Shown one piece after another: positions 1-64,000 of a DNA stretch of 64,000 nucleotides. The translations under genes were made by a program, and so were the position numbers. The first letter of the stretch is position 1. Each line of letters opens with the position of its first letter. This DNA is from Tabrizicola aquatica. Its GTDB lineage: Bacteria > Pseudomonadota > Alphaproteobacteria > Rhodobacterales > Rhodobacteraceae. The notes under the pieces are model-generated. The model was given only the letters and a program-made list of their open reading frames with translations, searched no databases and was not told the DNA's origin. The stretch lies in contig NZ_PJON01000001.1 in NCBI RefSeq assembly GCF_002900975.1, forward strand, positions 1,054,001 to 1,118,000. The letters are read 5' to 3'.

Positions 1-304
1 CAAGAAGCTGGTTTTCGATGATCAAGATCTCGGACTTGATCGCGCTGCCATCCAGGCGCAGCAGGACATCGCCAGCCTCAACGTTCGCACCTTCGACAAC
101 AAGGATTTCCTGAACAACACCGCCATCGGGGTGCTGCACAACTTGACGGTTTTGTGAGACCTCGATCTGGCCGGGAGCGATAATCGCACCAGCAAGGGTC
201 GTCATGACCGACCACGCACCCAGACCTCCCACGAGAAGTGCAACCGTAAGAAAGCCCCAGAAAAGCGGCCGTGAGGCTGACCAATTTCCCTCGGGAATGC
301 TCAT
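1..304 (-). CDS. HlyD-family type I secretion adaptor, N-terminal part (cut by window edge)
   Basis: Periplasmic membrane-fusion subunit that would link the inner-membrane ABC exporter to an outer-membrane TolC-type channel. About 101 residues are visible. They show a short cytoplasmic N-terminus, one hydrophobic membrane segment at roughly residues 12-38, and then the start of a lipoyl/biotinyl-like hairpin with the motifs VVQHPDGGVVQEI and VLLRLDG, typical of HlyD/PrtE proteins. The ATG overlaps the TGA of the upstream ABC exporter gene as ATGA, so the two are translationally coupled. The reading frame stays open to base 1; the rest, including the C-terminal adaptor domain, lies outside the window. 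Confidence 0.88.
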   Translation of the reverse strand, partial: MSIPEGNWSASRPLFWGFLTVALLVGGLGAWSVMTTLAGAIIAPGQIEVSQNRQVVQHPDGGVVQEILVVEGANVEAGDVLLRLDGSAIKSEILIIENQLL

Positions 305-2037
305 GGCGCATTTCCCGGGGCGACTGGTTTCAGGATCTCGGTATGATTCTTCACCTGATCCCGCAGCACCTGATCGCGGGGTCCAAAGGCCTTGCGCATA
401 CCATCTTCCAGGACCAGAAGCAGGTCACACTCTTGAATCGCCGCGGGCCGATGCGCCATGATCAGGACCGACTTTCCCTCGGCCTTCATCGTCCGAATGG
501 CAGCGTTCACTGCCATGGATCCGGCGTTGTCGAGATTCGAGTTCGGCTCGTCCAGAATCAGCAGAACCGGATCACCGTAAAGCGCCCGGGCTAGGCCGAT
601 CCGCTGCATCTGGCCTCCTGAGAGACGACCACCTGCTGCCGAAACACGGGTGTCATAGCCCTGCGGCAGCCGGACGATCATGTCGTGTGCGTCCGCCTTT
701 CGCGCAGCCTCAACAATACTGGCGCTATCTGGTTGAACGTCGAGCCGCGCGATATTCTCTGCAATCGTACCGTCGAAGAGCGTGATCCGCTGCGGCAAGT
801 AGCCGACATGGCGCCCAAGCACGTCAGGATCGTACTGCTCCAATGCCGCCCCATCCAGGCGGATCTTACCGCCGAGCGGACGCCAGACGCCCGTCAGGGC
901 CCTTGCAAGTGTCGACTTGCCGGCACCGGAGGGACCAATCACGCCGAGGGCTTTTCCGGGCTCGAGTCGAAAGCTCACGGCACGTAGGAGTGCGATCTGC
1001 TCTCCGGGCGGTCCGACGCTCAAGCCCTCCACCTCTATAAGAGATTTGGGCCGCGGGAGGGCGGTCCGCGGCAACTGTTGGGGGCTGTGCGTCAAGAGCT
1101 CTGCGAGGCGATGCCAAGCTTCATTTGCCTTCTGAGCCACCGCCCATTGTCCTACCGCCATTTCGATGGGAGCGAGAGCACGCCCCATAAGGATCGATGC
1201 TGCAATCATTGCGCCGGCCGAGAGTTCGCCCTGCAGAACAAGCCAAGCGCCAAGACCAAGCATCGCAGACTGCAGAAACAGCCGAAACGTCTTGGTCAGA
1301 GACCGGAAGCCACCGGCAAGACCAGCCACCGCTATACCTTTCCGCAGCGCGTTTCGCCGGGCAGTTTGCCAGCGGTCGTAGCCCGCTCCAGACATGCCCA
1401 AGGCCTGCAGCGTCTCGGCTTCGGCTTTCAGCTGGTCGGCCATGCGCTCGGACTGGACCGCGGCAGAACCGACCTCCCTTTGCGGGGCTTTGGACATCAC
1501 CTGGTTGAGTACGGTCACTATGACCAGAACAGCCCCACCGGCGATGGAGAGCCAGCCAAGCATCGAGTGGAAAATGAAGATGGCCGCCAAGAAGAATGGC
1601 GTCCAGGGCAGGTCCATCAGCGCCAAAAGGACAGGCGAGCCGAGAAAAGCGCGGATCGCTTCAAGATCCCGTTGCGCCGTCATCGCTGCAGGGTCGTTGG
1701 GGACGACGGCTGATCGTCGCATCGCCGCCTCAAACACCCGGCGATCCAATCGTTCCTGAAACCTCGCCCCCACAATCGCCATTACCTTGCCTCGGGCATA
1801 CTCCAGGACGCCCATGGCCAGGAAGAGGACAATGACCAGCCCGGAAAGCGCAACCAAGGTTGCCTCTGAGCCGCTGCCCAGCACCCGGTCATAAACCTGC
1901 AACATGTACAGCGGACCCGTCAGCATCAGCGCGTTCACAATTGCACTGAAGAGGACCGTCGCAAGGATCAGACCGGCGGACTCACGTCGCGCCGATCTGA
2001 GTTCCCTCACCCCCTGGATGGCGCTAGTTCGCTTCAA
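301..2037 (-). CDS. Type I secretion ABC exporter (PrtD/HlyB-like permease-ATPase)
   Basis: Inner-membrane ATPase/permease of 578 residues that exports RTX proteins in one step. The N-terminal half holds the membrane helices (about residues 20-300, with segments near 22-45, 60-80, 145-180 and 255-285). The C-terminal half is an ABC ATPase with Walker A GPSGAGKST at 368-376, signature LSGGQMQR, Walker B LLILDEP, and the H-loop in MAHRP. It lacks the C39 peptidase-like N-domain of HlyB, which fits the PrtD subgroup. It starts 17 bp after the RTX gene and overlaps the adaptor gene by 4 bp, so substrate, exporter and adaptor form one operon. The TolC-like partner is not in the window. Confidence 0.92.
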   Translation of the reverse strand: MKRTSAIQGVRELRSARRESAGLILATVLFSAIVNALMLTGPLYMLQVYDRVLGSGSEATLVALSGLVIVLFLAMGVLEYARGKVMAIVGARFQERLDRRVFEAAMRRSAVVPNDPAAMTAQRDLEAIRAFLGSPVLLALMDLPWTPFFLAAIFIFHSMLGWLSIAGGAVLVIVTVLNQVMSKAPQREVGSAAVQSERMADQLKAEAETLQALGMSGAGYDRWQTARRNALRKGIAVAGLAGGFRSLTKTFRLFLQSAMLGLGAWLVLQGELSAGAMIAASILMGRALAPIEMAVGQWAVAQKANEAWHRLAELLTHSPQQLPRTALPRPKSLIEVEGLSVGPPGEQIALLRAVSFRLEPGKALGVIGPSGAGKSTLARALTGVWRPLGGKIRLDGAALEQYDPDVLGRHVGYLPQRITLFDGTIAENIARLDVQPDSASIVEAARKADAHDMIVRLPQGYDTRVSAAGGRLSGGQMQRIGLARALYGDPVLLILDEPNSNLDNAGSMAVNAAIRTMKAEGKSVLIMAHRPAAIQECDLLLVLEDGMRKAFGPRDQVLRDQVKNHTEILKPVAPGNAP

Positions 2038-2054
2038 GACCCCTCACCCCCAAG

Positions 2055-4796
2055 TCACACAAAGAGGAAATCGCCGGCCGAAAGTTGGTTCGCGTCGGTG
2101 AGCCCAGTAAGGGCAATCGTTATGTCCGCCGTACCATCTCCGTTGGTGTCGACCAGAACCTGGTTGCCGACAACTCGCGCCTCGGAATTGTCCGAACCGC
2201 CCGTAAAGGCACCGGTTCCCAGATAGCTGAAGGTCCCAATCCCAAGCCCCTCGAATCGTAGGATGTCGCCCTTTTCCACGCCACCATTCAACTCGTTGAA
2301 ATCGGTAATGATATCGACGCCACTCGTCGTGCTGTTGAAGACGAAGTGATCCGCACCCAAGCCGCCCATCAAGGTGTCGGCGCCCGCACCCCCAGTGAGC
2401 GTATCGTCGCCCAACCCACCGATCATAAGGTCATTCCCGATGTCACCGGAGATAAGGTCATTGCCCTGACCTCCGAGCATATGGTCATCATCCGCCCCCC
2501 CAGACATCGTGTCGTTCCCGCTACCACCGTCGAGGAAATCGAATCCGTCTCCGCCCGATAGCAGATCCCCTCCATTGCCGCCAAAGATGCGATCTCCCTC
2601 GAAACCGCCATCGAGAAAGTCGTCACCTTCTTGGCCCAGCAGAACATCAATACCCGCACCGCCGAACAGTGTGTCGTTCCCAGAGCCACCTTCGAGGACA
2701 TCGAACTCTAGTCCACCAAAGATTAGATCGTTGCCATCCTCGCCCCGAATAAGATCGCTTCCATCCCCCCCGGCCAGGGTATCCGCCCCGGATCCCCCCC
2801 AAAGAAAATCGTCCCCTTCCCCTCCATCGATAGTGTCATTGCCTTCATCGCCACTGAGAGTATCGCTGCCTGCCATGCCTGTGAGGGTGTCGTTCCCAGC
2901 GCCTCCAGAAATGGAGTTTCGTCCAGAATCTCCTCGAAGAGCATCATTCCCACTTCCGGAAATCACTCCCTCAACTCCAGACACAAACCCACCAGCCACA
3001 GCACTCGGTGCTTCTTGCGCAAATTCGAGGTCGAGTGTTATATCGACATTGACATCAACCAAAGAAACTATATCGAAATCGGCCCCACCAAAGACTGTGT
3101 CGCTTCCCCCGTCAGCAAATAGAAGATCATTGCCAGCACCGCCGTAGAGCAAATCGTCTCCTGTACCGCCAACGAGAACATCGTTGCCATCGCCCCCGTA
3201 GAGCTCATCGTTCCCTGCCTCGCCTTCTAACCTGTCTTCTCCAGTCTGACCGCTCAACCGATCATGGTTGTCGCCGCCTGAAATGGTGTCGTCGTATTCA
3301 CTCCCCGACAACGTATCCGCCTGATTGTAACCTTCGATGAAAGATCCGGTCGCATTCCTGGCAACAACTATCATGACAGTTTCATTGGCAGAGAATTGCA
3401 AGATCTGTGCTTGCGTGGTCGTCCGCAGGTCAATTGTCGTGACTGTGACGTCAGGTCTTCCGTCCGCACCTTGTTCGACGGAATAGATTGACACATGGTG
3501 CGCATTCGCGGGGAGCGTTGACAAGCTTAGCGTGTCAGTTCTGCTCGACCCGCTTTTGTTCGATAGAAAATAGATGAACTTCTGCTCGGAGCCGAACACA
3601 ACACTGTGGAGTCCTGCCAAGCTCTGCGACTGCATCACAATGCGTTGACCAGGTAGCTGGGCCGCCATCATGTCGAAAGCAAGGCCGCCAAAAGTCAAGC
3701 CACCATACGGATCGTCCTTTAGACCAGTGTTGTAGATCATCTTCGTGTTATTGTTTTGCTGCACCGCCCAGACATTCGCCAGATCAATTCCGGCCCCGAG
3801 CATCTCCTCTACCAGGAGGACCATTGTATCGAACTGCTTCAGTCCGACTTCGTTCTGATTTCTGGAAGACACATTCCATTCGGTCACAAATCTTTTGACA
3901 TCGATCTGAAATCCCGGCGTATTTCGTGCGAGAAGATCCCAGATTTGAAACGGCTGATAGATCCAGCCGCTAATCATCTCGTCTGCTCCATGCAGATACC
4001 GATGCATCAGCGTACCATCGATAGCAGCTCGGGCGATTGGACTCGTTATTTGCCGAAATATGACTTCGGTCGCTGATATATCGGGACCGGTTCCCTCGTC
4101 AGGAATGCCAAGTTCGGCGCGCGAAAACCATTCAGCGCTTCCGCCTGGACCAACCTGAATGACAATATCCGGGTCAACGCCGTTCGCCTCATCCTGCGTT
4201 AGGTTGTATTCGCCAACCGCCTCTTCGATCGCCTCCGCAAGAAAGTTGGCGACGCGGCCATACTCAATTGGTGACATTCGGAAGCCGAACGCAGCACTGT
4301 TGTCAACCCACCACTCGTTTCCAAGTTCAAATGCAGCGATGCTTGTCCCAAGCCTCTCCGCCTCAGACAGAGCAAATTTGACAAACTCTTTAACTATTGA
4401 TTTCTGGCTGATGTCGATTATGTGATTACCAGAACTATCCAGCTCTGCACTCAGTAGCCGATAGGTCGGCATCACGATCGTAACGCTCGCTCCTATCGAG
4501 GCGGCGTACTCAAGAAAATCGGTGAGTGGGATTGTACCCTTCTTGCCCTGATCGTAGGCGCCTTCTGCATTGGGATTCGCTATATCAAAAAGGACCTCGC
4601 TGATAGTCCCGCCAGGATAGCGCAGAGTACTCAGTCCTGTCTCTTTTGCGAACTCTTGATATGCAGCTGAGATATCCGATGTTTGTTGTGCTCCATCCCT
4701 GTTGAACAGGAAGTTGGCACCGAATAGCTCTTCGGTTGCTTTATCAGAAATATACTGTATTCGTGGTGTAAGCGTCAGTAGGTTTAAGTTTGCCAT
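2055..4796 (-). CDS. Secreted RTX glycoside hydrolase-like protein (type I secretion substrate)
   Basis: A 913-residue protein with two parts. Residues 1-480 resemble a clan GH-A (beta/alpha)8 hydrolase of the GH39/GH51/GH30 kind: ELGNEWW contains a candidate acid/base Glu161, and VTEWNVS contains a candidate nucleophile Glu306. Residues of about 495-815 are a long run of calcium-binding nonapeptides of the form GGxGxDxLx. The last 90 residues (starting DHFVFN, then DIITDF and GDILRF) resemble the serralysin-type C-terminal export region. There is no Sec signal peptide, as expected for type I secretion. It is the first gene of the operon with the exporter and adaptor. The polysaccharide substrate cannot be told from sequence alone. 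Start: ATG preceded by GACGGAAT. Confidence 0.85.
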   Translation of the reverse strand: MANLNLLTLTPRIQYISDKATEELFGANFLFNRDGAQQTSDISAAYQEFAKETGLSTLRYPGGTISEVLFDIANPNAEGAYDQGKKGTIPLTDFLEYAASIGASVTIVMPTYRLLSAELDSSGNHIIDISQKSIVKEFVKFALSEAERLGTSIAAFELGNEWWVDNSAAFGFRMSPIEYGRVANFLAEAIEEAVGEYNLTQDEANGVDPDIVIQVGPGGSAEWFSRAELGIPDEGTGPDISATEVIFRQITSPIARAAIDGTLMHRYLHGADEMISGWIYQPFQIWDLLARNTPGFQIDVKRFVTEWNVSSRNQNEVGLKQFDTMVLLVEEMLGAGIDLANVWAVQQNNNTKMIYNTGLKDDPYGGLTFGGLAFDMMAAQLPGQRIVMQSQSLAGLHSVVFGSEQKFIYFLSNKSGSSRTDTLSLSTLPANAHHVSIYSVEQGADGRPDVTVTTIDLRTTTQAQILQFSANETVMIVVARNATGSFIEGYNQADTLSGSEYDDTISGGDNHDRLSGQTGEDRLEGEAGNDELYGGDGNDVLVGGTGDDLLYGGAGNDLLFADGGSDTVFGGADFDIVSLVDVNVDITLDLEFAQEAPSAVAGGFVSGVEGVISGSGNDALRGDSGRNSISGGAGNDTLTGMAGSDTLSGDEGNDTIDGGEGDDFLWGGSGADTLAGGDGSDLIRGEDGNDLIFGGLEFDVLEGGSGNDTLFGGAGIDVLLGQEGDDFLDGGFEGDRIFGGNGGDLLSGGDGFDFLDGGSGNDTMSGGADDDHMLGGQGNDLISGDIGNDLMIGGLGDDTLTGGAGADTLMGGLGADHFVFNSTTSGVDIITDFNELNGGVEKGDILRFEGLGIGTFSYLGTGAFTGGSDNSEARVVGNQVLVDTNGDGTADITIALTGLTDANQLSAGDFLFV

Positions 4797-5499
4797 ATTC
4801 CGTCTCTTACGCCTAGGTCGTCACATCCAGATGATGGCAGATCGATGCATAACAACTAGTTAATCTCTCAAGTTCGTTTGTATTGAAGACTGGGGTGCTT
4901 CCTTCTTCGGGCCCCATTTGCGGCTCAAAGTTGACTTATTTGGCCAAGATCAGAAGCCTTGAGCGAATGCAGGATGGGTTCTTGGTGCTCTGACGCCAGA
5001 TGTTCATCCATTTGACACCAGCACCGGTGTGATGCGCTTACCCGCCTTCCGGGAGGCAACAATACACGACGAGCAGAATGCCTCTGTTCAGCGGGGCCTA
5101 TCGCCCACTGCAGCGCGTTGGGCTGCGATGACTGTCAGGCACTCCCGAGGCCTGATGACATTGACGAATCTGGAGACCATAGTTGCGAGGGTCGGACGGC
5201 AGCCGCCCTTGGCTATCATCGCCTCGATGGCCCGGCAGCATGCCTGGTGTAGGAGACAGTGGAGGTGCGCGTCGCGTGGGCCCTTGCCTCGCGCAACAGT
5301 CGCCGTGCATCCTTTTGCCACGTTCGCATTGTCATCCGTCTCCCTTCCCTCATGTCGTAGAGGAAAACACAAGGCGGTTAAATCTTGGTTAAGTGGTCAA
5401 TCCCGACGCCGCCAGTACCGCCGGGAAGGGCCGAGCCGCTTGTTTGCACAAGGCTCGCGACGGAGGATATCTGTTGATGTATCTTTCGGTGTGCTGTGA
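4797..5499. other. Intergenic region without a convincing gene
   Basis: The first 250 bp upstream of the RTX gene are AT-richer than the surroundings and should hold its promoter, but I could not assign clear -35/-10 boxes. Bases 5029-5499 contain open frames on both strands, none with a good ribosome site, recognisable motif or coding-like composition, so I call none of them. The stretch leads into the IS3 remnant. Confidence 0.5.
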
Positions 5500-6340
5500 C
5501 CCCCGACCTCCATCGAGCTGAAACCATATCGGACGCGCGACAGCTATCCGCTTGGGCGGAGGGAGCAATGGGCGGCGCTGCAATCCGCCACCTATGTGCC
5601 GATCACTCTGCGGGCGTGGTCTTGTCCGAAGAACAACGTCTCGTTCAAAAGTTCGTGGCGCATCTTCGAATTGAAGGCTCCCCAGATGCCGTTCTGCGTC
5701 GGCTTCCGCGGCGCGATAAAGTGCCACGGCACGCCTGTCTCATCGCTCCAGGCCGGCACCGCGCTCGAGTTGAACTTGGTGCCAGGCTCGCTGCCGATCA
5801 AGCCAGCCTTGCCGCGCCGGGCGATCAGCACCGTCAACTTCCGCGCGACGTGGCATCCTGACAGGGATGTGTCGGCCACCGCCGTCAGGCACTCCTTTGT
5901 GACGTCATTGTTCAAGTTGAATATCCGGAACCGCCGGCCCTGGGCGAAATGGTCGTGGACGAAGTCGACCGACCAGCGAGCGTCCGGAGCGGCCACTGTC
6001 AGCAGTGCGCCCATGTGCCCGCCACCTTCCTCCGCCCACGCAACTTGCGCACCAACAGCCTTCTTCGCGGTAGAACCGCTGGATCTTATTGCGGTTCATG
6101 AGTTGGCCCTCCCGCCGCAGCAGAACATGCAGCTGCGGGTAAACCGAACTTTCTTACATAAGCGCCCGCAGGCGCTCGAGCAGTTCGTGATCGTTAGGAC
6201 GTCGGCTGCAATACCGGATCGAGGTCCAGTTCACGCCGGTCACGCTACACGCCCACCTCTCACACATCTCGTGGCGCTCCACGAGCATCGCGACGGCTTC
6301 GCGCCTGATAGCTGGCGTCACCACTTGGCGAGAGAAGATC
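5500..6340 (-). pseudogene. IS3-family transposase (orfB) remnant
   Basis: Read on the minus strand, pieces in several frames match the order of an IS3-type OrfB. Around 6180-6330 is the helix-turn-helix-like start (REAVAMLVERHEM). Near 6070-6100 is [13 protein letters not shown]. From 6014 to 5592 runs the rve integrase core, with WSVDFVHD carrying the first catalytic Asp and [12 protein letters not shown] near its end. The motif normally read as SDNGTEF is SEPGTKF here, so the second catalytic Asp appears lost. Frameshifts separate the blocks and a stop ends the core at 5592. This is an inactive, old copy; its inverted repeats were not found. Confidence 0.75.
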
Positions 6341-6519
6341 CGTCAGCGCGGCCTGGTCGAGCAGCGACTGCGTCGGGTCAAGACCCATTGATTTGCGTGA
6401 GGTGTCCTTAGCAGTCTTTTCTGGCCTACAGACTCGCAGATGGCCCGGATTCGGCCGTTCTTCCCAAAGAGCCATAGCGTTGCGCGGGTCGATGACCGAA
6501 AGACAAGGGGATAGAGTGA

Positions 6520-6710
6520 TGCAGCGTAAGTCGGAAGTCGCACGGCAAGCCCTTCCAGCACGGCAAACGCCACTACAAATGCCGCAACAGGATCGAGATC
6601 ATGTTCGGGCGACTCAAGGACTGGCGGGGGTTGCCACCTGCTAGGACCGCTGCCGCAAGGTCTTCCTCTCCGCCATGGCTCTCGCCGAAACCGTCATATT
6701 CTGGCTGTGA
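6520..6710 (+). pseudogene. IS5-family transposase 3' fragment
   Basis: The translation around 6541-6630 gives HYKCRNRIEIMFGRLKDW, the conserved C-terminal block of IS5/IS427-type DDE transposases, which contains the last catalytic Glu region. After a frameshift near 6640 the reading continues as DRCRKVFLSAMALAETVI and ends in FWL-stop at 6708-6710, exactly the usual C-terminus. Only the last fifth of the gene remains, so it is a dead fragment. It belongs to a different IS5 subgroup from the larger remnant that follows at 7097-8460. Confidence 0.75.
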
Positions 6711-6816
6711 AACAAGAACGAGTCCTGACCCTCGAGCCTCTTGCGAGGTACGAGATGTCCCTAACCGATTATTAACAAATTCGGACCACATTGTTCTTAT
6801 CGATGGGGAGGCCTTT

Positions 6817-7050
6817 GTGAAGAAAAGTTCCGATCTCGAGTGGATCAACTGTGTTCTGCAGGACATCGTTTCCTTCCTAATCACAAATGATATGGCCGGA
6901 AGCGCCGAGGTCGTGGCAGTGGCCGCAGAAAGCATTCGGCATGATTTGGAAAAACGCGGACACTCCGTTCGTGAATGCAGGTTGACGGAGAAAGTCTCAG
7001 ACCCGGGCAATATCGTGTCGTTTGCGGTCAGGTCACGCCTTCGCACCTGA
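6817..7050 (+). CDS. Small hypothetical protein (77 aa)
   Basis: A 77-residue frame starting at a GTG with a strong ribosome site, GGGGAGG, five bases upstream. The protein begins VKKSSDLEWINCVLQDIV and is mixed alpha/beta in character, with no membrane segment and no motif I recognise. It lies alone between two IS5-type remnants and is AT-richer than the core genes, so it may be a survivor of older foreign DNA. An upstream in-frame extension to 6601 is possible, but it would run through the IS fragment and is less likely. Function unknown. Confidence 0.45.
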   Translation: MKKSSDLEWINCVLQDIVSFLITNDMAGSAEVVAVAAESIRHDLEKRGHSVRECRLTEKVSDPGNIVSFAVRSRLRT

Positions 7051-7096
7051 AGCCGGTCCCATGCTTTTGCACTCACGGAAATGCGAGAGTAAGGAC

Positions 7097-8460
7097 TAGC
7101 AGGCTGCTGAAGAAGTTGGGCCTTGGCCCGATATGAAGAAGATGATTCAACCTCGGCAGGCTTTTGCGGGGCCTGTGTCCGCGGGGCGGACGAGACGAGC
7201 GGGTCCCTGTTCAGCTATGTTGATCTGGCGGAGCGCATCCCGTTGCGGCATCCGTTGCGGAAGATCCGGCAGGTGGTCAACGGTGCACTGTGGATCCTCG
7301 ATGCCGAGTTCCAGGCGCTCTACATCGACTACGGTCGCCCCTCGATCCCGCCAGAGCGGCTGATCCGGGCGAGGCTGATCCAGACCCGATTCTCGGTCTG
7401 CTCCGAGCGGCAACTGATGGAGCAGATGTAGTACAACCTGCTGTTCCGGTAGTTTGTCAGGCTGGGGGGCGACGATCCCGTCTGGGTCCCCATGGTCTCT
7501 AGCAAGAACCGCGACCGGCTGCTCACGACCGACATGTCGCGCAAGGTGATGACGGCGATCCTGGCCCATCGCCCGGTGCCGCCGCTTCTCTCGGCTGACC
7601 GCTTCTCGGTGGACGGCAGGCTGGTGAAGGCCTCGGCGTCGATCAAGAGCTTCCAGCCAAAGGCCGGAGACACGCCACACGATGACGATCCGGGCGACCC
7701 GCCCGGACCCGACCCCCGCGCCGAAGACCACCCCGAACCGACCCCAGCAGAGACCGCCTCGATGCCCCGCCCCGACCGCCAGTCCCTCAATGCCGAAGTC
7801 GACTTCCGGGGCGAGAAGCGGTCGAATGGACCCATGCCTCGACGACCGATCGCGACGCGCGGCTCTACAAGAAGTTGCCCGGCACCGGCGCCATGCTGTT
7901 CTTCATCGGGCATGCGCTGATGGAGAACCGGAGCCGGCTGATCGTGCAGGCCGATCTCACCCGGGCCGCGGCCGCGCCGAGCGCCGGGCGGCGCTGGAGA
8001 TGATCCATGCCCATTCTCCAGGATCGACCCGCTAATTGACGCTGGGCGCGGACCGGGGCTACGACAGCGCCGACCTTGTCCGCGATCTCCGGCAGGCCTG
8101 CGTCACGCCGCATGTGGCGCGGAATTTCCGGTGTTCCGCGATCGACGGTCTTACGATCCGTCACGCGAGCTATGCCCTATCCCAAAAGCACAAAAAGCGG
8201 ATCGAGGAGCCTGTCGGCTAGGGCAAACCGTCGGTAGCCTCGCCCAGACCGTCTACCGCGGCCTCGAACGGGTCGGCGCCCGCTTCGTCCTGACCATGGC
8301 CGCCAACAACCTCATCCGGTTGCCCCGGCTGCGTGGGGCGCGACCAATAGCGGGTGACCGTCTCACGACACCCGCGACACAGACCGCAATGCACGGCCAC
8401 CCCAACGCCCCACAATCGGGAAACCGTTCCGCCTTGCCGACTTCTTCAGCGGTCCGTTAA
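7097..8460 (+). mobile_element. Degenerate IS5-family element with both terminal inverted repeats
   Basis: The ends carry matching inverted repeats. The left end at about 7100-7119 reads GGCTGCTGAAGAAGTTGG. The right end at 8438-8456, read on the other strand, gives GGACCGCTGAAGAAGTCGG; the core GCTGAAGAAGT is identical. Between them lies a broken IS5-type transposase gene. The length of about 1.36 kb is normal for this group. I could not identify a target-site duplication, so the element has probably decayed or been invaded by neighbours. Confidence 0.75.
7123..8416 (+). pseudogene. IS5-family transposase, inactivated by several stops and frameshifts
   Basis: Blocks in order match a DDE transposase of the IS5 superfamily. 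The N-terminal part has LFSYVDLAERIPLRHPLR and SERQLMEQ. A central part has FSVDGRLVKA, with the first catalytic Asp, and VDFRGEKRSN. Later come MLFFIGHALMENRS, TLGADRGYDSADLV with the second Asp, VTPHVARN, and KKRIEEPVG covering the final Glu. In-frame TAG codons near 7428 and 7450 replace conserved residues, and further stops or shifts occur near 8003 and 8218. The gene cannot make an active enzyme. Confidence 0.78.
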
Positions 8461-8717
8461 GTCAGGCGGAAATCTGCCCAGGCAGCAGGGAGTAGCTCAA
8501 CGGCACGTTGCTCTGCGACCTTTATCGCACCACTGTGGACCATGGATCGAAGCATGGACTGATACACCCAACAGTCTAGGTGACCGACGAGCACATCATC
8601 ATGCAAAGGTGCCAAACGGTTGGGCTTAGCCTCCAGAAGGCGTACGGTATGGGCCTCAGCCTCGGCAACGATGCTTTCCGTTATCAGACTGCGGACAGGC
8701 AAGTTAAGGTGCTTCAT
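8457..8717 (-). CDS. Small hypothetical protein (86 aa)
   Basis: An 86-residue frame starting MKHLNLPVRSLITESIVA and largely helical in appearance, with no recognised domain. It follows a second small gene on the same strand at 8763-8990 with a 45 bp gap, suggesting a two-gene unit. Its stop lies inside the right inverted repeat of the neighbouring IS remnant, so the 3' end may have been altered by that insertion. The ribosome site (GAGAG) is weak. Confidence 0.4.
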   Translation of the reverse strand: MKHLNLPVRSLITESIVAEAEAHTVRLLEAKPNRLAPLHDDVLVGHLDCWVYQSMLRSMVHSGAIKVAEQRAVELLPAAWADFRLT

Positions 8718-8762
8718 AATTGCTCTCGATTGCTCCGTGGGGCAATCAAGATCAGGAACTGG

Positions 8763-8990
8763 TTAAGAAACTCCTACTGGGCCTAACTTAGTGTTCCTGA
8801 GCTTCGGAGCTCTTTCAATGCACCAGGACATCGTGTCGCATCCGCCAGCATGTTCAGGTAAGTCGCGCTCGCATTCTTTGGCAAGCTCTAACAGAGCTTT
8901 ACAGGCCTCAGGAAATCCAGCAAATCGCGCGGCGCTGGCAGCTGCAAGGGCGCGCACTCTCAGTCCATTCTCCAACAACGCAAACCCCAT
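8763..8990 (-). CDS. Small hypothetical protein (75 aa)
   Basis: A 75-residue frame with a good ribosome site (GAGG, five bases before the ATG). Residues 10-50 form an Ala/Leu/Glu-rich helix (ALLELAKECERDLPEHAG), a pattern I have seen in many short rhizobial and rhodobacterial proteins of unknown function. It ends 45 bp before the small gene at 8457-8717 and is probably cotranscribed with it. No function can be assigned. Confidence 0.45.
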   Translation of the reverse strand: MGFALLENGLRVRALAAASAARFAGFPEACKALLELAKECERDLPEHAGGCDTMSWCIERAPKLRNTKLGPVGVS

Positions 8991-9239
8991 TATTGCCTCA
9001 CTCCGGACAAAGCTAGTCCGCGAATCTTAACATTGGGTTAATCACCCTCTTTTTTGGGGACAATCAACTTACAGGTAACCTCCCTGCCGCTGGCCACCAC
9101 CCGTGCGGTCGCGCGCTGGAGGGCCAAATGCTGATGATCTTGGCTGCCGCTACACAACATATTGACCCGCCCAAACTTGCAGCGCTAACACAACCCCGGG
9201 GCAGCTACAGGAAAGCCACTCCACCTTGAGTTTAGACTA

Positions 9240-9515
9240 TTGCTTTGGGGAGCCGCAATTGCCCAGCCATCGCAAGCTTCCGGCCTGGACCTTGGCTTGT
9301 CGATGCTGACGCGGTGGCTCGGGCAGGAACGGGATGCCAGGGAGCCGAGTGAGGTCCAGGATGATCTGCATGCCGAGTTGAAGCCATTGCGGCGAGAGAA
9401 TGCGGTTCTGAAGCAAGAGCGCGAATTCCTAAAAAAGGCCGCGGCCTTCTTCGCGGCAGAGAGAAGTCGATGACCTTCGGCTTCATCGAAGCGGAGAAGG
9501 CCATCAAAAGCCCCC
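9240..9515 (+). pseudogene. IS3-family orfA fragment with the first codons of orfB
   Basis: The frame to 9473 contains LTRWLGQERDAREPSE, then the leucine-zipper-like stretch AELKPLRRENAVLKQERE and FLKKAAAFFA, the standard C-terminal half of an IS3-type OrfA. An overlapping start at 9470 gives MTFGFIEAEKAI, the usual opening of OrfB, but the homology stops near 9515. The 5' half of orfA and nearly all of orfB are missing. The right-hand break abuts another truncated gene, so this element seems to have taken part in a deletion. Confidence 0.75.
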
Positions 9516-9519
9516 GATG

Positions 9520-9686
9520 GACCTTGGCGTGGTCAGCGCTGCGCTGGATGTGTTCCTTGGCCTGCGTCCGCAGCATGTCCCGCCCCTCGCCCCCGCCAGC
9601 CTGACGGTGCTGCGGCTGAACGGCGATGCGGCGTAGCTAGAGCTTTACAACTTCCGTCCCGGTCCCCCCGAACTCGGCGCGCCGGA

Positions 9687-9690
<4 letters not shown>
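9520..9690 (+). pseudogene. 3' stub of a histidine-phosphatase-like gene
   Basis: From 9520 the frame reads as a coherent C-terminus including ALDVFLGLRPQHVPPLAP and ASLTVLRLNGD, then an in-frame TAG at 9634, then LELYNFRPGPPELGAPD and a stop at 9688. The ASLTVL pattern followed by a short strand resembles the end of phosphoglycerate-mutase-type histidine phosphatases, but the catalytic N-terminal RHG region is missing. It is cut by the IS3 fragment and overlaps the stop of the convergent ABC ATPase gene. The family assignment is tentative; the gene being broken is clear. Confidence 0.45.
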
Positions 9691-10736
<1,046 letters not shown>

Positions 10737-10746
10737 GGCACCCCCT

Positions 10747-12891
10747 TCAATGGGCTTCGATACGGTCGGCGCGGCGCAGTTTGCGTCGTCCGATGATCAG
10801 TTGCAGGGCAAGGATGGCGGCCAGCATTGTGAAGATCAGCACCGTGGCATAGGCGATGGCGATGCCGAACTCGCCGTTTTCCACGCGGCCGACGATGAAG
10901 CTGGTGGCCATGTTGTAGCGGGCCGAGACCAGGAAGATCACGGCAGAGACCGAGGTGATGGCGCGAACGAAGGCATAGGTCAGCGCCGCCAGGATCGCCG
11001 GGCCCATCAAGGGCAGGATCACCCGGCGCAGCGTGGTGGCCGAATTCGCGCCAAGCGTGATCGACGCCTCGTCCAGCGACTTGTCCAGCTGGCTCATCGC
11101 CGCGATACCGCCGCGAACGCCAACGGGCATGTTGCGGAAGACGAAGACGATGACCAGGATCAGGCCGGTCGCGGTCAGCTCGATCGGGGGGAAGTTGAAG
11201 GCCATGACATAGGCCACACCGATGACCGTGCCGGGGATGGCGAAGGACAGCATGGTCGAAAACTCGAACGCGTCTTTCCCAGTGAATTTCTGGCGCACCA
11301 GAAGGTAGGCGGTCGCGAGGCCCACGGCGGCGGTCAGGGGGGCGGCGATGGCGGCGATGGTTATCGTGGTGACATAGCTGTCCCAAGCTGCCCCGGTGAA
11401 GTGCACGCCGTTGCGGAACACGATCCCGAACGCGCGGGTGTAATGCTCGAACGTCAGGCTGTGGTCATAGCCCCAGAGCTTGACGAAGCTGCCGAAGACG
11501 ATCAGCGCGTAAAGGACCAGCGTGAAGGCGGCCCACGGCAGGGCGATGGCATAGCAGGCCACCCGCAGCCCCGGGTTCAGCGCGGCATGGCGACCGCTGT
11601 CGCCCTTGCCGGTGACGGTGGCATAGTTCTTCTTCCCCAACCATTTTCGCTGCGCCATGAACGCGCCCAGGGTCAGGGACAGGAGGATCAAGGACAGGAT
11701 CGCGGCCTTTGCCGGATCGGCCACGGTGCCCACGATGGCGAAATAGATCTCGGTCGACAGGACGTTGAAGTTGCCGCCCAGCACTAGGGGGTTGCCGAAA
11801 TCTGCCAGGCTTTCGATGAACCCCAGCAGGAAGGCATTGGCCAACCCTGGGCGCATCAGGGGCAGGCTCACAAAGCGGAAAGTCTGCCAGCGGTTGGCGT
11901 CAAGGGTCTGGGACGCCTCCTCCATCGAGGGGCTGACGCCTTCGACCACACCAATCAGGACCAGAAAGGCGATGGGGGTAAAGGACAAGGTCTGTGCCAG
12001 CCACACGCCCCAGAAGCCGTAAAGCCAGCGCGTTTTCTCCCAGCCGAAGGCATCCGCGAAGAACTCCGTTACCGTGCCCGACCGGCCGAACAAGAGGATC
12101 AGCGCCAGACCGATCACGAAGGGGGGCGTAATGATCGGCAGGATCGTCAACACCCGTAGCAGGCGCTTGGCGCGGAAATTGGTACGGGTGAAGATCAAGG
12201 CGAAGGCGAGGCCCAGAAGCGTGGTCGATGCTGCGGTGGCGATCCCCAGCAACAGCGAATTCAGCGCAGCGCCGCAGTAGCCGGTGCCAAGCAGGCAGGC
12301 AGGCGACCAGATCTCGGGCGCAAAGAAGCGCGGCAGGAACTCGCTCACGCCAAGGCCCGCGCCGCCGCGCAACTCGAAGGCGCGGATCAGGATGAAGCTC
12401 ATCGGGTAGAAGACGAAGACGCCAACCAGTGCAATGATCGCGCCGATCATGCCGGTGATGAAGGCATCGCCCCGGCCCCGGCCAAGGCCGGAGACGCCGG
12501 TGGTCAGAAGGAATAGAAGCGCCGCCGCCACGACGAAGGCGCCCGCCCCCATGCCGGGTTGCGTCGCCCCTTCCATCAACCCAAGCCGCGGGCCGTTGCC
12601 CAGAATGACCAGCCCCTGCGCGGCCAGAAGCAAAAGGCCCGAGGCCCCGCCAGCCACCAGCCCCCGCGCGACGGATAGCTGTTTGCGCGCAACGACCAGC
12701 GTGGCCCCGGCGATGGCACAGCCCATCAAGGGCAGCCAAAGCCAGGCCCGATCCGCAAGCGCCCAGCCCAGCGCCGAGCGCTCTGTGCCCAGCCAGCCAA
12801 AGGACCAGAAGCCCCCCGCCACCATGTACCAGGGCATCAGGCCATAGGCCCCCAGCCCGATCAGAAGCCAAAGCCCCGCCGTGCGCCGCAT
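10747..12891 (-). CDS. ABC transporter permease, two fused FbpB/AfuB-type domains
   Basis: A 714-residue inner-membrane protein with two copies of the binding-protein-dependent transport permease domain. Each copy has an EAA-type loop: EEASQTLDANRWQTF in the first and DEASITLGANSATTL in the second. An extra hydrophobic N-terminal block of about 170 residues precedes the first domain. Single-chain double permeases are typical of the FbpB/AfuB/ThiP group. I start at the ATG of MRRTAGLW, because the longer frame would run into the hairpin and the 3' end of the binding-protein gene. It is followed after 10 bp by the ATPase gene. Confidence 0.9.
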   Translation of the reverse strand: MRRTAGLWLLIGLGAYGLMPWYMVAGGFWSFGWLGTERSALGWALADRAWLWLPLMGCAIAGATLVVARKQLSVARGLVAGGASGLLLLAAQGLVILGNGPRLGLMEGATQPGMGAGAFVVAAALLFLLTTGVSGLGRGRGDAFITGMIGAIIALVGVFVFYPMSFILIRAFELRGGAGLGVSEFLPRFFAPEIWSPACLLGTGYCGAALNSLLLGIATAASTTLLGLAFALIFTRTNFRAKRLLRVLTILPIITPPFVIGLALILLFGRSGTVTEFFADAFGWEKTRWLYGFWGVWLAQTLSFTPIAFLVLIGVVEGVSPSMEEASQTLDANRWQTFRFVSLPLMRPGLANAFLLGFIESLADFGNPLVLGGNFNVLSTEIYFAIVGTVADPAKAAILSLILLSLTLGAFMAQRKWLGKKNYATVTGKGDSGRHAALNPGLRVACYAIALPWAAFTLVLYALIVFGSFVKLWGYDHSLTFEHYTRAFGIVFRNGVHFTGAAWDSYVTTITIAAIAAPLTAAVGLATAYLLVRQKFTGKDAFEFSTMLSFAIPGTVIGVAYVMAFNFPPIELTATGLILVIVFVFRNMPVGVRGGIAAMSQLDKSLDEASITLGANSATTLRRVILPLMGPAILAALTYAFVRAITSVSAVIFLVSARYNMATSFIVGRVENGEFGIAIAYATVLIFTMLAAILALQLIIGRRKLRRADRIEAH

Positions 12892-12915
12892 CGCATTCTT
12901 CCCGAAATTGAAGGC

Positions 12916-12939
12916 GGCCCGCGCCTCGGGGCGCGGGCC
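12916..12939 (-). terminator. Perfect GC hairpin between binding-protein and permease genes
   Basis: The arms GGCCCGCGCC and GGCGCGGGCC form a perfect 10 bp stem with a four-base loop in the 59 bp gap after the substrate-binding protein gene. No T-tract follows in the direction of transcription, so it is better read as an mRNA-stabilising or partially attenuating hairpin. Such an element would give more binding protein than permease. A similar hairpin occupies the same place in the second ABC operon of this window (52799-52829). Confidence 0.7.
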
Positions 12940-12950
12940 GGGTGCAGGGA

Positions 12951-13979
12951 TCACTCTTCGAAGGTGCCGCCCTTGGACTTCACATCCGCCTCCCATCGCG
13001 CCAGCAGACGCTCGCGCGTTTCGGACGAGCCGTAGGTGGCGAAGTCATAGTCGATCAGTTTGACCGCGGCCATGTCGGGGGCCTCGGGGTCGGTCGCAGC
13101 CGCCGGGTTCGACGGGATGTTGAACACGCCAACCTCAAGGCCGCGCGACTGCGCCTCGGCGCTGATGACGTATTCCACCCACTTCGTCGCGGCCTCAAGG
13201 TTGGGCGTCCCATTGATGACGCTGACGGCGCCGACCTCGTACCCCGTCCCTTCGCAGGGCGAGACGATTTCCACCGGGAAACCCTGTTTTTTCAGGTTCA
13301 CCATGTCATGCATGAAGCCTACGGCAATCGTGGTTTCACCCCGCGCCGCCATCTTGCCGGGGGCCGAGCCGGACTTGGTGTTCTGGTTCACGTTCACGGC
13401 GATATCAGCCAGCAGCTTGAACGCCTCATCCTCGCCGAAGAGCTGCACCAGAGTGGCCAACTGGGTATAGGCCGTGCCCGAGGATTGCGGGTTCGACACC
13501 GTCACTTCGCCTTTGTATTCGGGCTTGGCGAGGTCCTTCCAGCAGGCCGGAGCGGGCAGGCCCTTTTCGGCCAGAACCTCGGTGTTGTAGAGCATCCCCA
13601 GCAGGCCGACGTGAACGCCAACGGCCTTGCCGCCCGACATCTCGGTCATGTTCTGCGACCAGCCAAGCTGGCCAGAGACATCGACGCCCGAGGCGACCGT
13701 CAGCCCTTCGTTCGCGGCAATCAGGTGAGGGTCGCCCGTGCCGCCCCACCACACGTCGATCTTGGGGTTCCCGGCCTCGGCGCGGATCTGGGCCAGCACC
13801 TCGCCGGTCGACTTGCGCACCATGGCCACGTCGATGCCGGTGTCGATCTTGAAGTTCTGCGCCATTAGATCGCACCAGGCCTGCTCGTTCGAGCAGACCA
13901 CGTTCAGGCTTTGCGCCGAAGCCGCGCCTGCGGCCATGATCGCGCTCAGTGCCAGCGCACTGATCGTATAACGTTTCAT
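12951..13979 (-). CDS. Periplasmic substrate-binding protein, AfuA/FbpA type
   Basis: A 342-residue secreted protein starting MKRYTISALALSAIMA, with a Sec signal peptide cleaved near ASAQ. The mature part opens LNVVCSNEQAWCDLMAQNF and continues with DVWWGGTGDPH, the pattern of the AfuA group, in which this domain binds hexose phosphates rather than iron. The tyrosine pairs that bind iron in FbpA are not evident. The start was chosen because GGGAGG lies eight bases upstream and the signal peptide begins there; the frame upstream has no such features. It heads the importer operon and is divergent from the response-regulator gene. Confidence 0.88.
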   Translation of the reverse strand: MKRYTISALALSAIMAAGAASAQSLNVVCSNEQAWCDLMAQNFKIDTGIDVAMVRKSTGEVLAQIRAEAGNPKIDVWWGGTGDPHLIAANEGLTVASGVDVSGQLGWSQNMTEMSGGKAVGVHVGLLGMLYNTEVLAEKGLPAPACWKDLAKPEYKGEVTVSNPQSSGTAYTQLATLVQLFGEDEAFKLLADIAVNVNQNTKSGSAPGKMAARGETTIAVGFMHDMVNLKKQGFPVEIVSPCEGTGYEVGAVSVINGTPNLEAATKWVEYVISAEAQSRGLEVGVFNIPSNPAAATDPEAPDMAAVKLIDYDFATYGSSETRERLLARWEADVKSKGGTFEE

Positions 13980-14198
13980 CGTGATCCTCCCGTTCAACCG
14001 CCTCTCCCGAGCGGCCAAGGCAAGACTGGCACGCGGCCCCGCTTCAGGGGTAGGGGTGGCTCCGTTAACAGACTGACCCCGGCGCAGCTTTTCGATGAAC
14101 AGTGTTACAAAGCGGGGCCGCGCCACAACAATTGAAACCCGATAGCGATTGCAGCGCAGCGAAGTTCGGCCATCATGGCGGGAGGGAGGACGAACTGC

Positions 14199-14954
14199 AT
14201 GGAACAGGCTTCCATGCCAGACAGGCTGGCGCCTATGGGCGCGGGCCCTGTCGTGGCCATCATCGATGACGACCCGGACCTGCGCCGCACGGTCGCCGAC
14301 CTCTTGGGCGAGAACGGTTTCACGCCGCTTCCCCTGGCCGATGGGGCCTCCTTCCTGGCGCTGGGGCCGCGTCCCGCGGTGGACCTTGCACTGATCGACC
14401 TGCGCCTGCGCGGCGAGAACGGCCTGACTCTAGCCATCCGGATCCGCGAGACGATGGGTATACCCATCGTGATGCTGACGGGCCGCGGCGACGAGATGGA
14501 CAAGATCATCGGGCTCGAAACCGGAGCCGACGACTACATGATGAAGCCCTTCAACCCGCGGGAACTGATCGCCCGCCTGCGTGCCGTGCTGCGCCGAGCG
14601 GGCCATCCCGCCATGGCCCCGACCGACCGCAGCACCAGCACGATCCGCGTCTTCGGGCGGCTGAGACTGGATCAGACCCGACGCGAGCTTCTGGATTACG
14701 ACGGCGCCGAGATTCCCCTGACCAATGCCGAATACCGGCTTCTGGACTATTTCCTGCGCCATCCCGGCAGGATCATCCAACGCACGGAGCTGTTGACCGA
14801 GCTTGGCAACGATCTTTCGCAATACATGGACCGGACCATCGACGTGCTGATCTTGCGCCTGCGCCGCAAGATTGAGGCTGTGCCGTCAAAGCCCATCCAT
14901 CTACAAACTCGGCGCGGGCAGGGCTACCTCTTCGTCGTGGAGACCTCGGCATGA
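14199..14954 (+). CDS. OmpR-type response regulator
   Basis: A 251-residue DNA-binding regulator. The receiver domain (about 17-130) has the acidic cluster DDD at 23-25, phospho-acceptor Asp67 in LIDLRL, Thr94 and Lys116 in MMKPFNP. The C-terminal winged helix (about 145-250) contains the recognition region DRTIDVLILRLRRKIE and ends with GQGYLFV. I prefer the ATG at 14199 because GGGAGGGAGG lies just upstream; an ATG at 14175 has no ribosome site. The stop overlaps the kinase start as ATGA. Being divergent from the importer operon, it probably controls that operon from the shared 220 bp intergenic region. Confidence 0.88.
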   Translation: MEQASMPDRLAPMGAGPVVAIIDDDPDLRRTVADLLGENGFTPLPLADGASFLALGPRPAVDLALIDLRLRGENGLTLAIRIRETMGIPIVMLTGRGDEMDKIIGLETGADDYMMKPFNPRELIARLRAVLRRAGHPAMAPTDRSTSTIRVFGRLRLDQTRRELLDYDGAEIPLTNAEYRLLDYFLRHPGRIIQRTELLTELGNDLSQYMDRTIDVLILRLRRKIEAVPSKPIHLQTRRGQGYLFVVETSA

Positions 14955-17440
14955 GGGCATTGTCCGTCCGCGTCCGGCTCTTGACGGCGCTCGCTCTCCT
15001 CGCCGTCGCCGTCCTGACTGTGGGGGCCATCGCCTGGGGGGCGCTCAGCCGTGGCAATGACCGGCTGGACCGGCTGCATGGCGAGACGCTGGCCGGGGTG
15101 GACCGTGCGTTGACGCTCTCGCGCCAGGCGGCCGACCTTGCGACGCTTGCGCCCTACCTGCTTACGCTCGACAGTCCGTTTCGCATCGCGCAGGAAGGTC
15201 AGGCCGCCACCGTGCTGGTCGATGCCATCGCCGCGGACCTGCCCTCGGGCGACCCATTGCGCGTCTCTCTGGATGACACACGCCGCGCGATTGCCGACCT
15301 AGTGCGCGACACCTCGCTGCGCGCGGGCTTGCGCGACCGCACGCTGCGCCTGAACGCCGAACTTGCCGCCACCGAGCGCCGCCTTGGCGCACTCTCCGCC
15401 CACTCCACCGCGCCCTTGCAGGAACGACAGGACTGGCTGACCCTGCAACGCATCGCTGCGGCGCTTCTGGGCGCCGGGCGGGCCGAGAACCTGATAGGCG
15501 TGGGCGAGCTCCAGCGCGAATACACCCGGCTGATCGCCAGCCTTGCCGCCACACGCCCCGACTCCGACAGCGCCGAACTGCAACGCCTCCGCACCATCGC
15601 CGAAGGGCCGGAGGGTCTGTTCGAGCTGCGCCGGATTGAACTTGCCCGCCAGATCGGAGCCGAGGCAGCGCTAGTACGCATCCGTCAGGGGGCGGCGCTG
15701 GTAACCGCCCATGCCGCAACCGACACGGCCGCCGCGCAGTCCGTCATCGCCGCCGAGCGCGCCAGCACCACGACAGCGATCGCGGTCGCGAAGTCGACGC
15801 TTCTTGTCGTCGTGCTGGCCAGCGCGGCACTGGCGCTGGCGGCGGCGCTTTATGTCTCGGGCTATGTCACGGCCAACCTCCGCGCGATATCCGAAGCGAT
15901 GATGCGGCTTGCCGCTGGCGACCGGCAGACCCGCCTGCCGCGCGGCGAGGGGCAAGGGGACGAGATCGGCAAGCTGTTCCACGCCTTCCGCACCTTCCGC
16001 GCCAATGCCTTGCGGCTGGACCGCTCGCACCGCCAGATGGCGCAGCGCACCGCGCTTTACGAGAACATGATGGCCGGGATCAGCGACGGGGTGGCGATCC
16101 TGTCCGATCCGGGCCAGATCGTGGCCCACAACCAGCGCCTTGCGCCCACCCTCCGCATCGATCCCGCCCGCCTTGTGGGGCGTCCCCGTCTGACCGATGT
16201 CATTGCCGAAGCGGGCTGGCAGGCAGGCGAGGCGCCGGGCAGCCTCATCCATCCCACCGGCCCGCAGGCCGAGCTGCGCAAAAGCCCCTTGCCCGGTGGC
16301 GGGGCGGTCGTCCTTGTCTCGGACGCGACCGAACGGCGGCAGATGGAGGACCGCCTGCGCCAGATCCAGCGGATCGAGGCCTTGGGCAAGGTCTCGGGAG
16401 AGGTAGCGCATGACTTCGGCAACATCTTGTCCACGATCTCGAGCAGCCTGCACCTGATGGACAGCGCCCCGCTGGAACGTCAGGGGATGCTGCGCCAGAC
16501 CATCGCCTCGGCGGTGGACCTGGGGACCTCGCTGACCGGGCGGCTCTTGGCCTTCGCGCGTCGCCAGCATCTGGCGCCGGAAACGGTGGACCTGCCGACT
16601 CTGGTGGACGGCATCGCTGATCTGGTCGGGTTCGCACTGCGCGACGGGGTCGAGCTGGTGATCGACTGCCAACCGGGGTCGTTGCCGGTGCTGGTCGATC
16701 CGGGCCAGCTGGAAAGCGCGATCCTGAACCTCTGCCTGAACGCGGGTCAGGCGATCGAAGGCGCCGGCCGCATCACGCTGTCGGTCCGGCGCGACGGCGA
16801 CCTGGCCCTGATCGAGGTCGCCGACACCGGCACTGGCATGACCCCCGAAGTGCTGGCCCACGCGATGGAACCCTTCTTCACCGCCCGCGCCGACGGCACC
16901 GGAACAGGGCTTGGACTTGCCATGGTCTATGGCTTCATCCGCCAGTCGGGCGGGGACATCGGCATCGTCTCCACTCTCGGAAAGGGAACCACTGTCCGGC
17001 TTGTGCTGCCGTTGCAGCAAGCGGCAGCATCCAGGCTGCCCCTGCTTGGCACCGTTCTGGTGGTCGAGGACGATCCATCCGACAGGATCACCGCCCTCTC
17101 GCTGCTCGCCCCCGTGACGGACCGCCTGCTGGTTGCCGAAGAAACGGCCTCCGCCCTGCGCCATCTTGCCGAACCGGTTGGCTTGATCATCACGGACTTG
17201 ACACTGCACGGCCAGATCGAAGGCTGGCGTCTGGCCGAGACGGCGCTGACGCGCTGGCCCGACGCCAGGGCCATCGTCGTCTCGGGGCACCTGCCTGAGG
17301 TGCAACCTCTTTCAGCCCGCTTTCCCGGGCGGATCGCAATGCTGGCAAAACCCCTGACGCAAGACCTTCTGTCCAGTGCGTTGGTCGAACTGTTCAACCC
17401 AAGGATCGAGAATGCGACCATTGCCCGACACGGTCTCTGA
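14951..17440 (+). CDS. Hybrid sensor histidine kinase (TorS-like layout)
   Basis: An 829-residue membrane kinase. A first membrane helix lies near residues 8-30, then a helical periplasmic sensor of about 240 residues, a second helix near 278-302, and a HAMP linker. A PAS-like region precedes the H-box VSGEVAHDFGNIL with phospho-acceptor His487. The ATPase domain shows LNLCLNAGQAI (N box), DTGTGM (G1) and GTGLGLAMVYG (G2). A C-terminal receiver follows with VVEDD and a likely acceptor Asp749 in IITDLTL. It forms an operon with the response regulator upstream, and its end overlaps the HAD phosphatase gene. The ligand is unknown. Confidence 0.88.
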   Translation: MRALSVRVRLLTALALLAVAVLTVGAIAWGALSRGNDRLDRLHGETLAGVDRALTLSRQAADLATLAPYLLTLDSPFRIAQEGQAATVLVDAIAADLPSGDPLRVSLDDTRRAIADLVRDTSLRAGLRDRTLRLNAELAATERRLGALSAHSTAPLQERQDWLTLQRIAAALLGAGRAENLIGVGELQREYTRLIASLAATRPDSDSAELQRLRTIAEGPEGLFELRRIELARQIGAEAALVRIRQGAALVTAHAATDTAAAQSVIAAERASTTTAIAVAKSTLLVVVLASAALALAAALYVSGYVTANLRAISEAMMRLAAGDRQTRLPRGEGQGDEIGKLFHAFRTFRANALRLDRSHRQMAQRTALYENMMAGISDGVAILSDPGQIVAHNQRLAPTLRIDPARLVGRPRLTDVIAEAGWQAGEAPGSLIHPTGPQAELRKSPLPGGGAVVLVSDATERRQMEDRLRQIQRIEALGKVSGEVAHDFGNILSTISSSLHLMDSAPLERQGMLRQTIASAVDLGTSLTGRLLAFARRQHLAPETVDLPTLVDGIADLVGFALRDGVELVIDCQPGSLPVLVDPGQLESAILNLCLNAGQAIEGAGRITLSVRRDGDLALIEVADTGTGMTPEVLAHAMEPFFTARADGTGTGLGLAMVYGFIRQSGGDIGIVSTLGKGTTVRLVLPLQQAAASRLPLLGTVLVVEDDPSDRITALSLLAPVTDRLLVAEETASALRHLAEPVGLIITDLTLHGQIEGWRLAETALTRWPDARAIVVSGHLPEVQPLSARFPGRIAMLAKPLTQDLLSSALVELFNPRIENATIARHGL

Positions 17441-18059
17441 CACGGGATTGCCTCCGGCTCCTGCGGCCCTCCTCTTCGACTGTGATGGAACGCTCGTGCT
17501 GACGGCAGACCTGCACTACAATGCCATCTCCCGGGCAGCTGCGCGGCAAGGTCACCAGATGCCACGCGAATGGTACATGTCCTTTACGGGCCTTGGGCGG
17601 CGCGACCTCTTCCACCGCTTCGCTGCCGAGGCCTCGGCCACCTTCGACATGGACCGCCTGGTCAAGGACAGCATCGCGCTGACATTGGGTCTGACCGGTC
17701 ACGTGCGCGAAAACCCCCTGGTCGCCGGGCTTGCGCGCCGCGCATTCGGGCGGGTGCCGATGGCGGTCGTGACCAACAGCGAAGGCAGCATCGCGCGGGC
17801 AGTCCTGGCTGAAACGCAGCTTTCCGGGCTCTTTGACTGCATCGTGACGGTAGAGGAAGCCCCGCGTCCAAAGCCCGCCCCAGACCTTTACCTGTCCGCC
17901 GCAGCGCGTCTTGACGCACCACCTTCCGGCTGCCTCGTCCTTGAAGACAGCGATCAGGGCATCGATGCGGCAAGATCAGCCGGCATGATGTGGGCGGACG
18001 TCCGGTCGCCGGACTGGCCGGATCGATGCGACCGGCTACTGGCCATGTTCGCCACCTGA
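17412..18059 (+). CDS. HAD-superfamily phosphatase, beta-phosphoglucomutase/GPH-like
   Basis: A 215-residue cytoplasmic hydrolase. Motif I LLFDCDGTLV holds nucleophile Asp23 and acid/base Asp25. Motif II is VVTNS, motif III is in PRPKPAPDLY, and motif IV is LEDSDQGIDAA, followed by ARSAGM. A helical cap lies between motifs I and II. The ATG at 17412 is preceded by AAGGA and lies inside the end of the kinase gene, so the two overlap by 29 bp and are coupled. A phosphatase cotranscribed with the sensor of an AfuA-type importer would fit uptake and dephosphorylation of a sugar phosphate, but this is inferred from context. Confidence 0.87.
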   Translation: MRPLPDTVSDTGLPPAPAALLFDCDGTLVLTADLHYNAISRAAARQGHQMPREWYMSFTGLGRRDLFHRFAAEASATFDMDRLVKDSIALTLGLTGHVRENPLVAGLARRAFGRVPMAVVTNSEGSIARAVLAETQLSGLFDCIVTVEEAPRPKPAPDLYLSAAARLDAPPSGCLVLEDSDQGIDAARSAGMMWADVRSPDWPDRCDRLLAMFAT

Positions 18060-18502
18060 AGCGAGACCAGGGGCTCTTGTGACAGCATGCAACGGCACTG
18101 ATTGCCACGGGGTGGCAAGGTCTGCGCATTCTGGCGATGCTTGCACAGGCAAGGGGCGACGAAACCGCAGGCGGCGGCGAGGCTTCCGCGAGATGGCGTA
18201 GCGTGGCCCATTTTTCAAAAGCCCGTGATGCGAGCCCGCGTCATGAGATCGTCGCGGAAGGACGGCAGCTAGTCCTGTTCACCCTGAAGTCCGAGTTTCC
18301 GGGCTATCGGGCCACCATATGGCTTGCGCTGCCTATCCTTGCTCGATCGATCAAGGACTGGTGCGAGGCCTGATCTGCCCGGTTGCGCTGAATGCAGGGC
18401 AACAAAACCATGACCTTGCGATGCGCGCCGCTAAGGCCCGCTATCAGGCGCGTGCCGGTAGCATGGCCCTTCGCGGCGAATGTCCGCTTTGCCCCGAAAG
18501 TT
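18060..18502. other. Non-coding stretch at the left island border
   Basis: About 440 bp between the HAD gene and the resolvase. Short frames exist on both strands (18137-18373 plus, 18304-18534 minus), but neither has a ribosome site or a motif I know. The region separates core-like regulatory genes from mobile-element genes, so the left junction of the island probably lies here. I saw no tRNA fragment or obvious attachment-site repeat. Confidence 0.45.
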
Positions 18503-19186
18503 TCAGTCGGCCATCCGAAGCAAGTTATTAACATTACCCACGCCCCACTTCCCCCCTCTCCGCGTCCTGATCCCCCGCTGGGTCAGTTCCGCCGCGATCG
18601 CCCGCAGCGACGTATGCCCCTCCTCCCAGATATCCGCGAGCACGGGCGCGAGGTCCTCCGCGAAGGCCGCAGCGTTGGCCGACACGGCGGCCCTTAGCGC
18701 CGCCCCGCCTTTCCCCGCTCGTCTAAGGCTTTCCGCCCCGTTTGGGTTCCCCAGCTTCACTCCGCGCGCCTTGGCCACTGCAAGGGCCTCCTTCGTCCTC
18801 CGCGAGATCGCCTCGCGCTCGGCCTGAGCCACCAGCGCCATGATCCCGACGGTCAGGTCGTTGGCCTCTGGCATGTCCACGGCCACGAACCGCACGCCAC
18901 TGTCACGCAGGGCCAGAAGGAACGCTGCATTTCGGCTGAGCCGGTCCAGTTTCGCGATCACCAGCGTCGCCCCGGTGACCTTCGCCAGGTGCAGCGCCTT
19001 CGCCAGTTCCGGCCGATCGGCCTTTCGTCCACTTTCGACCTCGGTAAACCGCCCGAGGACCTCGGCACCACGGGAGACGGCGAAGTCCTCGATCACCTTA
19101 CGCTGTGCTTCGAGCCCAAGGCCACTTGCCCCCTGTCTGGCGGTCGAGACCCGCTCGTAAGCCACCAGCCGCTGCCCTGCCGCCAT
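18503..19186 (-). CDS. Small serine recombinase (resolvase/invertase family)
   Basis: A 227-residue site-specific recombinase. The catalytic N-domain begins RLVAYERVSTARQ with nucleophile Ser14, followed by FTEVESGRKADRPEL and the core LVIAKLDRLSRNAAFLLAL. A second conserved block covers AQAEREAISRRTKEAL. The C-terminus (IAAELTQRGIRTRRGGKW) is a helix-turn-helix DNA-binding domain. I start at MAAGQRLV; the longer frame reads through the palindromic site upstream. That site, at 19195-19238, lies 9-52 bp before the start and is the likely res/operator. The gene interrupts what should be the packaging-gene side of the island. Confidence 0.87.
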   Translation of the reverse strand: MAAGQRLVAYERVSTARQGASGLGLEAQRKVIEDFAVSRGAEVLGRFTEVESGRKADRPELAKALHLAKVTGATLVIAKLDRLSRNAAFLLALRDSGVRFVAVDMPEANDLTVGIMALVAQAEREAISRRTKEALAVAKARGVKLGNPNGAESLRRAGKGGAALRAAVSANAAAFAEDLAPVLADIWEEGHTSLRAIAAELTQRGIRTRRGGKWGVGNVNNLLRMAD

Positions 19187-19194
19187 CTCCGCCC

Positions 19195-19238
19195 CCTGTA
19201 CAGAACTGCCTAACGTTCGTTGCGCAGTTCTGTACAGG
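19195..19238. repeat. 15 bp perfect inverted repeat upstream of the resolvase
   Basis: CCTGTACAGAACTGC at 19195-19209 is repeated inverted as GCAGTTCTGTACAGG at 19224-19238, with a 14-base spacer containing AACGTT. Its place directly before the serine resolvase start suggests a recombination (res) subsite that also acts as an autoregulatory operator, or the end of a small resolvase-carrying element. The arms are also internally symmetrical (CTGTACAG). Confidence 0.75.
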
Positions 19239-19274
19239 TCGCTCAGTCGGCGGTGTCTGGCAAGTGCCTGATCT

Positions 19275-19862
19275 TCATAGATTTCCGTCAAGCTCGATCT
19301 TCCGTGCAGTTCCACCGCGTGCCAACGTCCGCTCGGGCGGGTCCAACGGGCTCGGGTCATGTAAAGGGCGCTTCACGCGTTTGCCCTGTTCATCCTGGTA
19401 GACGATCACGTACTCAATCTTGTCGACTGGCTCCCCATGGTCGAACGGCCCCGATACCGCGATCCGCGACCGCGACGCAGGCGTCAAGCCAATCTCCGCC
19501 ATGTAGCGCCCCATCAGCTCCATCTGCCGATTGGCAATTCCGAGCCAGGGCGACTGCTGCACATAGCCGGACGGCGTCTTGAACAGGAGCGGTGTCTCCT
19601 TCAGCTTCTGCTCGGCCTCCACCCATCGCCCGTAGGCTTGGCAATAGGCTGCAAGCACTGCCCGATCGACGATGGTGATGACGCCCATGGCGACCAGCGT
19701 GTCCACCAGCCGGTGCCATTCCGCGCGCGCTTCGTCGCTCAGATGCTCCGGGCAATCGGGAATACCTTCCGGCGGGATGGGCTCGGCCCGGTTCCAAGCC
19801 TTCTTGCCGCGGTTGCCTTCCAACCGCCGCCAGGCGGTGGGTTTGCGGGGCGGACCGCTCAC
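19275..19862 (-). CDS. Phage terminase small subunit, P27 family (copy with C-terminal extension)
   Basis: A 195-residue DNA-recognition subunit of a phage packaging motor. The core (about 30-135) reads CPEHLSDEARAEWHRLVD, then VDRAVLAAYCQAYGRWVEAE and GLTPASRSRIAV, the P27/TerS pattern. It is clearly a paralogue of the gene at 20543-21007 but carries about 60 extra C-terminal residues (with EYVIVYQDEQGKRVKRP). The start is a GTG that overlaps the TGA of the upstream gene as GTGA. A large terminase gene would be expected next; instead the resolvase gene follows after a palindrome, so the packaging module is cut here or was never complete. Confidence 0.82.
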   Translation of the reverse strand: MSGPPRKPTAWRRLEGNRGKKAWNRAEPIPPEGIPDCPEHLSDEARAEWHRLVDTLVAMGVITIVDRAVLAAYCQAYGRWVEAEQKLKETPLLFKTPSGYVQQSPWLGIANRQMELMGRYMAEIGLTPASRSRIAVSGPFDHGEPVDKIEYVIVYQDEQGKRVKRPLHDPSPLDPPERTLARGGTARKIELDGNL

Positions 19863-20086
19863 GGCAGCTGATCCTTCAGCGCGTTGAACACCCGCCGCAC
19901 CGCATAGCCTCGCAGGATCGAGACGGCGGTGAACACTGACGCCACCAGCAGGTTCTCGACAAGGGCAAGGTCGTGTCCCATCGCCGGAAACAGGAGACGC
20001 TGCAGCCACAGGGACAGCAGGAAGCCAACCACCGTTCCGGTCAAAGCCTCGAAAAGGGAGGCGCTACGCGACTGACCAGTGGCCAT
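19859..20086 (-). CDS. Small two-helix phage membrane protein (DUF7220-like)
   Basis: A 75-residue protein with two hydrophobic segments (about 10-30 and 40-60), separated by a short loop with HDLALVENLL and ending RGYAVRRVFNAL. I recognise this as a small phage-encoded membrane family often annotated DUF7220; its function is unknown. The start used (MATGQSRS) lies inside the end of the preceding TerS-like gene, and the stop overlaps the next gene as GTGA. This tight packing supports it being a real part of the phage operon. Confidence 0.65.
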   Translation of the reverse strand: MATGQSRSASLFEALTGTVVGFLLSLWLQRLLFPAMGHDLALVENLLVASVFTAVSILRGYAVRRVFNALKDQLP

Positions 20087-20546
20087 TGGCCTGCTCCTTC
20101 CGGGCTTCGAGAATGGACCTCTTCGCCTCTTCCAGCATCCTCGCATGTGCCAGGAGTACTTCCAGTTCTTCGTCCGATAGATCCGTGAGGTCGATATCTT
20201 CCTCGGGCTGCTGCTTGACCGCGAGGTCCACCCCCTCGCGCCAGCCCCCTTGCGTCTTGAGAAAGAAGATCATTGCAGTCACATTGCCTGCCCGGGCCTT
20301 GGTGACGAGGCTTTGGGCTACCGCGCCCACGGCGCGCGCCTTCCCGCGTTTATAGCGTTCGGATAGGTCTTCGTCGCGGTTCAGAAGTGCGAAGAAGGTG
20401 GTCCGGCCGATACCAAGAAAGTCGGCAATCTGTTCGGCGTTCAGGACAGCGGATAGCGTTTCGACCTCGGCTCGCTGGGCAGCTGTCAGCTGCACGAGCG
20501 GCCGGCCGCCCAATCGCTTCGCCGAGGTATCCTCCAAGGCGCTCAT
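20064..20546 (-). CDS. Terminase-small-subunit-like HTH protein
   Basis: A 160-residue protein whose start overlaps the previous gene as ATGA. Residues 25-60 hold a helix-turn-helix (LNAEQIADFLGIGRTTFF), followed by YKRGKARAVGAVAQSL and GNVTAMIFFLKTQGGW. That block recurs in phage terminase small subunits and related replication-associated DNA-binding proteins, where it leads from DNA binding to oligomerisation. The acidic C-terminus (EEDIDLTDLSDEELEVLL) is also common there. Together with two P27-type proteins it makes three TerS-like genes in one operon. I am fairly sure of the type but not of its exact role. Confidence 0.65.
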   Translation of the reverse strand: MSALEDTSAKRLGGRPLVQLTAAQRAEVETLSAVLNAEQIADFLGIGRTTFFALLNRDEDLSERYKRGKARAVGAVAQSLVTKARAGNVTAMIFFLKTQGGWREGVDLAVKQQPEEDIDLTDLSDEELEVLLAHARMLEEAKRSILEARKEQANGHWSVA

Positions 20547-21007
20547 CCAGTGGCTCCATCCGTCCAAGGGATCTCCCACGGCTTCGGGCCCTGCGGCTTC
20601 ACGCTGAGACGGCTGCGGGATGAAGGCGTCAGGCCGAGTTCCGTCATGTAGCGCAGCATGAATTCGCGCTCACGGTTCGCGATGGTGAGCCACGGCGAAA
20701 GCTGCACGTAGCCTGCAGGCGTCCGAAGGAGCGATGGGCCCTCCGCAAGCTTGCGCTCGGCCTCGACCCAGCGTCCCCAGGACTGGCAGTAGCCCGCCAG
20801 GACGGCACGGTCGACGCGGGTCAGGATGCCGACTGCCTCAAGTTCCTGAACCAGCCGTTTCCACTCCGCCTTGGCCGTGGGATTGAGATGCGCGGGACAA
20901 GTCGGGAGACCGGGAGTCGGCTTCGGTTCCGCGCCGTTGATCGGTCTGCGGCCCGGATTGCCGTCCAGCAACTTCAGATGGGTGGGCTTGGGCTTACGGC
21001 CTCTCAT
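20543..21007 (-). CDS. Phage terminase small subunit, P27 family (short copy)
   Basis: A 154-residue protein starting MRGRKPKPTHLKLLDGNPG, the standard opening of P27-type small terminases, with CPAHLNPTAKAEWKRLV, VDRAVLAGYCQSWGRWVEAE and GLTPSSRSRLSV. It would bind the packaging site of phage DNA and load the large subunit. It resembles the second copy at 19275-19862 along most of its length. Both neighbours overlap it as ATGA, so it sits in a coupled operon with the methyltransferase upstream. No large subunit is present anywhere in the window. Confidence 0.85.
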   Translation of the reverse strand: MRGRKPKPTHLKLLDGNPGRRPINGAEPKPTPGLPTCPAHLNPTAKAEWKRLVQELEAVGILTRVDRAVLAGYCQSWGRWVEAERKLAEGPSLLRTPAGYVQLSPWLTIANREREFMLRYMTELGLTPSSRSRLSVKPQGPKPWEIPWTDGATG

Positions 21008-21249
21008 GTCAGCCTCCGGTCAGGTTCAAGGGGTGCGATCGGACTGCAGAGTTGGTCGACCGAATTTGGCTCTCGCGCCTGTCCAATCGGCGGCCATGCG
21101 TTTGCAAATGCGCGGGAATGTCTGTCCTGGTCCTGGCGATACCCCCTGGGGAATTTCGCGGTTGTGGTAAGCGGAGCCCCATGCCGGTCCCCAGCCCGAA
21201 TGGCCCAGAGATTGACCCTCCCCCCGAGGGTCATTGCTACGCCGCTCAT
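21004..21249 (-). CDS. Small hypothetical phage-operon protein (81 aa)
   Basis: An 81-residue frame whose start overlaps the methyltransferase stop as ATGA and whose stop overlaps the TerS start as ATGA. This double coupling is the main evidence that it is translated. The protein reads MSGVAMTLGGRVNLWAIRAG and later AFANAWPPIGQAREPNSV; no domain is recognised. In related phage operons this position often holds an HNH endonuclease, but the His/Asn signature is absent here. Confidence 0.5.
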   Translation of the reverse strand: MSGVAMTLGGRVNLWAIRAGDRHGAPLTTTAKFPRGYRQDQDRHSRAFANAWPPIGQAREPNSVDQLCSPIAPLEPDRRLT

Positions 21250-22493
21250 GCCGTCACCTCGGCACTGAGCCGTTCCGCCCGCACTGCGGCGAAGCTGCGG
21301 CCATCGCCGTCCAGCACCGCCTCCCTCCCCGTGAAGGCCTGCCAACGCTCAACTGCGACGTCGACGTATGCCGGATCAAGTTCGACCGCATGGCAATGCC
21401 GCCCGCAGCTCTCGGCTGCGATGATCGAGGTCCCCGATCCCGAGAACGGCTCATAGATCGCCTGGCCCGGGCTGGAGTTGTTCAGCATCGGCCGGCGCAT
21501 GCATTCGACCGGCTTCTGCGTGCCATGAACAGTGGCGGCATCCTGGTCGCGGCTGGGGATACTCCACAGCGTGGTCTGCTTGCGATCCCCGGACCAGTGG
21601 CCTGTCGCCTTCTCGCGCACCGCGTACCAGGCCGGTTCGTGCTGCCAGTGGTAGTCCCCGCGGGAGAGGACCAGTCGTTCCTTGGCCCAGATGATCTGGC
21701 TGCGGATGGCAAAGCCGCAGGCAGTGAGGCTCTCGGCCACGGTCGTCGCATGCAGCGCGCCGTGCCAGACGTAGGCCACGTCGCCCGGAAAGAGCGCCCA
21801 GGCCTCGCGCCAATCTGCCCGATGGTCGTTCAGGACCTTGCCGGTGCGCCTGGTCCTGGCTGCCCCCGCCTCGTTGCGCCAGTTCGGGTCGTAAGCGACG
21901 CCATAGGGGGGATCGGTCACCATCAGGTGCGGACGCACGCCGTTCAGCACCCTTGCGACCGTGGCCGCGTCCGTCGCATCGCCGCAGATCAGCCGGTGGG
22001 TGCCGAGCAGCCAGAGGTCGCCGGGCTGAGACACCGGAACCACTGGCACCGGAGGGATGTCGTCTTCCCGCTCGTCCGTCTCGCCTGACCGCAGGAGCGC
22101 GTCCAGCTCCGCAGCGTCGAAGCCCAGGCTGGTCAGATCGACTGCCATGTCCTGCAGGTCGCCAAGCTCCAAAGCGAGGAGCGCCTTGTCCCACCCCGCC
22201 TGCTCCGCCAGCTTGTTGTCCGCCAGGATGTAGGCCCGCTTCTGCGCCTCAGTCAGATGCGCGAGTTCGATCACCGGCACCTTCGCAAGGCCGAGCTTGC
22301 GCGCCGCCATCACCCTGCCGTGGCCCGCGATGACGCCGTTCTCGCCGTCGACCAGCACAGGGCTGGTGAATCCATACTCCCGGATCGATCCTGCGATCAG
22401 CGCAACCTGCGCCTCCGAATGCGTCCGGGCATTCCGGGCATAGGGGATCAGCGCCTCGATCGGGCGGTAGTCGATTGACAGCGTGCCGTCCAT
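21246..22493 (-). CDS. ParB-like/DNA adenine or cytosine-N4 methyltransferase fusion
   Basis: A 415-residue protein with an N-terminal ParB/Srx-like domain (about 1-110; IPYARNARTHSEAQV, GENGVIAGHGRVMAAR) joined to an amino-methyltransferase. Catalytic motif IV is DPPYGVAYD near residue 195. The S-adenosylmethionine motif FSGSGTS comes later in the chain, near 350, followed by ELDPAYVDVAVERW, so the order is that of the beta class. Such fusions are common in alphaproteobacterial prophages, usually as orphan methylases. No matching restriction gene is adjacent. The start at MDGTLSI is preferred to ten codons upstream. It leads the minus-strand packaging operon. Confidence 0.87.
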   Translation of the reverse strand: MDGTLSIDYRPIEALIPYARNARTHSEAQVALIAGSIREYGFTSPVLVDGENGVIAGHGRVMAARKLGLAKVPVIELAHLTEAQKRAYILADNKLAEQAGWDKALLALELGDLQDMAVDLTSLGFDAAELDALLRSGETDEREDDIPPVPVVPVSQPGDLWLLGTHRLICGDATDAATVARVLNGVRPHLMVTDPPYGVAYDPNWRNEAGAARTRRTGKVLNDHRADWREAWALFPGDVAYVWHGALHATTVAESLTACGFAIRSQIIWAKERLVLSRGDYHWQHEPAWYAVREKATGHWSGDRKQTTLWSIPSRDQDAATVHGTQKPVECMRRPMLNNSSPGQAIYEPFSGSGTSIIAAESCGRHCHAVELDPAYVDVAVERWQAFTGREAVLDGDGRSFAAVRAERLSAEVTA

Positions 22494-22572
22494 CCGTGCC
22501 TCCCACCCCCCGGTCCGCAACAAGCGGCGTCTCTGGGGCTCATGCGGGCAGTATAGCAGAAGGCTAAAGCAT

Positions 22573-22588
22573 TGTAATTATGTAATTA
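22573..22588. promoter_or_regulatory. Tandem TGTAATTA pair in a divergent intergenic region
   Basis: TGTAATTA occurs twice back to back in an AT-rich patch within otherwise GC-rich DNA, between the minus-strand methyltransferase operon and the plus-strand genes. Its place about 80 bp upstream of the methyltransferase start suggests a promoter or operator. No regulator can be assigned. Confidence 0.4.
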
Positions 22589-22719
22589 AATGACGTTTCA
22601 CGACGAGGCGCGCCATGTTGCGACATTCCCCGCCCCTGCGGTGTAGGCAGATGCTCAGCTTAACCGGGAGGTAACCAACGAAAGGCTACGGTTTCCAGAC
22701 TGAAGCGAGGCACTCTTCC

Positions 22720-22998
22720 ATGATCTCTCCGTCCACAAACGACTGGGTCGTTCCAACGCTGAATGAAATCGCCGCGTGCTTATCCTCGTCGGGGATGCAC
22801 GAAAGTGCAGTCGCCGTCATGAAGGCTGCAGCCGTTGTCCATCAGAACAGCGGGGCACCCGCACTGTTCGGACCTCCAGCGCCGATGACCTCTGCGCCGA
22901 TGATCGAAGGCAACATCATCCGGTTCTCCGTCTACTCGCGAAACCGACGGGAGGGGCCTCTCGCGGGACAGATGGGACACATTGGACGGACCAAATAG
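22720..22998 (+). CDS. Possible small hypothetical protein (92 aa)
   Basis: A 92-residue frame starting MISPSTNDWVVPTLNEIA with a modest ribosome site (GCGAGG about nine bases upstream). The middle is rich in Ala and Pro; no domain is recognised. The last codons run into the left arm of the inverted repeat at 22965-22990, so that repeat would also be part of the coding region. It lies between the packaging operon and the QueC-like module and could belong to neither. Confidence 0.35.
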   Translation: MISPSTNDWVVPTLNEIAACLSSSGMHESAVAVMKAAAVVHQNSGAPALFGPPAPMTSAPMIEGNIIRFSVYSRNRREGPLAGQMGHIGRTK

Positions 22999-23068
22999 AA
23001 GCTTCCTTCATGTGCGCGCGTGTTGAGGAAGTTTGTAAATCCTCTGTCCAATCTGTCCCATGTGTCCC
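22965..23068. repeat. 26 bp imperfect inverted repeat before the QueC-like module
   Basis: The arms at 22965-22990 and 23043-23068 match at 23 of 26 positions when one is read on the opposite strand; two of the three differences are reciprocal G/C swaps. Each arm itself repeats GGGACA twice (GGGACANATGGGACA). The 52-base spacer has no coding sign. It may be a transcription stop or a binding site setting off the two-gene module that starts 72 bp downstream. Confidence 0.65.
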
Positions 23069-23139
23069 TTCCAACTGCATTGACAGACAATTCCCGCCAA
23101 GGTTGAACTGCCACTTAGGGGTTCCAACAGCGGTGCTTC

Positions 23140-23922
23140 GTGGGCCATACCCATCTTGTTCGGTTACCTGGAACACGCAAATGGCGTGAAGTTGTTGCGC
23201 TTCTGACCCAGGGCGCGGAGGCGGATGAGGTGGTCTCTGCGGCCGCGGTCGCGTCCGAAGGGGACTTGGCGGAAGCGGCCCGAAACCCTGTATTCGTCGA
23301 AGCAATTCGACTGCTCTGCCAAATTCCACTCTCGGCACAGGCCGACAACTTCGCAGCCGCCTTGAGGCTTGGCGGCCTGGATGCCGGCCCGGCGCCCTCA
23401 ATCATCGATGTCGTGGTGGCCGCAACCATGAGACTGGAAGAGGTCCAAGCCAAATCTCGATCGGCTGACGATTTCTCCGAGCTTTCGGCACGAGCTATGG
23501 CGTCTACCTTAGGTGAAGCGTTCACTGCGGCATTGCCCGGTTTGTTAGATCCTAATCCCGAAATCATTCAGACTGGAATCAGGAAGTTTTCCAATCCAGA
23601 AGGCTTTGAGAAGCTGTCGCGTCTCTTCTTCAGAAAGCTGCTGGATGGGACGCTTAGATACTGGCTGGACCGCGTCCTTCCTATTCACACCGGCCCCGAC
23701 AGCCGGTTCCGTTCGTTGGGAGACCGTGGTGCATTCGACGCGGCGATGACCCAGTATGTTTTCGAGTCAACGCGTATCATCAAGGAGTTCTCGCGAGGCT
23801 GGTATGGAAAGGTGATAGCCGGCACGGGAACAGTTCCGGCCGATCGCGTCGCCGCATTTGGCCACGTTGCGTTCAAGAAGATCGGCGAGGAACTTCGCAG
23901 GAAGCGAGACGCAGATGATTGA
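23140..23922 (+). CDS. Unrecognised partner protein of the QueC-like enzyme (260 aa)
   Basis: A 260-residue protein with no membrane segment and a mostly helical look. GTG at 23140 is the first possible start after an in-frame stop at 23116, giving the N-terminus MGHTHLVRLPGTRKWREVV, with glycine directly after the initiator. The C-terminal third (FEKLSRLFFRKLLDGTLRYW, later EFSRGWYG) is the most sequence-rich part. It overlaps the QueC-like gene by 8 bp, so the pair is cotranslated. It does not look like the QatB protein of the Qat defence system as I remember it. No function can be named; its coupling to a QueC-like enzyme suggests it is a substrate or effector. Confidence 0.7.
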   Translation: MGHTHLVRLPGTRKWREVVALLTQGAEADEVVSAAAVASEGDLAEAARNPVFVEAIRLLCQIPLSAQADNFAAALRLGGLDAGPAPSIIDVVVAATMRLEEVQAKSRSADDFSELSARAMASTLGEAFTAALPGLLDPNPEIIQTGIRKFSNPEGFEKLSRLFFRKLLDGTLRYWLDRVLPIHTGPDSRFRSLGDRGAFDAAMTQYVFESTRIIKEFSRGWYGKVIAGTGTVPADRVAAFGHVAFKKIGEELRRKRDADD

Positions 23923-25780
23923 GGCACAAATCACCTGCGTCGCCGATCGTACCGACAAGCGCCTTAACCTGATCTTTGGCGGGTCCAGCCAAACATTCAA
24001 CCTCGCGGCAGGTGATGTGTTTGCCCGCAACCTGATGCCTCTGCCAGAGACCTGTAACGACCTCATGCGGATTGCCTGTGCAGTCTTCCACGCAGACTGT
24101 TCCGTTAGCCGTGGGGGCGACGCTCGATCGGACATGGGGGCGGCCTGGCGCCGGGGTTTTTCAGCAAAGGTCAAGGTCTCAGACCCTCAACTCTGGGCAC
24201 GGCAGGACGTTCGGGAGGCGCTGGTTGACGCTGCCGGGTTTCTAACGGAGGACACTTTCCAGTTCGAGTTTGAGGACCTTCCTCCTGGCAAGCCCACTCA
24301 GCAGTACTTCAACTTCGCCGCGCGCGAAGACGAACGGACGTTCGACGAAGTCATACTCTTCAGTGGGGGTTTGGATAGCTTTGCGGGAGCATTGCAGTCG
24401 CTCGCCACTGGAACCGGAAACGTTGTCCTGCTGACCCATCGCTCCTCACAAAAGGCGATCACACGCCAGACCAAATTGGCTGACTACTTGAAGGAGCGTT
24501 TTCCAAAACGGGTACTTCACGTGCAGATTACCGCCCGAAGGAAGGCAACCGTCGCGACAGAACGAACGCAGCGATCACGATCTCTTCTCTTCACGAGTCT
24601 GGGTTACGCCGTGGCTCGGGCACTGCAGATTTCCACGATCAGCTTTTACGAGAATGGCGTGATCAGTCAGAACCTGCCGATCTCCGGGTCGGTGGTAGGG
24701 ACGTCAGCAACGCGCACGACCCATCCACTTAGCCTCGTTCTTCTTGAACGGCTCCTTGGTGCCCTGGGCGGCAGCAGAATTGCGATACGGAATCCCTTCA
24801 TCTGGAAAACCAAGGCGGAGGTCCTGGAAGTCATCCGAGCCCACGGTGCTGAAGATCAGATCAAGCACACCGTCAGCTGCACGAACCTGCACACCCAAAG
24901 CGCCGAGGTAAGCCACTGTGGTGACTGCACGCAGTGTCTTGACCGAAGATTTGCTGTTTTCGCGACTGGCATGGAGGCGTTCGAGCAGGACGTGCATTAT
25001 TCCACCGATGTGTTCGTTGGCGCACGAGGGAATGGGCGATCAAGGCAGGTCGCGATCGAGTGGACACGCCACGCGCGCCGCATGGCCCAGATGACACCCG
25101 ACAAACTGGCGAATGAGTTCGGCCTACAGATGTCACGCTTGGTCCGCGGGCTTCCTGATCTTCCCAGAGACGAGGCGAGGTCTCGAATAGCAGAATTGCA
25201 GACCAAGCATGGCAAGACGGCTCTCATCGCGATCGAGAATGCGCTCAGGTATCATGCTGGAACGTTGGCAAGGGGCGAAGTGCCGGTTTCAGCCTTGCTT
25301 GCCACGCTCAGCGCTGACGACACAGGAGATACTGCAATCGAACTGAACCCTTCGGTCGAAGCTGGCTTGGAACAAGGCACAGCGGCCTCGATCCATGGTC
25401 CAGCGGTTCGCTTTCCATTGCAGGTACGCTTCTACCAGACCGAAGGACAACGGCGCTCCGTTGATCATCTGGATGTCCAGGACCTCGGCATGGTCAGCGG
25501 AGAACCCGCGTCCGTCGCGCATGCCCTAAAGCCCGTCTTCGATGAGGATCGGAACTTAGGTCGTCCGATTGATGGCTGCCGGTACACGTTGGCGAAGAAC
25601 ATAACGACCACGAAGAAGATGAGTGTCTCGGCGGTTACAAAGAACATTCGGCGATGTCGCGAGGAATTGGCCGAGTTCTATCTTGCGATGGAGGGTATTC
25701 CTCCGGCCGAGCCGCTCCTTATCCAGAGCCACGGTCCGAAAGGCTACCGCCTCGACCCTACGATTCGGGTAATCACGTAG
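23915..25780 (+). CDS. QueC-like PP-loop protein with large extensions (QatC/Cap9-like)
   Basis: A 621-residue protein built around a QueC-type domain, the ATP-dependent enzyme that makes 7-cyano-7-deazaguanine. The PP-loop is SGGLDS at 150-155. The zinc site is Cys322, Cys335, Cys338 and Cys341 in CGDCTQCLDRR, the QueC spacing. Unlike housekeeping QueC (about 230 residues) it has about 140 extra residues before and 270 after. No queC partners (queD, queE, folE) are near, which argues against tRNA queuosine synthesis. Large QueC-like proteins occur in antiphage systems (QatC, type IV CBASS Cap9). The start MIEAQITC overlaps the upstream partner gene by 8 bp. Confidence 0.82.
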   Translation: MIEAQITCVADRTDKRLNLIFGGSSQTFNLAAGDVFARNLMPLPETCNDLMRIACAVFHADCSVSRGGDARSDMGAAWRRGFSAKVKVSDPQLWARQDVREALVDAAGFLTEDTFQFEFEDLPPGKPTQQYFNFAAREDERTFDEVILFSGGLDSFAGALQSLATGTGNVVLLTHRSSQKAITRQTKLADYLKERFPKRVLHVQITARRKATVATERTQRSRSLLFTSLGYAVARALQISTISFYENGVISQNLPISGSVVGTSATRTTHPLSLVLLERLLGALGGSRIAIRNPFIWKTKAEVLEVIRAHGAEDQIKHTVSCTNLHTQSAEVSHCGDCTQCLDRRFAVFATGMEAFEQDVHYSTDVFVGARGNGRSRQVAIEWTRHARRMAQMTPDKLANEFGLQMSRLVRGLPDLPRDEARSRIAELQTKHGKTALIAIENALRYHAGTLARGEVPVSALLATLSADDTGDTAIELNPSVEAGLEQGTAASIHGPAVRFPLQVRFYQTEGQRRSVDHLDVQDLGMVSGEPASVAHALKPVFDEDRNLGRPIDGCRYTLAKNITTTKKMSVSAVTKNIRRCREELAEFYLAMEGIPPAEPLLIQSHGPKGYRLDPTIRVIT

Positions 25781-25814
25781 TAAGTCCCGGCCGCAGTCGA
25801 GGTCATTTCCCGTC

Positions 25815-25901
25815 AAATGTCATGATGGCAGAGCCGAAATGTCATGATGCGAGTTCATGCGTGCGCATTTCCAGAGGGAACAGGAATGACGAGTGTCATG
25901 A
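25815..25901. repeat. TGTCATGA direct repeats upstream of the excisionase-like gene
   Basis: AAATGTCATGATG occurs at 25815-25827 and 25837-25849 (22 bp apart, two helix turns), and TGTCATGA again at 25894-25901. The block lies in the 209 bp before the HTH gene that heads the primase operon. The spacing suggests a repeat-bound regulator or replication iterons. Confidence 0.6.
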
Positions 25902-25989
25902 AGTAAGTCAGACCACGTCATCTCGTCATGCCTGACTAAACTTCTGTTTTCGTGGGATTATCTCGCCAGTCTTGTGGTGGAGATCGTCC

Positions 25990-26190
25990 ATGCGCCTTGA
26001 TGAAGATCGGCAGTTTATCGCGGAGGCAGATCTGGCCTTCAGGTACGGCAAGGCCGTCCGCACGCTTCAGCGCTGGCGGGCCAAAGGCTACGGGCCGACC
26101 TTCATGCGGATCGGCGGATCCATCTTCTACCGTCTGGAGGACATCGAGGAGTTCGAGGCCCGTATGCGCCGGGGCGGGGGATCGCAGTGA
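25990..26190 (+). CDS. AlpA/excisionase-like HTH regulator (66 aa)
   Basis: A 66-residue DNA-binding protein with a MerR/AlpA-type winged helix: FIAEADLAFRYGKAVRTLQR forms the helix-turn-helix and IGGSIFYRLEDIEEFE the wing and following helix. Proteins of this type act as excisionases or transcriptional activators in integrative elements such as P4 and related satellites. The ATG at 25990 has GGAG eight bases upstream. The next gene, the primase-helicase, starts on the last base of its stop codon, so they are one operon. The upstream TGTCATGA repeats are a plausible target. Confidence 0.75.
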   Translation: MRLDEDRQFIAEADLAFRYGKAVRTLQRWRAKGYGPTFMRIGGSIFYRLEDIEEFEARMRRGGGSQ

Positions 26191-28493
26191 TGGACGAGCT
26201 TCCCCAGATCGACTTTGACGCCATCAACACCTACTGCGAGGTTCTGTTCGGGTATCTCGACGGCTACGTTCCTCTCCGCCTGATCGGTGAAAAGGGGACG
26301 TCCAACTCCAAGGTGACGCCCGAGTACCTTCGGCCCCATGACATCGCGACGAGAATTGGGAGGATCGCACCGCAGGCCGCGGCAAGGCAGGAAGCCATTT
26401 ATGTCGTGCCGTGCACGGTTGCCCAGCCTAGGCGCGCGAAAGAGGAGGACATCGTCACTACGGGCGTCCTGGTGATCGATATCGACAACGGTGACACTGA
26501 CGCCAAGCGCGATCACCTCATCCGCTATCTCGGGACGCCCACGATGATCGTTGCCTCAGGTGGCATTACCGAAGAAGGGAACACCAAGTTTCACGTGTAC
26601 TGGCGCCTCAGCGAAGCGGCGGAAGGCGCCGACCTGAAACTTGCCGTCCACCTTCGGTCCCTGATGGCCAGCAAGGTCGGGGGAGATGACAGCTTTGACA
26701 ATGTCACCCAGCCGATCCGGGTAGCGGGCACGATCCATGGCAAGCACGGCGTTCTGGCCTCGGTTCGTCTGCTGAGCCACGAGCAAGTCGAATACCACTT
26801 GGCTGATCTGGCCGCCGCCGTTGAAGCGATGCCGCCCATGGCAACGGCGAATGCCAAGCACGACTACAACAACGCGAAGCGGCAGAGCCGGTCAGCAGAG
26901 GAACTGATGACCTCCTTTATCCGTGAGGATGGGAAGGACGGCGAGACCCGCTATTTGACCTTGTCCAAGATCATCGGCCACTGGCTCCGGATGGTCAGGA
27001 GGGGGCGCGCAACGCTCGAAGAAGCCTGGATTGCTGTTCAGCAGCAGAACGCCGCCACGATCCAGCCGCCGTGGCCGGAAGAGCGGCTGCTCCGCGAGTT
27101 CAAAGCGCTCCTTCGCGTCGATTGCGAAAAACACGGCCCGATGCCTGGCCAAGAGGCTGAGGACCAAGAGGATGCGGCGCCTGAGTTTAGTGACGACGCG
27201 CTCGTCCAGTTGTTTGTTCGCGAGTGTGGCCGGGATTGGATCTACGTTGCGGTCTGGGGGCAATGGTACCGCTGGACGGGCAAAGTCTGGAAGCGCGACG
27301 CTGTCGGGGCGGTAGTCCAGGCCGTTCGGCTTGTTTGTCGGACCTCGGCAAGCAAGAACAACAAGCCTGCAGACCAGCGACGCCTAGCCAGTGCGAAGAC
27401 GATCCTGGCGGTCGCAAAGCTTGCTGGTGCCGACCCTTCCATCGCGACTGAAGTCGATCAGCTCGATCAACACGTCATGCTGCTGAACACTCCCGAGGGT
27501 GTTGTCGACCTCGATACTGGCGCGGTTGGTCCGCACGAACGCCGCTTGCTTCTGACGCAGATCACCCGCGCGAGCCCGGGCGGAGAATGCGCAACATGGA
27601 TGAAATTCCTTCAAACCATTACCGGGTGCGATGAAGAGTTGATGGCGTACCTGGCGCGGGTCGCCGGCTATTGCCTGACCGGTCAGACGAAAGAGCAGGC
27701 CTTCTTCCTGCTTCACGGGCTGGGGGCGAACGGCAAGTCGGTCTTCCTGCAGACCCTTGCGTATGTCCTCGGTGACTATGCCGCCACGGCCGCCAGCGAC
27801 ACGTTCGTCAGCCGCGGCGGCACCCGGCATCTGTCAGAAATCGCCGGGCTACGGGGGGCGCGTCTGGTGCTGATGTCTGAAACCGAAGCTGACGCGCAAT
27901 GGGCGGAAGCGCGGATCAAGATGGTGACCGGCGGTGAAACACTCCGCGCAAACTTCATGTACAAGGACCACTTCGAATTCACCCCGCAGTTCAAGCTCCT
28001 GGTCGGAACGAACCACCGCCCTGCGCTCGGCGAGGTCGGCGAGGCGATGCGGCGGCGCCTCCACCTCATCCCCTTCAATGTGACCATCCCGGAAGATCAG
28101 CGCGACCCGGGCCTGGCGGATAAGCTCAAGCTGGAAGCCAACGGCATCCTTGGGTGGATGCTGGCAGGCTGCAACGATCTGCAACGGCTCGGCGGGTTGT
28201 GCCCTCCGACTTGTGTCAGCTCGGCGGTGGAGGAGTACTTCTCCACCGAGGATCGCTTCGGACAGTGGATTGAAGTGGGCTGCGACGTTGGGGCGGCTCG
28301 CAGGGCGACGTCTAGGGCCCTGTTCGCATCCTGGTCGAGCTGGGCGCAGGACGCCGGGATTGATCCGAAGTCTATCCGGTATCTCGGGGAGCAACTCCGC
28401 TCCCGCGGCTTCGGTGATGGGAAGGTCGGTCGCGATCGAGGCTGGCACGGCATCGGGCTTCGCTCCGCCCGCCGACCGGAGGATAGCGAATGA
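26190..28493 (+). CDS. P4/D5-type primase-helicase
   Basis: A 767-residue replication protein of the phage/plasmid primase group. The N-terminal third (GVLVIDIDNGDTDAKRDHLI, later RVAGTIHGKHG) looks like an archaeo-eukaryotic-type primase domain. The C-terminal half is a superfamily 3 helicase with Walker A GLGANGKS at about 510-517, Walker B region RLVLMSET, and motif C ending in VGTNHRP. The D5_N-type linker lies between them (VDLDTGAVGPHERRLL). Such proteins start replication of P4-like satellites and many prophages. The ATG shares a base with the stop of the HTH gene upstream, and the next small gene overlaps as ATGA. Confidence 0.87.
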   Translation: MDELPQIDFDAINTYCEVLFGYLDGYVPLRLIGEKGTSNSKVTPEYLRPHDIATRIGRIAPQAAARQEAIYVVPCTVAQPRRAKEEDIVTTGVLVIDIDNGDTDAKRDHLIRYLGTPTMIVASGGITEEGNTKFHVYWRLSEAAEGADLKLAVHLRSLMASKVGGDDSFDNVTQPIRVAGTIHGKHGVLASVRLLSHEQVEYHLADLAAAVEAMPPMATANAKHDYNNAKRQSRSAEELMTSFIREDGKDGETRYLTLSKIIGHWLRMVRRGRATLEEAWIAVQQQNAATIQPPWPEERLLREFKALLRVDCEKHGPMPGQEAEDQEDAAPEFSDDALVQLFVRECGRDWIYVAVWGQWYRWTGKVWKRDAVGAVVQAVRLVCRTSASKNNKPADQRRLASAKTILAVAKLAGADPSIATEVDQLDQHVMLLNTPEGVVDLDTGAVGPHERRLLLTQITRASPGGECATWMKFLQTITGCDEELMAYLARVAGYCLTGQTKEQAFFLLHGLGANGKSVFLQTLAYVLGDYAATAASDTFVSRGGTRHLSEIAGLRGARLVLMSETEADAQWAEARIKMVTGGETLRANFMYKDHFEFTPQFKLLVGTNHRPALGEVGEAMRRRLHLIPFNVTIPEDQRDPGLADKLKLEANGILGWMLAGCNDLQRLGGLCPPTCVSSAVEEYFSTEDRFGQWIEVGCDVGAARRATSRALFASWSSWAQDAGIDPKSIRYLGEQLRSRGFGDGKVGRDRGWHGIGLRSARRPEDSE

Positions 28494-28680
28494 ACCCGCT
28501 CTCCCCGTTCCACATGACCCCCACCGAACGCCGCGCCGAGTTGTGCCGTATCCTCGGCCTAGGCCTGGTTCGCCTCCTGCAGCGACAGTCAACCGAACTA
28601 TCACACCGCCCCGGAGAAAGTTCGCTACACTTCCCGCCCGACCAGAGCGGTCATGCAACCCGTTATGAACGGAGACCCGC

Positions 28681-28684
<4 letters not shown>
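28490..28684 (+). CDS. Small conserved island protein (64 aa)
   Basis: A 64-residue basic protein starting MNPLSPFHMTPTERRAELC and containing RLLQRQSTELSHRPGESSL. I have the impression of having seen this pattern next to DUF2924 and recombinase genes in alphaproteobacterial mobile elements, but I cannot name a function. Both ends overlap the neighbouring genes as ATGA, which is good evidence of translation. The first half is a likely helix and the C-terminus looks disordered. Confidence 0.6.
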
Positions 28685-29132
<448 letters not shown>

Positions 29133-29136
<4 letters not shown>

Positions 29137-30449
29137 ACGCGCAGAGCAAGCCTGTCGTCCGCAAGCTCCGCTGCGCCGTCTACACCCGGAAATCCTCCGA
29201 GGAAGGGCTGGAGCAGGAGTTCAACAGCCTGCATGCCCAGCGCGAAGCGTGCGAGGCGTTCGTCGCCAGCCAGCGGTCAGAGGGCTGGGTGCTGGTCCGC
29301 GATCAGTATGACGACGGCGGCATTTCGGGCGGCACGCTGGAACGTCCCGGCCTGAAGCGGTTGATGGCAGATATCGAGGACGGGCTGGTCGATGTCGTCG
29401 TGGTCTACAAGATCGACCGCCTCAGCCGCTCGCTGGCGGATTTCGCAAAGCTGGTGGAGGTGTTCGACCGGAACGGCGTGACCTTCGTCTCAGTCACGCA
29501 GTCGTTCAACACGACCACCTCTATGGGGCGGTTGACGCTAAACGTTCTCCTGTCCTTCGCCCAGTTCGAGCGCGAGGTCACTGCCGAGCGCATTCGCGAC
29601 AAGGTCGCCGCCAGCCGCAAGAAGGGCATGTGGATGGGTGGCGTACCGCCCTACGGCTACCGGGTGGAAAACCGGAAGTTGCTGGTTGATGAGGACGCCG
29701 CCGCGCATGTGCGCTGGGTCTTCGCCCGCTTCATCGAGATCGGTTCCGGCACACTGTTGGCGCGCGAGCTAGCCGAGCGGGATGTGACCACCAGCCGGGG
29801 CCACCGCATCGACAAGAAGTTCGTCTATCGGATGCTGAACAACCGGGTTTACATTGGCGAGGCTGTTCACAAGGGAACCAGCTATCCTGGCGAGCACGCG
29901 GCGATCATCGATCGCGATGTCTGGGACAAAGTCCATCTGATGCTGACGGTGAGCCCTCGTGCAAGGGGAGCAAGCACGACGGCGCAGACGCCTGCACTGC
30001 TTAAAGGCCTGATCTTCGGCCCAGACGGCGCAGCTTTCTCCCCGACACACACTCGCAAACACGGGAGACTGTACCGCTACTACGTTAGCCAGAGTATCTT
30101 GAAGTTCGGTAAACGCGCCTGCCCAATCGGGCGGGTGTCAGCCGGGGAGATCGAGGCGGCCGTCATTGACCAGCTCCGCTTGGTCTTCCGGCAGCCGGAG
30201 ATCATCGCCGGAACGTGGAAGGCCGCCAGCGCGCTTTCCGCAGACATCAGCGAGGCGGACGCCCGAACAGCCCTTAAGCAGCTTGATCCCATGTGGGACG
30301 AACTCTTCCCGGCAGAACAGGCGCGTATCGTGGCGCTGCTCCTGGAACGGGTCGACATTGGCGTGGATGGGCTGAACGTTCGGCTGCGCCTGGATGGCCT
30401 GACGGGGCTTGCAAGCGAACTGCTCACAAAGGTGGGAGAAGCGGCATGA
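29133..30449 (+). CDS. Large serine recombinase (integrase of the island)
   Basis: A 438-residue integrase. The catalytic domain has AVYTRKSSEEGLEQEFNSL with the nucleophile Ser in TRKSS, DDGGISGGTLERPGL and VVYKIDRLSRSL. The recombinase domain follows (GGVPPYGYRVENRKL, NNRVYIGEAVHKG). A zinc-ribbon-like region around LKGLIFGPDGAAFSP has lost most cysteines, leaving only ACPIGR. The last 77 residues (LDPMWDELFPAEQARIV, VDIGVDGLNVRLR) are repeated downstream in a chimeric gene. It starts by ATGA overlap with DUF2924. It is the best candidate for the enzyme that inserted this island. Confidence 0.88.
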
Positions 30450-31500
30450 ACGTGCGCAAACTTCATCAAGTCCTAACCTTTGGTGGCCTAAATCAACCTC
30501 GGCACGCTATGCCCAATAAACTCATCAACTTGAAACCGAAACCGAACTCATCCTCCCCGCGGTATCCGCGCAAAAAACACCACAGAAGGAACAGGCAGGA
30601 AGCAGAAAAACACCGGGGGGCAGGAATGAGCTGCAGTGCCACCCGCGGCGGGCAATCGGACACCGTTACCATCCATATCCCCTTCTCCATCGTGAAACGC
30701 GGCGGGCGGAAGGAGATGCAGATGCCCGACCATGTCCGACCAGAGCGCACGCCGGACAGCACGCTGGTCAAGGCGCTGGCCCGCGCGTTCCGCTGGAAGC
30801 GGATGCTCGAGTCGGGTGAGTTCGCCACCATCGCCGAACTGGCCGAGCGAGAGGGGATCGCTGCACCATACCTCACGAGGACGATGCGCTTGTCGCATCT
30901 GTCCCCAGACCTGGTTGAGTCGATCCTCGAAGGACGTCAGCCGCGTCACCTGACGCTGGAAGTCCTATGGAAGGCGGCCCAAGTGAAAGATGCAGGGATC
31001 AACGAGGCAGAGACCTGCGCAGCCCTGGCCCGGCTTGACCCGCTATGGGACGAACTGTTCCCCGCCGAGCAGGCGCGCATCGTGACGATGCTGGTCGAGG
31101 GGGTGGATATCGGCAAGGACAGCTTGAACATTCGCCTCCGCGTCGATGGTCTTGGTGGCCTCGCGCGAGAGATGTTCGCTGGAGAAATGGGGGCAGCCGC
31201 ATGAAACGCGGGACGCCGATCCCCGAAACCATGACGCTCCACGTTCCGTTTCGCATCGTGAAGCGCGGCGGGCGCAAGGAAATGCAAATGCCTGAAGGCA
31301 GCGCCCAGCAGCGCAAGACCGACAACTCGTTGGTCAAAGCAGTGGCCCGCGCCTTCCGCTGGAAGAGGATGTTGGAGTCGGGCGAGTTCGCCACCGTCGC
31401 CGAACTGGCCGAACGTGAGGAGATCGCACCCTCGTACATGACCCGCATCTTACGCGTCACGCTGCTAGCACCTAATATCGTCGAGGCGATCCTGGATGGG
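30216..31500 (+). repeat. Diverged tandem duplication: recombinase tail plus HTH gene
   Basis: Unit A covers the recombinase 3' end (30216-30449) and the following HTH region (about 30660-30960). Unit B covers a second recombinase tail (30968-31204) and a second HTH gene (31215-31500). The tails share DELFPAEQARIV and the HTH parts share IVKRGGRKEMQMP and AFRWKRMLESGEFAT. The units differ at many positions and in spacing, so they look like the junction of two related elements rather than a recent copy. Confidence 0.75.
30626..31204 (+). CDS. Chimeric HTH protein fused to a serine-recombinase tail
   Basis: A 192-residue frame. The first 110 residues are the small HTH protein that normally follows such recombinases (IVKRGGRKEMQMP, AFRWKRMLESGEFATIAELA). 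At LEVLWKAAQVKDAG the sequence changes, without a frame break, into a copy of the recombinase C-terminus (LDPLWDELFPAEQARIVTML, NIRLRVDGL). The catalytic and recombinase domains are absent. The ATG at 30626 is preceded by GGGGGGCAGG; an upstream in-frame ATG at 30446 overlaps the recombinase stop and would add 60 residues. Probably formed by recombination between two related elements; whether it is functional is unknown. Confidence 0.7.
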   Translation: MSCSATRGGQSDTVTIHIPFSIVKRGGRKEMQMPDHVRPERTPDSTLVKALARAFRWKRMLESGEFATIAELAEREGIAAPYLTRTMRLSHLSPDLVESILEGRQPRHLTLEVLWKAAQVKDAGINEAETCAALARLDPLWDELFPAEQARIVTMLVEGVDIGKDSLNIRLRVDGLGGLAREMFAGEMGAAA

Positions 31501-31599
31501 AGTCAGGGCCCGGGGGTGACGCTGGCCCCGGTGCTTGAGCCGTTTCCGGTAGAGTGGGACGAGCAGCGCCGCCGATTCTCGACTCGCGCCATTGCGTGA
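31201..31599 (+). CDS. Small HTH protein following the recombinase (132 aa)
   Basis: The complete version of the HTH family seen truncated in the gene upstream. It has MTLHVPFRIVKRGGRKEM, AFRWKRMLESGEFATVAELA and a recognition-helix region EREEIAPSYMTRILRVTLL, followed by APNIVEAILDGSQ and FPVEWDEQRRRF. These proteins occur directly after large serine recombinases in alphaproteobacteria and may be directionality or regulatory factors. The start overlaps the chimeric gene as ATGA. A gap of 120 bp separates it from the defence cluster. Confidence 0.7.
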   Translation: MKRGTPIPETMTLHVPFRIVKRGGRKEMQMPEGSAQQRKTDNSLVKAVARAFRWKRMLESGEFATVAELAEREEIAPSYMTRILRVTLLAPNIVEAILDGSQGPGVTLAPVLEPFPVEWDEQRRRFSTRAIA

Positions 31600-31630
31600 A
31601 CTTGCCCCAACAAGGCAACACGGAAAGGGG

Positions 31631-31660
31631 TTGATTGCGCGGATGAGTATAGTTTATATA
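31631..31660 (+). promoter_or_regulatory. Likely sigma-70 promoter of the WYL/type I R-M operon
   Basis: TTGATT at 31631-31636 and TATATA at 31655-31660 are separated by 18 bp in a clearly AT-rich patch, about 60 bp before the WYL gene. A short inverted pair, GATGA and TCATC, flanks the -10 region and could be an operator for the WYL protein itself. Confidence 0.5.
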
Positions 31661-31719
31661 TCCATCATCAAACGAATCGGGTTGACGCTCTTGTCCTACC
31701 TGCTCAACGAGGACCTGCC

Positions 31720-32577
31720 ATGCGCTGGGGTGTCGAAAAACGGCTGGAGTTCATAGAATTCCGCCTCTTTTGGGAGGGCGGGATCAACCGTGCCGACATC
31801 GTCGACCAGTTCAGCGTGTCCGTGCCCCAAGCATCCAAGGATCTGACGCTCTATGAGGAAAAGGCGCCAGGAAATCTGATCTACGACAAGAGCGCGAAGC
31901 TCTACAAAGCGGCCGACGATTTTAAGCCCGTCTTCATGCAGCCCTCTGCATCCACGTACCTCGCTCATCTGCGCGAAGCGAACGGAGGAACAGCAGGCGC
32001 TACCGATGTATGGCTTGCTTCTGCACCCGAACATGATGCTTTGCCGATCCCGCACCGGCGCGTGGACGCTGAGGTCCTCCGTGACGTCCTCAAGGCTGTG
32101 AGGGACGGCCGGTCCATCGAAGTCTTCTATCAGTCTATGAGCGCCAAGAGACCTGCCCCGGAGTGGAGACCAGTTACACCCCATGCTCTCGGCAATGACG
32201 GACTGCGCTGGCATGTTCGTGCATTTTGTCACGTCGATCACAAGTTCAAGGACTTCATCCTGTCGCGATGCATAAAAACCCAGAAGCATGGATTGCCGGG
32301 CGCATCCGCGAGCGATGACATGCTTTGGCATGATCGATTTGCCGTCGCACTCGCGCCGAATCCAGCTCTTAGCGAGAGCCAGCAGTCGATTATCGCTCAA
32401 GACTACGAGATGAAGAACGGGCGCGCCGAAGTAATGGTTCGCAAGGCGATGCTCTACTATTTTCAGAAGCGCCTCCGTTTGGACATCGCCGACAAGTTGG
32501 ACAACCCGCACGAAATCCCGGTCGTGGTTTCAAATCGCGCTGCCTTCGACGCGGCGCTTGCGGAGGCGATGGCATGA
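31720..32577 (+). CDS. WYL-domain transcriptional regulator (BrxR/CapW-like)
   Basis: A 285-residue regulator. The N-terminal winged helix (VEKRLEFIEFRLFWEGGINR, DIVDQFSVSVPQASKDL) is followed by the WYL domain (about 120-200), with IEVFYQSMS and later HALGNDGLRWHVRAFC. A C-terminal WCX-like region includes KAMLYYFQKRLRLD. Proteins of this layout repress defence operons (BREX, CBASS, R-M) and are thought to be released by a ligand made during infection. It is the first gene of the operon and overlaps hsdR as ATGA, so it probably controls the R-M genes and perhaps the downstream ATPase pair. Confidence 0.83.
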   Translation: MRWGVEKRLEFIEFRLFWEGGINRADIVDQFSVSVPQASKDLTLYEEKAPGNLIYDKSAKLYKAADDFKPVFMQPSASTYLAHLREANGGTAGATDVWLASAPEHDALPIPHRRVDAEVLRDVLKAVRDGRSIEVFYQSMSAKRPAPEWRPVTPHALGNDGLRWHVRAFCHVDHKFKDFILSRCIKTQKHGLPGASASDDMLWHDRFAVALAPNPALSESQQSIIAQDYEMKNGRAEVMVRKAMLYYFQKRLRLDIADKLDNPHEIPVVVSNRAAFDAALAEAMA

Positions 32578-35500
32578 AGTCGATCAATTTCGAGATCCTT
32601 CGTGACGGGTGGCCCGAACTTGCGGGCCTTGGCGGTTTTGCGGAGGCCTATGCGCACGCAGATCCGGCGAGCGCGCTCGTCAAGCTTCGGCTCTTCGGCG
32701 AGAATCTGACGAAGGACATCTATCGTGAGCTTCGGCTGCCAAAGCCGGATCAGCCGACGTTTGTCGATCTCTTGAAGAGTGACGCCTTCATCGCGATCAC
32801 GCCGAAGGTGGTCCTCGACAAGCTCCACGCCCTTCGAATTCACGGCAACAAAGCCGCCCACGGCGAGCCGGCGACGGTTCGAACTGCACTTTGGCTCATC
32901 CAAGAAGCGTTTGACCTAGGCCGGTGGCTCTTCGTGCAATTCGCCAAAGGCGATGCCGCGGCCATCCCAGCGTTTGTGCAACCGATGGCGGAAGCTGTCG
33001 ATGAGAGCAAAGGTCAGCTAAAGCGCGAGAAGCGCCAAGTCCTAGAAAAGCTGGCCTCGCAAGAAGCACAGATGGAGGCGCTTCTCCGAGAACTGGACGC
33101 CGCGCGCGAAGCCGCCGTAACAGCGGAAAAGAAGGTTGAGGAGATTCAGTCGCTGGCATCATCCGGTGCGGCAACGGCCAACCTGCTGGCGTTCAATGAG
33201 GCGACGACCCGTGCCCGTATCATCGACAGCTTGCTCGCAACAGCCAACTGGAACGTTGGCCTTGGGAACGCCAGTACGGCGGAGGTTGGCAAGGAGGTTG
33301 AGGTCAAACATCAGCCCACTGCGTCAGGCCTTGGCTATGCTGACTATGTGCTCTGGGATGACAACGGGAATCCTCTGGCGGTCATCGAGGCCAAGAAGAC
33401 AGCTGTGGACCCGGAGCGGGGACGGCAGCAGGCGAAACTGTATGCCGACGGCCTTGAGAAGATGCACGGGCAGCGTCCCCTCATCTTCTACACCAACGGT
33501 TACGACATTTGGATGTGGGACGACGTCCTGGGTTATCCGCCGCGAAAAGTGTTCGGTTACTATTCGAAGGACAGCTTGCAGTACCTCGTGAATTTTCAGC
33601 GGGCGGGTAGGAAGCCGCTCAACTCGCTTGAGCCTAATGTCGCCATCGTCAATCGTCTTTATCAGATCGAGGCGATCAAGCGCGTCTCTGAGCGGTTTAC
33701 AGATAACCATCGGAAGGCGCTCGTCGTGCAGGCGACCGGCACCGGCAAGACCCGCGTTGCAATAGCCCTCGCTGAATTGCTCATTCGCGCCGGCTGGGTA
33801 AAGCGCGTCTTGTTCCTTTGCGACCGTCGTGAACTGCGCAAACAGGCCAAAAACGCTTTCGGCGATTTCCTGTCTGAGCCCATTCGCATCGTCAGCTCGC
33901 GCGTGAATCAATCGGCGAGCGAACGGATATTTCTTGCGACCTATCCCGCAATGCAAAAGGTCTACCAGTCTTTCGATGTTGGGTTCTTCGACCTGATTAT
34001 CGCCGATGAGTCGCATCGAAGCATTTACAATGTATACGGCGATATGTTTCACTACTTCGACTGCCTTCAGATCGGCTTGACCGCGACGCCGATCGATTTC
34101 GTTTCGCGCAACACGTTCAGCCTATTTGGGTGTGAAGGGCAGCTGCCGACAGCGAACTACGATCTTGAACAGGCGGTTCAGGACGGTTTCCTGACGCCGT
34201 TTGAGGTTTTCGAGCATACGACGCAATTCCTTCGTGAAGGGATCAGGCTCGACATCCTGACCAAGCAGCAGATTCAGGAGCTTGAGGAACAGGGCGAAGA
34301 CCCGGCGCAGTACGATTTCTCATCAGAGCAGATCGACAAGATTATCTACAACAAGGACACCAACCGCGCGATCCTTCGCAACTTGATGGAGAACGGGCTG
34401 CGCGACGCCACCGGGCAGCTTCCAGGCAAGAGCATCATCTTTGCGCGGAACCACCAACATGCTGTGCTCATGCGGCAGATGTTCGACGAGATGTATCCGC
34501 AGTACGGCGGTCGCTTCTGTCAGGTTATCGACAATTATGATCCACGCGCAGAGCAGCTCATAGACGATTTCAAGGGCGACGGCGCAAACTCCGAACTGAC
34601 GATCGCGATTTCAGTCGATATGCTCGATACCGGCATCGACATCCCAGAAATCCTGAACCTTGTGTTCGCCAAACCGGTCCGTTCACCTGTCAAGTTCTGG
34701 CAGATGATCGGGCGTGGAACGCGCCTGAAGCCCGATTTGTTCGGCCCGGGTAAGGACAAGAAAATGTTCCGCATTTTCGATCACTGGGGGAACTTCGAAC
34801 GCTTTGAAATGGGCTACCGGCCGGCTGAGCCGACCCAGTCGAAGCCCTTGCTCCAACTGGTATTCGAAGAACGCGTGCTGCTCGCTGAGACGGCGCTCCG
34901 GATGAGCGAAATCGCGATTTTCGACGAGGTGATAGAGCTCATCGCGAAAGACATCGAAGCGCTGCCCGAGGAATCCGTCTCGGTGCGCGAAAAGTGGCGC
35001 GAGAAGCGGGCGGTGGCCGTTCCGGCGACGCTCAAAGCCTTTGCGCCCGCGACCGTTGCGATGCTCAGGCAAGTCATCGCACCCCTCATGCAATGGCGAG
35101 ACGTTCGCGGATTGAGCGATGCCCACGCGCTGGATCTCTTAATTGCGCGCGCCCAGATCGCAGTGCTTCGAAAGTCCGCAGACGTAGCCGATCTGAAAAT
35201 CGATCTGCTCGATCGACTCTCGGCGCTCCAGATGCACCTCAACCCGGTGCGAGAGAAGGCTGAAGTCATCAAGCGGGTCAAAACCGACGAGTTTTGGAAC
35301 GGCGTAACCGTCGCCGATCTGGAGTCGGTTCGCAAACCGCTACGGGAAATCATGCACCATCGAGACCGCCAAGGCGCCATGCCGCTGCCGGCGAAGATCA
35401 TCGACGTGACGGAAGATACGGCTGGCTTCCAGACAAATCGCCGGGCGACGAGTCTGAAGACCGTCGACATGAAGGCATACCAGCAGATCGTCGAGGCCGA

Positions 35501-35990
35501 ACTGAAGCGGCACTTCGATACGAACCCGACGCTCAAGAAGATTCGCGCGGGCGAAGCGGTTTCAGATGTCGACATTCAGGCACTTGTTTCGCTGGTCCTG
35601 ATCCAAAGCCCGAACGCGAGCCGGGATGTGCTCGAAGAGTTCTTCGCCGACACGGCTCTTCCGCTGGATTTCGCGATCCGGTCGATTGTCGGGCTGGACC
35701 CGGAAGCAGTGGCGGCACGTTTCGCGGAATTCGCGGGTCGGCATCCCAGCCTTACAGCGAAGCAGACCCGCTTCCTTGGGCTGCTTCAAAATCACATCGC
35801 GCGCTTCGGGTCCGTCACGCTTGATCGCCTCTATGAGCAGCCGTTCACAGTGGTGGACGCTGACGGCCTGGATGGCGTTTTTGAGAAACCGGAGGAGATC
35901 GACGATCTTCTCGACATCCTGAGCGTCTTCGCGCCGCCTCCAGCGGCCAGCGAGGGCACAAAAGAATCCCCCGAAAGGACGAAGCACTAA
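32574..35990 (+). CDS. hsdR: Type I restriction endonuclease subunit R with N-terminal DUF4145-like domain
   Basis: An 1138-residue motor-nuclease. Residues 1-125 resemble DUF4145 (LRIHGNKAAHGEPATVRTAL). A coiled coil follows at about 140-200. The nuclease core (about 240-300) has YADYVLWDDNG and LAVIEAKKT, the D...ExK site. The helicase has Walker A ATGTGKT at about 387-393, DESH near 478, and motif VI in MIGRGTRLKPD. The C-terminal part binds the methylase complex. It follows the WYL gene by ATGA overlap and is followed with no gap by hsdM. The unusual R-M-S order and DUF4145 N-terminus mark a subgroup of type I systems. It appears intact. Confidence 0.9.
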   Translation: MKSINFEILRDGWPELAGLGGFAEAYAHADPASALVKLRLFGENLTKDIYRELRLPKPDQPTFVDLLKSDAFIAITPKVVLDKLHALRIHGNKAAHGEPATVRTALWLIQEAFDLGRWLFVQFAKGDAAAIPAFVQPMAEAVDESKGQLKREKRQVLEKLASQEAQMEALLRELDAAREAAVTAEKKVEEIQSLASSGAATANLLAFNEATTRARIIDSLLATANWNVGLGNASTAEVGKEVEVKHQPTASGLGYADYVLWDDNGNPLAVIEAKKTAVDPERGRQQAKLYADGLEKMHGQRPLIFYTNGYDIWMWDDVLGYPPRKVFGYYSKDSLQYLVNFQRAGRKPLNSLEPNVAIVNRLYQIEAIKRVSERFTDNHRKALVVQATGTGKTRVAIALAELLIRAGWVKRVLFLCDRRELRKQAKNAFGDFLSEPIRIVSSRVNQSASERIFLATYPAMQKVYQSFDVGFFDLIIADESHRSIYNVYGDMFHYFDCLQIGLTATPIDFVSRNTFSLFGCEGQLPTANYDLEQAVQDGFLTPFEVFEHTTQFLREGIRLDILTKQQIQELEEQGEDPAQYDFSSEQIDKIIYNKDTNRAILRNLMENGLRDATGQLPGKSIIFARNHQHAVLMRQMFDEMYPQYGGRFCQVIDNYDPRAEQLIDDFKGDGANSELTIAISVDMLDTGIDIPEILNLVFAKPVRSPVKFWQMIGRGTRLKPDLFGPGKDKKMFRIFDHWGNFERFEMGYRPAEPTQSKPLLQLVFEERVLLAETALRMSEIAIFDEVIELIAKDIEALPEESVSVREKWREKRAVAVPATLKAFAPATVAMLRQVIAPLMQWRDVRGLSDAHALDLLIARAQIAVLRKSADVADLKIDLLDRLSALQMHLNPVREKAEVIKRVKTDEFWNGVTVADLESVRKPLREIMHHRDRQGAMPLPAKIIDVTEDTAGFQTNRRATSLKTVDMKAYQQIVEAELKRHFDTNPTLKKIRAGEAVSDVDIQALVSLVLIQSPNASRDVLEEFFADTALPLDFAIRSIVGLDPEAVAARFAEFAGRHPSLTAKQTRFLGLLQNHIARFGSVTLDRLYEQPFTVVDADGLDGVFEKPEEIDDLLDILSVFAPPPAASEGTKESPERTKH

Positions 35991-37514
35991 ATGATTACTG
36001 GTGATCTGAAGCGCAAGGTGGACGCCCTCTGGACCGAGTTCTGGCAGGGCGGCATCACCAATCCGTTGACCGTGATCGAGCAGGTCACGTTCCTTATGTT
36101 TGCGCGCCTGCTCGACATCAACGAAACGCGCGACGAGAACCGCTTGAAGCGGACGGGCAAGTCGTTTCAACGGCGGTTTTCCGATGAGGAGCAGAGCTTG
36201 CGTTGGTCGCAGTTCCGCCATCTCGGCGCCGACGCGATGCTGCCCCTCGTGCGCGACAAGGTGTTCCCGCATTTCAGGAAATCATCGACAAGTGGCTCCG
36301 CTTTCGCGGAATTCATGAAGGACGCGCAGCTCATGATCCAGAAGCCGAGCCTTCTGGTGAAGGCAGTCAACATGATCGACCAGCTGCCGCTGACCGAAGG
36401 AGACGCGAAGGGTGATCTCTACGAGTACCTTCTCAGCAAGCTGACCACCGCCGGCATCAACGGTCAGTTCCGGACGCCGCGCCACATCATCCGGTTGATG
36501 GTCGACATGCTGGAGCCGAAGCCCACCGACGTGATCGGCGATCCGTCCTGCGGCACCGGCGGCTTCCTTGTCCAGGCGATGCAGTATCTTCTCGAAACCT
36601 ACACCTCGGCCGAGGGCGTTCTGGAAGAAACCGACCCCGAGACGGGGAGAACCGAAAGGACCTACACAGGCGATCTGCTGGAAATGCATCGCGAGCATAT
36701 TCGCAGCGGAATGTTCCACGGCTTCGACTTCGACGCCACGATGCTACGCATCGCGGCCATGAACCTGATGCTGCACGGGGTCGATGATCCCGACATCCAC
36801 TATCAAGACACGCTGAGCGCTGGCTTTACCGATAAGTTCCCGACGACCGCGGCCGAAGGCTTCAACGTCATCCTCGCGAACCCGCCCTTCAAGGGCAGCC
36901 TCGATTTCGAAGATGTTCATGCATCGCTGCTTCGTCAGGTAAAAACGAAGAAGACGGAGCTGCTTTTCCTCGTCCTGATCTTGCGCATGCTGAAGAACGG
37001 CGGCCGGTCGGCGACCATCGTGCCAGATGGTGTACTGTTCGGCTCTTCGACGGCCCACGTAACCCTGCGCAAGCTGCTGCTTGATCACAACCAGTTGGAG
37101 GCGGTGATCTCGCTGCCCTCGGGCGTGTTCAAACCCTATGCCGGGGTCAGCACCGGCATTCTGGTGTTCACCAAGGGTGGGCGGACCGATGACGTGTTTT
37201 TCTATGATGTTCAGGCCGACGGCTACTCGTTGGATGATAAGCGAGACCTCATCGACGCCAACGACCTGCCAGGGTGTTTGGCAGCATGGCGGAACCGGGA
37301 TGCGGGCAGCGATACTGACCGGACGAAGAAAGCCTTCTTCGTGTCGGCCCAGGAGATCAGGGGTTCGAACTACGACTTGTCGCTCGGGAAATACAAGGAA
37401 CGGGTCCTTGTCACCCAGACATATGACACCCCGGCGGCGATCCTGGATCAGATGAAGAAGCTGAACGATGACATCGCGTCGGACTTGGCAGAGCTTGAGG
37501 AACTGCTGGTATGA
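35991..37514 (+). CDS. hsdM: Type I DNA methyltransferase subunit M
   Basis: A 507-residue adenine-N6 methyltransferase. The N-terminal helical HsdM domain ([17 protein letters not shown]) is followed by the catalytic domain with motif [14 protein letters not shown] near residue 183, a spacing region [14 protein letters not shown], and motif [12 protein letters not shown] near 297. [14 protein letters not shown] and the C-terminal coiled coil ([20 protein letters not shown]) would contact HsdS. It starts directly after the hsdR stop, and its TGA overlaps the hsdS start as ATGA. It protects host DNA at the site chosen by HsdS. Confidence 0.93.
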
Positions 37515-38662
37515 CGAAGACCAAGAAGCTCGGTGAGGTTTTCGACATCCGTAAAGGCAAGAAGGCCGCAGCCACCTCGGACACCTTTGTCCCTGGATCA
37601 CATCCCTACATCCAGATCGACGAAGTTCGCGGTGTCACCCCGACCAAATTCGCTATCGATCCGAGGCCGGTGGTGGTCACCGGCAACGATCTTTGCATCG
37701 TATGGGACGGGGCCAATGCCGGGACGGTAGGCTACGGTGTTTCCGGTGCAATCGGCAGCACAGTGTCGAGGTTGCGACTGAAAGAACCTGATCGTTGGGA
37801 CCCCCGCTTCTTGGGCCGCCTGCTGGATGGGCTCTTCCCAAAACTGAACCAAGAAGCGCAGAGCCGTGGGGCCACCATCCCGCACGTCGATAAGGCAAAG
37901 TTGGAAGAGATCGACTTCCCACTGATCGAACACACTGAACAACGCCGGATCGCGGCGATACTGGATAAGGCCGATGCCATCCGCCGCAAACGCGAACATG
38001 CCCTCGCCCTGGCAGATGACTTTCTCCGGTCGGTGTTTCTGGAGATGTTTGGCCGACCGGGGCAACCGAACCCCTTGCTACCGACGAAAGAGCTTGGCCA
38101 AATATGTGATCTGTTTGCCGGAAATTCGTTGCCCGTTGGAACAACTTTTGATGGTCAGGAGCATGGGTTGCTGCTCTTGAAGGTCGGGGACATGAACCTG
38201 TCAGGCAATGAAGAAATCGTTCAGGTCGCCCGGGAATGGATAGACGAAGATCAAGTGACTGGACCGGCAATTAGGGCACCAAAAGACGCCATCGTGTTTC
38301 CCAAACGTGGCGGGGCAATCGCCACGAACAAGAAGCGGGTTCTTGGGCGGGACTGCATCCTCGACCCCAACCTCATGGCTGTAGCACCTAAAGTCGCGTC
38401 GCCAATTTCGTATCAATTCCTCCGTGTCTGGTTTGACCTATTGGACCTCTCCACACTTTCCAACGGCAGCACCGTTCCCCAGCTTAACAAGGGTGACCTC
38501 AAACCTCTCGAATTGCCAATACCCCGTCCGAACGACCTGATCGCATTTGACAGGGTTTTCGGTAACGTTACGCGGGTCCGTAAGCGACTGGCAGATGATC
38601 TGGGGATGAGTGAGTCCCTCTTCGCAGCCCTATCCCAACGTGCCTTTGCCGGTGACCTGTAG
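37511..38662 (+). CDS. hsdS: Type I restriction-modification specificity subunit S
   Basis: A 383-residue DNA-recognition subunit with two target-recognition domains (about 1-130 and 195-340), each followed by a helical spacer. The first spacer reads [20 protein letters not shown]. The second, [16 protein letters not shown], is shorter. Each half recognises one part of a split target. The second domain differs strongly from the first, as usual. The gene is coupled to hsdM by ATGA, and a GIY-YIG-like gene follows after 9 bp. The target sequence cannot be read from the protein. Confidence 0.9.
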
Positions 38663-38671
38663 GAGCATGGC

Positions 38672-39232
38672 ATGAGCACCCAGCCCCACACGGACGATCA
38701 GACCTCCGGCAATGCCACCACGACCGCCAGTCTGCACCGCCTGACGCTTCCAGGCCCGATGCTCCAGCGGGGGTTCTGGCTCTATGTCTGGCGGGTACAG
38801 ACCCCCAAGGGGGAGCGGCTGTATGTGGGACGCACCGGTGACAGCAGCAGCCCCCATGCCACGGCCCCCTACACCCGCATGGGCCAGCACCTCGGCTTCT
38901 CAAAGGCCCAGAACAGTCTACGACGGCTGCTAACCGAGGCGGGGGTGAAGCCGGAAAGCTGTGGGCATTTCGACCTGTTTTCTTATGGCCCGATCTTTCC
39001 GGAAATCGGCATGACCAAGGAGCAGCTCCGTGCCGATCAGATGCTGCTGCACACACCGGTGCGCGACCAGATGGCCGCGCTGGAAAGGAAGTTGCGGGAT
39101 GCGCTGGTGGAGGCCGGTCATCCGGTGTTGAACGTGGTCCACAGCAAGAAGCAATACGATGCCGCCCAGTGGGAAGCGGTTCGGAATGCATTCGCCGAAC
39201 ACTTTTCGGGCTTAGGGCGGATTGAATCATGA
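38672..39232 (+). CDS. GIY-YIG-like protein in the R-M operon
   Basis: A 186-residue protein. Residues 35-75 (FWLYVWRVQTPKGERLYVGR, then TGD and TRMGQHLG) follow the GIY-YIG nuclease pattern, with LYVW in place of GIY and YVG in place of YIG, followed by an Arg/His-containing helix. A possible catalytic Glu appears in RADQMLLHTP or later, but I cannot place it with certainty. The N-terminal 25 residues are polar and likely disordered. It sits between hsdS and the ATPase gene and overlaps the latter as ATGA, so it is part of the same unit. It could be a nuclease accessory to restriction or part of the ATPase system. Confidence 0.55.
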   Translation: MSTQPHTDDQTSGNATTTASLHRLTLPGPMLQRGFWLYVWRVQTPKGERLYVGRTGDSSSPHATAPYTRMGQHLGFSKAQNSLRRLLTEAGVKPESCGHFDLFSYGPIFPEIGMTKEQLRADQMLLHTPVRDQMAALERKLRDALVEAGHPVLNVVHSKKQYDAAQWEAVRNAFAEHFSGLGRIES

Positions 39233-41112
39233 GACTAGCAAGAATCGAAATCGAGAACTTCAAAGGGATCGGCAGCAGGCAAGTTGTCGACCTCAAACCG
39301 ATCACGTTGCTCTTCGGCCCGAACAGTGCCGGGAAGAGCACGATCCTACAATCGCTCCACTACCTGCGTGAAATTCTTGAGCGCGGGAACGCAGACCCGG
39401 ACCAGACCATCGCCGGAGGGCTGATCGATCTCGGCGGGTTTGCGGCGCTGGTTCACGGTCACGACCTCAATCGTGAAATCAAGCTGAAGGTGTGTATAGA
39501 CTTACAAGATGATCAAGGCAGCGAGCGCCTGCCACTAAACTCTGGCGGAAGCCTTCGCGATCCAGATTTCGCGAATCTCGGACTACGATATCTTCTTGGC
39601 GAATATGCAGAATCTCAAGAAAGCGCTTTCGTTAAGACCATAGCTCTGGGGCTGGAAGTTCAATGGAGCGAACTAATTGGAGGTCCCTTTATCTCTCGTT
39701 TGACCGTTGACATGAATGGTCGCCAGGTCGCCGAAATCCTGTCCCCTGCACAGCCTGGCCGAGCCCGGCTGTGCAATTTTCAATTTGACCACCCTTTACT
39801 CGCCGAACCTGCCCAGCCTGAACTTTTTGAGCTTTCCGAGGCCGATGATGGTGAAAAGCCGGACTTTGACACACAGTTGAAAAGAGAGATCGCTGAGCTC
39901 TCGCGGGATATGGCATCAATCGATCTTTCCTCGACGCGAGTCCAAAAGATGGGTCAGAAAATCCCAAAGGCCATCAGGGCACAGTTGGTCCAAGAACTCG
40001 CGAGCTACAAACCGGTGCGGTTCACCGACATCCACGATGGATCGGAACTCACCGGGCAAGATTCCGTCTATGCCATTGCAGTCGATACGCGATTGGGCGC
40101 ATTGCCTGCTCTTGACACTCCGCTAAAGCTGGACCTGCGAGACGTTGAACCGGAAGATGTGCAAGCCGCTTCCGACGATTTACCAGAGTTCCTACGGACC
40201 CCCAGTATGGGAAAAACCAGACGTGCGATCGACATTGAGCTTGGGCGACGGAAGGCACTATCTGATCTGCTTGACGAACTGGTTCTTGGGCCTGCGAGGA
40301 TCGTTCGAGACTATCTCAATGCTATGACCTACATTGGCCCGCTACGTGAAATCCCAGGTAGAAGGTATCGCCCGCGCCGTTCACCAGATGAATCGCGGTG
40401 GGCGCAGGGATTGGCGGCGTGGGATCTTCTTTATAGCGATACGGCGGGCAAGCTGCTGGAAGAAGTCAATGCATGGCTCGGTGGCGAAGAGCGGCTGAAA
40501 ACCGGCTATCGTCTAGAGAAGTTCCAATTCCGGGAAGTTCCCGTTCCCAGCCGATTTCACCAGCTTTTCGATCGCGGGCTTTCCGAAGATGATCTCGGAG
40601 AGCTGCAAGAACTTTACGCAACGCTTGGCGGACGTTCCGAGATCGCTCTGCGTGATTTCGAAAAGGGCATCATCGTCGCGCCAAGTGACGTGGGAGTCGG
40701 TATTTCGCAGATGATCCCGGTGATCGTCAGTTGCCTTCGAAACCAACAGGGCATTCTCGCGATCGAGCAGCCCGAACTACACGTCCATCCCGCGATTCAA
40801 GTTGGCCTTGGCGATCTGTTCATCCACGCAGTGCAGCCGAGCGAAAGCGTCATTGGTGCGGGTAAGACCCTGCTTGTCGAAACCCACAGCGAACATATTA
40901 TGCTGCGCTTGCTTCGGCGCATCCGGGAGGTGACCGAAAATGAGGTGCCGCCAGGTGTGATCGGCCTTTCGCCGAATGACCTATCGGTGATCTACGTCGA
41001 AAGCTGCGATGACGGCGTACGATTTCGGCCGCTGCGTGTTGATCGGGAAGGAGAATTCATCGACCGCTGGCCGAAAGGCTTCTTTGAAGAACGCGCCGAG
41101 GAGCTGTTCTGA
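39229..41112 (+). CDS. DUF3696-type AAA ATPase (OLD/SMC-like)
   Basis: A 627-residue ATPase with an ABC/SMC-type head. The N-terminus reads RIEIENFKGIG, followed by Walker A GPNSAGKST at 30-38. A long helical insert spans the middle. The C-terminal half has the signature-like DVGVGISQMIPVIV, Walker B GILAIEQPELHVHP and the following loop VETHSEHIMLRLL, then LSVIYVESC, the DUF3696 end. There is no TOPRIM nuclease domain, unlike OLD proteins. Related ATPases act as sensors in several antiphage systems (PARIS AriA, Septu PtuA). The next gene starts on its stop codon, indicating a two-gene toxin-sensor-like unit. Confidence 0.85.
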   Translation: MRLARIEIENFKGIGSRQVVDLKPITLLFGPNSAGKSTILQSLHYLREILERGNADPDQTIAGGLIDLGGFAALVHGHDLNREIKLKVCIDLQDDQGSERLPLNSGGSLRDPDFANLGLRYLLGEYAESQESAFVKTIALGLEVQWSELIGGPFISRLTVDMNGRQVAEILSPAQPGRARLCNFQFDHPLLAEPAQPELFELSEADDGEKPDFDTQLKREIAELSRDMASIDLSSTRVQKMGQKIPKAIRAQLVQELASYKPVRFTDIHDGSELTGQDSVYAIAVDTRLGALPALDTPLKLDLRDVEPEDVQAASDDLPEFLRTPSMGKTRRAIDIELGRRKALSDLLDELVLGPARIVRDYLNAMTYIGPLREIPGRRYRPRRSPDESRWAQGLAAWDLLYSDTAGKLLEEVNAWLGGEERLKTGYRLEKFQFREVPVPSRFHQLFDRGLSEDDLGELQELYATLGGRSEIALRDFEKGIIVAPSDVGVGISQMIPVIVSCLRNQQGILAIEQPELHVHPAIQVGLGDLFIHAVQPSESVIGAGKTLLVETHSEHIMLRLLRRIREVTENEVPPGVIGLSPNDLSVIYVESCDDGVRFRPLRVDREGEFIDRWPKGFFEERAEELF

Positions 41113-42044
41113 TGCTCTCCGAATACGCGGTGGAACCTGCAGCAATTGGTGCGGACTGGAAAACGTTTCTATTCCTGATCGAAAAGTTTGGGGTTGATAA
41201 AGGTCGCCTTATCTCACGCCTGCCGAGTAAGTGGGAGAAGAAGGTTATCCAAGAAGCGAAAGCTTCAGGCGTACCGGATATTCGCATGGCAAGCATCGTT
41301 GAACGTTTGAGTAGATCTAGGTTCAAGATGGCTGATTTTGGCCGAAGTTACAATCCAGATGCGGACTGGATCGAAAACGCTGTCCGCGAGCATGGGCGGA
41401 GACCGTTCCGCGCTATAATCTACCGTGATGGGGCAAAACCATGCGCCGAGTCCCTAGTTCCCGACGACTGTTCTGATGAAAGCGTCTTGTTTGGGGCACC
41501 GATCAGTCGTAATGTCGCAAGGACGGCCAACGAAATCGCTGACGCTCTGCTGGTTCTATCTGTGGTTGCTCGCGAAATTGACATAGTGGATCCATTCTTC
41601 GATCTGCGGCCCGCCAAAGGCGATTACATCGGCCCATTGGCAGCACTACTTGCCAAACTCGCCGTCGCAGCACCCGCAGCGAAAGTGATTAGGGTGCATT
41701 TTCGGTCTCATGTCTCTCGCCCTCCGGACCATATCCTCGCGCGTGATGCGCCGGCTCAGACGAACGGAATCCTCCCCCCAGGCTTTATCTTGGAGCTATA
41801 TGAATGGGCTGCGATTCCGGGAGGCGAGGACTTCCATGACCGCTACTTTCTCACTGAGGTTGGCGGGTTGATGATCGGTGCAGGCCTGTCGGCACAGGGA
41901 CCAGCTGAGTCTGCCGCATTTACACTTCTTGACGCTGGCCACGCGCAGCAACTACGTGGTCGTTTTTCAATGACGTCAACGGTTTATGCAAGAGTTGGAT
42001 CAGCGGTTCGTATCGACGCCAAGGGTAACGCAGTGCTCTTCTAA
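41112..42044 (+). CDS. Possible PLD-like effector partnered with the ATPase (310 aa)
   Basis: A 310-residue protein of no family I can name. Residues 150-165 (REIDIVDPFFDL) form a strand with acidic end, and residues 242-260 read HDRYFLTEVGG followed by LMIGAGLS. That H-D-R pattern, followed by a hydrophobic strand and small residues, resembles the half-site of phospholipase D-type nucleases in which the Lys of HxK is replaced. Only one clear half-site is seen, so activity would need dimerisation or another residue set. It shares one base with the ATPase stop codon, making a coupled pair. No membrane segment is evident. It is the last gene of the defence cluster. Confidence 0.55.
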   Translation: MLSEYAVEPAAIGADWKTFLFLIEKFGVDKGRLISRLPSKWEKKVIQEAKASGVPDIRMASIVERLSRSRFKMADFGRSYNPDADWIENAVREHGRRPFRAIIYRDGAKPCAESLVPDDCSDESVLFGAPISRNVARTANEIADALLVLSVVAREIDIVDPFFDLRPAKGDYIGPLAALLAKLAVAAPAAKVIRVHFRSHVSRPPDHILARDAPAQTNGILPPGFILELYEWAAIPGGEDFHDRYFLTEVGGLMIGAGLSAQGPAESAAFTLLDAGHAQQLRGRFSMTSTVYARVGSAVRIDAKGNAVLF

Positions 42045-42344
42045 CCGGGATAGACTGATTTGCCTCGCTGGCGCCTTGGGTATATGCTCGATTTGTGTAC
42101 CATCTGGTAAGGCGACTGCGGTCGAACTGCTTAGGCCAGAGCAAAAATACCTGTTATTTTTCATGCGCTTGCAGAAATTCACCAAATCGTCGCAGTCATG
42201 AGGTCCGGAGAATATCGGCTCTGGGAGACCGCTTTCGGGCCTCGTTGCGCCAAGGCCAGTGCTCAGCCACACCCGCATAACCCCCGAAAACAACGGAAAA
42301 ATCCGTCCGCAGCCGGATCGGGAGAACGCTTTCTCAAGGGCAAG
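42045..42344. other. Intergenic stretch between defence cluster and tRNA-Ser
   Basis: About 300 bp with no convincing gene. An A/T-only hairpin (AAAAATA, TATTTTT) at about 42145-42163 may end the defence operon. The region lies on the 3' side of tRNA-Ser, where integrative elements often join the chromosome, so the right island junction probably falls here. I did not find a second copy of the tRNA 3' end by eye. Confidence 0.4.
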
Positions 42345-42434
42345 TGGCGGAGGAGGTGGGATTCGAACCCACGGCAGGGTTCCCCCTGCGTCGGTTTTCA
42401 AGACCGGTGCGATAGACCACTCCGCCACTCCTCC
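42345..42434 (-). tRNA. tRNA-Ser (anticodon TGA)
   Basis: A 90-base gene including an encoded CCA end. The acceptor stem pairs GGAGGAG with CTCCTCC and is followed by G and CCA. The anticodon loop is CTTGAAA with anticodon TGA, flanked by the stem CCGGT/ACCGA. A long variable arm (GCAGGGGGAACCCTGC) is typical of serine tRNAs, and the T-loop is GTTCGAATC. It reads UCA-type serine codons. Its 3' end faces the mobile island. Confidence 0.95.
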
Positions 42435-42676
42435 GACAAGAAGCGCCATACGCGGTGCCGATTGATTCTGAAAGAGAACCGCAGCGGCGATTTCCGCTGA
42501 TCGTGACAGGCGGAGTTTCGCTCGGGCCTTCCCACCGGATGCCAAAGCCGGTATGTTCCCGCGCAAGGCAGGCGTTGTCGCAGCGGGCAAGGGCGGAAAC
42601 AGTCCGGGCAAAAGCCCCTCGGTGCGACAGGAACAGGAAACGCGGCACGCAGACCGCGTCAGATCAAGGGCGGACC

Positions 42677-43831
42677 ATGGCACGAGCGGCATTCCGGCAT
42701 TTCGCATTCACTCTGTCCACCACCGCCTTGTTGATGGGCTGTGTTCCAGGAGGGGGCAGCGACGGGTCGGGCGGCACGTCCGCCGGTACTGCGGCAAGCC
42801 CCAGTGCCATGCGCGGCGGATCGCGCGAGGTCGAGGCACCCGATGTCTTTCAGGTCACCGACAGCGCGCTCTGGGATGGCCGGCCCTCGCTGGGCGGCAT
42901 CTGGATCGCGTCGCCCGATGCCACCGACCCCGAGCGGGTGGTGATGTTCAACCCGGCCACCGGCAAGTCGGTCACCGGCGCGCTCTTCCGGCGTGAGCGG
43001 GACAATCCCGGCCCGACGTTGCAGATCTCCTCCGACGCGGCCGAGGCGTTGGGCATCCTTGCCGGCCAACCGACCGAGCTGCGCGTGACGGCCCTGCGCA
43101 AGGAAGAGGTCGCGGCCCCGGCTGAAGCCCCGGTTGCCGACCCAGCCGTCGCCGAAGGCGCAACCCCCACGGACCCGGCCGTGCAAGAGACTGCCGCACT
43201 GGCTGCCGCAGCTTTGGATGCAACAGCCGACGCGGCCCCCGACGCAGCTGTCGCCGCATCCGACGCGGCTGTCGCTGCGACCCCGGCCGAACCGCCCAGG
43301 CGCAAGACCTGGGCCGAGCGCCGGGCCGAGGCGAAAGCCAAGCGCGAGGCCGAGAAAGCTGCCAAGGCTGCCGCTGCGGCCGGTGCTGCCACCGATCCGG
43401 CCGCCGCCGGAACCGACGCTGTCGATCCCGCAGCGGGCACCGTCGCGGCCATCGAGACCGCTCCGCTGGACGCCCGTGCGCCCGAAGTGGCCGCCGGGAC
43501 CGCACCGGCGCCCGAGAAAAAGACCCGCCGCCAGATCCGCGCCGAAGAGGCCGCCGCTGCCGCCGCCGCCAAGGCTGCTGCCGAAGCGCCTCCCGCCCCC
43601 GAGGCCCCCGCTGCCGCGACGGGCGGCCGCCCGATCCAGGTCGCATCCTTCTCGAAAGAGGAAAACGCCCGCCGCGCGACCGAGGCGCTGGCCAAGATCG
43701 GCATCACCGCCCAGCCGCAGAAGTCCGAACGTGACGGCAAGGCGGTCTGGGGCGTGGTCGCCGTCGGCGACGCTGCCCTTCTGGACAAGATCAAGGCCGC
43801 CGGGTTCGCCGACGCCTTCTTCCTGCAATAG
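42677..43831 (+). CDS. SPOR-domain lipoprotein
   Basis: A 384-residue exported protein. The N-terminus MARAAFRHFAFTLSTTALLM leads to the lipobox LLMGC, so it is probably a lipoprotein. After a conserved domain of about 100 residues (FQVTDSALWDGRPSLGGIWI), a long Ala/Pro/Glu-rich linker with charged helices spans roughly 150-310. The C-terminal SPOR domain (PIQVASFSKEENARRATEAL) binds denuded peptidoglycan at division sites. The ATG at 42677 has AAGGGCGG upstream. The gene directly precedes a D-alanyl-D-alanine carboxypeptidase gene, which fits a cell-wall role. Confidence 0.87.
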   Translation: MARAAFRHFAFTLSTTALLMGCVPGGGSDGSGGTSAGTAASPSAMRGGSREVEAPDVFQVTDSALWDGRPSLGGIWIASPDATDPERVVMFNPATGKSVTGALFRRERDNPGPTLQISSDAAEALGILAGQPTELRVTALRKEEVAAPAEAPVADPAVAEGATPTDPAVQETAALAAAALDATADAAPDAAVAASDAAVAATPAEPPRRKTWAERRAEAKAKREAEKAAKAAAAAGAATDPAAAGTDAVDPAAGTVAAIETAPLDARAPEVAAGTAPAPEKKTRRQIRAEEAAAAAAAKAAAEAPPAPEAPAAATGGRPIQVASFSKEENARRATEALAKIGITAQPQKSERDGKAVWGVVAVGDAALLDKIKAAGFADAFFLQ

Positions 43832-43842
43832 AAAGCCTGCCC

Positions 43843-44997
43843 ATGCTGCACCGCCTGCGTCCCGTCCTGATCCTCTTCGCCCTTGCGCTGGCCGCCCTGC
43901 CCGCCCGCGCCTTCGAGACGGCCGCCACCGCCGCCTGGGTCTATGACATGACCACGGGCACCGTGCTGATGGACAAGAACGCGGACGAGCCCCTGCCCCC
44001 CGCCTCGATGTCCAAGCTGATGACGATCAACATGCTGTTCGAGGCCCTCCGCGACGGCCGCGTCACGATGGAGACCGAATTCGCCGTCTCCTCCAACGCC
44101 ACCGCCATGGGCGGCTCCACCATGTTCCTGCAGGAAACCGACCGGCCGACGGTCGATGACCTGATCCGCGGCATGATCGTGAACTCGGGCAATGACGCCT
44201 GCGTCGTCGTGGCCGAAGGTTTGGCGGGCACCGAAGAGGCGTTCTCGGCCCAGATGACCGAACGCGCCCGCGCGCTGGGGATGATGAACTCGACCTTCGC
44301 CAATTCCTCGGGCTGGCCCGCCCCGGACCACCGCATGTCGATGCGCGACCTTGGCATCCTGGCCCAGCACCTGATCGAGGATTTCCCCGAATACTATCCG
44401 ATCTTCGCCGAGACCGAGTTCAACTTCATGGACCGCGCCCCGGCCAACGCCCGCAACCGCAACCCGCTGCTGGAACTGGGCGTCGGCGCCGATGGCCTCA
44501 AGACCGGCCACACGCAAGAGGCCGGCTATGGCCTGGTCGGCAGCGCCAAGCAGGGCGACCGCCGGGTGATCTTCGTCATCACCGGCCTGCCCAGCGAACA
44601 GGCCCGCGCCGAGGAATCCGAGCGCATCGTCGCCTGGGCCTTCCGGCAGTTCTCGGAAAAGACCGTGGCCAAGGCCGCCGTCCGCGTGGCCGAGGCCGAG
44701 GTGCATCTTGGCGCCGCCGACACCGTGGGCCTGGTCCCGGCCGAGGATGTGCGCCTGCTGGTCCCGGCCCTGGTGCAGGACAGCGTGACCGCCGAAGTCG
44801 TCTACAACGGCCCGCTTCTCGCCCCGGTCAAGGCCGGCACTGCGGTGGCAGAACTGGTGATCCATGTCCCCGACCTGCCCGACCGCCGCTTCCCCCTGGT
44901 GGCCGAGGCCGACATCGGCACCGCCGGCTTCACCAAGCGGCTGACCACCGCCGCCCGGGCGCTTTACGCGCAATATTTCGGGTCGCCGGCCAGCTGA
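43843..44997 (+). CDS. dacA: D-alanyl-D-alanine carboxypeptidase (PBP5 family)
   Basis: A 384-residue periplasmic enzyme that removes the terminal D-Ala of peptidoglycan side chains. A signal peptide ends near PARAFE. The serine-enzyme motifs are in order: SMSK (nucleophile Ser) near residue 56, SGN near 116, and KTG near 221 in GLKTGHTQEAGYG. A C-terminal PBP5 beta domain follows (DVRLLVPALVQDSVTAEVVY), then a short amphipathic end that could anchor it to the membrane. It begins 11 bp after the SPOR gene and is followed at once by tmk, so the three are probably cotranscribed. Confidence 0.92.
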   Translation: MLHRLRPVLILFALALAALPARAFETAATAAWVYDMTTGTVLMDKNADEPLPPASMSKLMTINMLFEALRDGRVTMETEFAVSSNATAMGGSTMFLQETDRPTVDDLIRGMIVNSGNDACVVVAEGLAGTEEAFSAQMTERARALGMMNSTFANSSGWPAPDHRMSMRDLGILAQHLIEDFPEYYPIFAETEFNFMDRAPANARNRNPLLELGVGADGLKTGHTQEAGYGLVGSAKQGDRRVIFVITGLPSEQARAEESERIVAWAFRQFSEKTVAKAAVRVAEAEVHLGAADTVGLVPAEDVRLLVPALVQDSVTAEVVYNGPLLAPVKAGTAVAELVIHVPDLPDRRFPLVAEADIGTAGFTKRLTTAARALYAQYFGSPAS

Positions 44998-45621
44998 ATG
45001 GCCGGATTCTTCCTCAGCCTGGAAGGCATCGACGGCTCGGGCAAGTCCACGCAAGGCCGCTTGCTGGCCGACCGCCTGCGGCAGGCCGGTCACGCCGTCA
45101 CCCTGACGCGCGAACCTGGCGGCAGCCCCGGCGCCGAAGAGATTCGCCGCCTGGTCCTGGAAGGCGCCACCGACCGCTGGTCGGCCGAGACCGAGATCCT
45201 TCTCTTCACCGCCGCCCGCCGCGACCATCTGGAAAAGGCCATCCGCCCGGCCCTGGCCCGGGGCGAGATCGTGATCACCGACCGTTTTGCCGACAGCACG
45301 CGCATCTTCCAGGGCATCACGCGGGGCGACCTGACCGAGACGGTCGACCGTCTGCACGAGTTGATGATCGGGGTCGAGCCGGACCTGACCCTCCTCTTCG
45401 ACCTCGACCCAGCCGTGGGCCTCGCCCGCGCCACCGCCCGCGCCGGGGCCGAGTTGCGGTTCGAGGATATGGGCCTCGCCTTCCAGCAGAAGGCCCGGGC
45501 CGGGTTCCTGGCGCTGGCCGCCCGCCACCCGCGCTTTGCCCTGATCGACGCCGACGCCGACCCCGACACCGTCGCGGCCCGTGTCTGGTCGTCGGTCGCC
45601 CCACACCTCACCAGCCGCTGA
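44998..45621 (+). CDS. tmk: Thymidylate kinase
   Basis: A 207-residue enzyme phosphorylating dTMP to dTDP. The P-loop is LEGIDGSGKST at about residues 8-18, the TMP-binding motif is TREPGGSPGAEEIR, and the DR motif is ITDRFADSTRIFQG. The LID region contains ARATARAGAELRFE. Its ATG follows the carboxypeptidase stop directly. Length and motifs are normal. Downstream lies a repeat-rich intergenic region; the functionally related holB gene comes after a convergent VOC gene. Confidence 0.95.
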   Translation: MAGFFLSLEGIDGSGKSTQGRLLADRLRQAGHAVTLTREPGGSPGAEEIRRLVLEGATDRWSAETEILLFTAARRDHLEKAIRPALARGEIVITDRFADSTRIFQGITRGDLTETVDRLHELMIGVEPDLTLLFDLDPAVGLARATARAGAELRFEDMGLAFQQKARAGFLALAARHPRFALIDADADPDTVAARVWSSVAPHLTSR

Positions 45622-45691
45622 TCCCCAGCGGCCCTGGGTAAGAGGGCACGCATCCTTACGGCCTGTGACCGGGGTCAAACTGCAAGCGGAA

Positions 45692-45968
45692 GGTGGGCGA
45701 TCCGCCCACCCTACCCCCGCGCTTCATCAGCATCCCGCAGTCCCACGGCCGCACCCAAGCCGCGCCGCTCTGTCCCCTCCCTCCTCAACCCGAAATCCCG
45801 CCTCGGCACCCCCACGGGCGTAAGGTGGGCGATCCGCCCACCCAATCCCCGCGTTCCATCAGCATCCTGCCGTGTGCCCGCCGCGCCGCAGGCCAAGACG
45901 TTCCGAGTCGCTCGGAAACTCAGCCGGTCGCAGATCCGCGCGGGCGTAGGGTGGTGATTCACCCACCC
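45692..45968. repeat. Three palindromic intergenic repeats (REP-like)
   Basis: GGTGGGCGATCCGCCCACC occurs at 45692-45710 and 45824-45842, and a diverged form, GGTGGTGATTCACCCACC, at 45950-45967. The first two copies share about 30 bp of further sequence, including ATCAGCATCC, so the unit is larger than the palindrome. The period is about 130 bp. The 353 bp gap between tmk and the VOC gene holds these repeats and no gene. Confidence 0.75.
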
Positions 45969-45974
45969 TTCCCC

Positions 45975-46394
45975 TCACTCTGGCAGCATTGCGGGGTTCC
46001 AGGCGATCTCCCACAAATGCCCGTCCAGGTCCTGGAAGTATCCGGCATAGCCGCCATAGAACGTCGCCCCCGGCCGCTTCACCATAACCGCCCCGGCCTG
46101 CTCGGCATCCGCCATCAGCGCATCGACCTCCGCCCGCGTTGACACGTTATGCGCCAGGGCAAAGCCGGTCGGGCTGACCGGGCGCGGCTCCAACCCGGTG
46201 TCATGCGCCAGGTCGGCCTGCGCCCACAGGGCCAGTTGCAGGCCACCGGCCAAGGGAAAGAAGGCCACCGCCCCGTGTGCGAACTCACGACCGACGATCC
46301 CTTCCGTCGGCAGCCCAAGCCCGTCCCGATAGAAGGCAACCGCCCGCTCCAGGTCCGAGACGCCCAGCGTGATCAGCGAGATTCTGGGTTGCAT
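45975..46394 (-). CDS. VOC (glyoxalase/dioxygenase fold) family protein
   Basis: A 139-residue single-domain protein with two beta-alpha-beta-beta-beta repeats. ISLITLGVSDLERAVAFYRD opens the first, and FYGGYAGYFQDLDGHLWEIA closes the second with the usual metal-ligand Glu in WEIAWNP. It is close in length and pattern to PhnB/glyoxalase-like stand-alone proteins, whose substrates vary widely, so no reaction can be given. It is on the minus strand between tmk and holB, and its 3' end faces the palindromic repeats. Confidence 0.87.
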   Translation of the reverse strand: MQPRISLITLGVSDLERAVAFYRDGLGLPTEGIVGREFAHGAVAFFPLAGGLQLALWAQADLAHDTGLEPRPVSPTGFALAHNVSTRAEVDALMADAEQAGAVMVKRPGATFYGGYAGYFQDLDGHLWEIAWNPAMLPE

Positions 46395-46661
46395 GGCCCC
46401 TCCGGCTAGCGGCGCTTAACTGGACAGGCACTGCGGCCCCCGGCGCCAGCCAGCCTGCCGCCGCACGATCGCCCGGTCAACCGACTCTCTCATGGGTCGC
46501 CAACCCGGGCCGATGCTCGCCCAGATCATGGTTGACACATTCCGAACGCCCGCAGCCAAGCCATTGCTTTTCCTTGCATCCCCCGGATTGTCCACCGTGG
46601 ACAGCCGCCCGGCCCGACGACCCCCCTTCCCCCCGCCCCCCGGCCTGTGCAATCTCCCTCC

Positions 46662-47792
46662 ATGGCCGCAACCGATCCCCTGCCCGACCCCGACCGCCTG
46701 GAGGGCGCCCCCCACCCGCGCGAGACCCGCGCGTTTTTCGGCCACGCCGACCAGCAGGCCGAGTTCCTGCGCGCCTTCAATTCCGGCCGCCTGCACCACG
46801 CCTGGATGCTGACTGGCCCGAAAGGGGTCGGCAAGGCGACGCTCGCCTGGCGGCTGGCCCGGTTCCTGCTCGCCACGCCCGAAGCCGACGGCGGCATGTT
46901 CGCCGCCCCCCCGCCCGACAGCCTGGAGCTCCCCGACAGCCACCCCGTCGCCCGCCGCCTGCTGCAACTGGCCGAGCCGCGCCACTTCCTGTTGCGGCGC
47001 GGGCCGAACGACAAGGAAACTGCGCTCTCGCAGGTCATTTCGGTCGACGAGGTGCGGAAGATGAAAAGCTTCTTCGCCCTCACTGCCGCCGACGGCGGCC
47101 GGCGCACCGCGATCATCGACGCGGTGGACGAGATGAACCCCGCCGCCGCCAACGCGCTTCTGAAGCTGCTGGAGGAACCCCCGCCGAACGTCACCCTCTT
47201 CCTGATCGCCCACCAGCCCGCTCGCCTCTTGCCGACCATACGCTCCCGCTGCCGCGAGCTGCGCCTGACCCCGCTGGCCCCCCAGGACCTTGCCGACGCA
47301 CTGACCCAGGCCGGCGGCGACATCGCCCCCCAGGACCGCACCGCCCTGGCCGAGCTTTCCGGCGGCTCCGTGGGCGAGGCGTTCCGGCTGACCAACCTCG
47401 ACGGGCTGAAGCTTTACACTGCCCTGACCCGGCTTTTCTCCACGCTCCCCCGGCTTGACCGCCCCCAGGCTCTGGCACTGGCCGACCTTGCCGCCGCAAA
47501 GGGCGCGGCCGAAACCTTCGACCTGATCGTCACCCTGATCGACCTTTTCCTCGCCCGCCTCGCCCGCTGCGGCACGACCGGTCAGACCCCGCCCGAGGCC
47601 GCGCCGCACGAGGCGCAGCTTCTCCACCGCCTCGCCCCGCACCCGCTGGCCGCCCGCGCATGGGCGGATCTGGCGCAAAGCCTGTCGTCACGGGCCCGGC
47701 GCGGGAAGGCGGTCAACCTTGACCCTGCCGCGCTTCTGATGGATATGCTCCTGAAGGTCGACGAGACGGCGGGAAGCCTCGCCCTGAGGTAG
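46662..47792 (+). CDS. holB: DNA polymerase III subunit delta'
   Basis: A 376-residue clamp-loader subunit. LHHAWMLTGPKGVGKATLA contains the P-loop-like motif near residues 50-58. The AAA core continues with VDEVRKMKSFFALTAADGG, IIDAVDEMNPAAANALLKLL and LEEPPPN, then RSRCRELRLTPL with the arginine finger region SRC. The C-terminal collar domain follows. The zinc module seen in many delta' proteins is not evident. The ATG at 46662 is preferred to one five codons earlier. The TatD gene begins 4 bp later, the usual neighbour in this family of operons. Confidence 0.92.
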   Translation: MAATDPLPDPDRLEGAPHPRETRAFFGHADQQAEFLRAFNSGRLHHAWMLTGPKGVGKATLAWRLARFLLATPEADGGMFAAPPPDSLELPDSHPVARRLLQLAEPRHFLLRRGPNDKETALSQVISVDEVRKMKSFFALTAADGGRRTAIIDAVDEMNPAAANALLKLLEEPPPNVTLFLIAHQPARLLPTIRSRCRELRLTPLAPQDLADALTQAGGDIAPQDRTALAELSGGSVGEAFRLTNLDGLKLYTALTRLFSTLPRLDRPQALALADLAAAKGAAETFDLIVTLIDLFLARLARCGTTGQTPPEAAPHEAQLLHRLAPHPLAARAWADLAQSLSSRARRGKAVNLDPAALLMDMLLKVDETAGSLALR

Positions 47793-47796
47793 CCGA

Positions 47797-48615
47797 ATGC
47801 CCGCCACTGAACTTGCTCCGCCCCAGCTCCCGGACCTGGTCGACAGCCACTGTCACCTCGACTTTCCCGATCTCGCCGCCGAAACGGATGCGGTCCTCGC
47901 CCGCGCCCGCGCCGCCGGCGTCAACCGGATGGTCACGATCTGCACCCGGTTGAAGAACGAACCCAAGGTCCGCGCCCTGGCCGAAGCGCACCCGCAGGTC
48001 TTTTACGCCGCCGGCACCCACCCGATGCACGCGGCCGAGGAACCCCTTGCCACGCTGGACGAGCTTGTCGCCCTCGCCCGCCATCCCCGCTTTGTCGGGA
48101 TCGGCGAGACCGGCCTTGACTACCATTACACCGCCGAAAGCAAGGCGATCCAGCAGACCAGCCTGCGCATCCACATCGCGGCCGCGCAGGAAACCGGCCT
48201 GCCGCTGATCATCCACGCCCGCGACGCGGACGAGGACATGGCGGCGATCCTGGCGGAAGGCATGGCGGCGAAGCCCTACACCTGCGTCATGCACTGCTTC
48301 TCCTCTGGCCCCCGGCTGGCCGAGGCGGCGCTGGAGATGGGCTTCACCCTGTCGATTTCCGGCATCGCCGCCTTTCCGAAAAGCCAGGACCTGCGCGACA
48401 TCTTCGCCCGCGCGCCCCTGGACCGGCTGATCCTGGAAACCGACAGCCCCTATCTGGCGCCCCCGCCCTATCGCGGCAAGCGCAACGAGCCGGCCTATGT
48501 CGCCCATACCGCAAGCGCGATGGCCCCGGTTTTCGGGCTGAGCTTGCAGGAATTCGCCGCGATCACCACGGCGAATTTCGACCGGCTCTTCCCCCGCGCG
48601 GCACGGGGCAGCTGA
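47797..48615 (+). CDS. TatD-family metal-dependent hydrolase
   Basis: A 272-residue TIM-barrel hydrolase. Metal-binding motifs are VDSHCHLDF at the start, GETGLDYHY near residue 105, IIHARDADEDM near 138, MHCFS near 165, and ETDSPYLAPPPYRG near 215. Family members are 3'-5' DNases or D-aminoacyl-related deacylases. It is coupled to holB upstream (4 bp gap) and to the metallo-hydrolase downstream, whose ATG begins on its stop codon. Length and motifs are complete. Confidence 0.93.
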   Translation: MPATELAPPQLPDLVDSHCHLDFPDLAAETDAVLARARAAGVNRMVTICTRLKNEPKVRALAEAHPQVFYAAGTHPMHAAEEPLATLDELVALARHPRFVGIGETGLDYHYTAESKAIQQTSLRIHIAAAQETGLPLIIHARDADEDMAAILAEGMAAKPYTCVMHCFSSGPRLAEAALEMGFTLSISGIAAFPKSQDLRDIFARAPLDRLILETDSPYLAPPPYRGKRNEPAYVAHTASAMAPVFGLSLQEFAAITTANFDRLFPRAARGS

Positions 48616-49418
48616 TGGCACGGCTGAGTTTCACCATCCTTGGCTGTGGCTCTTCCGGCGGCGTGCCCCGGATCGGCGGCGACTGGGGCGACTGCGACCC
48701 GGCGAACCCGAAGAACCGCCGCCGGCGTTGCTCGCTTCTGATCACGCGCGAGACCGAGGCCGGGGCGACCCGCGTCCTGATCGACACCTCGCCCGACATG
48801 CGCGACCAGCTTCTGGACGCAGGCGTGGGCCGGCTGGACGGGGTGGTCTACACCCACAGCCATGCCGACCACATGCACGGCATCGACGATCTGCGCCAGG
48901 TGGTGTTCAACCTGCACCGCCGGCTGGGCGTCTGGGCCGATGGCCCGACGCAAGAGGCGCTCCTGTCCCGCTTCGGCTATGCCTTCATCCAGCCCGAGGG
49001 CAGCCCCTATCCGCCGATCCTGGACCTGCATACGATCGACGGCCCGGTCACCGTGACCGGCGAGGGCGGCCCCGTGACACTGATCCCGTTCCGCGCCGAA
49101 CACGGCTCGATGGACGCGCTTGGCTTCCGCATCGGCCCCCTCGCCTATCTGCCCGACGCGGTCGAGATCCCGGATGAGTCCTGGCCGCTGCTTCAGGGCC
49201 TGGACTGCTGGATCGTCGACGCGCTGCGCCGCAAGCCGCATCCGACCCATGCGCATCTTGCCCTGGCGCTGGATTGGATTGCCCGCGCCCGGCCCACCCG
49301 CGCGGTCCTGACCAACATGCATGTCGATCTGGATTACGAGACGCTGCGGGCCGAGCTTCCGGCCCATATCGCGCCCGCCTTCGACGGCATGACCGTGGCC
49401 TATGACAACCAGCCGTGA
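48615..49418 (+). CDS. MBL-fold metal-dependent hydrolase (PhnP-like)
   Basis: A 267-residue metallo-beta-lactamase-fold phosphodiesterase-like protein. After ILGCGSSGGVPRIGGDWG, the metal motif is THSHADHMHGID near residue 80, with later ligands His in EHGSMDALGF and the final region LTNMHVDLDYETL. The CGSSGGVPR opening is typical of PhnP/YycJ-like enzymes that act on cyclic phosphates or nucleotides. It completes a holB-tatD-MBL operon that is conserved in many alphaproteobacteria. Confidence 0.9.
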   Translation: MARLSFTILGCGSSGGVPRIGGDWGDCDPANPKNRRRRCSLLITRETEAGATRVLIDTSPDMRDQLLDAGVGRLDGVVYTHSHADHMHGIDDLRQVVFNLHRRLGVWADGPTQEALLSRFGYAFIQPEGSPYPPILDLHTIDGPVTVTGEGGPVTLIPFRAEHGSMDALGFRIGPLAYLPDAVEIPDESWPLLQGLDCWIVDALRRKPHPTHAHLALALDWIARARPTRAVLTNMHVDLDYETLRAELPAHIAPAFDGMTVAYDNQP

Positions 49419-49530
49419 CGTTCGGCCTTTCATCTTTGCGAAAATACCCCACGGGTGCGTCCTTTGCGTGCGCCATTGGTTCAGGTACCAATGGACGCGG
49501 GGGATGTGAAAGCCCCGGTCGCGGCCGGAC

Positions 49531-50469
49531 ATGACCGCGCTCCTCGACGTCATTCTGCCGGTCTTTCTGGTCATCGGTTTCGGCTATGTCGCCGCGCGCT
49601 GGCTGGGGTTCAAGGACAGCTCGGTCGATGGTGTCATGCATTTCGCGCAAGGCTTTGCGCTGCCGATGCTCCTCTTCGCCTCGATCGCGCGGCTGGATCT
49701 GGGGCGGGCTTATGACGCGGGGCTGATGCTTTCCTTCTACCTCGGCGCACTGTCGGGTTTTGCGGCGGGGTTCCTGGCCGGAAAACTGCTGTTCCGGCGC
49801 CCGGCGACCGACAGCATCGCCTTCGGTTTCGTCGGCCTCTTCTCGAACTCGCTCCTGCTTGGCGTGCCGATCACGGAACGCGCCTACGGCGCCGCCGCGC
49901 TGGAGGGCAATTTTGCAATCATCTCGATCCATGCGCCGCTGTTCTACGCGCTGGGGATCACGCTGATGGAGCTGGCCCGCTCACGCGGGTTGGGGCTGTC
50001 GGCGGTGGCGCTGACCCGTCAGGTCCTGCGCGCGATCCTGACGCAGCCGCTGGTCATCGGCATCCTTTGCGGTTTTGCGGTCAATCTTTCGGGCCTGGGC
50101 CTGCCAGCCATTGCCTGGTCTGCTGTCGATCTGGTGATCGCGGCGGCCCTGCCGGCGGCGCTGTTCGGGCTGGGCGGCGTCCTGTTCCGCTACCGCCCCG
50201 AGGGCGACCTGCGTGCCATCGCGGTCCTGTCAGCCATCTCGCTGGGGCTGCATCCGGGGATCACCTGGGTCCTTGGCACCCAGGTCTTTGCGCTGGACGA
50301 TGCGGCCCTGCGCTCGGCCGTACTGACGGCAGCGATGGCGCCGGGGGTGAATGCCTATGTCTTTGCCAACCTTTACGGCGTGGCCAAGCGGGTCGCGGCC
50401 TCGTCCGTACTGGTGGCGACGGGGCTGTCCATCGCCACGGTCTGGGTCTGGCTGCAGCTTCTGCCCTGA
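49531..50469 (+). CDS. AEC-family transporter
   Basis: A 312-residue inner-membrane protein with about ten hydrophobic segments. ILPVFLVIGFGYVAARWLG opens the first half, FVGLFSNSLLLGVPITERAY is the characteristic membrane-embedded motif, and AAMAPGVNAYVFANLYGV the matching motif in the second half. These are auxin-efflux-carrier-type proteins that move small organic anions such as malonate or malate. A short inverted repeat (CCATTGG, CCAATGG) lies 37-58 bp before the ATG and may be an operator. The gene ends in a large shared terminator with the convergent polyamine operon. Confidence 0.87.
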   Translation: MTALLDVILPVFLVIGFGYVAARWLGFKDSSVDGVMHFAQGFALPMLLFASIARLDLGRAYDAGLMLSFYLGALSGFAAGFLAGKLLFRRPATDSIAFGFVGLFSNSLLLGVPITERAYGAAALEGNFAIISIHAPLFYALGITLMELARSRGLGLSAVALTRQVLRAILTQPLVIGILCGFAVNLSGLGLPAIAWSAVDLVIAAALPAALFGLGGVLFRYRPEGDLRAIAVLSAISLGLHPGITWVLGTQVFALDDAALRSAVLTAAMAPGVNAYVFANLYGVAKRVAASSVLVATGLSIATVWVWLQLLP

Positions 50470-50470
50470 C

Positions 50471-50539
50471 GCTCCTCGTGCGCCTTCGGCTTCTCGTTGC
50501 AACCCGCTCGCGACGAGAAGCCGAAGGCGCACGAGGAGC
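50471..50539. terminator. Bidirectional terminator with a perfect 27 bp stem
   Basis: The arm at 50471-50497 (starting GCTCCTCGTGCGCC) is repeated exactly inverted at 50513-50539, with a 15-base loop. It lies between two convergent genes with their stops at 50469 and 50546, filling the whole gap. No long T-tract is present on either side, so the stem's great stability must do the work, or it has a further role. Confidence 0.82.
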
Positions 50540-50545
50540 CGGGGG

Positions 50546-51514
50546 TCAGCGCCCGGTGACGCCCCGCAGCCGGTCGGACCGCCGTCGCAGCACTTCGACC
50601 GTGGCCAGAAGAAGGACCGAGATCACCACCAGGATCGTCGCCACCGCCAGGATCGCCGGACTGATCGCCTCGCGGATGCCGTTGAACATCTGGCGTGGGA
50701 TCGTCTGCTGGTCGGGGCCTGCGATGAACAGGACCGCCACCACCTCGTCGAACGAGGTGACAAAGGCGAAGAGCGCGCCCGAGATCACGCCAGGCAGGAT
50801 CAGGGGCATGATCACCTTGAAGAACACGGTCCGCGGATTGGCGCCCAGCGACTGCGCCGCCCGGATCAGCGACTGGTCAAAGCCCGACAGCGTCGCCGTC
50901 ACCGTGATGATCACGAAGGGAATCCCCAGGACCGCATGGGCCACGATCACCCCAAGATGCGAGTTCGCAAGGCAGCCCTTTTCCGACAGCATCCAGCCGA
51001 AGATCAGCGCCATCGCGCTGTCCGGCGCGACGCAGGCCTTGGCGTAGAAAAAGCTCATCCCCACCGCGATGATGATGATCGGCACGATCATGGGGCTGAT
51101 CAAAAGCGCCATGATCAACCGGCGATAGGGCATTTCGGGGCGGCTTAGCCCCAGGGCAGCGATGGTGCCCAGCGTCGTGGCCAGGATCGTCGCCCACAGA
51201 CCCACCCAAAGCGAGTTCTTCGCCGCTTGCACCCAGGTCGACCGCTCCCACACCGCGCTCCACCAGGCGTCATCGCGCACCGCGCCCTCGACCGCCGGAT
51301 GGCCCAGGGTCAAGAGCGTGTCATACCAGCGCATCGAATAGGTCGAGGGGTCCAGAAACTCGACCCCCAGGGTGAAATCGGCGTCCGGGTTGAAGGACAG
51401 CGGGATCACCACCAGGATCGGCGCGATCAGGAACAGGAAGATCAGCGCGCACAGCACGATGTAGGTATAGTGCCAGACACGTTCCAGCGGCGAGGCGTAG
51501 ATGGGCAGGGCCAA
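50546..51514 (-). CDS. ABC transporter permease, PotC-like
   Basis: A 322-residue inner-membrane protein with about six helices. The EAA loop reads IRAAQSLGANPRTVFFKVIM, the standard contact site for the ATPase subunit. An extra segment of about 40 residues after the second helix (YDTLLTLGHPAVEGAVRDDA) is typical of the putrescine/spermidine-type permeases in this bacterial group. The start at 51514 is 11 bp downstream of the partner permease's stop. It is the last of four genes; order on the strand is ATPase, binding protein, PotB-like, PotC-like. Confidence 0.9.
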   Translation of the reverse strand: MALPIYASPLERVWHYTYIVLCALIFLFLIAPILVVIPLSFNPDADFTLGVEFLDPSTYSMRWYDTLLTLGHPAVEGAVRDDAWWSAVWERSTWVQAAKNSLWVGLWATILATTLGTIAALGLSRPEMPYRRLIMALLISPMIVPIIIIAVGMSFFYAKACVAPDSAMALIFGWMLSEKGCLANSHLGVIVAHAVLGIPFVIITVTATLSGFDQSLIRAAQSLGANPRTVFFKVIMPLILPGVISGALFAFVTSFDEVVAVLFIAGPDQQTIPRQMFNGIREAISPAILAVATILVVISVLLLATVEVLRRRSDRLRGVTGR

Positions 51515-51525
51515 AGGTTCCTCCG

Positions 51526-52779
51526 TCAGCCGAACTTCAGCCGGTCGATGCCGATCAGCCGGTCATAGACCCAGTATAGAAGCAGGATCGCCGCCAGCAG
51601 CATCGCGGCAATCGCCGCGGCCAGCGACCAGTTCGATTTGGTCATGTGGAAGCTGATCAGGTTGCTGATCAACTGCCCATCCGCCCCCCCGACCAGCGCG
51701 GGGGTGATGTAGTAGCCCACCGCCAGGATGAAGACGAGCAGCGAGCCCGCCGCGATTCCCGGCAGCGTCTGCGGCAGGTAGACCCGGCGGAAGGTAGTCC
51801 AGCTGGTCGCCCCCAGGCTGCGCGCCGCACGGGCATAGCTGGGCGGGATCACCCGCATCACCGAGTAGAGCGGCAGGATCATGAACGGCAGCAGCACATG
51901 GGTCATCGCGACGATGGTGCCGGTCATGTTGTACATCATGCTCAGCCGGCCGTCGTCGTCGATCAGGCCGACGCTGACCAGAAGGTTGTTCACCACCCCC
52001 TGCTCTTGCAGCAGCACGATCCAGGCCGTGGTCCGCACCAGAAGCGAGGTCCAGAAAGGCAACAGCACCAGGATCATCAACAGCGCCGACTTGGACATCG
52101 GCAGCGTCGCCAAGAGATGCGCGACCGGGAAAGCCAGCAGCAGGCAGATCACCGTGATCAGGGCCGAGATCAGGAAGGTCTTGCCAAATAGGTAAAGGTA
52201 GATCCGTTCGTTATCCTGCCCGCGCGCCCAGCCGTCATCGGTCAGCTTCATGTCCGACGCGACCAGGTAGAACTCAGGCGTGTAGACATCGCTGGCCGAC
52301 AGCATGCCGCGCCACAGCGCCGGCTTGCCCCAGTCGGCATCCACGGCCAGCAGCGCCTCCTTGTAGGGCGGGGTCAGGTCGGCGGCCTCACGCGCGCCCT
52401 TCTTGAACAGGCTGATCGTACCGGGAACGGAATAGTTGATCCGGGTGCCGGCCATGCCGGTGGTCTTTTCGACCTGCATCCGCGCCAGGTCCTGGACCAG
52501 GGCGGCATAGGCCGCTTCCGGCGGGTTGGCCGGGTCAAAACCGGGGTTTGCCCCGAACCACTCCACCAGCGCGGGGGCGGAGGCGGCAAAGCCGTCATGC
52601 TCGGCCGAGCGCATCAGCATGTAGATGATCGGGACCAGGAAGGTCAGCAGCACGAACAAGAGTAGCGGCAGCACCAGCAGAAAGGCGCGGCGCTTGGCCC
52701 GGCTTTGCGCGGCCGTCAGCGCAGCCCTCAGCGGGCGGCCATCTGCGGTGGTCAGAAGGGGTTCGGCTGCGTCGGCCAT
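51526..52779 (-). CDS. ABC transporter permease, PotB-like
   Basis: A 417-residue inner-membrane permease, longer than the usual 280-300. The extra length is a periplasmic loop of about 140 residues after the first helix (VEWFGANPGFDPANPPEAAY, later YTPEFYLVASDMKL), seen in related alphaproteobacterial polyamine permeases. The EAA loop is ARAARSLGATSWTTFRRVYL. I start at MADAAEPLL, where GGAAG precedes the ATG, rather than 12 codons upstream. A stable hairpin lies in the gap before it. Confidence 0.9.
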   Translation of the reverse strand: MADAAEPLLTTADGRPLRAALTAAQSRAKRRAFLLVLPLLLFVLLTFLVPIIYMLMRSAEHDGFAASAPALVEWFGANPGFDPANPPEAAYAALVQDLARMQVEKTTGMAGTRINYSVPGTISLFKKGAREAADLTPPYKEALLAVDADWGKPALWRGMLSASDVYTPEFYLVASDMKLTDDGWARGQDNERIYLYLFGKTFLISALITVICLLLAFPVAHLLATLPMSKSALLMILVLLPFWTSLLVRTTAWIVLLQEQGVVNNLLVSVGLIDDDGRLSMMYNMTGTIVAMTHVLLPFMILPLYSVMRVIPPSYARAARSLGATSWTTFRRVYLPQTLPGIAAGSLLVFILAVGYYITPALVGGADGQLISNLISFHMTKSNWSLAAAIAAMLLAAILLLYWVYDRLIGIDRLKFG

Positions 52780-52798
52780 GCTGCTTTCTTCCGCAAGG

Positions 52799-52829
52799 CG
52801 GGCCGGGCGCAGCACCTGCGCCCGGCCCG
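52799..52829 (-). terminator. GC hairpin between binding-protein and permease genes
   Basis: CGGGCCGGGCGCAG and its exact complement form a 14 bp stem with a three-base loop directly after the binding-protein gene. There is no T-tract on the downstream side. It occupies the same position as the hairpin at 12916-12939 in the other ABC operon and probably protects the upstream message or reduces read-through, favouring binding protein over permease. Confidence 0.7.
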
Positions 52830-52836
52830 GAAGGTG

Positions 52837-53904
52837 TTACTGCGCCAGCCAGGACTGGAAGCGCTCGTTCAGTTCCGCGTCATGGTCGACCCAGAACTCG
52901 GCCGAGGTTTCCAGCGCGTTCCCCAGGTTTTCCGGCGCGGTCGGCAGGTGGGGCGCCATCACGGTCTTGCCGTCCTTGAAGATGATCGGCTCGGCAAACG
53001 AGGACTTGCGGGCCGGACCATAGGAAATGTACTGCGCCTGGGCGCGCAGACCCTCGGTCGAGGTGGCGTAGCGGATGAACTCCATCGCCAGGTCCATGTT
53101 CGGCGCGCCCTTCGGCACGACGTACATCTCGTTCTCATAGACCTGACCGTCCCAGACGATCTGGAAGGGCTTGCCCTCGTCCATCGCGGCGGCGAAGATC
53201 CGGCCGTTGTAGGCGGTGGTCATGGCAACCTCGCCATCGGCCAGAAGCTGCGGCGCCTGGCTGCCTGCTTCCCACCAGACGACGTCCGACTTGATGGTGT
53301 CCAGCTTGGCAAAGGCGCGGTCCACGCCTTCCGGGGTGTCCAGCAGGGCATAGACCTCGGCCGCGGGCACGCCATCGGCCAGCAGCGCGAATTCCAGCAC
53401 CGCCTTGGCGCCCTTCTTCAACCCGCGCTTGCCGGGGAACTTCTCCAGATCGAAGAAATCGGCGGCAGTCGTCGGGCCTTCGGGGAACTTCGAGGTGTCA
53501 TAGGCAAAGACGTTCGACCAGATGTCGGTCGACACGCCGCATTCGGTGACCGCACCGGCCAGGAAGTCCTCGGACGCCGGGGTGCCATCGGGCGCGGCGG
53601 GCAGGCTGTTGATGTCGATCGGCTCCAGCACGCCTTCGTCGCACAGGCGGATCGCATCGGCATATTCGACCGAGGCGACGTCAACGGTGACGTTGCCGGC
53701 TTCCACCATCGCCTTGATCGCCGGGGCGGGGTTGTCGCTGTCGACCATGATCGTGGCATTGCCGGTCGCGGCGGCCCACGGCTTCACATGGGCTTCGTTC
53801 TGGGCCGCGCCATAGGCGCCACCCCAGGACATCACCGTCACGTCGGCATTCGCGGCGAAGGCGAAGCTGACGAGAGCGGTGGTCAGGATGAGGGTCTTCT
53901 TCAT
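52837..53904 (-). CDS. Extracellular substrate-binding protein, polyamine (PotD/PotF) type
   Basis: A 355-residue periplasmic protein. The signal peptide MKKTLILTTALVSFAFAANA is followed by DVTVMSWGGAYGAAQNEAHV, the standard opening of this family. GTPASEDFLAG and WSNVFAYDTSKFPEGPTT, then DVVWWEAGSQAPQLLADGEV, contain the aromatic and acidic residues that cradle polyamines in PotD-like proteins. It lies second in the four-gene operon after the ATPase. The exact substrate (putrescine, spermidine or another cation) is not decided by the sequence. Confidence 0.9.
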   Translation of the reverse strand: MKKTLILTTALVSFAFAANADVTVMSWGGAYGAAQNEAHVKPWAAATGNATIMVDSDNPAPAIKAMVEAGNVTVDVASVEYADAIRLCDEGVLEPIDINSLPAAPDGTPASEDFLAGAVTECGVSTDIWSNVFAYDTSKFPEGPTTAADFFDLEKFPGKRGLKKGAKAVLEFALLADGVPAAEVYALLDTPEGVDRAFAKLDTIKSDVVWWEAGSQAPQLLADGEVAMTTAYNGRIFAAAMDEGKPFQIVWDGQVYENEMYVVPKGAPNMDLAMEFIRYATSTEGLRAQAQYISYGPARKSSFAEPIIFKDGKTVMAPHLPTAPENLGNALETSAEFWVDHDAELNERFQSWLAQ

Positions 53905-53961
53905 TCTAGGCTCCCTGTTTCTGGTTGGTCTGTCAAACGGCCGGACTGGTTTAGTCCGGCA

Positions 53962-55062
53962 TCAAGGATCCAGCGCGCGGGCGTCCTGCGGATGCCAGCC
54001 CACCTTGATCTTCTGGCCGGGGGAAAGCTTGGTCTGCCCCAGCGTATTGCGCATCTTCATCACGAAATCGTCCGAGCCCGCGACCTTCAGCACCGCGCGC
54101 AGGATGTCGCCCATATAGATCATCTCGACCACTTCGGCCTCGATGGTATGGGCACCCGGGGGCATCATCTCGGGCTTGAATTCCACCCGTTCGGGGCGGA
54201 TCGAGACCAGGGTCTTGTCACCCTTCTGCTTCACGTTCACCGCAGTGGCGTCGATCAACTCGCCCGTGCCAAGCCGGACCAGAGCCTTGTCGCCGTCAAG
54301 TTCCTCGATGGTGCCGGGCAGCTTGTTGTTCTCGCCGATGAACTGGGCGACAAAGCTGTTGTCGGGGCGTTCGTACAGGTCGGCGGGCGGGGCCAGTTGC
54401 TGGATGCGCCCGTCGTTGAACACCGCCACGCGGTCCGACATGGTCAGCGCCTCGCCCTGGTCGTGGGTGACGTAAACCACGGTGATCCCAAGGTTTTCGT
54501 GCAGGTGCTTGATCTCGAACTGCATATGCTCGCGCAGCTGCTTGTCCAGCGCGCCCAAGGGCTCGTCCATCAGGACAAGCTTGGGGTCAAAGACCAGCGC
54601 GCGCGCCAGCGCGATCCGCTGCTGCTGGCCGCCCGACAGTTGCGCCGGCCGCCGGTTGGCGAAGGCCCCCATCTGCACCATGTCCAGCGCGCGCTTGATC
54701 TTGGCCTCACGCTCGGACTTGCCCATGCCGCGCACTTCCAGCGGGAAGGCCAGGTTTTCCCCCACCGTCATGTGCGGGAACAGCGCGTAATTCTGAAACA
54801 CCATTCCAATCCCGCGCTTGTGCGGCGGCACCTGGTTGATGTTCACGCCATCCAGCTTGATCTCGCCATGGGTGGCGGTCTCGAACCCCGCCAGCATCAT
54901 CAGGCAGGTGGTCTTGCCCGACCCCGAGGGTCCAAGCATCGTCAGGAACTCGCCCTTGCCGATGGACAGGTTCAGGTCCTTCACGACCAGCGTGACCCCG
55001 TCATAGCTTTTCTGGACGTGTTCGAACGCGACGAAAGCGTCGTTGCGGGGCTCAATCGTCAC
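53962..55062 (-). CDS. potA: ABC transporter ATPase, PotA-like
   Basis: A 366-residue ATPase driving the polyamine-type importer. Walker A is LGPSGSGKTTCLMML near residue 44, Q-loop VFQNYALFPHM, signature LSGGQQQRIALARAL, Walker B LVLMDEP with D-loop LGALDKQLR, and H-loop VTHDQGEALTMSD. The C-terminal TOBE domain runs from about 290 to the end. Unusually for these operons the ATPase gene comes first. The stop is 57 bp before the binding-protein gene. The upstream 275 bp to tRNA-Leu would hold the promoter; I could not assign boxes with confidence. Confidence 0.9.
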   Translation of the reverse strand: MTIEPRNDAFVAFEHVQKSYDGVTLVVKDLNLSIGKGEFLTMLGPSGSGKTTCLMMLAGFETATHGEIKLDGVNINQVPPHKRGIGMVFQNYALFPHMTVGENLAFPLEVRGMGKSEREAKIKRALDMVQMGAFANRRPAQLSGGQQQRIALARALVFDPKLVLMDEPLGALDKQLREHMQFEIKHLHENLGITVVYVTHDQGEALTMSDRVAVFNDGRIQQLAPPADLYERPDNSFVAQFIGENNKLPGTIEELDGDKALVRLGTGELIDATAVNVKQKGDKTLVSIRPERVEFKPEMMPPGAHTIEAEVVEMIYMGDILRAVLKVAGSDDFVMKMRNTLGQTKLSPGQKIKVGWHPQDARALDP

Positions 55063-55337
55063 CCGTATCTCCCTGATGGAATGGGCGCTCGGGCGCCTTC
55101 TGACTTGATTCGACTAGATCGAAACTGTCCCTACTTTGCAACGCACTTTTGCCCGGCAGCGCGGGTTGGATACGACAGGAATCGGCAATAATGCGCCACA
55201 GGGTCGTGGAGGCATGTCGGAATTCGCTCAGCAATGCCGGGATTGACCGAGACAGCCCGTCTGGTTGCAACGGGACGCACAAAAACAAAGGGCGCGGAGG
55301 TTGCCCTCCACGCCCTTGGCATCATTCCCGGCGACCC

Positions 55338-55424
55338 TGGTGCGGATGAAAAGACTCGAACTTTCACTCCGGTTAAGGAACAGCGACCTCAACGCTGCGC
55401 GTCTACCAATTCCGCCACATCCGC
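55338..55424 (-). tRNA. tRNA-Leu (anticodon GAG)
   Basis: An 87-base gene with an encoded CCA end. The acceptor stem pairs GCGGATG with CATCCGC, followed by A and CCA. The anticodon loop TTGAGGT carries anticodon GAG, within stem CAGCG/CGCTG. A long variable arm and the T-loop GTTCGAGTC complete the leucine-type structure. It reads CUC and CUU codons. Confidence 0.95.
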
Positions 55425-55571
55425 ATCGGGTCTGGCCGGGAACGGGTGCTAGATAGCGGCAGTCGCGGACGATGAAAAGGGGGATTCGCACCCCGCGCCG
55501 CCCGGTCCCGGTTGCAATCGGCGCAAACATCCGCACATGACGGGGCGGCATACAGCAGAAGGGCATCAGCA

Positions 55572-56234
55572 ATGGTCGAATGGCGGCATCTGCCGGGCCT
55601 GTCCCCCTATCCCGAGACCCTGGCCGCGATGGAGGCGCATGCCGCCGCCATGACCGAAGGCCGCGCGGGCGAGGAGATCTGGCTGCTGGAACACCCGCCG
55701 CTCTACACCGCCGGCACCTCGGCCAAACCGGCGGACCTCGTCGAACCCGACCGCTTTCCCGTCTTTCCGGTGGGCCGGGGCGGGCAATACACCTATCACG
55801 GGCCGGGCCAGCGGGTGGTCTACTGCATGCTGGACGTCAAGGCACGCGGCGGTGACGTGCGCTGCTTCGTGCGCGAGCTGGAACGCTGGGTCATCGACAC
55901 CCTGGCCGAGTTCAACGTGACCGGAGAGATTCGCGACGGCCGCGTCGGCGTCTGGGTCCAGCGGCCGGACCGGCCCGGGCCGGACGGCAAACCCACCGAG
56001 GACAAGATTGCCGCCCTCGGCATCAAGCTGCGCCGCTGGGTCAGCTTTCACGGCATCTCGATCAACGTCGAGCCGGACCTGTCCCACTTCGACGGCATCG
56101 TGCCCTGCGGCATCCGCGAGCATGGCGTGACCAGCCTGGTGGACCTGGGTCTGCCCGTGACGATGGCCGACCTGGACGCGGCCCTGATCGCCACCTTCCC
56201 GCGCCGCTTCCAGGGGGTATCCTGCGCGGCGTGA
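55572..56234 (+). CDS. lipB: Octanoyltransferase (lipoate-protein ligase B)
   Basis: A 220-residue enzyme that transfers octanoate from acyl carrier protein to lipoyl domains, the first step of lipoate synthesis. Motifs are [35 protein letters not shown] and [14 protein letters not shown], with catalytic Cys in [13 protein letters not shown] and the Lys in the [11 protein letters not shown] region. I start at MVEWRHLPG; the 20 residues before it in the longer frame look non-coding. It is monocistronic, between tRNA-Leu and cytochrome c2. Confidence 0.95.
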
Positions 56235-56334
56235 CGGCGCATAACGTCAGGTTGCTATTGCATATCAACGCCCCCCTCCCCCATGTTGACCCCGTGGCAA
56301 AGCCTGCGGCCGCCACGTGACACATGAGGATACC

Positions 56335-56745
56335 ATGAAGACGCTCAGCCTTCTCGCCACCGCCGCCGCCCTTCTGGCGGCCCCCGCTTTCGCGGCCGAT
56401 CCCGCGGCGGGCGAGGACGGGTTCAAGAAGTGCAAGGCCTGCCACTCGATCGTCGCCCCCGACGGGACCGAGATCCAGAAAGGCGGCCGGACCGGCCCGA
56501 ACCTTTATGGCGTGATCGGCCGGGGCGTCGCCTCGGACCCCGACTATGCCTATGGCGATTCGCTGGCTGCCCTGGGCGCGACCGGCGCCGTGTGGGACGA
56601 GGCCAGCATGGCCGCCTACACCGCGAACCCGGCGGAATACCTGAAAACCGCGCTTGGCGACCCGGCAGCCAAGTCGAAGATGTCGTTCAAGCTTGCCTCG
56701 GGCAACGAGGACGTGGCGGCCTACCTCGCCTCGGTCGCGCAGTAA
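56335..56745 (+). CDS. cycA: Cytochrome c2/c550 (soluble periplasmic electron carrier)
   Basis: A 136-residue precursor with a signal peptide ending APAFA-A. The haem c site is CKACH, and the sixth ligand Met is in SKMSFKLASG. APDGTEIQKGGRTGPNLYG and EDVAAYLASVAQ closely resemble Rhodobacter cytochrome c2, which carries electrons from the bc1 complex to oxidases or reaction centres. The ATG at 56335 has GAGG seven bases upstream. A strong terminator follows. The oxidase subunit I gene lies 204 bp downstream on the same strand. Confidence 0.92.
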   Translation: MKTLSLLATAAALLAAPAFAADPAAGEDGFKKCKACHSIVAPDGTEIQKGGRTGPNLYGVIGRGVASDPDYAYGDSLAALGATGAVWDEASMAAYTANPAEYLKTALGDPAAKSKMSFKLASGNEDVAAYLASVAQ

Positions 56746-56765
56746 GCGTCCGACCTTTCCGACCC

Positions 56766-56805
56766 AGGGGCGCGGCACCGGACAGGGCCGCGCCCCTGCA
56801 GTTTT
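56766..56805 (+). terminator. Rho-independent-type terminator after cytochrome c2
   Basis: AGGGGCGCGGC and its exact complement GCCGCGCCCCT form an 11 bp stem with a ten-base loop, ending 21 bp after the cytochrome stop and followed shortly by TTTT. It separates cycA transcription from ctaD. Confidence 0.82.
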
Positions 56806-56949
56806 CCAAGGCGATTTCTGCCCCCTGCGGCAAAGTCATGCATTGCGACCTGCCCTCGCCGCCGCTAAAGACATTGGAACAAGGGAACCGGGCGGACTGT
56901 TGATCAGACCGTCACAGGTAAGACACAGACGACAAAGCGGGAGCAGCCT

Positions 56950-58629
56950 ATGGCGGACGCAGCCATTCACGGCCACGAGCACGACAGACCCGGGTTCTTC
57001 ACCCGCTGGTTTATGTCCACCAACCACAAGGACATCGGCATCCTCTACCTGTTCGCAGGCGGGATCGTCGGCCTGATCTCGGTCATCTTCACCGTCTACA
57101 TGCGGATGGAGCTAATGGAGCCGGGCGTTCAGTACATGTGCCAGGAGGGGATGCGCCTTGCCGCCGACGCGGCAGCAACCTGCACCCCGAACGGCCACCT
57201 CTGGAACGTGACCGTCACCGCCCACGGCATCCTGATGATGTTCTTCGTGGTCATTCCCGCGCTGTTCGGCGGCTTCGGCAACTATTTCATGCCGCTGCAG
57301 ATCGGCGCGCCGGACATGGCCTTCCCGCGGATGAACAACCTGTCCTTCTGGCTTTACATCGCGGGCACCTCGCTGGCTGTGGCCTCGCTTTTCGCCCCTG
57401 GCGGCGGTGGCGACCTTGGCACCGGCGCGGGCGTGGGCTGGGTGCTTTACCCGCCGCTCTCGACCACCGCCGAAGGCGGCTATGCGATGGACCTCGCGAT
57501 CTTCGCCGTCCACCTGTCGGGCGCCTCGTCGATCCTGGGTGCGATCAACATCATCACGACCTTCCTGAACATGCGCGCCCCTGGCATGACCATGCACAAG
57601 GTGCCGCTGTTCGCCTGGTCGATCTTCGTGACCGCCTGGCTGATCCTGCTGGCCCTGCCCGTGCTGGCTGGCGCCATCACCATGCTTCTGACCGACCGCA
57701 ACTTCGGCACCACCTTCTTCACGCCTTCGGGCGGCGGTGACCCGGTCCTTTACCAGCACATCCTGTGGTTCTTCGGCCACCCCGAAGTCTACATCATCGT
57801 CCTGCCGGCCTTCGGGATCATCTCCCAGGTCATCTCGACCTTCTCGCGCAAGCCGATCTTCGGCTATCTGCCGATGGTCTACGCGATGGTGGCGATCGGT
57901 GTCCTCGGCTTCGTCGTCTGGGCGCACCACATGTACACGGCTGGGATGAGCCTGACGCAGCAGTCCTACTTCATGCTGGCGACCATGGTGATCGCGGTGC
58001 CGACCGGCATCAAGATCTTCTCCTGGATCGCGACGATGTGGGGCGGTTCGGTCTCGTTCGAGACGCCGATGCTGTTTGCCTTCGGCTTCCTGTTCCTGTT
58101 CACCGCCGGCGGCGTGACCGGGATCGTCCTCAGCCAGGCGCCGGTGGACCGTGCGTACCATGACACCTACTATGTCGTGGCCCACTTCCACTATGTGATG
58201 AGCCTGGGCGCCGTGTTCGGGATCTTCGCCGGCATCTACTACTGGATCGGCAAGATGTCGGGCCGGCAGTATCCGGAATGGGCGGGCAAGCTGCACTTCT
58301 GGATGATGTTCATCGGCTCGAACCTCACCTTCTTCCCGCAGCACTTCCTGGGTCGCCAGGGCATGCCGCGCCGCTACATCGACTATCCCGAGGCGTTCGC
58401 CTACTGGAACTGGTTCTCGTCGATCGGCGCCTTCCTGTCCTTCGCCTCGTTCGTGTTCTTCATCGGCATCGTGTTCTACACCCTGACCGCCGGTCGCCGC
58501 GTGACCGAAAAGAACTACTGGAACGAGCATGCGGATACCCTGGAATGGACCCTGCCTTCGCCGCCGCCCGAGCATACGTTCGAGCAGCTGCCGAAGCGTG
58601 AGGACTGGGACAAGTCGCACGCCCACTAA
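56950..58629 (+). CDS. ctaD: Cytochrome c oxidase subunit I (aa3 type)
   Basis: A 559-residue integral membrane protein with twelve helices; the catalytic core of aa3 oxidase, reducing oxygen and pumping protons. Helix II carries a haem a ligand in [37 protein letters not shown] holds the CuB ligand His and its cross-linked Tyr. [11 protein letters not shown] gives two further CuB ligands, and [16 protein letters not shown] the haem a3/a ligand histidines. The D-channel entry Asp-x-Asn pattern is near the middle of NNLSFWL. It is a lone ctaD, separate from the ctaBCE genes, as in Rhodobacter. A terminator follows. Confidence 0.96.
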
Positions 58630-58644
58630 GGCGAAACGCACTGC

Positions 58645-58678
58645 AAGGCCCCGGGACCACGCTCCCGGGGCCTTTTCC
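58645..58678 (+). terminator. Rho-independent terminator after ctaD
   Basis: AAGGCCCCGGGA and TCCCGGGGCCTT form a perfect 12 bp stem with the loop CCACGC, followed by TTCCTTTGTCTT. It lies 16 bp after the ctaD stop and isolates it from the next gene. Confidence 0.92.
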
Positions 58679-58697
58679 TTTGTCTTGGGGGGTCGAA

Positions 58698-59648
58698 ATG
58701 GTACGCCTGTTCCTGGTTCTGGTTTTTATCCTTGGCGTGGCGGCCACCGGCTATATCGCGCTGACCGGTTATTTCCTGGCCCGGGCCGCCACGCAGCTTC
58801 TGACGGTGGGGACCATCGCCTCGGCCATCACGCTTGCGACGCCGCCGACCGATCCCCTGGCGCTTGGCTATCGCGGCACCCCGGTCGAGGCCCTGTCCCT
58901 GCCCTTCCAGACCCTGACCATCGACACCGCCCTTGGCCCGGCCGAAGCCTGGCTGGTCCCCGCCGCCGGGCCCGAGGTCGGGCGTGCGATCTATGTCCAC
59001 GGCATCGCCGGCGCCCGCGAGGACGGGTACCGCCATCTCTCGATGCTTCATGCGGCTGGCTGGACCGTCCTTCTCATCAGCTATCGCAACGACCCCACCG
59101 CGCCCGCCAGCCCCGACCGCCGCTACACCTTCGGGCTGGAGGAATGGCCCGATCTGGAAGCCGCCGTCCTGCGCCTCTCGGGCGATGAGGCGACCCCGGT
59201 CCTGATCGTGGCCGAGTCGATGGGCGCGGCCGTGCTGGGGCAGTTCCTGGCCAAAAGCGACCACGCCGACCGGGTGTCCGCCATCGCCCTGGACAGCCCC
59301 GCGCTCAGCTTTTCGGCCGTCCTCGCCCATCTGGCCCAGATCAGCGCCAATCCCTTCCCGCGCCCGATGGCCTGGGCCGCAACGCTGATCCTGCCGCGCA
59401 CCACCGGACTTGAGCTGACCCAAGCCGAAGTCGGGGCCACCTACGCCGCCTTCCCCGGCCCGCTGTTCCTGGCGCATGGCAGCGGCGACCGCATCGTCCC
59501 CCTCGCCCCGTCCGAGGCTCTGGCAGCCGCGCGCCCGGCGACGACCACCACGCTCTGGAACGGGGCCGATCACCTGGGCTCTTACGCCGAGGACCCGGCC
59601 GCCTATCAGGCCGCCTTCACCGCCTTCCTGGCCGACGTTCCGAAATAG
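58698..59648 (+). CDS. Membrane-anchored alpha/beta hydrolase
   Basis: A 316-residue protein with one N-terminal membrane helix (about 3-30) followed by an alpha/beta-hydrolase domain. The oxyanion region is YVHGIAGAREDG near 105, the nucleophile elbow is VAESMGAAV (Ser in the AESMG version of GxSxG), the acid is probably Asp in HGSGDRIVPL, and the catalytic His is in GADHLGSY. Related proteins (ABHD13/BEM46 type) have unknown or esterase-like activities. The ATG has GGGGGG six bases upstream. It is a single gene after the ctaD terminator. Confidence 0.88.
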   Translation: MVRLFLVLVFILGVAATGYIALTGYFLARAATQLLTVGTIASAITLATPPTDPLALGYRGTPVEALSLPFQTLTIDTALGPAEAWLVPAAGPEVGRAIYVHGIAGAREDGYRHLSMLHAAGWTVLLISYRNDPTAPASPDRRYTFGLEEWPDLEAAVLRLSGDEATPVLIVAESMGAAVLGQFLAKSDHADRVSAIALDSPALSFSAVLAHLAQISANPFPRPMAWAATLILPRTTGLELTQAEVGATYAAFPGPLFLAHGSGDRIVPLAPSEALAAARPATTTTLWNGADHLGSYAEDPAAYQAAFTAFLADVPK

Positions 59649-59806
59649 CCGACAGCCGGCCCACCCGGTGGCCAAAGGCAACGGCACGATCCTGCCCGCG
59701 ATCCGCCTGGGCCGGACCTTCCGAACTGTTGCGCACCGGAATATCCCTGGGGTCACCAGAACAAAGACCGCCTTTTCCTTCTCGGCAAGCCGACTAGATT
59801 GCCCCC

Positions 59807-60289
59807 ATGCCCTACGAATGGCTTCCCCCCGACGGCGGCGAGGACCGCCTGCATCTCTGGCCGCACCGGTCGCTGGACCAGCGCGGCTTTGTCTGGTTCA
59901 TCGGCGCGACCGCCGCGCTGATCGCCGTGCCGCTGCTGGGCATCCTGGGCAGCCCCGTCCTTTGGGCGCTGCTGCCGTTCCTTCTTGGAGCGATCTGGGC
60001 GATCTGGTTCGCCTTGCGCAAGAACGGCCGCGACCGCGACATCGTCGAGGACCTGCGCCTGTCACCCGACCGCGTGACACTGGTCCGTCACGGCCCAAGG
60101 GGCAAAAGACAGGACTGGGAGGCGAACCCCTACTGGCTGCGCGTCACCCTGCATGAGACCGGCGGGCCGGTGCCCAACTACCTGACGCTGAAAGGAGAAG
60201 GGCGCGAGGTGGAACTGGGTGCCTTCCTGTCCGAGGAGGAACGCGTCGCCCTGCGGGACGAGTTGCAGTCGCGCTTGAACGCGCGCTGA
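59807..60289 (+). CDS. DUF2244 membrane protein
   Basis: A 160-residue protein with two close membrane helices (about 28-48 and 53-70), then a cytoplasmic domain: LRLSPDRVTLVRHGPRGKRQ, then WLRVTLHETGGPVPNYLTL and VELGAFLSEEERVALRDEL. This is the DUF2244 family, often found near cytochrome oxidase or electron-transport genes in alphaproteobacteria; its job is not known. Here it follows ctaD by two genes. The start used is the first good ATG. The FNR-like box 1 bp downstream of its stop belongs to the next gene. Confidence 0.87.
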   Translation: MPYEWLPPDGGEDRLHLWPHRSLDQRGFVWFIGATAALIAVPLLGILGSPVLWALLPFLLGAIWAIWFALRKNGRDRDIVEDLRLSPDRVTLVRHGPRGKRQDWEANPYWLRVTLHETGGPVPNYLTLKGEGREVELGAFLSEEERVALRDELQSRLNAR

Positions 60290-60290
60290 C

Positions 60291-60304
60291 TTGATCCCGG
60301 TCAA
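60291..60304 (+). promoter_or_regulatory. FNR/FnrL-like box
   Basis: TTGATCCCGGTCAA matches the oxygen-regulator consensus TTGAT-N4-ATCAA with one change. It lies 56 bp before the ATG of the next membrane-protein gene, a position usual for FNR-type control in Rhodobacter. The near-symmetry (TTGA...TCAA) supports a dimeric regulator. Confidence 0.5.
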
Positions 60305-60360
60305 GGCGTCCGTCCGCCAGCGGGTGCAGGGTGCTATCAGCGCCCATGAAAGGCCCCGCC

Positions 60361-60756
60361 ATGACCCAAGCTGCGCCACGCTGGACCCGCCCCACCGCCC
60401 TTGCCGCCGCCCTTTTCGGGGGCCTGACAATCCTGAGTGGCGGGCTTGTGCTGTTCGGGCCCGAGGCCGCGCAACGCGCCGCCGGGGATGCCGTTCCCTT
60501 CGTGGTCATCTTCAACACCGCGGCCGGATTTGCCTATCTGGCCGGGGCCTATGCCCTCTGGCGCGGTCAGCTGCCCGCAGCTCGCGGGATTGCCCTCGCC
60601 ATCGGCACCGCCACCCTGATCGTCCTTGCGGGTTTCGCCGTCACCGCCCTGACCGGCGCGCCAGTCGAACTGCGCACGGCGCTCGCCCTGCCCTTCCGCG
60701 CGCTCTTCTGGCTGGTCATCGCCTGGGCGGCAGGACGCGAGCCAAGCCCGGGTTAA
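60361..60756 (+). CDS. Four-helix hypothetical membrane protein (131 aa)
   Basis: A 131-residue protein with about four membrane segments (near 10-30, 45-65, 73-95 and 108-126) and short loops. No catalytic or metal-binding motif is seen. The ATG at 60361 has AAAGG seven bases upstream, and two earlier in-frame ATGs are weaker. An FNR-like box lies 56 bp upstream, and the gene is close to respiratory genes, so expression may respond to oxygen. It converges on the yqeY gene with a 4 bp gap between the stops. Confidence 0.7.
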   Translation: MTQAAPRWTRPTALAAALFGGLTILSGGLVLFGPEAAQRAAGDAVPFVVIFNTAAGFAYLAGAYALWRGQLPAARGIALAIGTATLIVLAGFAVTALTGAPVELRTALALPFRALFWLVIAWAAGREPSPG

Positions 60757-60760
60757 AGGG

Positions 60761-61219
60761 TCAGCCCAGCCGCGCCTTGACCAGTGCCCCGACCGCGCCG
60801 AAATCCATCTGGCCGGTATAGCGGGCCTTCAGCGCCGCCATCACCTTGCCCACGTCGCGGATGCTGGCAGCCCCGGTCTCGGCCACAGCGGCGTCCACCG
60901 CCGCCTGAACCTCGGCCTGGTCCATCTGGCGCGGCAGGAATTCCTGGATCACGCCGATTTCGGCCAACTCCTTCTCGGCCAGTTCCAGCCGACCGCCCTC
61001 TTCATAGGCGCGGGCCGATTCCTGGCGCTGCTTCACCATCTTGCCCATGATCTGCAGGATCTCGGCCTCGCCGACCTCTCCCGCATCGGCCTCGCCCCGG
61101 ACGGCAATCTCGCGGTCCTTGATCGCGGCGTTGATCAGGCGCAGCGTCGAAAGCCGGTCGGCCTCCTTCGCCTTCATGGCCTCTTTCAGGGCCGTCTGCA
61201 GACGGTCGCGCAGAAGCAT
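60761..61219 (-). CDS. GatB/YqeY domain protein
   Basis: A 152-residue helical protein: MLLRDRLQTALKEAMKAKEA, LRLINAAIKDREIAVRG, IGVIQEFLPRQM and DVGKVMAALKARYTGQMD. This is the YqeY family, related to the tail of GatB amidotransferase subunits, which bind tRNA; stand-alone members have no proven role. The start is clear at 61219. A longer frame upstream on the same strand runs antisense through carA and is not coding. It is divergent from carA with 180 bp between. Confidence 0.92.
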   Translation of the reverse strand: MLLRDRLQTALKEAMKAKEADRLSTLRLINAAIKDREIAVRGEADAGEVGEAEILQIMGKMVKQRQESARAYEEGGRLELAEKELAEIGVIQEFLPRQMDQAEVQAAVDAAVAETGAASIRDVGKVMAALKARYTGQMDFGAVGALVKARLG

Positions 61220-61399
61220 GTGCTGGTTTCCCCATGGTTTCCCCAAGTTTGGCAGAATACCCCGAAGTGCTGCCGGCCGCAACCGGGGGCGCTTTTGCCA
61301 AGCCATTGAATCCCATTGCAAAACCTTTTCGCCGAATGACTTGACCCTGTGCCCCCCTGCCCTTAGGTTCCGCGCAATTTGCCAATAGGAGAGTCGCCC

Positions 61400-62551
61400 A
61401 TGCCTGCGCCGCAGAAGCCTACCGCCTGCCTCGCGCTTGCCGATGGCACCCTCTTCTTCGGCCAGGGCTTCGGCGCGGTCGGGGAAACGGTGGCGGAACT
61501 CGTGTTCAACACCGCCATGACCGGCTATCAGGAAATCATGACCGACCCCTCCTATGCGGGCCAGGTGGTGACCTTCACCTTCCCCCATATCGGCAACACC
61601 GGCATCACCCCCGAGGATGACGAGACCGCAACCCCCGCCGCCGCCGGCATGGTGGTGAAATGGGATCCGACCGAACCCTCGAACTGGCGCGCTACGGGCG
61701 AGTTGACGCAGTGGCTGACCCGGATCGGCCGCATCGGCATCGGCGGGATCGACACCCGCCGCCTGACCCGCGCGATCCGCCTGCAAGGTGCGCCGCATGT
61801 CGCGCTTGCGCATGACCCAGAAGGCAAGTTCGACATCGAGAAACTGGTCGCGAAGGCCCGCGCCTGGAAGGGTCTTGTCGGCCTCGACCTCGCCAAGGAC
61901 GTGACCTGCGCGCAAAGCTATCGCTGGGACGAGAAACGCTGGGCCTGGCCCGAGGGCTATACCCGGCGCGAAGGCCCCGGCTTCCGGGTCGTTGCCATCG
62001 ACTACGGCGCCAAGCGCAACATCCTGCGCTGCCTGGCCTCCGTCGGCTGCGAGGTCACCGTCCTGCCCGCCTCTGCCACGGCCGAGGATGTCCTCGCCCT
62101 GAACCCCGAGGGCGTGTTCCTCTCGAACGGCCCCGGCGACCCGGCCGCGACCGGAAGCTATGCCGTGCCGATGATCCAGGGCGTCCTGGCCCAAGACGTG
62201 CCCTTGTTCGGCATCTGCCTTGGCCACCAGATGCTGGCCCTGGCGCTTGGCGCCAAGACCCGCAAGATGAACCACGGCCACCACGGCGCGAACCACCCGG
62301 TGAAGGACCTGACCACCGGCAAGGTCGAGATCACCAGCATGAACCACGGCTTCACCGTGGACGCCGACACCCTGCCAAAAGGGGTCAGCGAGACTCACGT
62401 CTCGCTCTTCGACGGCACCAACTGCGGCATCGCGGTGGACGGCAAGCCGGTCTATTCCGTCCAGTACCACCCCGAGGCCTCACCCGGCCCGCAGGACAGC
62501 TTCTATCTCTTCGAGCGGTTCGCCGAAGCGATGAAAACCCGCAGGGCCTGA
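61400..62551 (+). CDS. carA: Carbamoyl-phosphate synthase small subunit
   Basis: A 383-residue glutaminase subunit supplying ammonia to CarB for arginine and pyrimidine synthesis. The N-terminal domain has GFGAVGETVAELVFNTAMTG. The class I glutaminase domain has nucleophile Cys in FGICLGHQMLALALG and the His-Glu pair in QYHPEASPGP. SNGPGDPAATGSYAVP is the usual oxyanion region. AGGAG lies eight bases before the ATG at 61400. carB is not in the window. The next gene, a glycosyltransferase, begins 46 bp downstream. Confidence 0.96.
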   Translation: MPAPQKPTACLALADGTLFFGQGFGAVGETVAELVFNTAMTGYQEIMTDPSYAGQVVTFTFPHIGNTGITPEDDETATPAAAGMVVKWDPTEPSNWRATGELTQWLTRIGRIGIGGIDTRRLTRAIRLQGAPHVALAHDPEGKFDIEKLVAKARAWKGLVGLDLAKDVTCAQSYRWDEKRWAWPEGYTRREGPGFRVVAIDYGAKRNILRCLASVGCEVTVLPASATAEDVLALNPEGVFLSNGPGDPAATGSYAVPMIQGVLAQDVPLFGICLGHQMLALALGAKTRKMNHGHHGANHPVKDLTTGKVEITSMNHGFTVDADTLPKGVSETHVSLFDGTNCGIAVDGKPVYSVQYHPEASPGPQDSFYLFERFAEAMKTRRA

Positions 62552-62597
62552 AGGGTCTTAACCCTCTGTTAACCCGGGCGGGCGCACTCTGCGGGGC

Positions 62598-64000
62598 ATG
62601 AGCCTTGCACAGCGCCTTCCCGACCCCACGTTGCACCCGCCCCGGCGGCTTGCGATGGGCGCTGCGCTGCTGCGCGACGGGGTCGTCGGGTCCGAGGATG
62701 TGGTGAACGCCCTGGCCCACAAGGGGCGTGAGGCTGGGCGTCTGCCCGACATGCTTCGCGCGCGTGGCCTGGTCGTGGAACGCGACCTCCTGGCGGCCGA
62801 AGCGCGGAATTGGCGCATGGGCCTGGTCGACCCCCTGGCCGACCCGCCCGATCCCCGGTTGATCGACCTGATGGGCGCCGCAGACTGCCTGCGCCTTGGC
62901 CTCGTCCCCTGGCGCCGGGCGGGCGATGTGACCGTTGTCGCAACCTCGCGCCCCGCCGAATTTCCCCGCCTCCGCGCCCGGCTGGAGGCGCGGCTTGGCC
63001 CGATTTGCCCGGCGCTCGCCTCACCCCACGCGGTCGAGGCGGCGATCCTTGCCCAGGCCGGCCCGGCCCTGGCCCGGGCCGCCGAAACCTGCGTCGCGCC
63101 GTCCGAAAGCTGCCGCTCCTGGCCGCGCCTGACCCGCTCGCCGCGCACGCTGGCGCTGCTGGCGCTTGCGGCCGCGCTGGCCTGGACCGCCCCGATGGGC
63201 TTCGCACTTGGCCTTCTCGCGCTGTTCGTCGCCAGCCTGTTCCTGCTGGTCGGGCTGAAGCTCGTGGCGATGGTCGCATCCCTGGCCCGCCCCCCTGCCC
63301 CCGCCGCGCCAGCCGATGGCGGGATCAACCCGATCATCTCGATCATCGTGGCGCTATACCGCGAAAGCGACATCGCCCCGCGCCTGGTCGCACGGCTTGC
63401 CCGTCTCGACTACCCCGAGGAGCTGTTGGACGTCCTTCTCGTGGTCGAAGAGGACGACCAGATGACGCGCGCCGCCCTTGCCGCGTCCGAAATTCCGCCC
63501 TGGATGCGCGTCATCTCCGTCCCGCGCGGTACCGTGAAAACCAAGCCGCGCGCGCTGAACCACGCCCTTGTCTATGCCCGCGGGGCCATCGTCGGGGTCT
63601 ACGACGCCGAGGATGCGCCCGACCCCGACCAGTTGACCAAGGTCGTGGCCCAGTTCCAGCGATCAGGGCCGGAAGTCGCCTGCCTGCAAGGGATGCTCGA
63701 CTACTACAACCCGACGACCAACTGGCTAAGCCGCTGTTTCACCATCGAATATGCCGGCTGGTTCCGCCTGATCCTGCCCGGCGTCGCTCGCCTTGGCCTG
63801 GTCGTGCCCCTGGGCGGGACGACGCTTTTCTTCCGCCGCTCGGTCCTGGAAGAATTGGGTGCCTGGGACGCCCACAACGTGACCGAGGATGCCGATCTTG
63901 GCCTGCGTCTGGCCCGGCACGGCTATCGCACCGATTTCGTCGAGACGGTGACCGGAGAGGAGGCAAACTGCCGCGCGCTGCCCTGGATCAAGCAGCGGTC
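62598..64000 (+). CDS. Family 2 glycosyltransferase (XagB/BcsA-like), N-terminal part (cut by window edge)
   Basis: At least 467 residues, open at the window end. An N-terminal domain of about 190 residues resembles the GSPII_E/MshEN-type module (GAALLRDGVVGSEDVVNALA). Two membrane helices follow (about 190-230). The GT-A domain starts PIISIIVALYRESD with UDP-sugar motifs VYDAEDAPDPDQ (DxD) and, further on, VTEDADLGLRLARHGY with the catalytic Asp. The QxxRW motif would be beyond the edge. It is probably a processive enzyme making an exopolysaccharide at the inner membrane. The gene begins 46 bp after carA. The start is supported by GCGGGG just upstream. Confidence 0.87.
   Translation, partial: MSLAQRLPDPTLHPPRRLAMGAALLRDGVVGSEDVVNALAHKGREAGRLPDMLRARGLVVERDLLAAEARNWRMGLVDPLADPPDPRLIDLMGAADCLRLGLVPWRRAGDVTVVATSRPAEFPRLRARLEARLGPICPALASPHAVEAAILAQAGPALARAAETCVAPSESCRSWPRLTRSPRTLALLALAAALAWTAPMGFALGLLALFVASLFLLVGLKLVAMVASLARPPAPAAPADGGINPIISIIVALYRESDIAPRLVARLARLDYPEELLDVLLVVEEDDQMTRAALAASEIPPWMRVISVPRGTVKTKPRALNHALVYARGAIVGVYDAEDAPDPDQLTKVVAQFQRSGPEVACLQGMLDYYNPTTNWLSRCFTIEYAGWFRLILPGVARLGLVVPLGGTTLFFRRSVLEELGAWDAHNVTEDADLGLRLARHGYRTDFVETVTGEEANCRALPWIKQR

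Follow-up and report, generated by a model that had tools for sequence, protein, structure and literature searches.

A QatC-like enzyme and its overlapping Met-Gly partner gene in a phage-derived island of Tabrizicola aquatica: a candidate two-gene module of the QatBC type

The stretch of Tabrizicola aquatica DNA analysed here (64,000 nucleotides, the window) carries two overlapping genes, A and B, which we read as a natural two-gene defence module of the QatBC type, carried as cargo by a mobile island, in which B would modify Gly2 of A. We put the probability of this reading at about 0.6. The pair is laid out as follows (coordinates are those of the window).

23140..23922, plus strand: gene A, GTG start, 260 aa, all-alpha partner protein, stop included
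23140..23184, plus strand: N-terminal motif of A, MGHTHLVRLPGTRKW, putative acceptor tail; family consensus MGHxRLGxLPxTRKW
23915..23922, plus strand: overlap of A stop and B start, 8 bp, ATGATTGA, from the ORF coordinates
23915..25780, plus strand: gene B, ATG start, 621 aa, QatC-like enzyme with an extra C-terminal domain, stop included

These coordinates agree with the original prediction of a 260-residue and a 621-residue ORF sharing 8 bp. The overlap is likely to result in translational coupling. In relatives the two genes overlap mostly by 4, 8, 11 or 14 bp, and no single ORF with A and B fused was found among the ORFs of loci L001-L182. Both genes have more synonymous than non-synonymous change. 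The GTG start of A was accepted because homologue alignments begin at residue 1 and Gly2 is constant among homologues, despite a start codon that varies between ATG, GTG and TTG.

The sequence data show A and B to be conserved as an overlapping pair. When loci were searched through B alone, A lay directly upstream in 78 of the best 80 of 399 loci, a search that selected for two enzyme motifs and therefore under-samples remoter relatives; the other two loci were cut by contig starts, and a few of the 78 A copies were frame-shifted or cut. Conversely, a search of viral contigs with A found a B-type ORF directly downstream in all of the 80 best loci, B being cut by the contig end in one (L073) and short in another (L088). 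The viral-contig scan used the pattern MGHx[RH]L[GV]xLP, so the starts of these A proteins are conserved by construction and were excluded as evidence. It must be noted that the locus sets of the homologue, viral-contig and B-based searches are partly redundant. The original prediction had staked the two-gene idea on homologues of A lying next to QueC-like genes, and the pairing held in both directions. We found no description of the MGH pair in the open PMC literature.

Homologues of QatA, QatB and QatD gave no match at 1e-5 in the ORFs of 182 loci, searched with flanks reaching to about 6-8 kb, or 1.5 kb in the case of L012-L022, whereas all six positive-control loci matched. The possibility that QatA and QatD complete the system from a more distant position was considered; within the flanks of the 182 loci neither was seen. 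Of the minimal system proposed originally, the lack of QatA and QatD stood as far as these flanks extend, while its defence function is something we infer from the neighbourhood.

Gene B encodes, as far as its sequence tells, an ATP-pyrophosphatase of the QatC kind whose active site is intact and which carries an added C-terminal domain. Its parts are listed below.

24362..24379, plus strand: PP-loop SGGLDS, residues 150-155, ATP pyrophosphate binding; S150, G151, G152, D154 and S155 each in 71/71 relatives
24707..24727, plus strand: ATRTTHP, residues 265-271, QatC-type substrate-site threonines, from the alignment of 71 relatives
24878..24937, plus strand: zinc-site cysteines C322...C335-G-x-C338-xx-C341, residues 322-341, each in 71/71
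25034..25321, plus strand: residues 374-469, helical C-terminal extension of the QatC kind, helices in the model
25406..25780, plus strand: residues 498-621, added C-terminal domain, predicted as a winged helix of the OmpR/PhoB type

B matched the PADLOC QatC model at 2.1e-57 and the NCBIfam QatC equivalog NF041925 with 207.4 bits, which is under the curated cut-off of 280. In a Foldseek search with the B model the QatC chains came out best (9y01_B, E 3.5e-16; 9y02_B, E 4.3e-16), followed by QueC (2pg3 and 3bl5) and then Cap9 (9nto); the alignment with a QatC chain of 428 residues spans 426 columns including gaps. In the tree 33 B-type rows formed one group within a branch common to 14 QatC rows, with a support of 91/100 that is below 95, and the QatC rows did not form a single group in the best tree; these 47 QatC and B-type rows were split from 15 QueC rows with 100/100. 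Tree placement and NCBIfam scores rule out that B is a housekeeping QueC, so the clustering with tRNA enzymes that would have spoken against the original idea was not what we found.

QatC belongs to cluster 2 of PF06508, for which the available part of PMC13329287 gives a motif set. The window's B has SGGxDS, RxRxxxF/Y, ExG, HP, P(x)4TK, the conserved Tyr and the CGxC..RR zinc site, every one of them. Among the 71 aligned B proteins SGG, D and S of the PP-loop, R220, R222, F/Y226, E246, G248, H270, T299, K300, Y362, C335, G336, C338, C341 and R344 are present in all 71, P271 and R345 in 70, and P294 in 57. The exact published form of three QatC motifs was not matched: D(x)4R(x)7WxR, where B has R(x)11W (R66-W78), C(x)19CG, where B has C(x)12C (C322-C335), and DxW/YxxxF. 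At this last motif, residue 115 is Phe in the window's B and Tyr, Phe or Trp in 54/71 proteins (37 Tyr, 15 Phe), with D113 in 65/71 and F119 in 71/71. As qatA adjoins only 34 percent of cluster 2 genes according to the same part of that source, the B proteins of MGH pairs may lie inside cluster 2.

At the substrate site QueC and Cap9 have Tyr/Asp, whereas B has QatC-type threonines (TRTTHP). T266 and T268 of B, which were matched by motif to T278 and T280 of QatC, are found in 61/71 (Ser in the other 10) and 70/71 of the aligned proteins, T269 and H270 in 71/71; the role of the QatC threonines is described in the available part of PMC13279940.

The PP-loop, the four cysteines and further sequence at either end of the QueC core, all claimed in the original prediction, are borne out. 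Of these extra parts the C-terminal one looks like a domain of DNA-binding type here. Its model (residues 498-621) has the topology strands-HHH-hairpin, and a profile of 50 relatives gave a TcpP chain as best PDB match (E 0.0053) and then sigma factors, all of them weak. Among ten relatives scanned, PF18742 (DpnII-MboI) was above its cut-off in L157, L171, L176 and L188 and PF00486 in L077; the domain is thus predicted to vary, being winged-helix-like in the window and DpnII/MboI nuclease-like in some relatives, among them one from a cyanobacterium. The nuclease-type domain of these members, together with the arrangement of two overlapping genes on mobile elements, could also suit a toxin-antitoxin-like pair, with a toxic protein and a second one that modifies or binds it and so makes it harmless. 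We consider this highly improbable: B is large and keeps the QatC active site, which is untypical for an antitoxin, and both QatB and QatC are needed for QatBC defence (available part of PMC13279940).

Gene A had been called unrecognised, and indeed it had zero matches among the PADLOC and NCBIfam models at E up to 1; of the Pfam models one matched, far below its cut-off. The AlphaFold model (mean pLDDT 92.2) predicts a compact helical protein, with a first helix starting at residue 13 and residues 1-5 modelled with pLDDT below 50. We do not claim that A is a homologue of QatB: hhalign gave a probability of 12.8 percent, the NCBIfam QatB model matched 3/79 A proteins with a best E of 0.02, and Foldseek found no match to the A model at E 0.001 or better in a library that contains 9y01 and 9y02.

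What stands out in A is its N-terminus. Gly2 is present in 76/76 A proteins with a visible start at loci found through B, followed by His in 75 and by Gln in one, the starts having been placed with a profile built from MGH/MGQ sequences. Because these loci were found by enzyme alignment, the search itself did not select for any feature of A. The Met-Gly start, which the original prediction likened to that of QatB, is invariant where it can be seen, but it reads MGH here and not MGTS as in QatB. Met is removed before Gly (available part of PMC13279940), and A would then be a partner with an N-terminal glycine, as a modification of the Cap9 kind calls for, with Gly2 as the putative modification site. 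In a different reading, which we regard as rather improbable, A is only a scaffold or activator, the Met-Gly-His tail is a regulatory plug of the pocket, and B acts on something else, be it DNA, RNA, a small molecule or a phage protein. This would be consistent with a pocket that has the QatC threonines in place of the Tyr/Asp by which the known donor is bound, and with the available part of PMC13279940, where QatC activity was not reconstituted in vitro. Gly2-His3, at the extreme N-terminus, is almost totally conserved, which argues against it, as do the precedents of CdnD and QatB (same part of PMC13279940).

We return to the reading in which B modifies A. The chemistry would be modelled on Cap9, which modifies the N-terminal glycine of CdnD, the same having been proposed for QatC on QatB (PMC11996544; available part of PMC13279940). 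After removal of Met1 the free amine of Gly2 would enter the PP-loop pocket of B, which would activate a carboxylate with ATP and join it to Gly2, or modify the amine in some other way. The C-terminal domain of B might then link the modified complex to DNA, as its sensor or its effector, and so stand in for QatA and QatD, and the outcome would be defence against phages or other mobile DNA. According to the available part of PMC13279940, QatB and QatC are enough for defence against phage lambda vir, but the full system stops phages that these two do not, QatA and QatD being needed against some phages, and Gly2 of QatB is essential. It is from such parallels that we infer both the modification of A by B and an antiphage activity of the pair.

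In type IV CBASS the donor is 7-carboxy-7-deazaguanine (CDG). A genome-wide search of the window's genome, in which the queuosine test consisted of QueC and QueD (QueE being covered by one narrow model only), found no QueC over the curated cut-off and no QueD/PTPS match, which fits the observation in the original prediction that no queuosine-pathway genes are nearby. Neither of the Cap9-like features, a CDG-binding Tyr/Asp and a CDG-making host, was found for the window. Since its genome has no detectable QueC and QueD, the donor for the modification of A is probably not CDG. Of eight genomes with an open pair seven were without QueC over the cut-off and five without QueD, the same five, including that of the window, being without both; these are eight of 13 genomes, the others being G001 (truncated A, and a B fragment on the opposite strand), G095 (truncated A, no B on its contig), G009 and G066 (B interrupted) and G038 (B cut by the contig end). 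QueC is present in 29/50 other pair-bearing genomes, so CDG is argued against as a general requirement only, and the argument holds only if the pairs in genomes lacking QueC and QueD are active.

The pair sits in a phage-derived serine-recombinase island, as had been supposed when it was called mobile. The flanking genes are the following.

18503..19360, minus strand: resolvase/serine recombinase (PF00239, 9.6e-27)
19275..21007, minus strand: two phage small-terminase (Terminase_4) genes, 19275-20009 and 20543-21007 (PF05119, 7.9e-26 and 9.6e-27)
21246..22523, minus strand: N6/N4 DNA methylase (PF01555, 2e-15) with a ParB-like N-terminus (ParB_N below cut-off)
26187..28493, plus strand: D5-type primase/helicase (PF08706, 4.7e-25)
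28681..30449, plus strand: DUF2924 gene, 28681-29136 (PF11149, 2.8e-52), and large serine recombinase ORF, 28977-30449 (PF00239, 4.4e-39, with PF07508)

The D5-primase flank was also compared with genomes in which nothing matches A, as a check for a swap of cargo; the closest primase copy there, that of G011, sits at the end of a contig, and the next is in G075.

Neighbours of the pair matched 86 PADLOC families among 147 ORFs (18 genomes), compared with 10 among 138 neighbours of queC in a control from 13 of the same 18 genomes, the counts being redundant families and not proteins. At least 13 DNA-methylase models were among the 25 of the 86 families that were listed, and these may represent island genes rather than defence; the SoFic, PDC-S04 and PDC-S24 families were also present in the queC control. 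It is conceivable, though in our judgement unlikely, that B modifies A but that the pair serves the mobile element and not defence, by regulating or stabilising it, for example as a winged-helix switch that acts on excision or on prophage genes. The location inside a phage-derived island and the winged-helix-like C-terminal domain would agree with such a role, as would the serine-recombinase family beside 76/160 loci and the D5-primase family beside 34/160. However, the pair is found across many phyla and on a Leptospira plasmid, other members have the nuclease-type domain instead, and many defence-model families are matched by the neighbours.

A broader reading is possible, although we would rate it at somewhat less than even: the pair may belong to a branch of QueC-derived immunity that stands alone, is widespread and is so far unnamed. 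In this branch the N-terminal Gly-His of a dedicated helical partner would be capped by a QatC-like enzyme, using a donor other than CDG, and the output on DNA would be part of the enzyme itself, as an exchangeable C-terminal module (winged helix, nuclease of the DpnII/MboI type, or another). If true, modification of an N-terminal tail would be, together with QatB (MGTS), CdnD (MGGS) and the MSDGP type described below, a general immune logic with exchangeable partners. The varying C-terminal domains also suggest a route from QueC-type modification to action on DNA. As a natural system the pair is compact, with two proteins, an active site of the QatC type, a short tail and, among its hosts, some in which neither QueC nor QueD is detected. 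It makes the question of what QatC attaches testable: if the pair is active in a strain lacking CDG, the reaction is not deazaguanylation.

It is useful to compare the pair with the known systems. B shares with QueC the PP-loop SGGxDS and the four zinc cysteines, but QueC forms a separate branch (100/100) with its own motifs, whereas those of B are of the QatC type. A third QatC-like type (L244-L246) resembles the pair in combining a QatC-like enzyme, here of about 460 aa, with a small partner encoded upstream whose members share a motif at their start or close to it; it differs in the PP-loop, which reads SEG or SDG, and in the partner motif MSDGP, and is followed by an HTH-type gene with what we take to be an ImmA/IrrE-type peptidase part. 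Cap9-CdnD of type IV CBASS likewise combines a QueC-fold enzyme with a protein partner that has an N-terminal glycine. CdnD is, however, a CD-NTase, which A is not recognisable as, and Cap9 has the donor-binding Tyr/Asp and no extensions, whereas B has the QatC threonines and extensions. In the qatABCD operon the core is joined by the QatA KAP ATPase and the QatD TatD nuclease, neither of which was found in the flanks of the pair. QatB has a disordered tail of 30-90 residues starting with MGTS, in contrast to A, which starts with MGH and is without a long disordered tail, and QatC is without the about 150 extra C-terminal residues of B that form the variable domain. With the QatB-QatC core (9y01, 9y02) the pair nevertheless shares a helical Met-Gly partner whose gene immediately precedes and overlaps that of a QatC enzyme, the active-site residues, and QatC-like extensions, the C-terminal helical one of which binds QatB in QatC.

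The two genes overlap, as the original prediction had said, and are arranged in the window as follows:

23140-23922, + strand: A, the 260-residue partner gene, GTG start
23915-25780, + strand: B, the 621-residue QatC-like enzyme gene, overlapping A by 8 bp

In related loci the start-stop overlaps between A and B cluster at 4, 8, 11 and 14 bp. A had no PADLOC or NCBIfam match at E up to 1, and matched a single Pfam model, far under its cut-off. B matched QatC in PADLOC (2.1e-57), QatC in NCBIfam with 207.4 bits (below the cut-off of 280) and QueC in Pfam (3.4e-9). Comparison of the window with two relatives per gene gave 0.71-0.81 synonymous vs. 0.23-0.42 non-synonymous changes per site (uncorrected), a pattern that suggests purifying selection on A and B alike.

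Conserved pairing elsewhere, proposed earlier as a check, was found from both sides. The genome search with B alone yielded 420 stretches, of which 399 were confirmed; among the best 80 of these 399, A lies directly upstream of B in 78, a few of the A genes being frame-shifted or cut, and the two loci lacking an upstream A (L122 and L124) are both cut by the contig start. The viral-contig search with A yielded 94 confirmed loci, and in the best 80 of them a B-type ORF follows A directly in every case (80/80), although it is short in L088 and ended by the contig in L073. By record title the B-search loci, many of them in metagenome-assembled records, come from Pseudomonadota, Planctomycetota, Acidobacteria, Myxococcales, Cyanobacteria, Bacteroidales, Omnitrophica, Krumholzibacteriia and a Deltaproteobacterium; the pair is also carried by a Leptospira noguchii plasmid. 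The record of L118 (WNWL01000001.1), titled Oceanobacillus, is probably mislabelled or mixed. Among 195 relatives A was matched in 11 genomes, including the window's own; it is truncated in two, G001, where a B fragment is on the opposite strand, and G095, where no B was found on the 4.4-kb contig.

The pair had been placed in a mobile island, and its flanks in the window are indeed of phage origin. They hold a resolvase, two small terminases and a DNA methylase that is ParB-like at its N-terminus, and also a D5 primase, DUF2924 and a large serine recombinase. The small-terminase genes are separate and near each other:

19275-20009, - strand: small terminase (Terminase_4)
20543-21007, - strand: small terminase (Terminase_4)

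In 160 partly redundant related loci, the families close to the pair were serine recombinase (76), D5 primase (34), DUF2924 (34) and DNA methylase (21), names that come from reading example sequences and agree with the window's flank matches. Within window positions 28977-31599, ORF 30293-31204 repeats the C-terminal recombinase segment LDPxWDELFPAEQARIV and has the short motif IVKRGGRKEMQMP in common with ORF 31045-31599; by their sequence these repeats are local duplications. Five viral contigs (L051, L060, L065, L068, L100) terminate at the B stop codon; the module seems to be located at the edges of predicted proviruses. In seven loci, L269 (G009), L293 (G066), L270 (G001), L271 (G095), L132, L154 and L155, B is interrupted or A truncated. 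Such damaged copies would be expected if the pair is cargo, gained and lost repeatedly.

It had also been asked whether B clusters with housekeeping enzymes. In a tree of 62 cores the 33 B-type rows formed one group (91/100, not starred) within a branch that also holds the 14 QatC rows, themselves not a single group in the best tree, and the 15 housekeeping QueC rows stood apart (100/100). The predicted B model (mean pLDDT 88.9) matched QatC, as crystallised with QatB, across 426 columns including gaps (E 3.5e-16), a better match than those to QueC and Cap9, so B, as modelled, is a QueC core with QatC-like extensions. QatC-type residues are retained across 71 aligned B relatives, including the TxT pair, although some published spacings are altered. 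According to PMC13279940, QatC has these two threonines where QueC and Cap9 have their donor-binding Tyr/Asp, and needs them for defence.

The Met-Gly start ascribed to the partner held up. Of the 80 loci found through B, 76 show the start of A (the misses are L122, L124, L133 and L149). Gly2 is present in all 76 and His3 in 75, the exception being L166 with MGQ; the start codon, translated literally, gives M in 67, L in 5 and V in 4. Across 79 aligned partners the columns that never vary are M1, G2, D111 and K247; these rows were picked by a start pattern, making the 76-locus count the cleaner one. The predicted A model is confident (mean pLDDT 92.2) and helical; pLDDT drops under 50 for residues 1-5, and the first helix is at residue 13. 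A PDB structure search with this model, in a library including the QatB-QatC entries 9y01 and 9y02, gave no match at E 0.001 or better, and the A profile reached 12.8 percent probability against 14 QatB sequences. On these grounds we describe A as QatB's positional analogue, and do not claim homology.

Compared to QatC, B is longer by about 150 residues at its C-terminal end. Among 147 proteins, a set counting the window's own protein and redundant copies, the window's tail type occurs in 82, a second type in 52 and a third in 4, the remaining 9 being single or paired. Three third-type members (L157, L171, L176) and the Leptospira B protein matched the DpnII-MboI nuclease family above cut-off, and the single-type tail of L077 matched Trans_reg_C, also above cut-off. 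The window-type tail has winged-helix topology in the predicted model; its profile matched PDB sequences weakly throughout, a TcpP chain best (E 0.0053) and sigma factors next. Together, model and profile are moderate evidence that this domain is a DNA-binding winged helix. The B homologue at L167:5944-8709 has 922 aa, with about 440 residues in its C-terminal part, for which no Pfam match was found at E 0.05.

No QatA, QatB or QatD homologues were found in the ORFs of 182 loci (all 6 positive-control loci matched), in agreement with the predicted absence of the QatA ATPase and QatD nuclease. In 18 genomes also carrying housekeeping queC, the pair neighbourhoods (147 ORFs, 48,334 residues) matched 86 PADLOC families at 1e-10 vs. 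10 around queC in 13 of the same genomes (138 ORFs, 44,991 residues), counted as families and not proteins. Of the 25 families listed out of the 86, at least 13 are DNA-methylase models, which may belong to the islands; among the others listed are type IV restriction enzymes, a DRT reverse transcriptase, PD-T7-1 and Fic-type proteins. The queC control, too, matched SoFic, PDC-S04 and PDC-S24.

In the window's genome, which is 99.97 percent complete, the best QueC score was 23.7 bits, under the curated cut-off of 150.3, and PTPS/QueD had no match. Of the eight searched genomes with uninterrupted A and B (G000, G004, which is of the window's genus, G034, G035, G036, G048, G511, G547), only G547 has QueC over cut-off, three (G035, G048, G547) have QueD and five lack both, as do the five genomes with broken or cut pairs. 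QueC, the only enzyme sought there, is present in 29 of 50 further pair-bearing genomes picked for diversity, at least two of which are also in the first set. The single QueE model used gave a weak match even in G547, where queC and queD lie alongside. According to PMC13329287, 7-carboxy-7-deazaguanine (CDG) synthesis requires QueD and QueE, thus CDG should be absent from hosts that lack QueD and is an unlikely donor in them, unless their copies of the pair are inactive. The same paper proposes deazaguanylation for QatC, whose reaction is left open in PMC13279940.

In the mechanism we favour, A and B would associate as a complex, Met1 of A would be taken off, the Gly-His tail would occupy the PP-loop pocket of B, and B would join a carboxylate to Gly2 using ATP; the C-terminal domain of B would then guide the complex to DNA or cut DNA. 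Complex formation, modification and defence are inferred by analogy with QatBC and Cap9. A third QatC-like locus type was seen in L244 (G342), L245 (G381) and L246 (G531), with a partner of about 190 aa carrying an MSDGP motif at or close to its N-terminus and an enzyme of about 460 aa with the PP-loop SEG/SDG..DSR; the enzyme is followed by an HTH-type gene with what we take to be an ImmA/IrrE-type peptidase part. We found no description of the partner family, the natural two-gene form or the differing C-terminal domains in searches of the open PMC literature; the parts of the A-B module are of a known kind, QueC-family immune modification.
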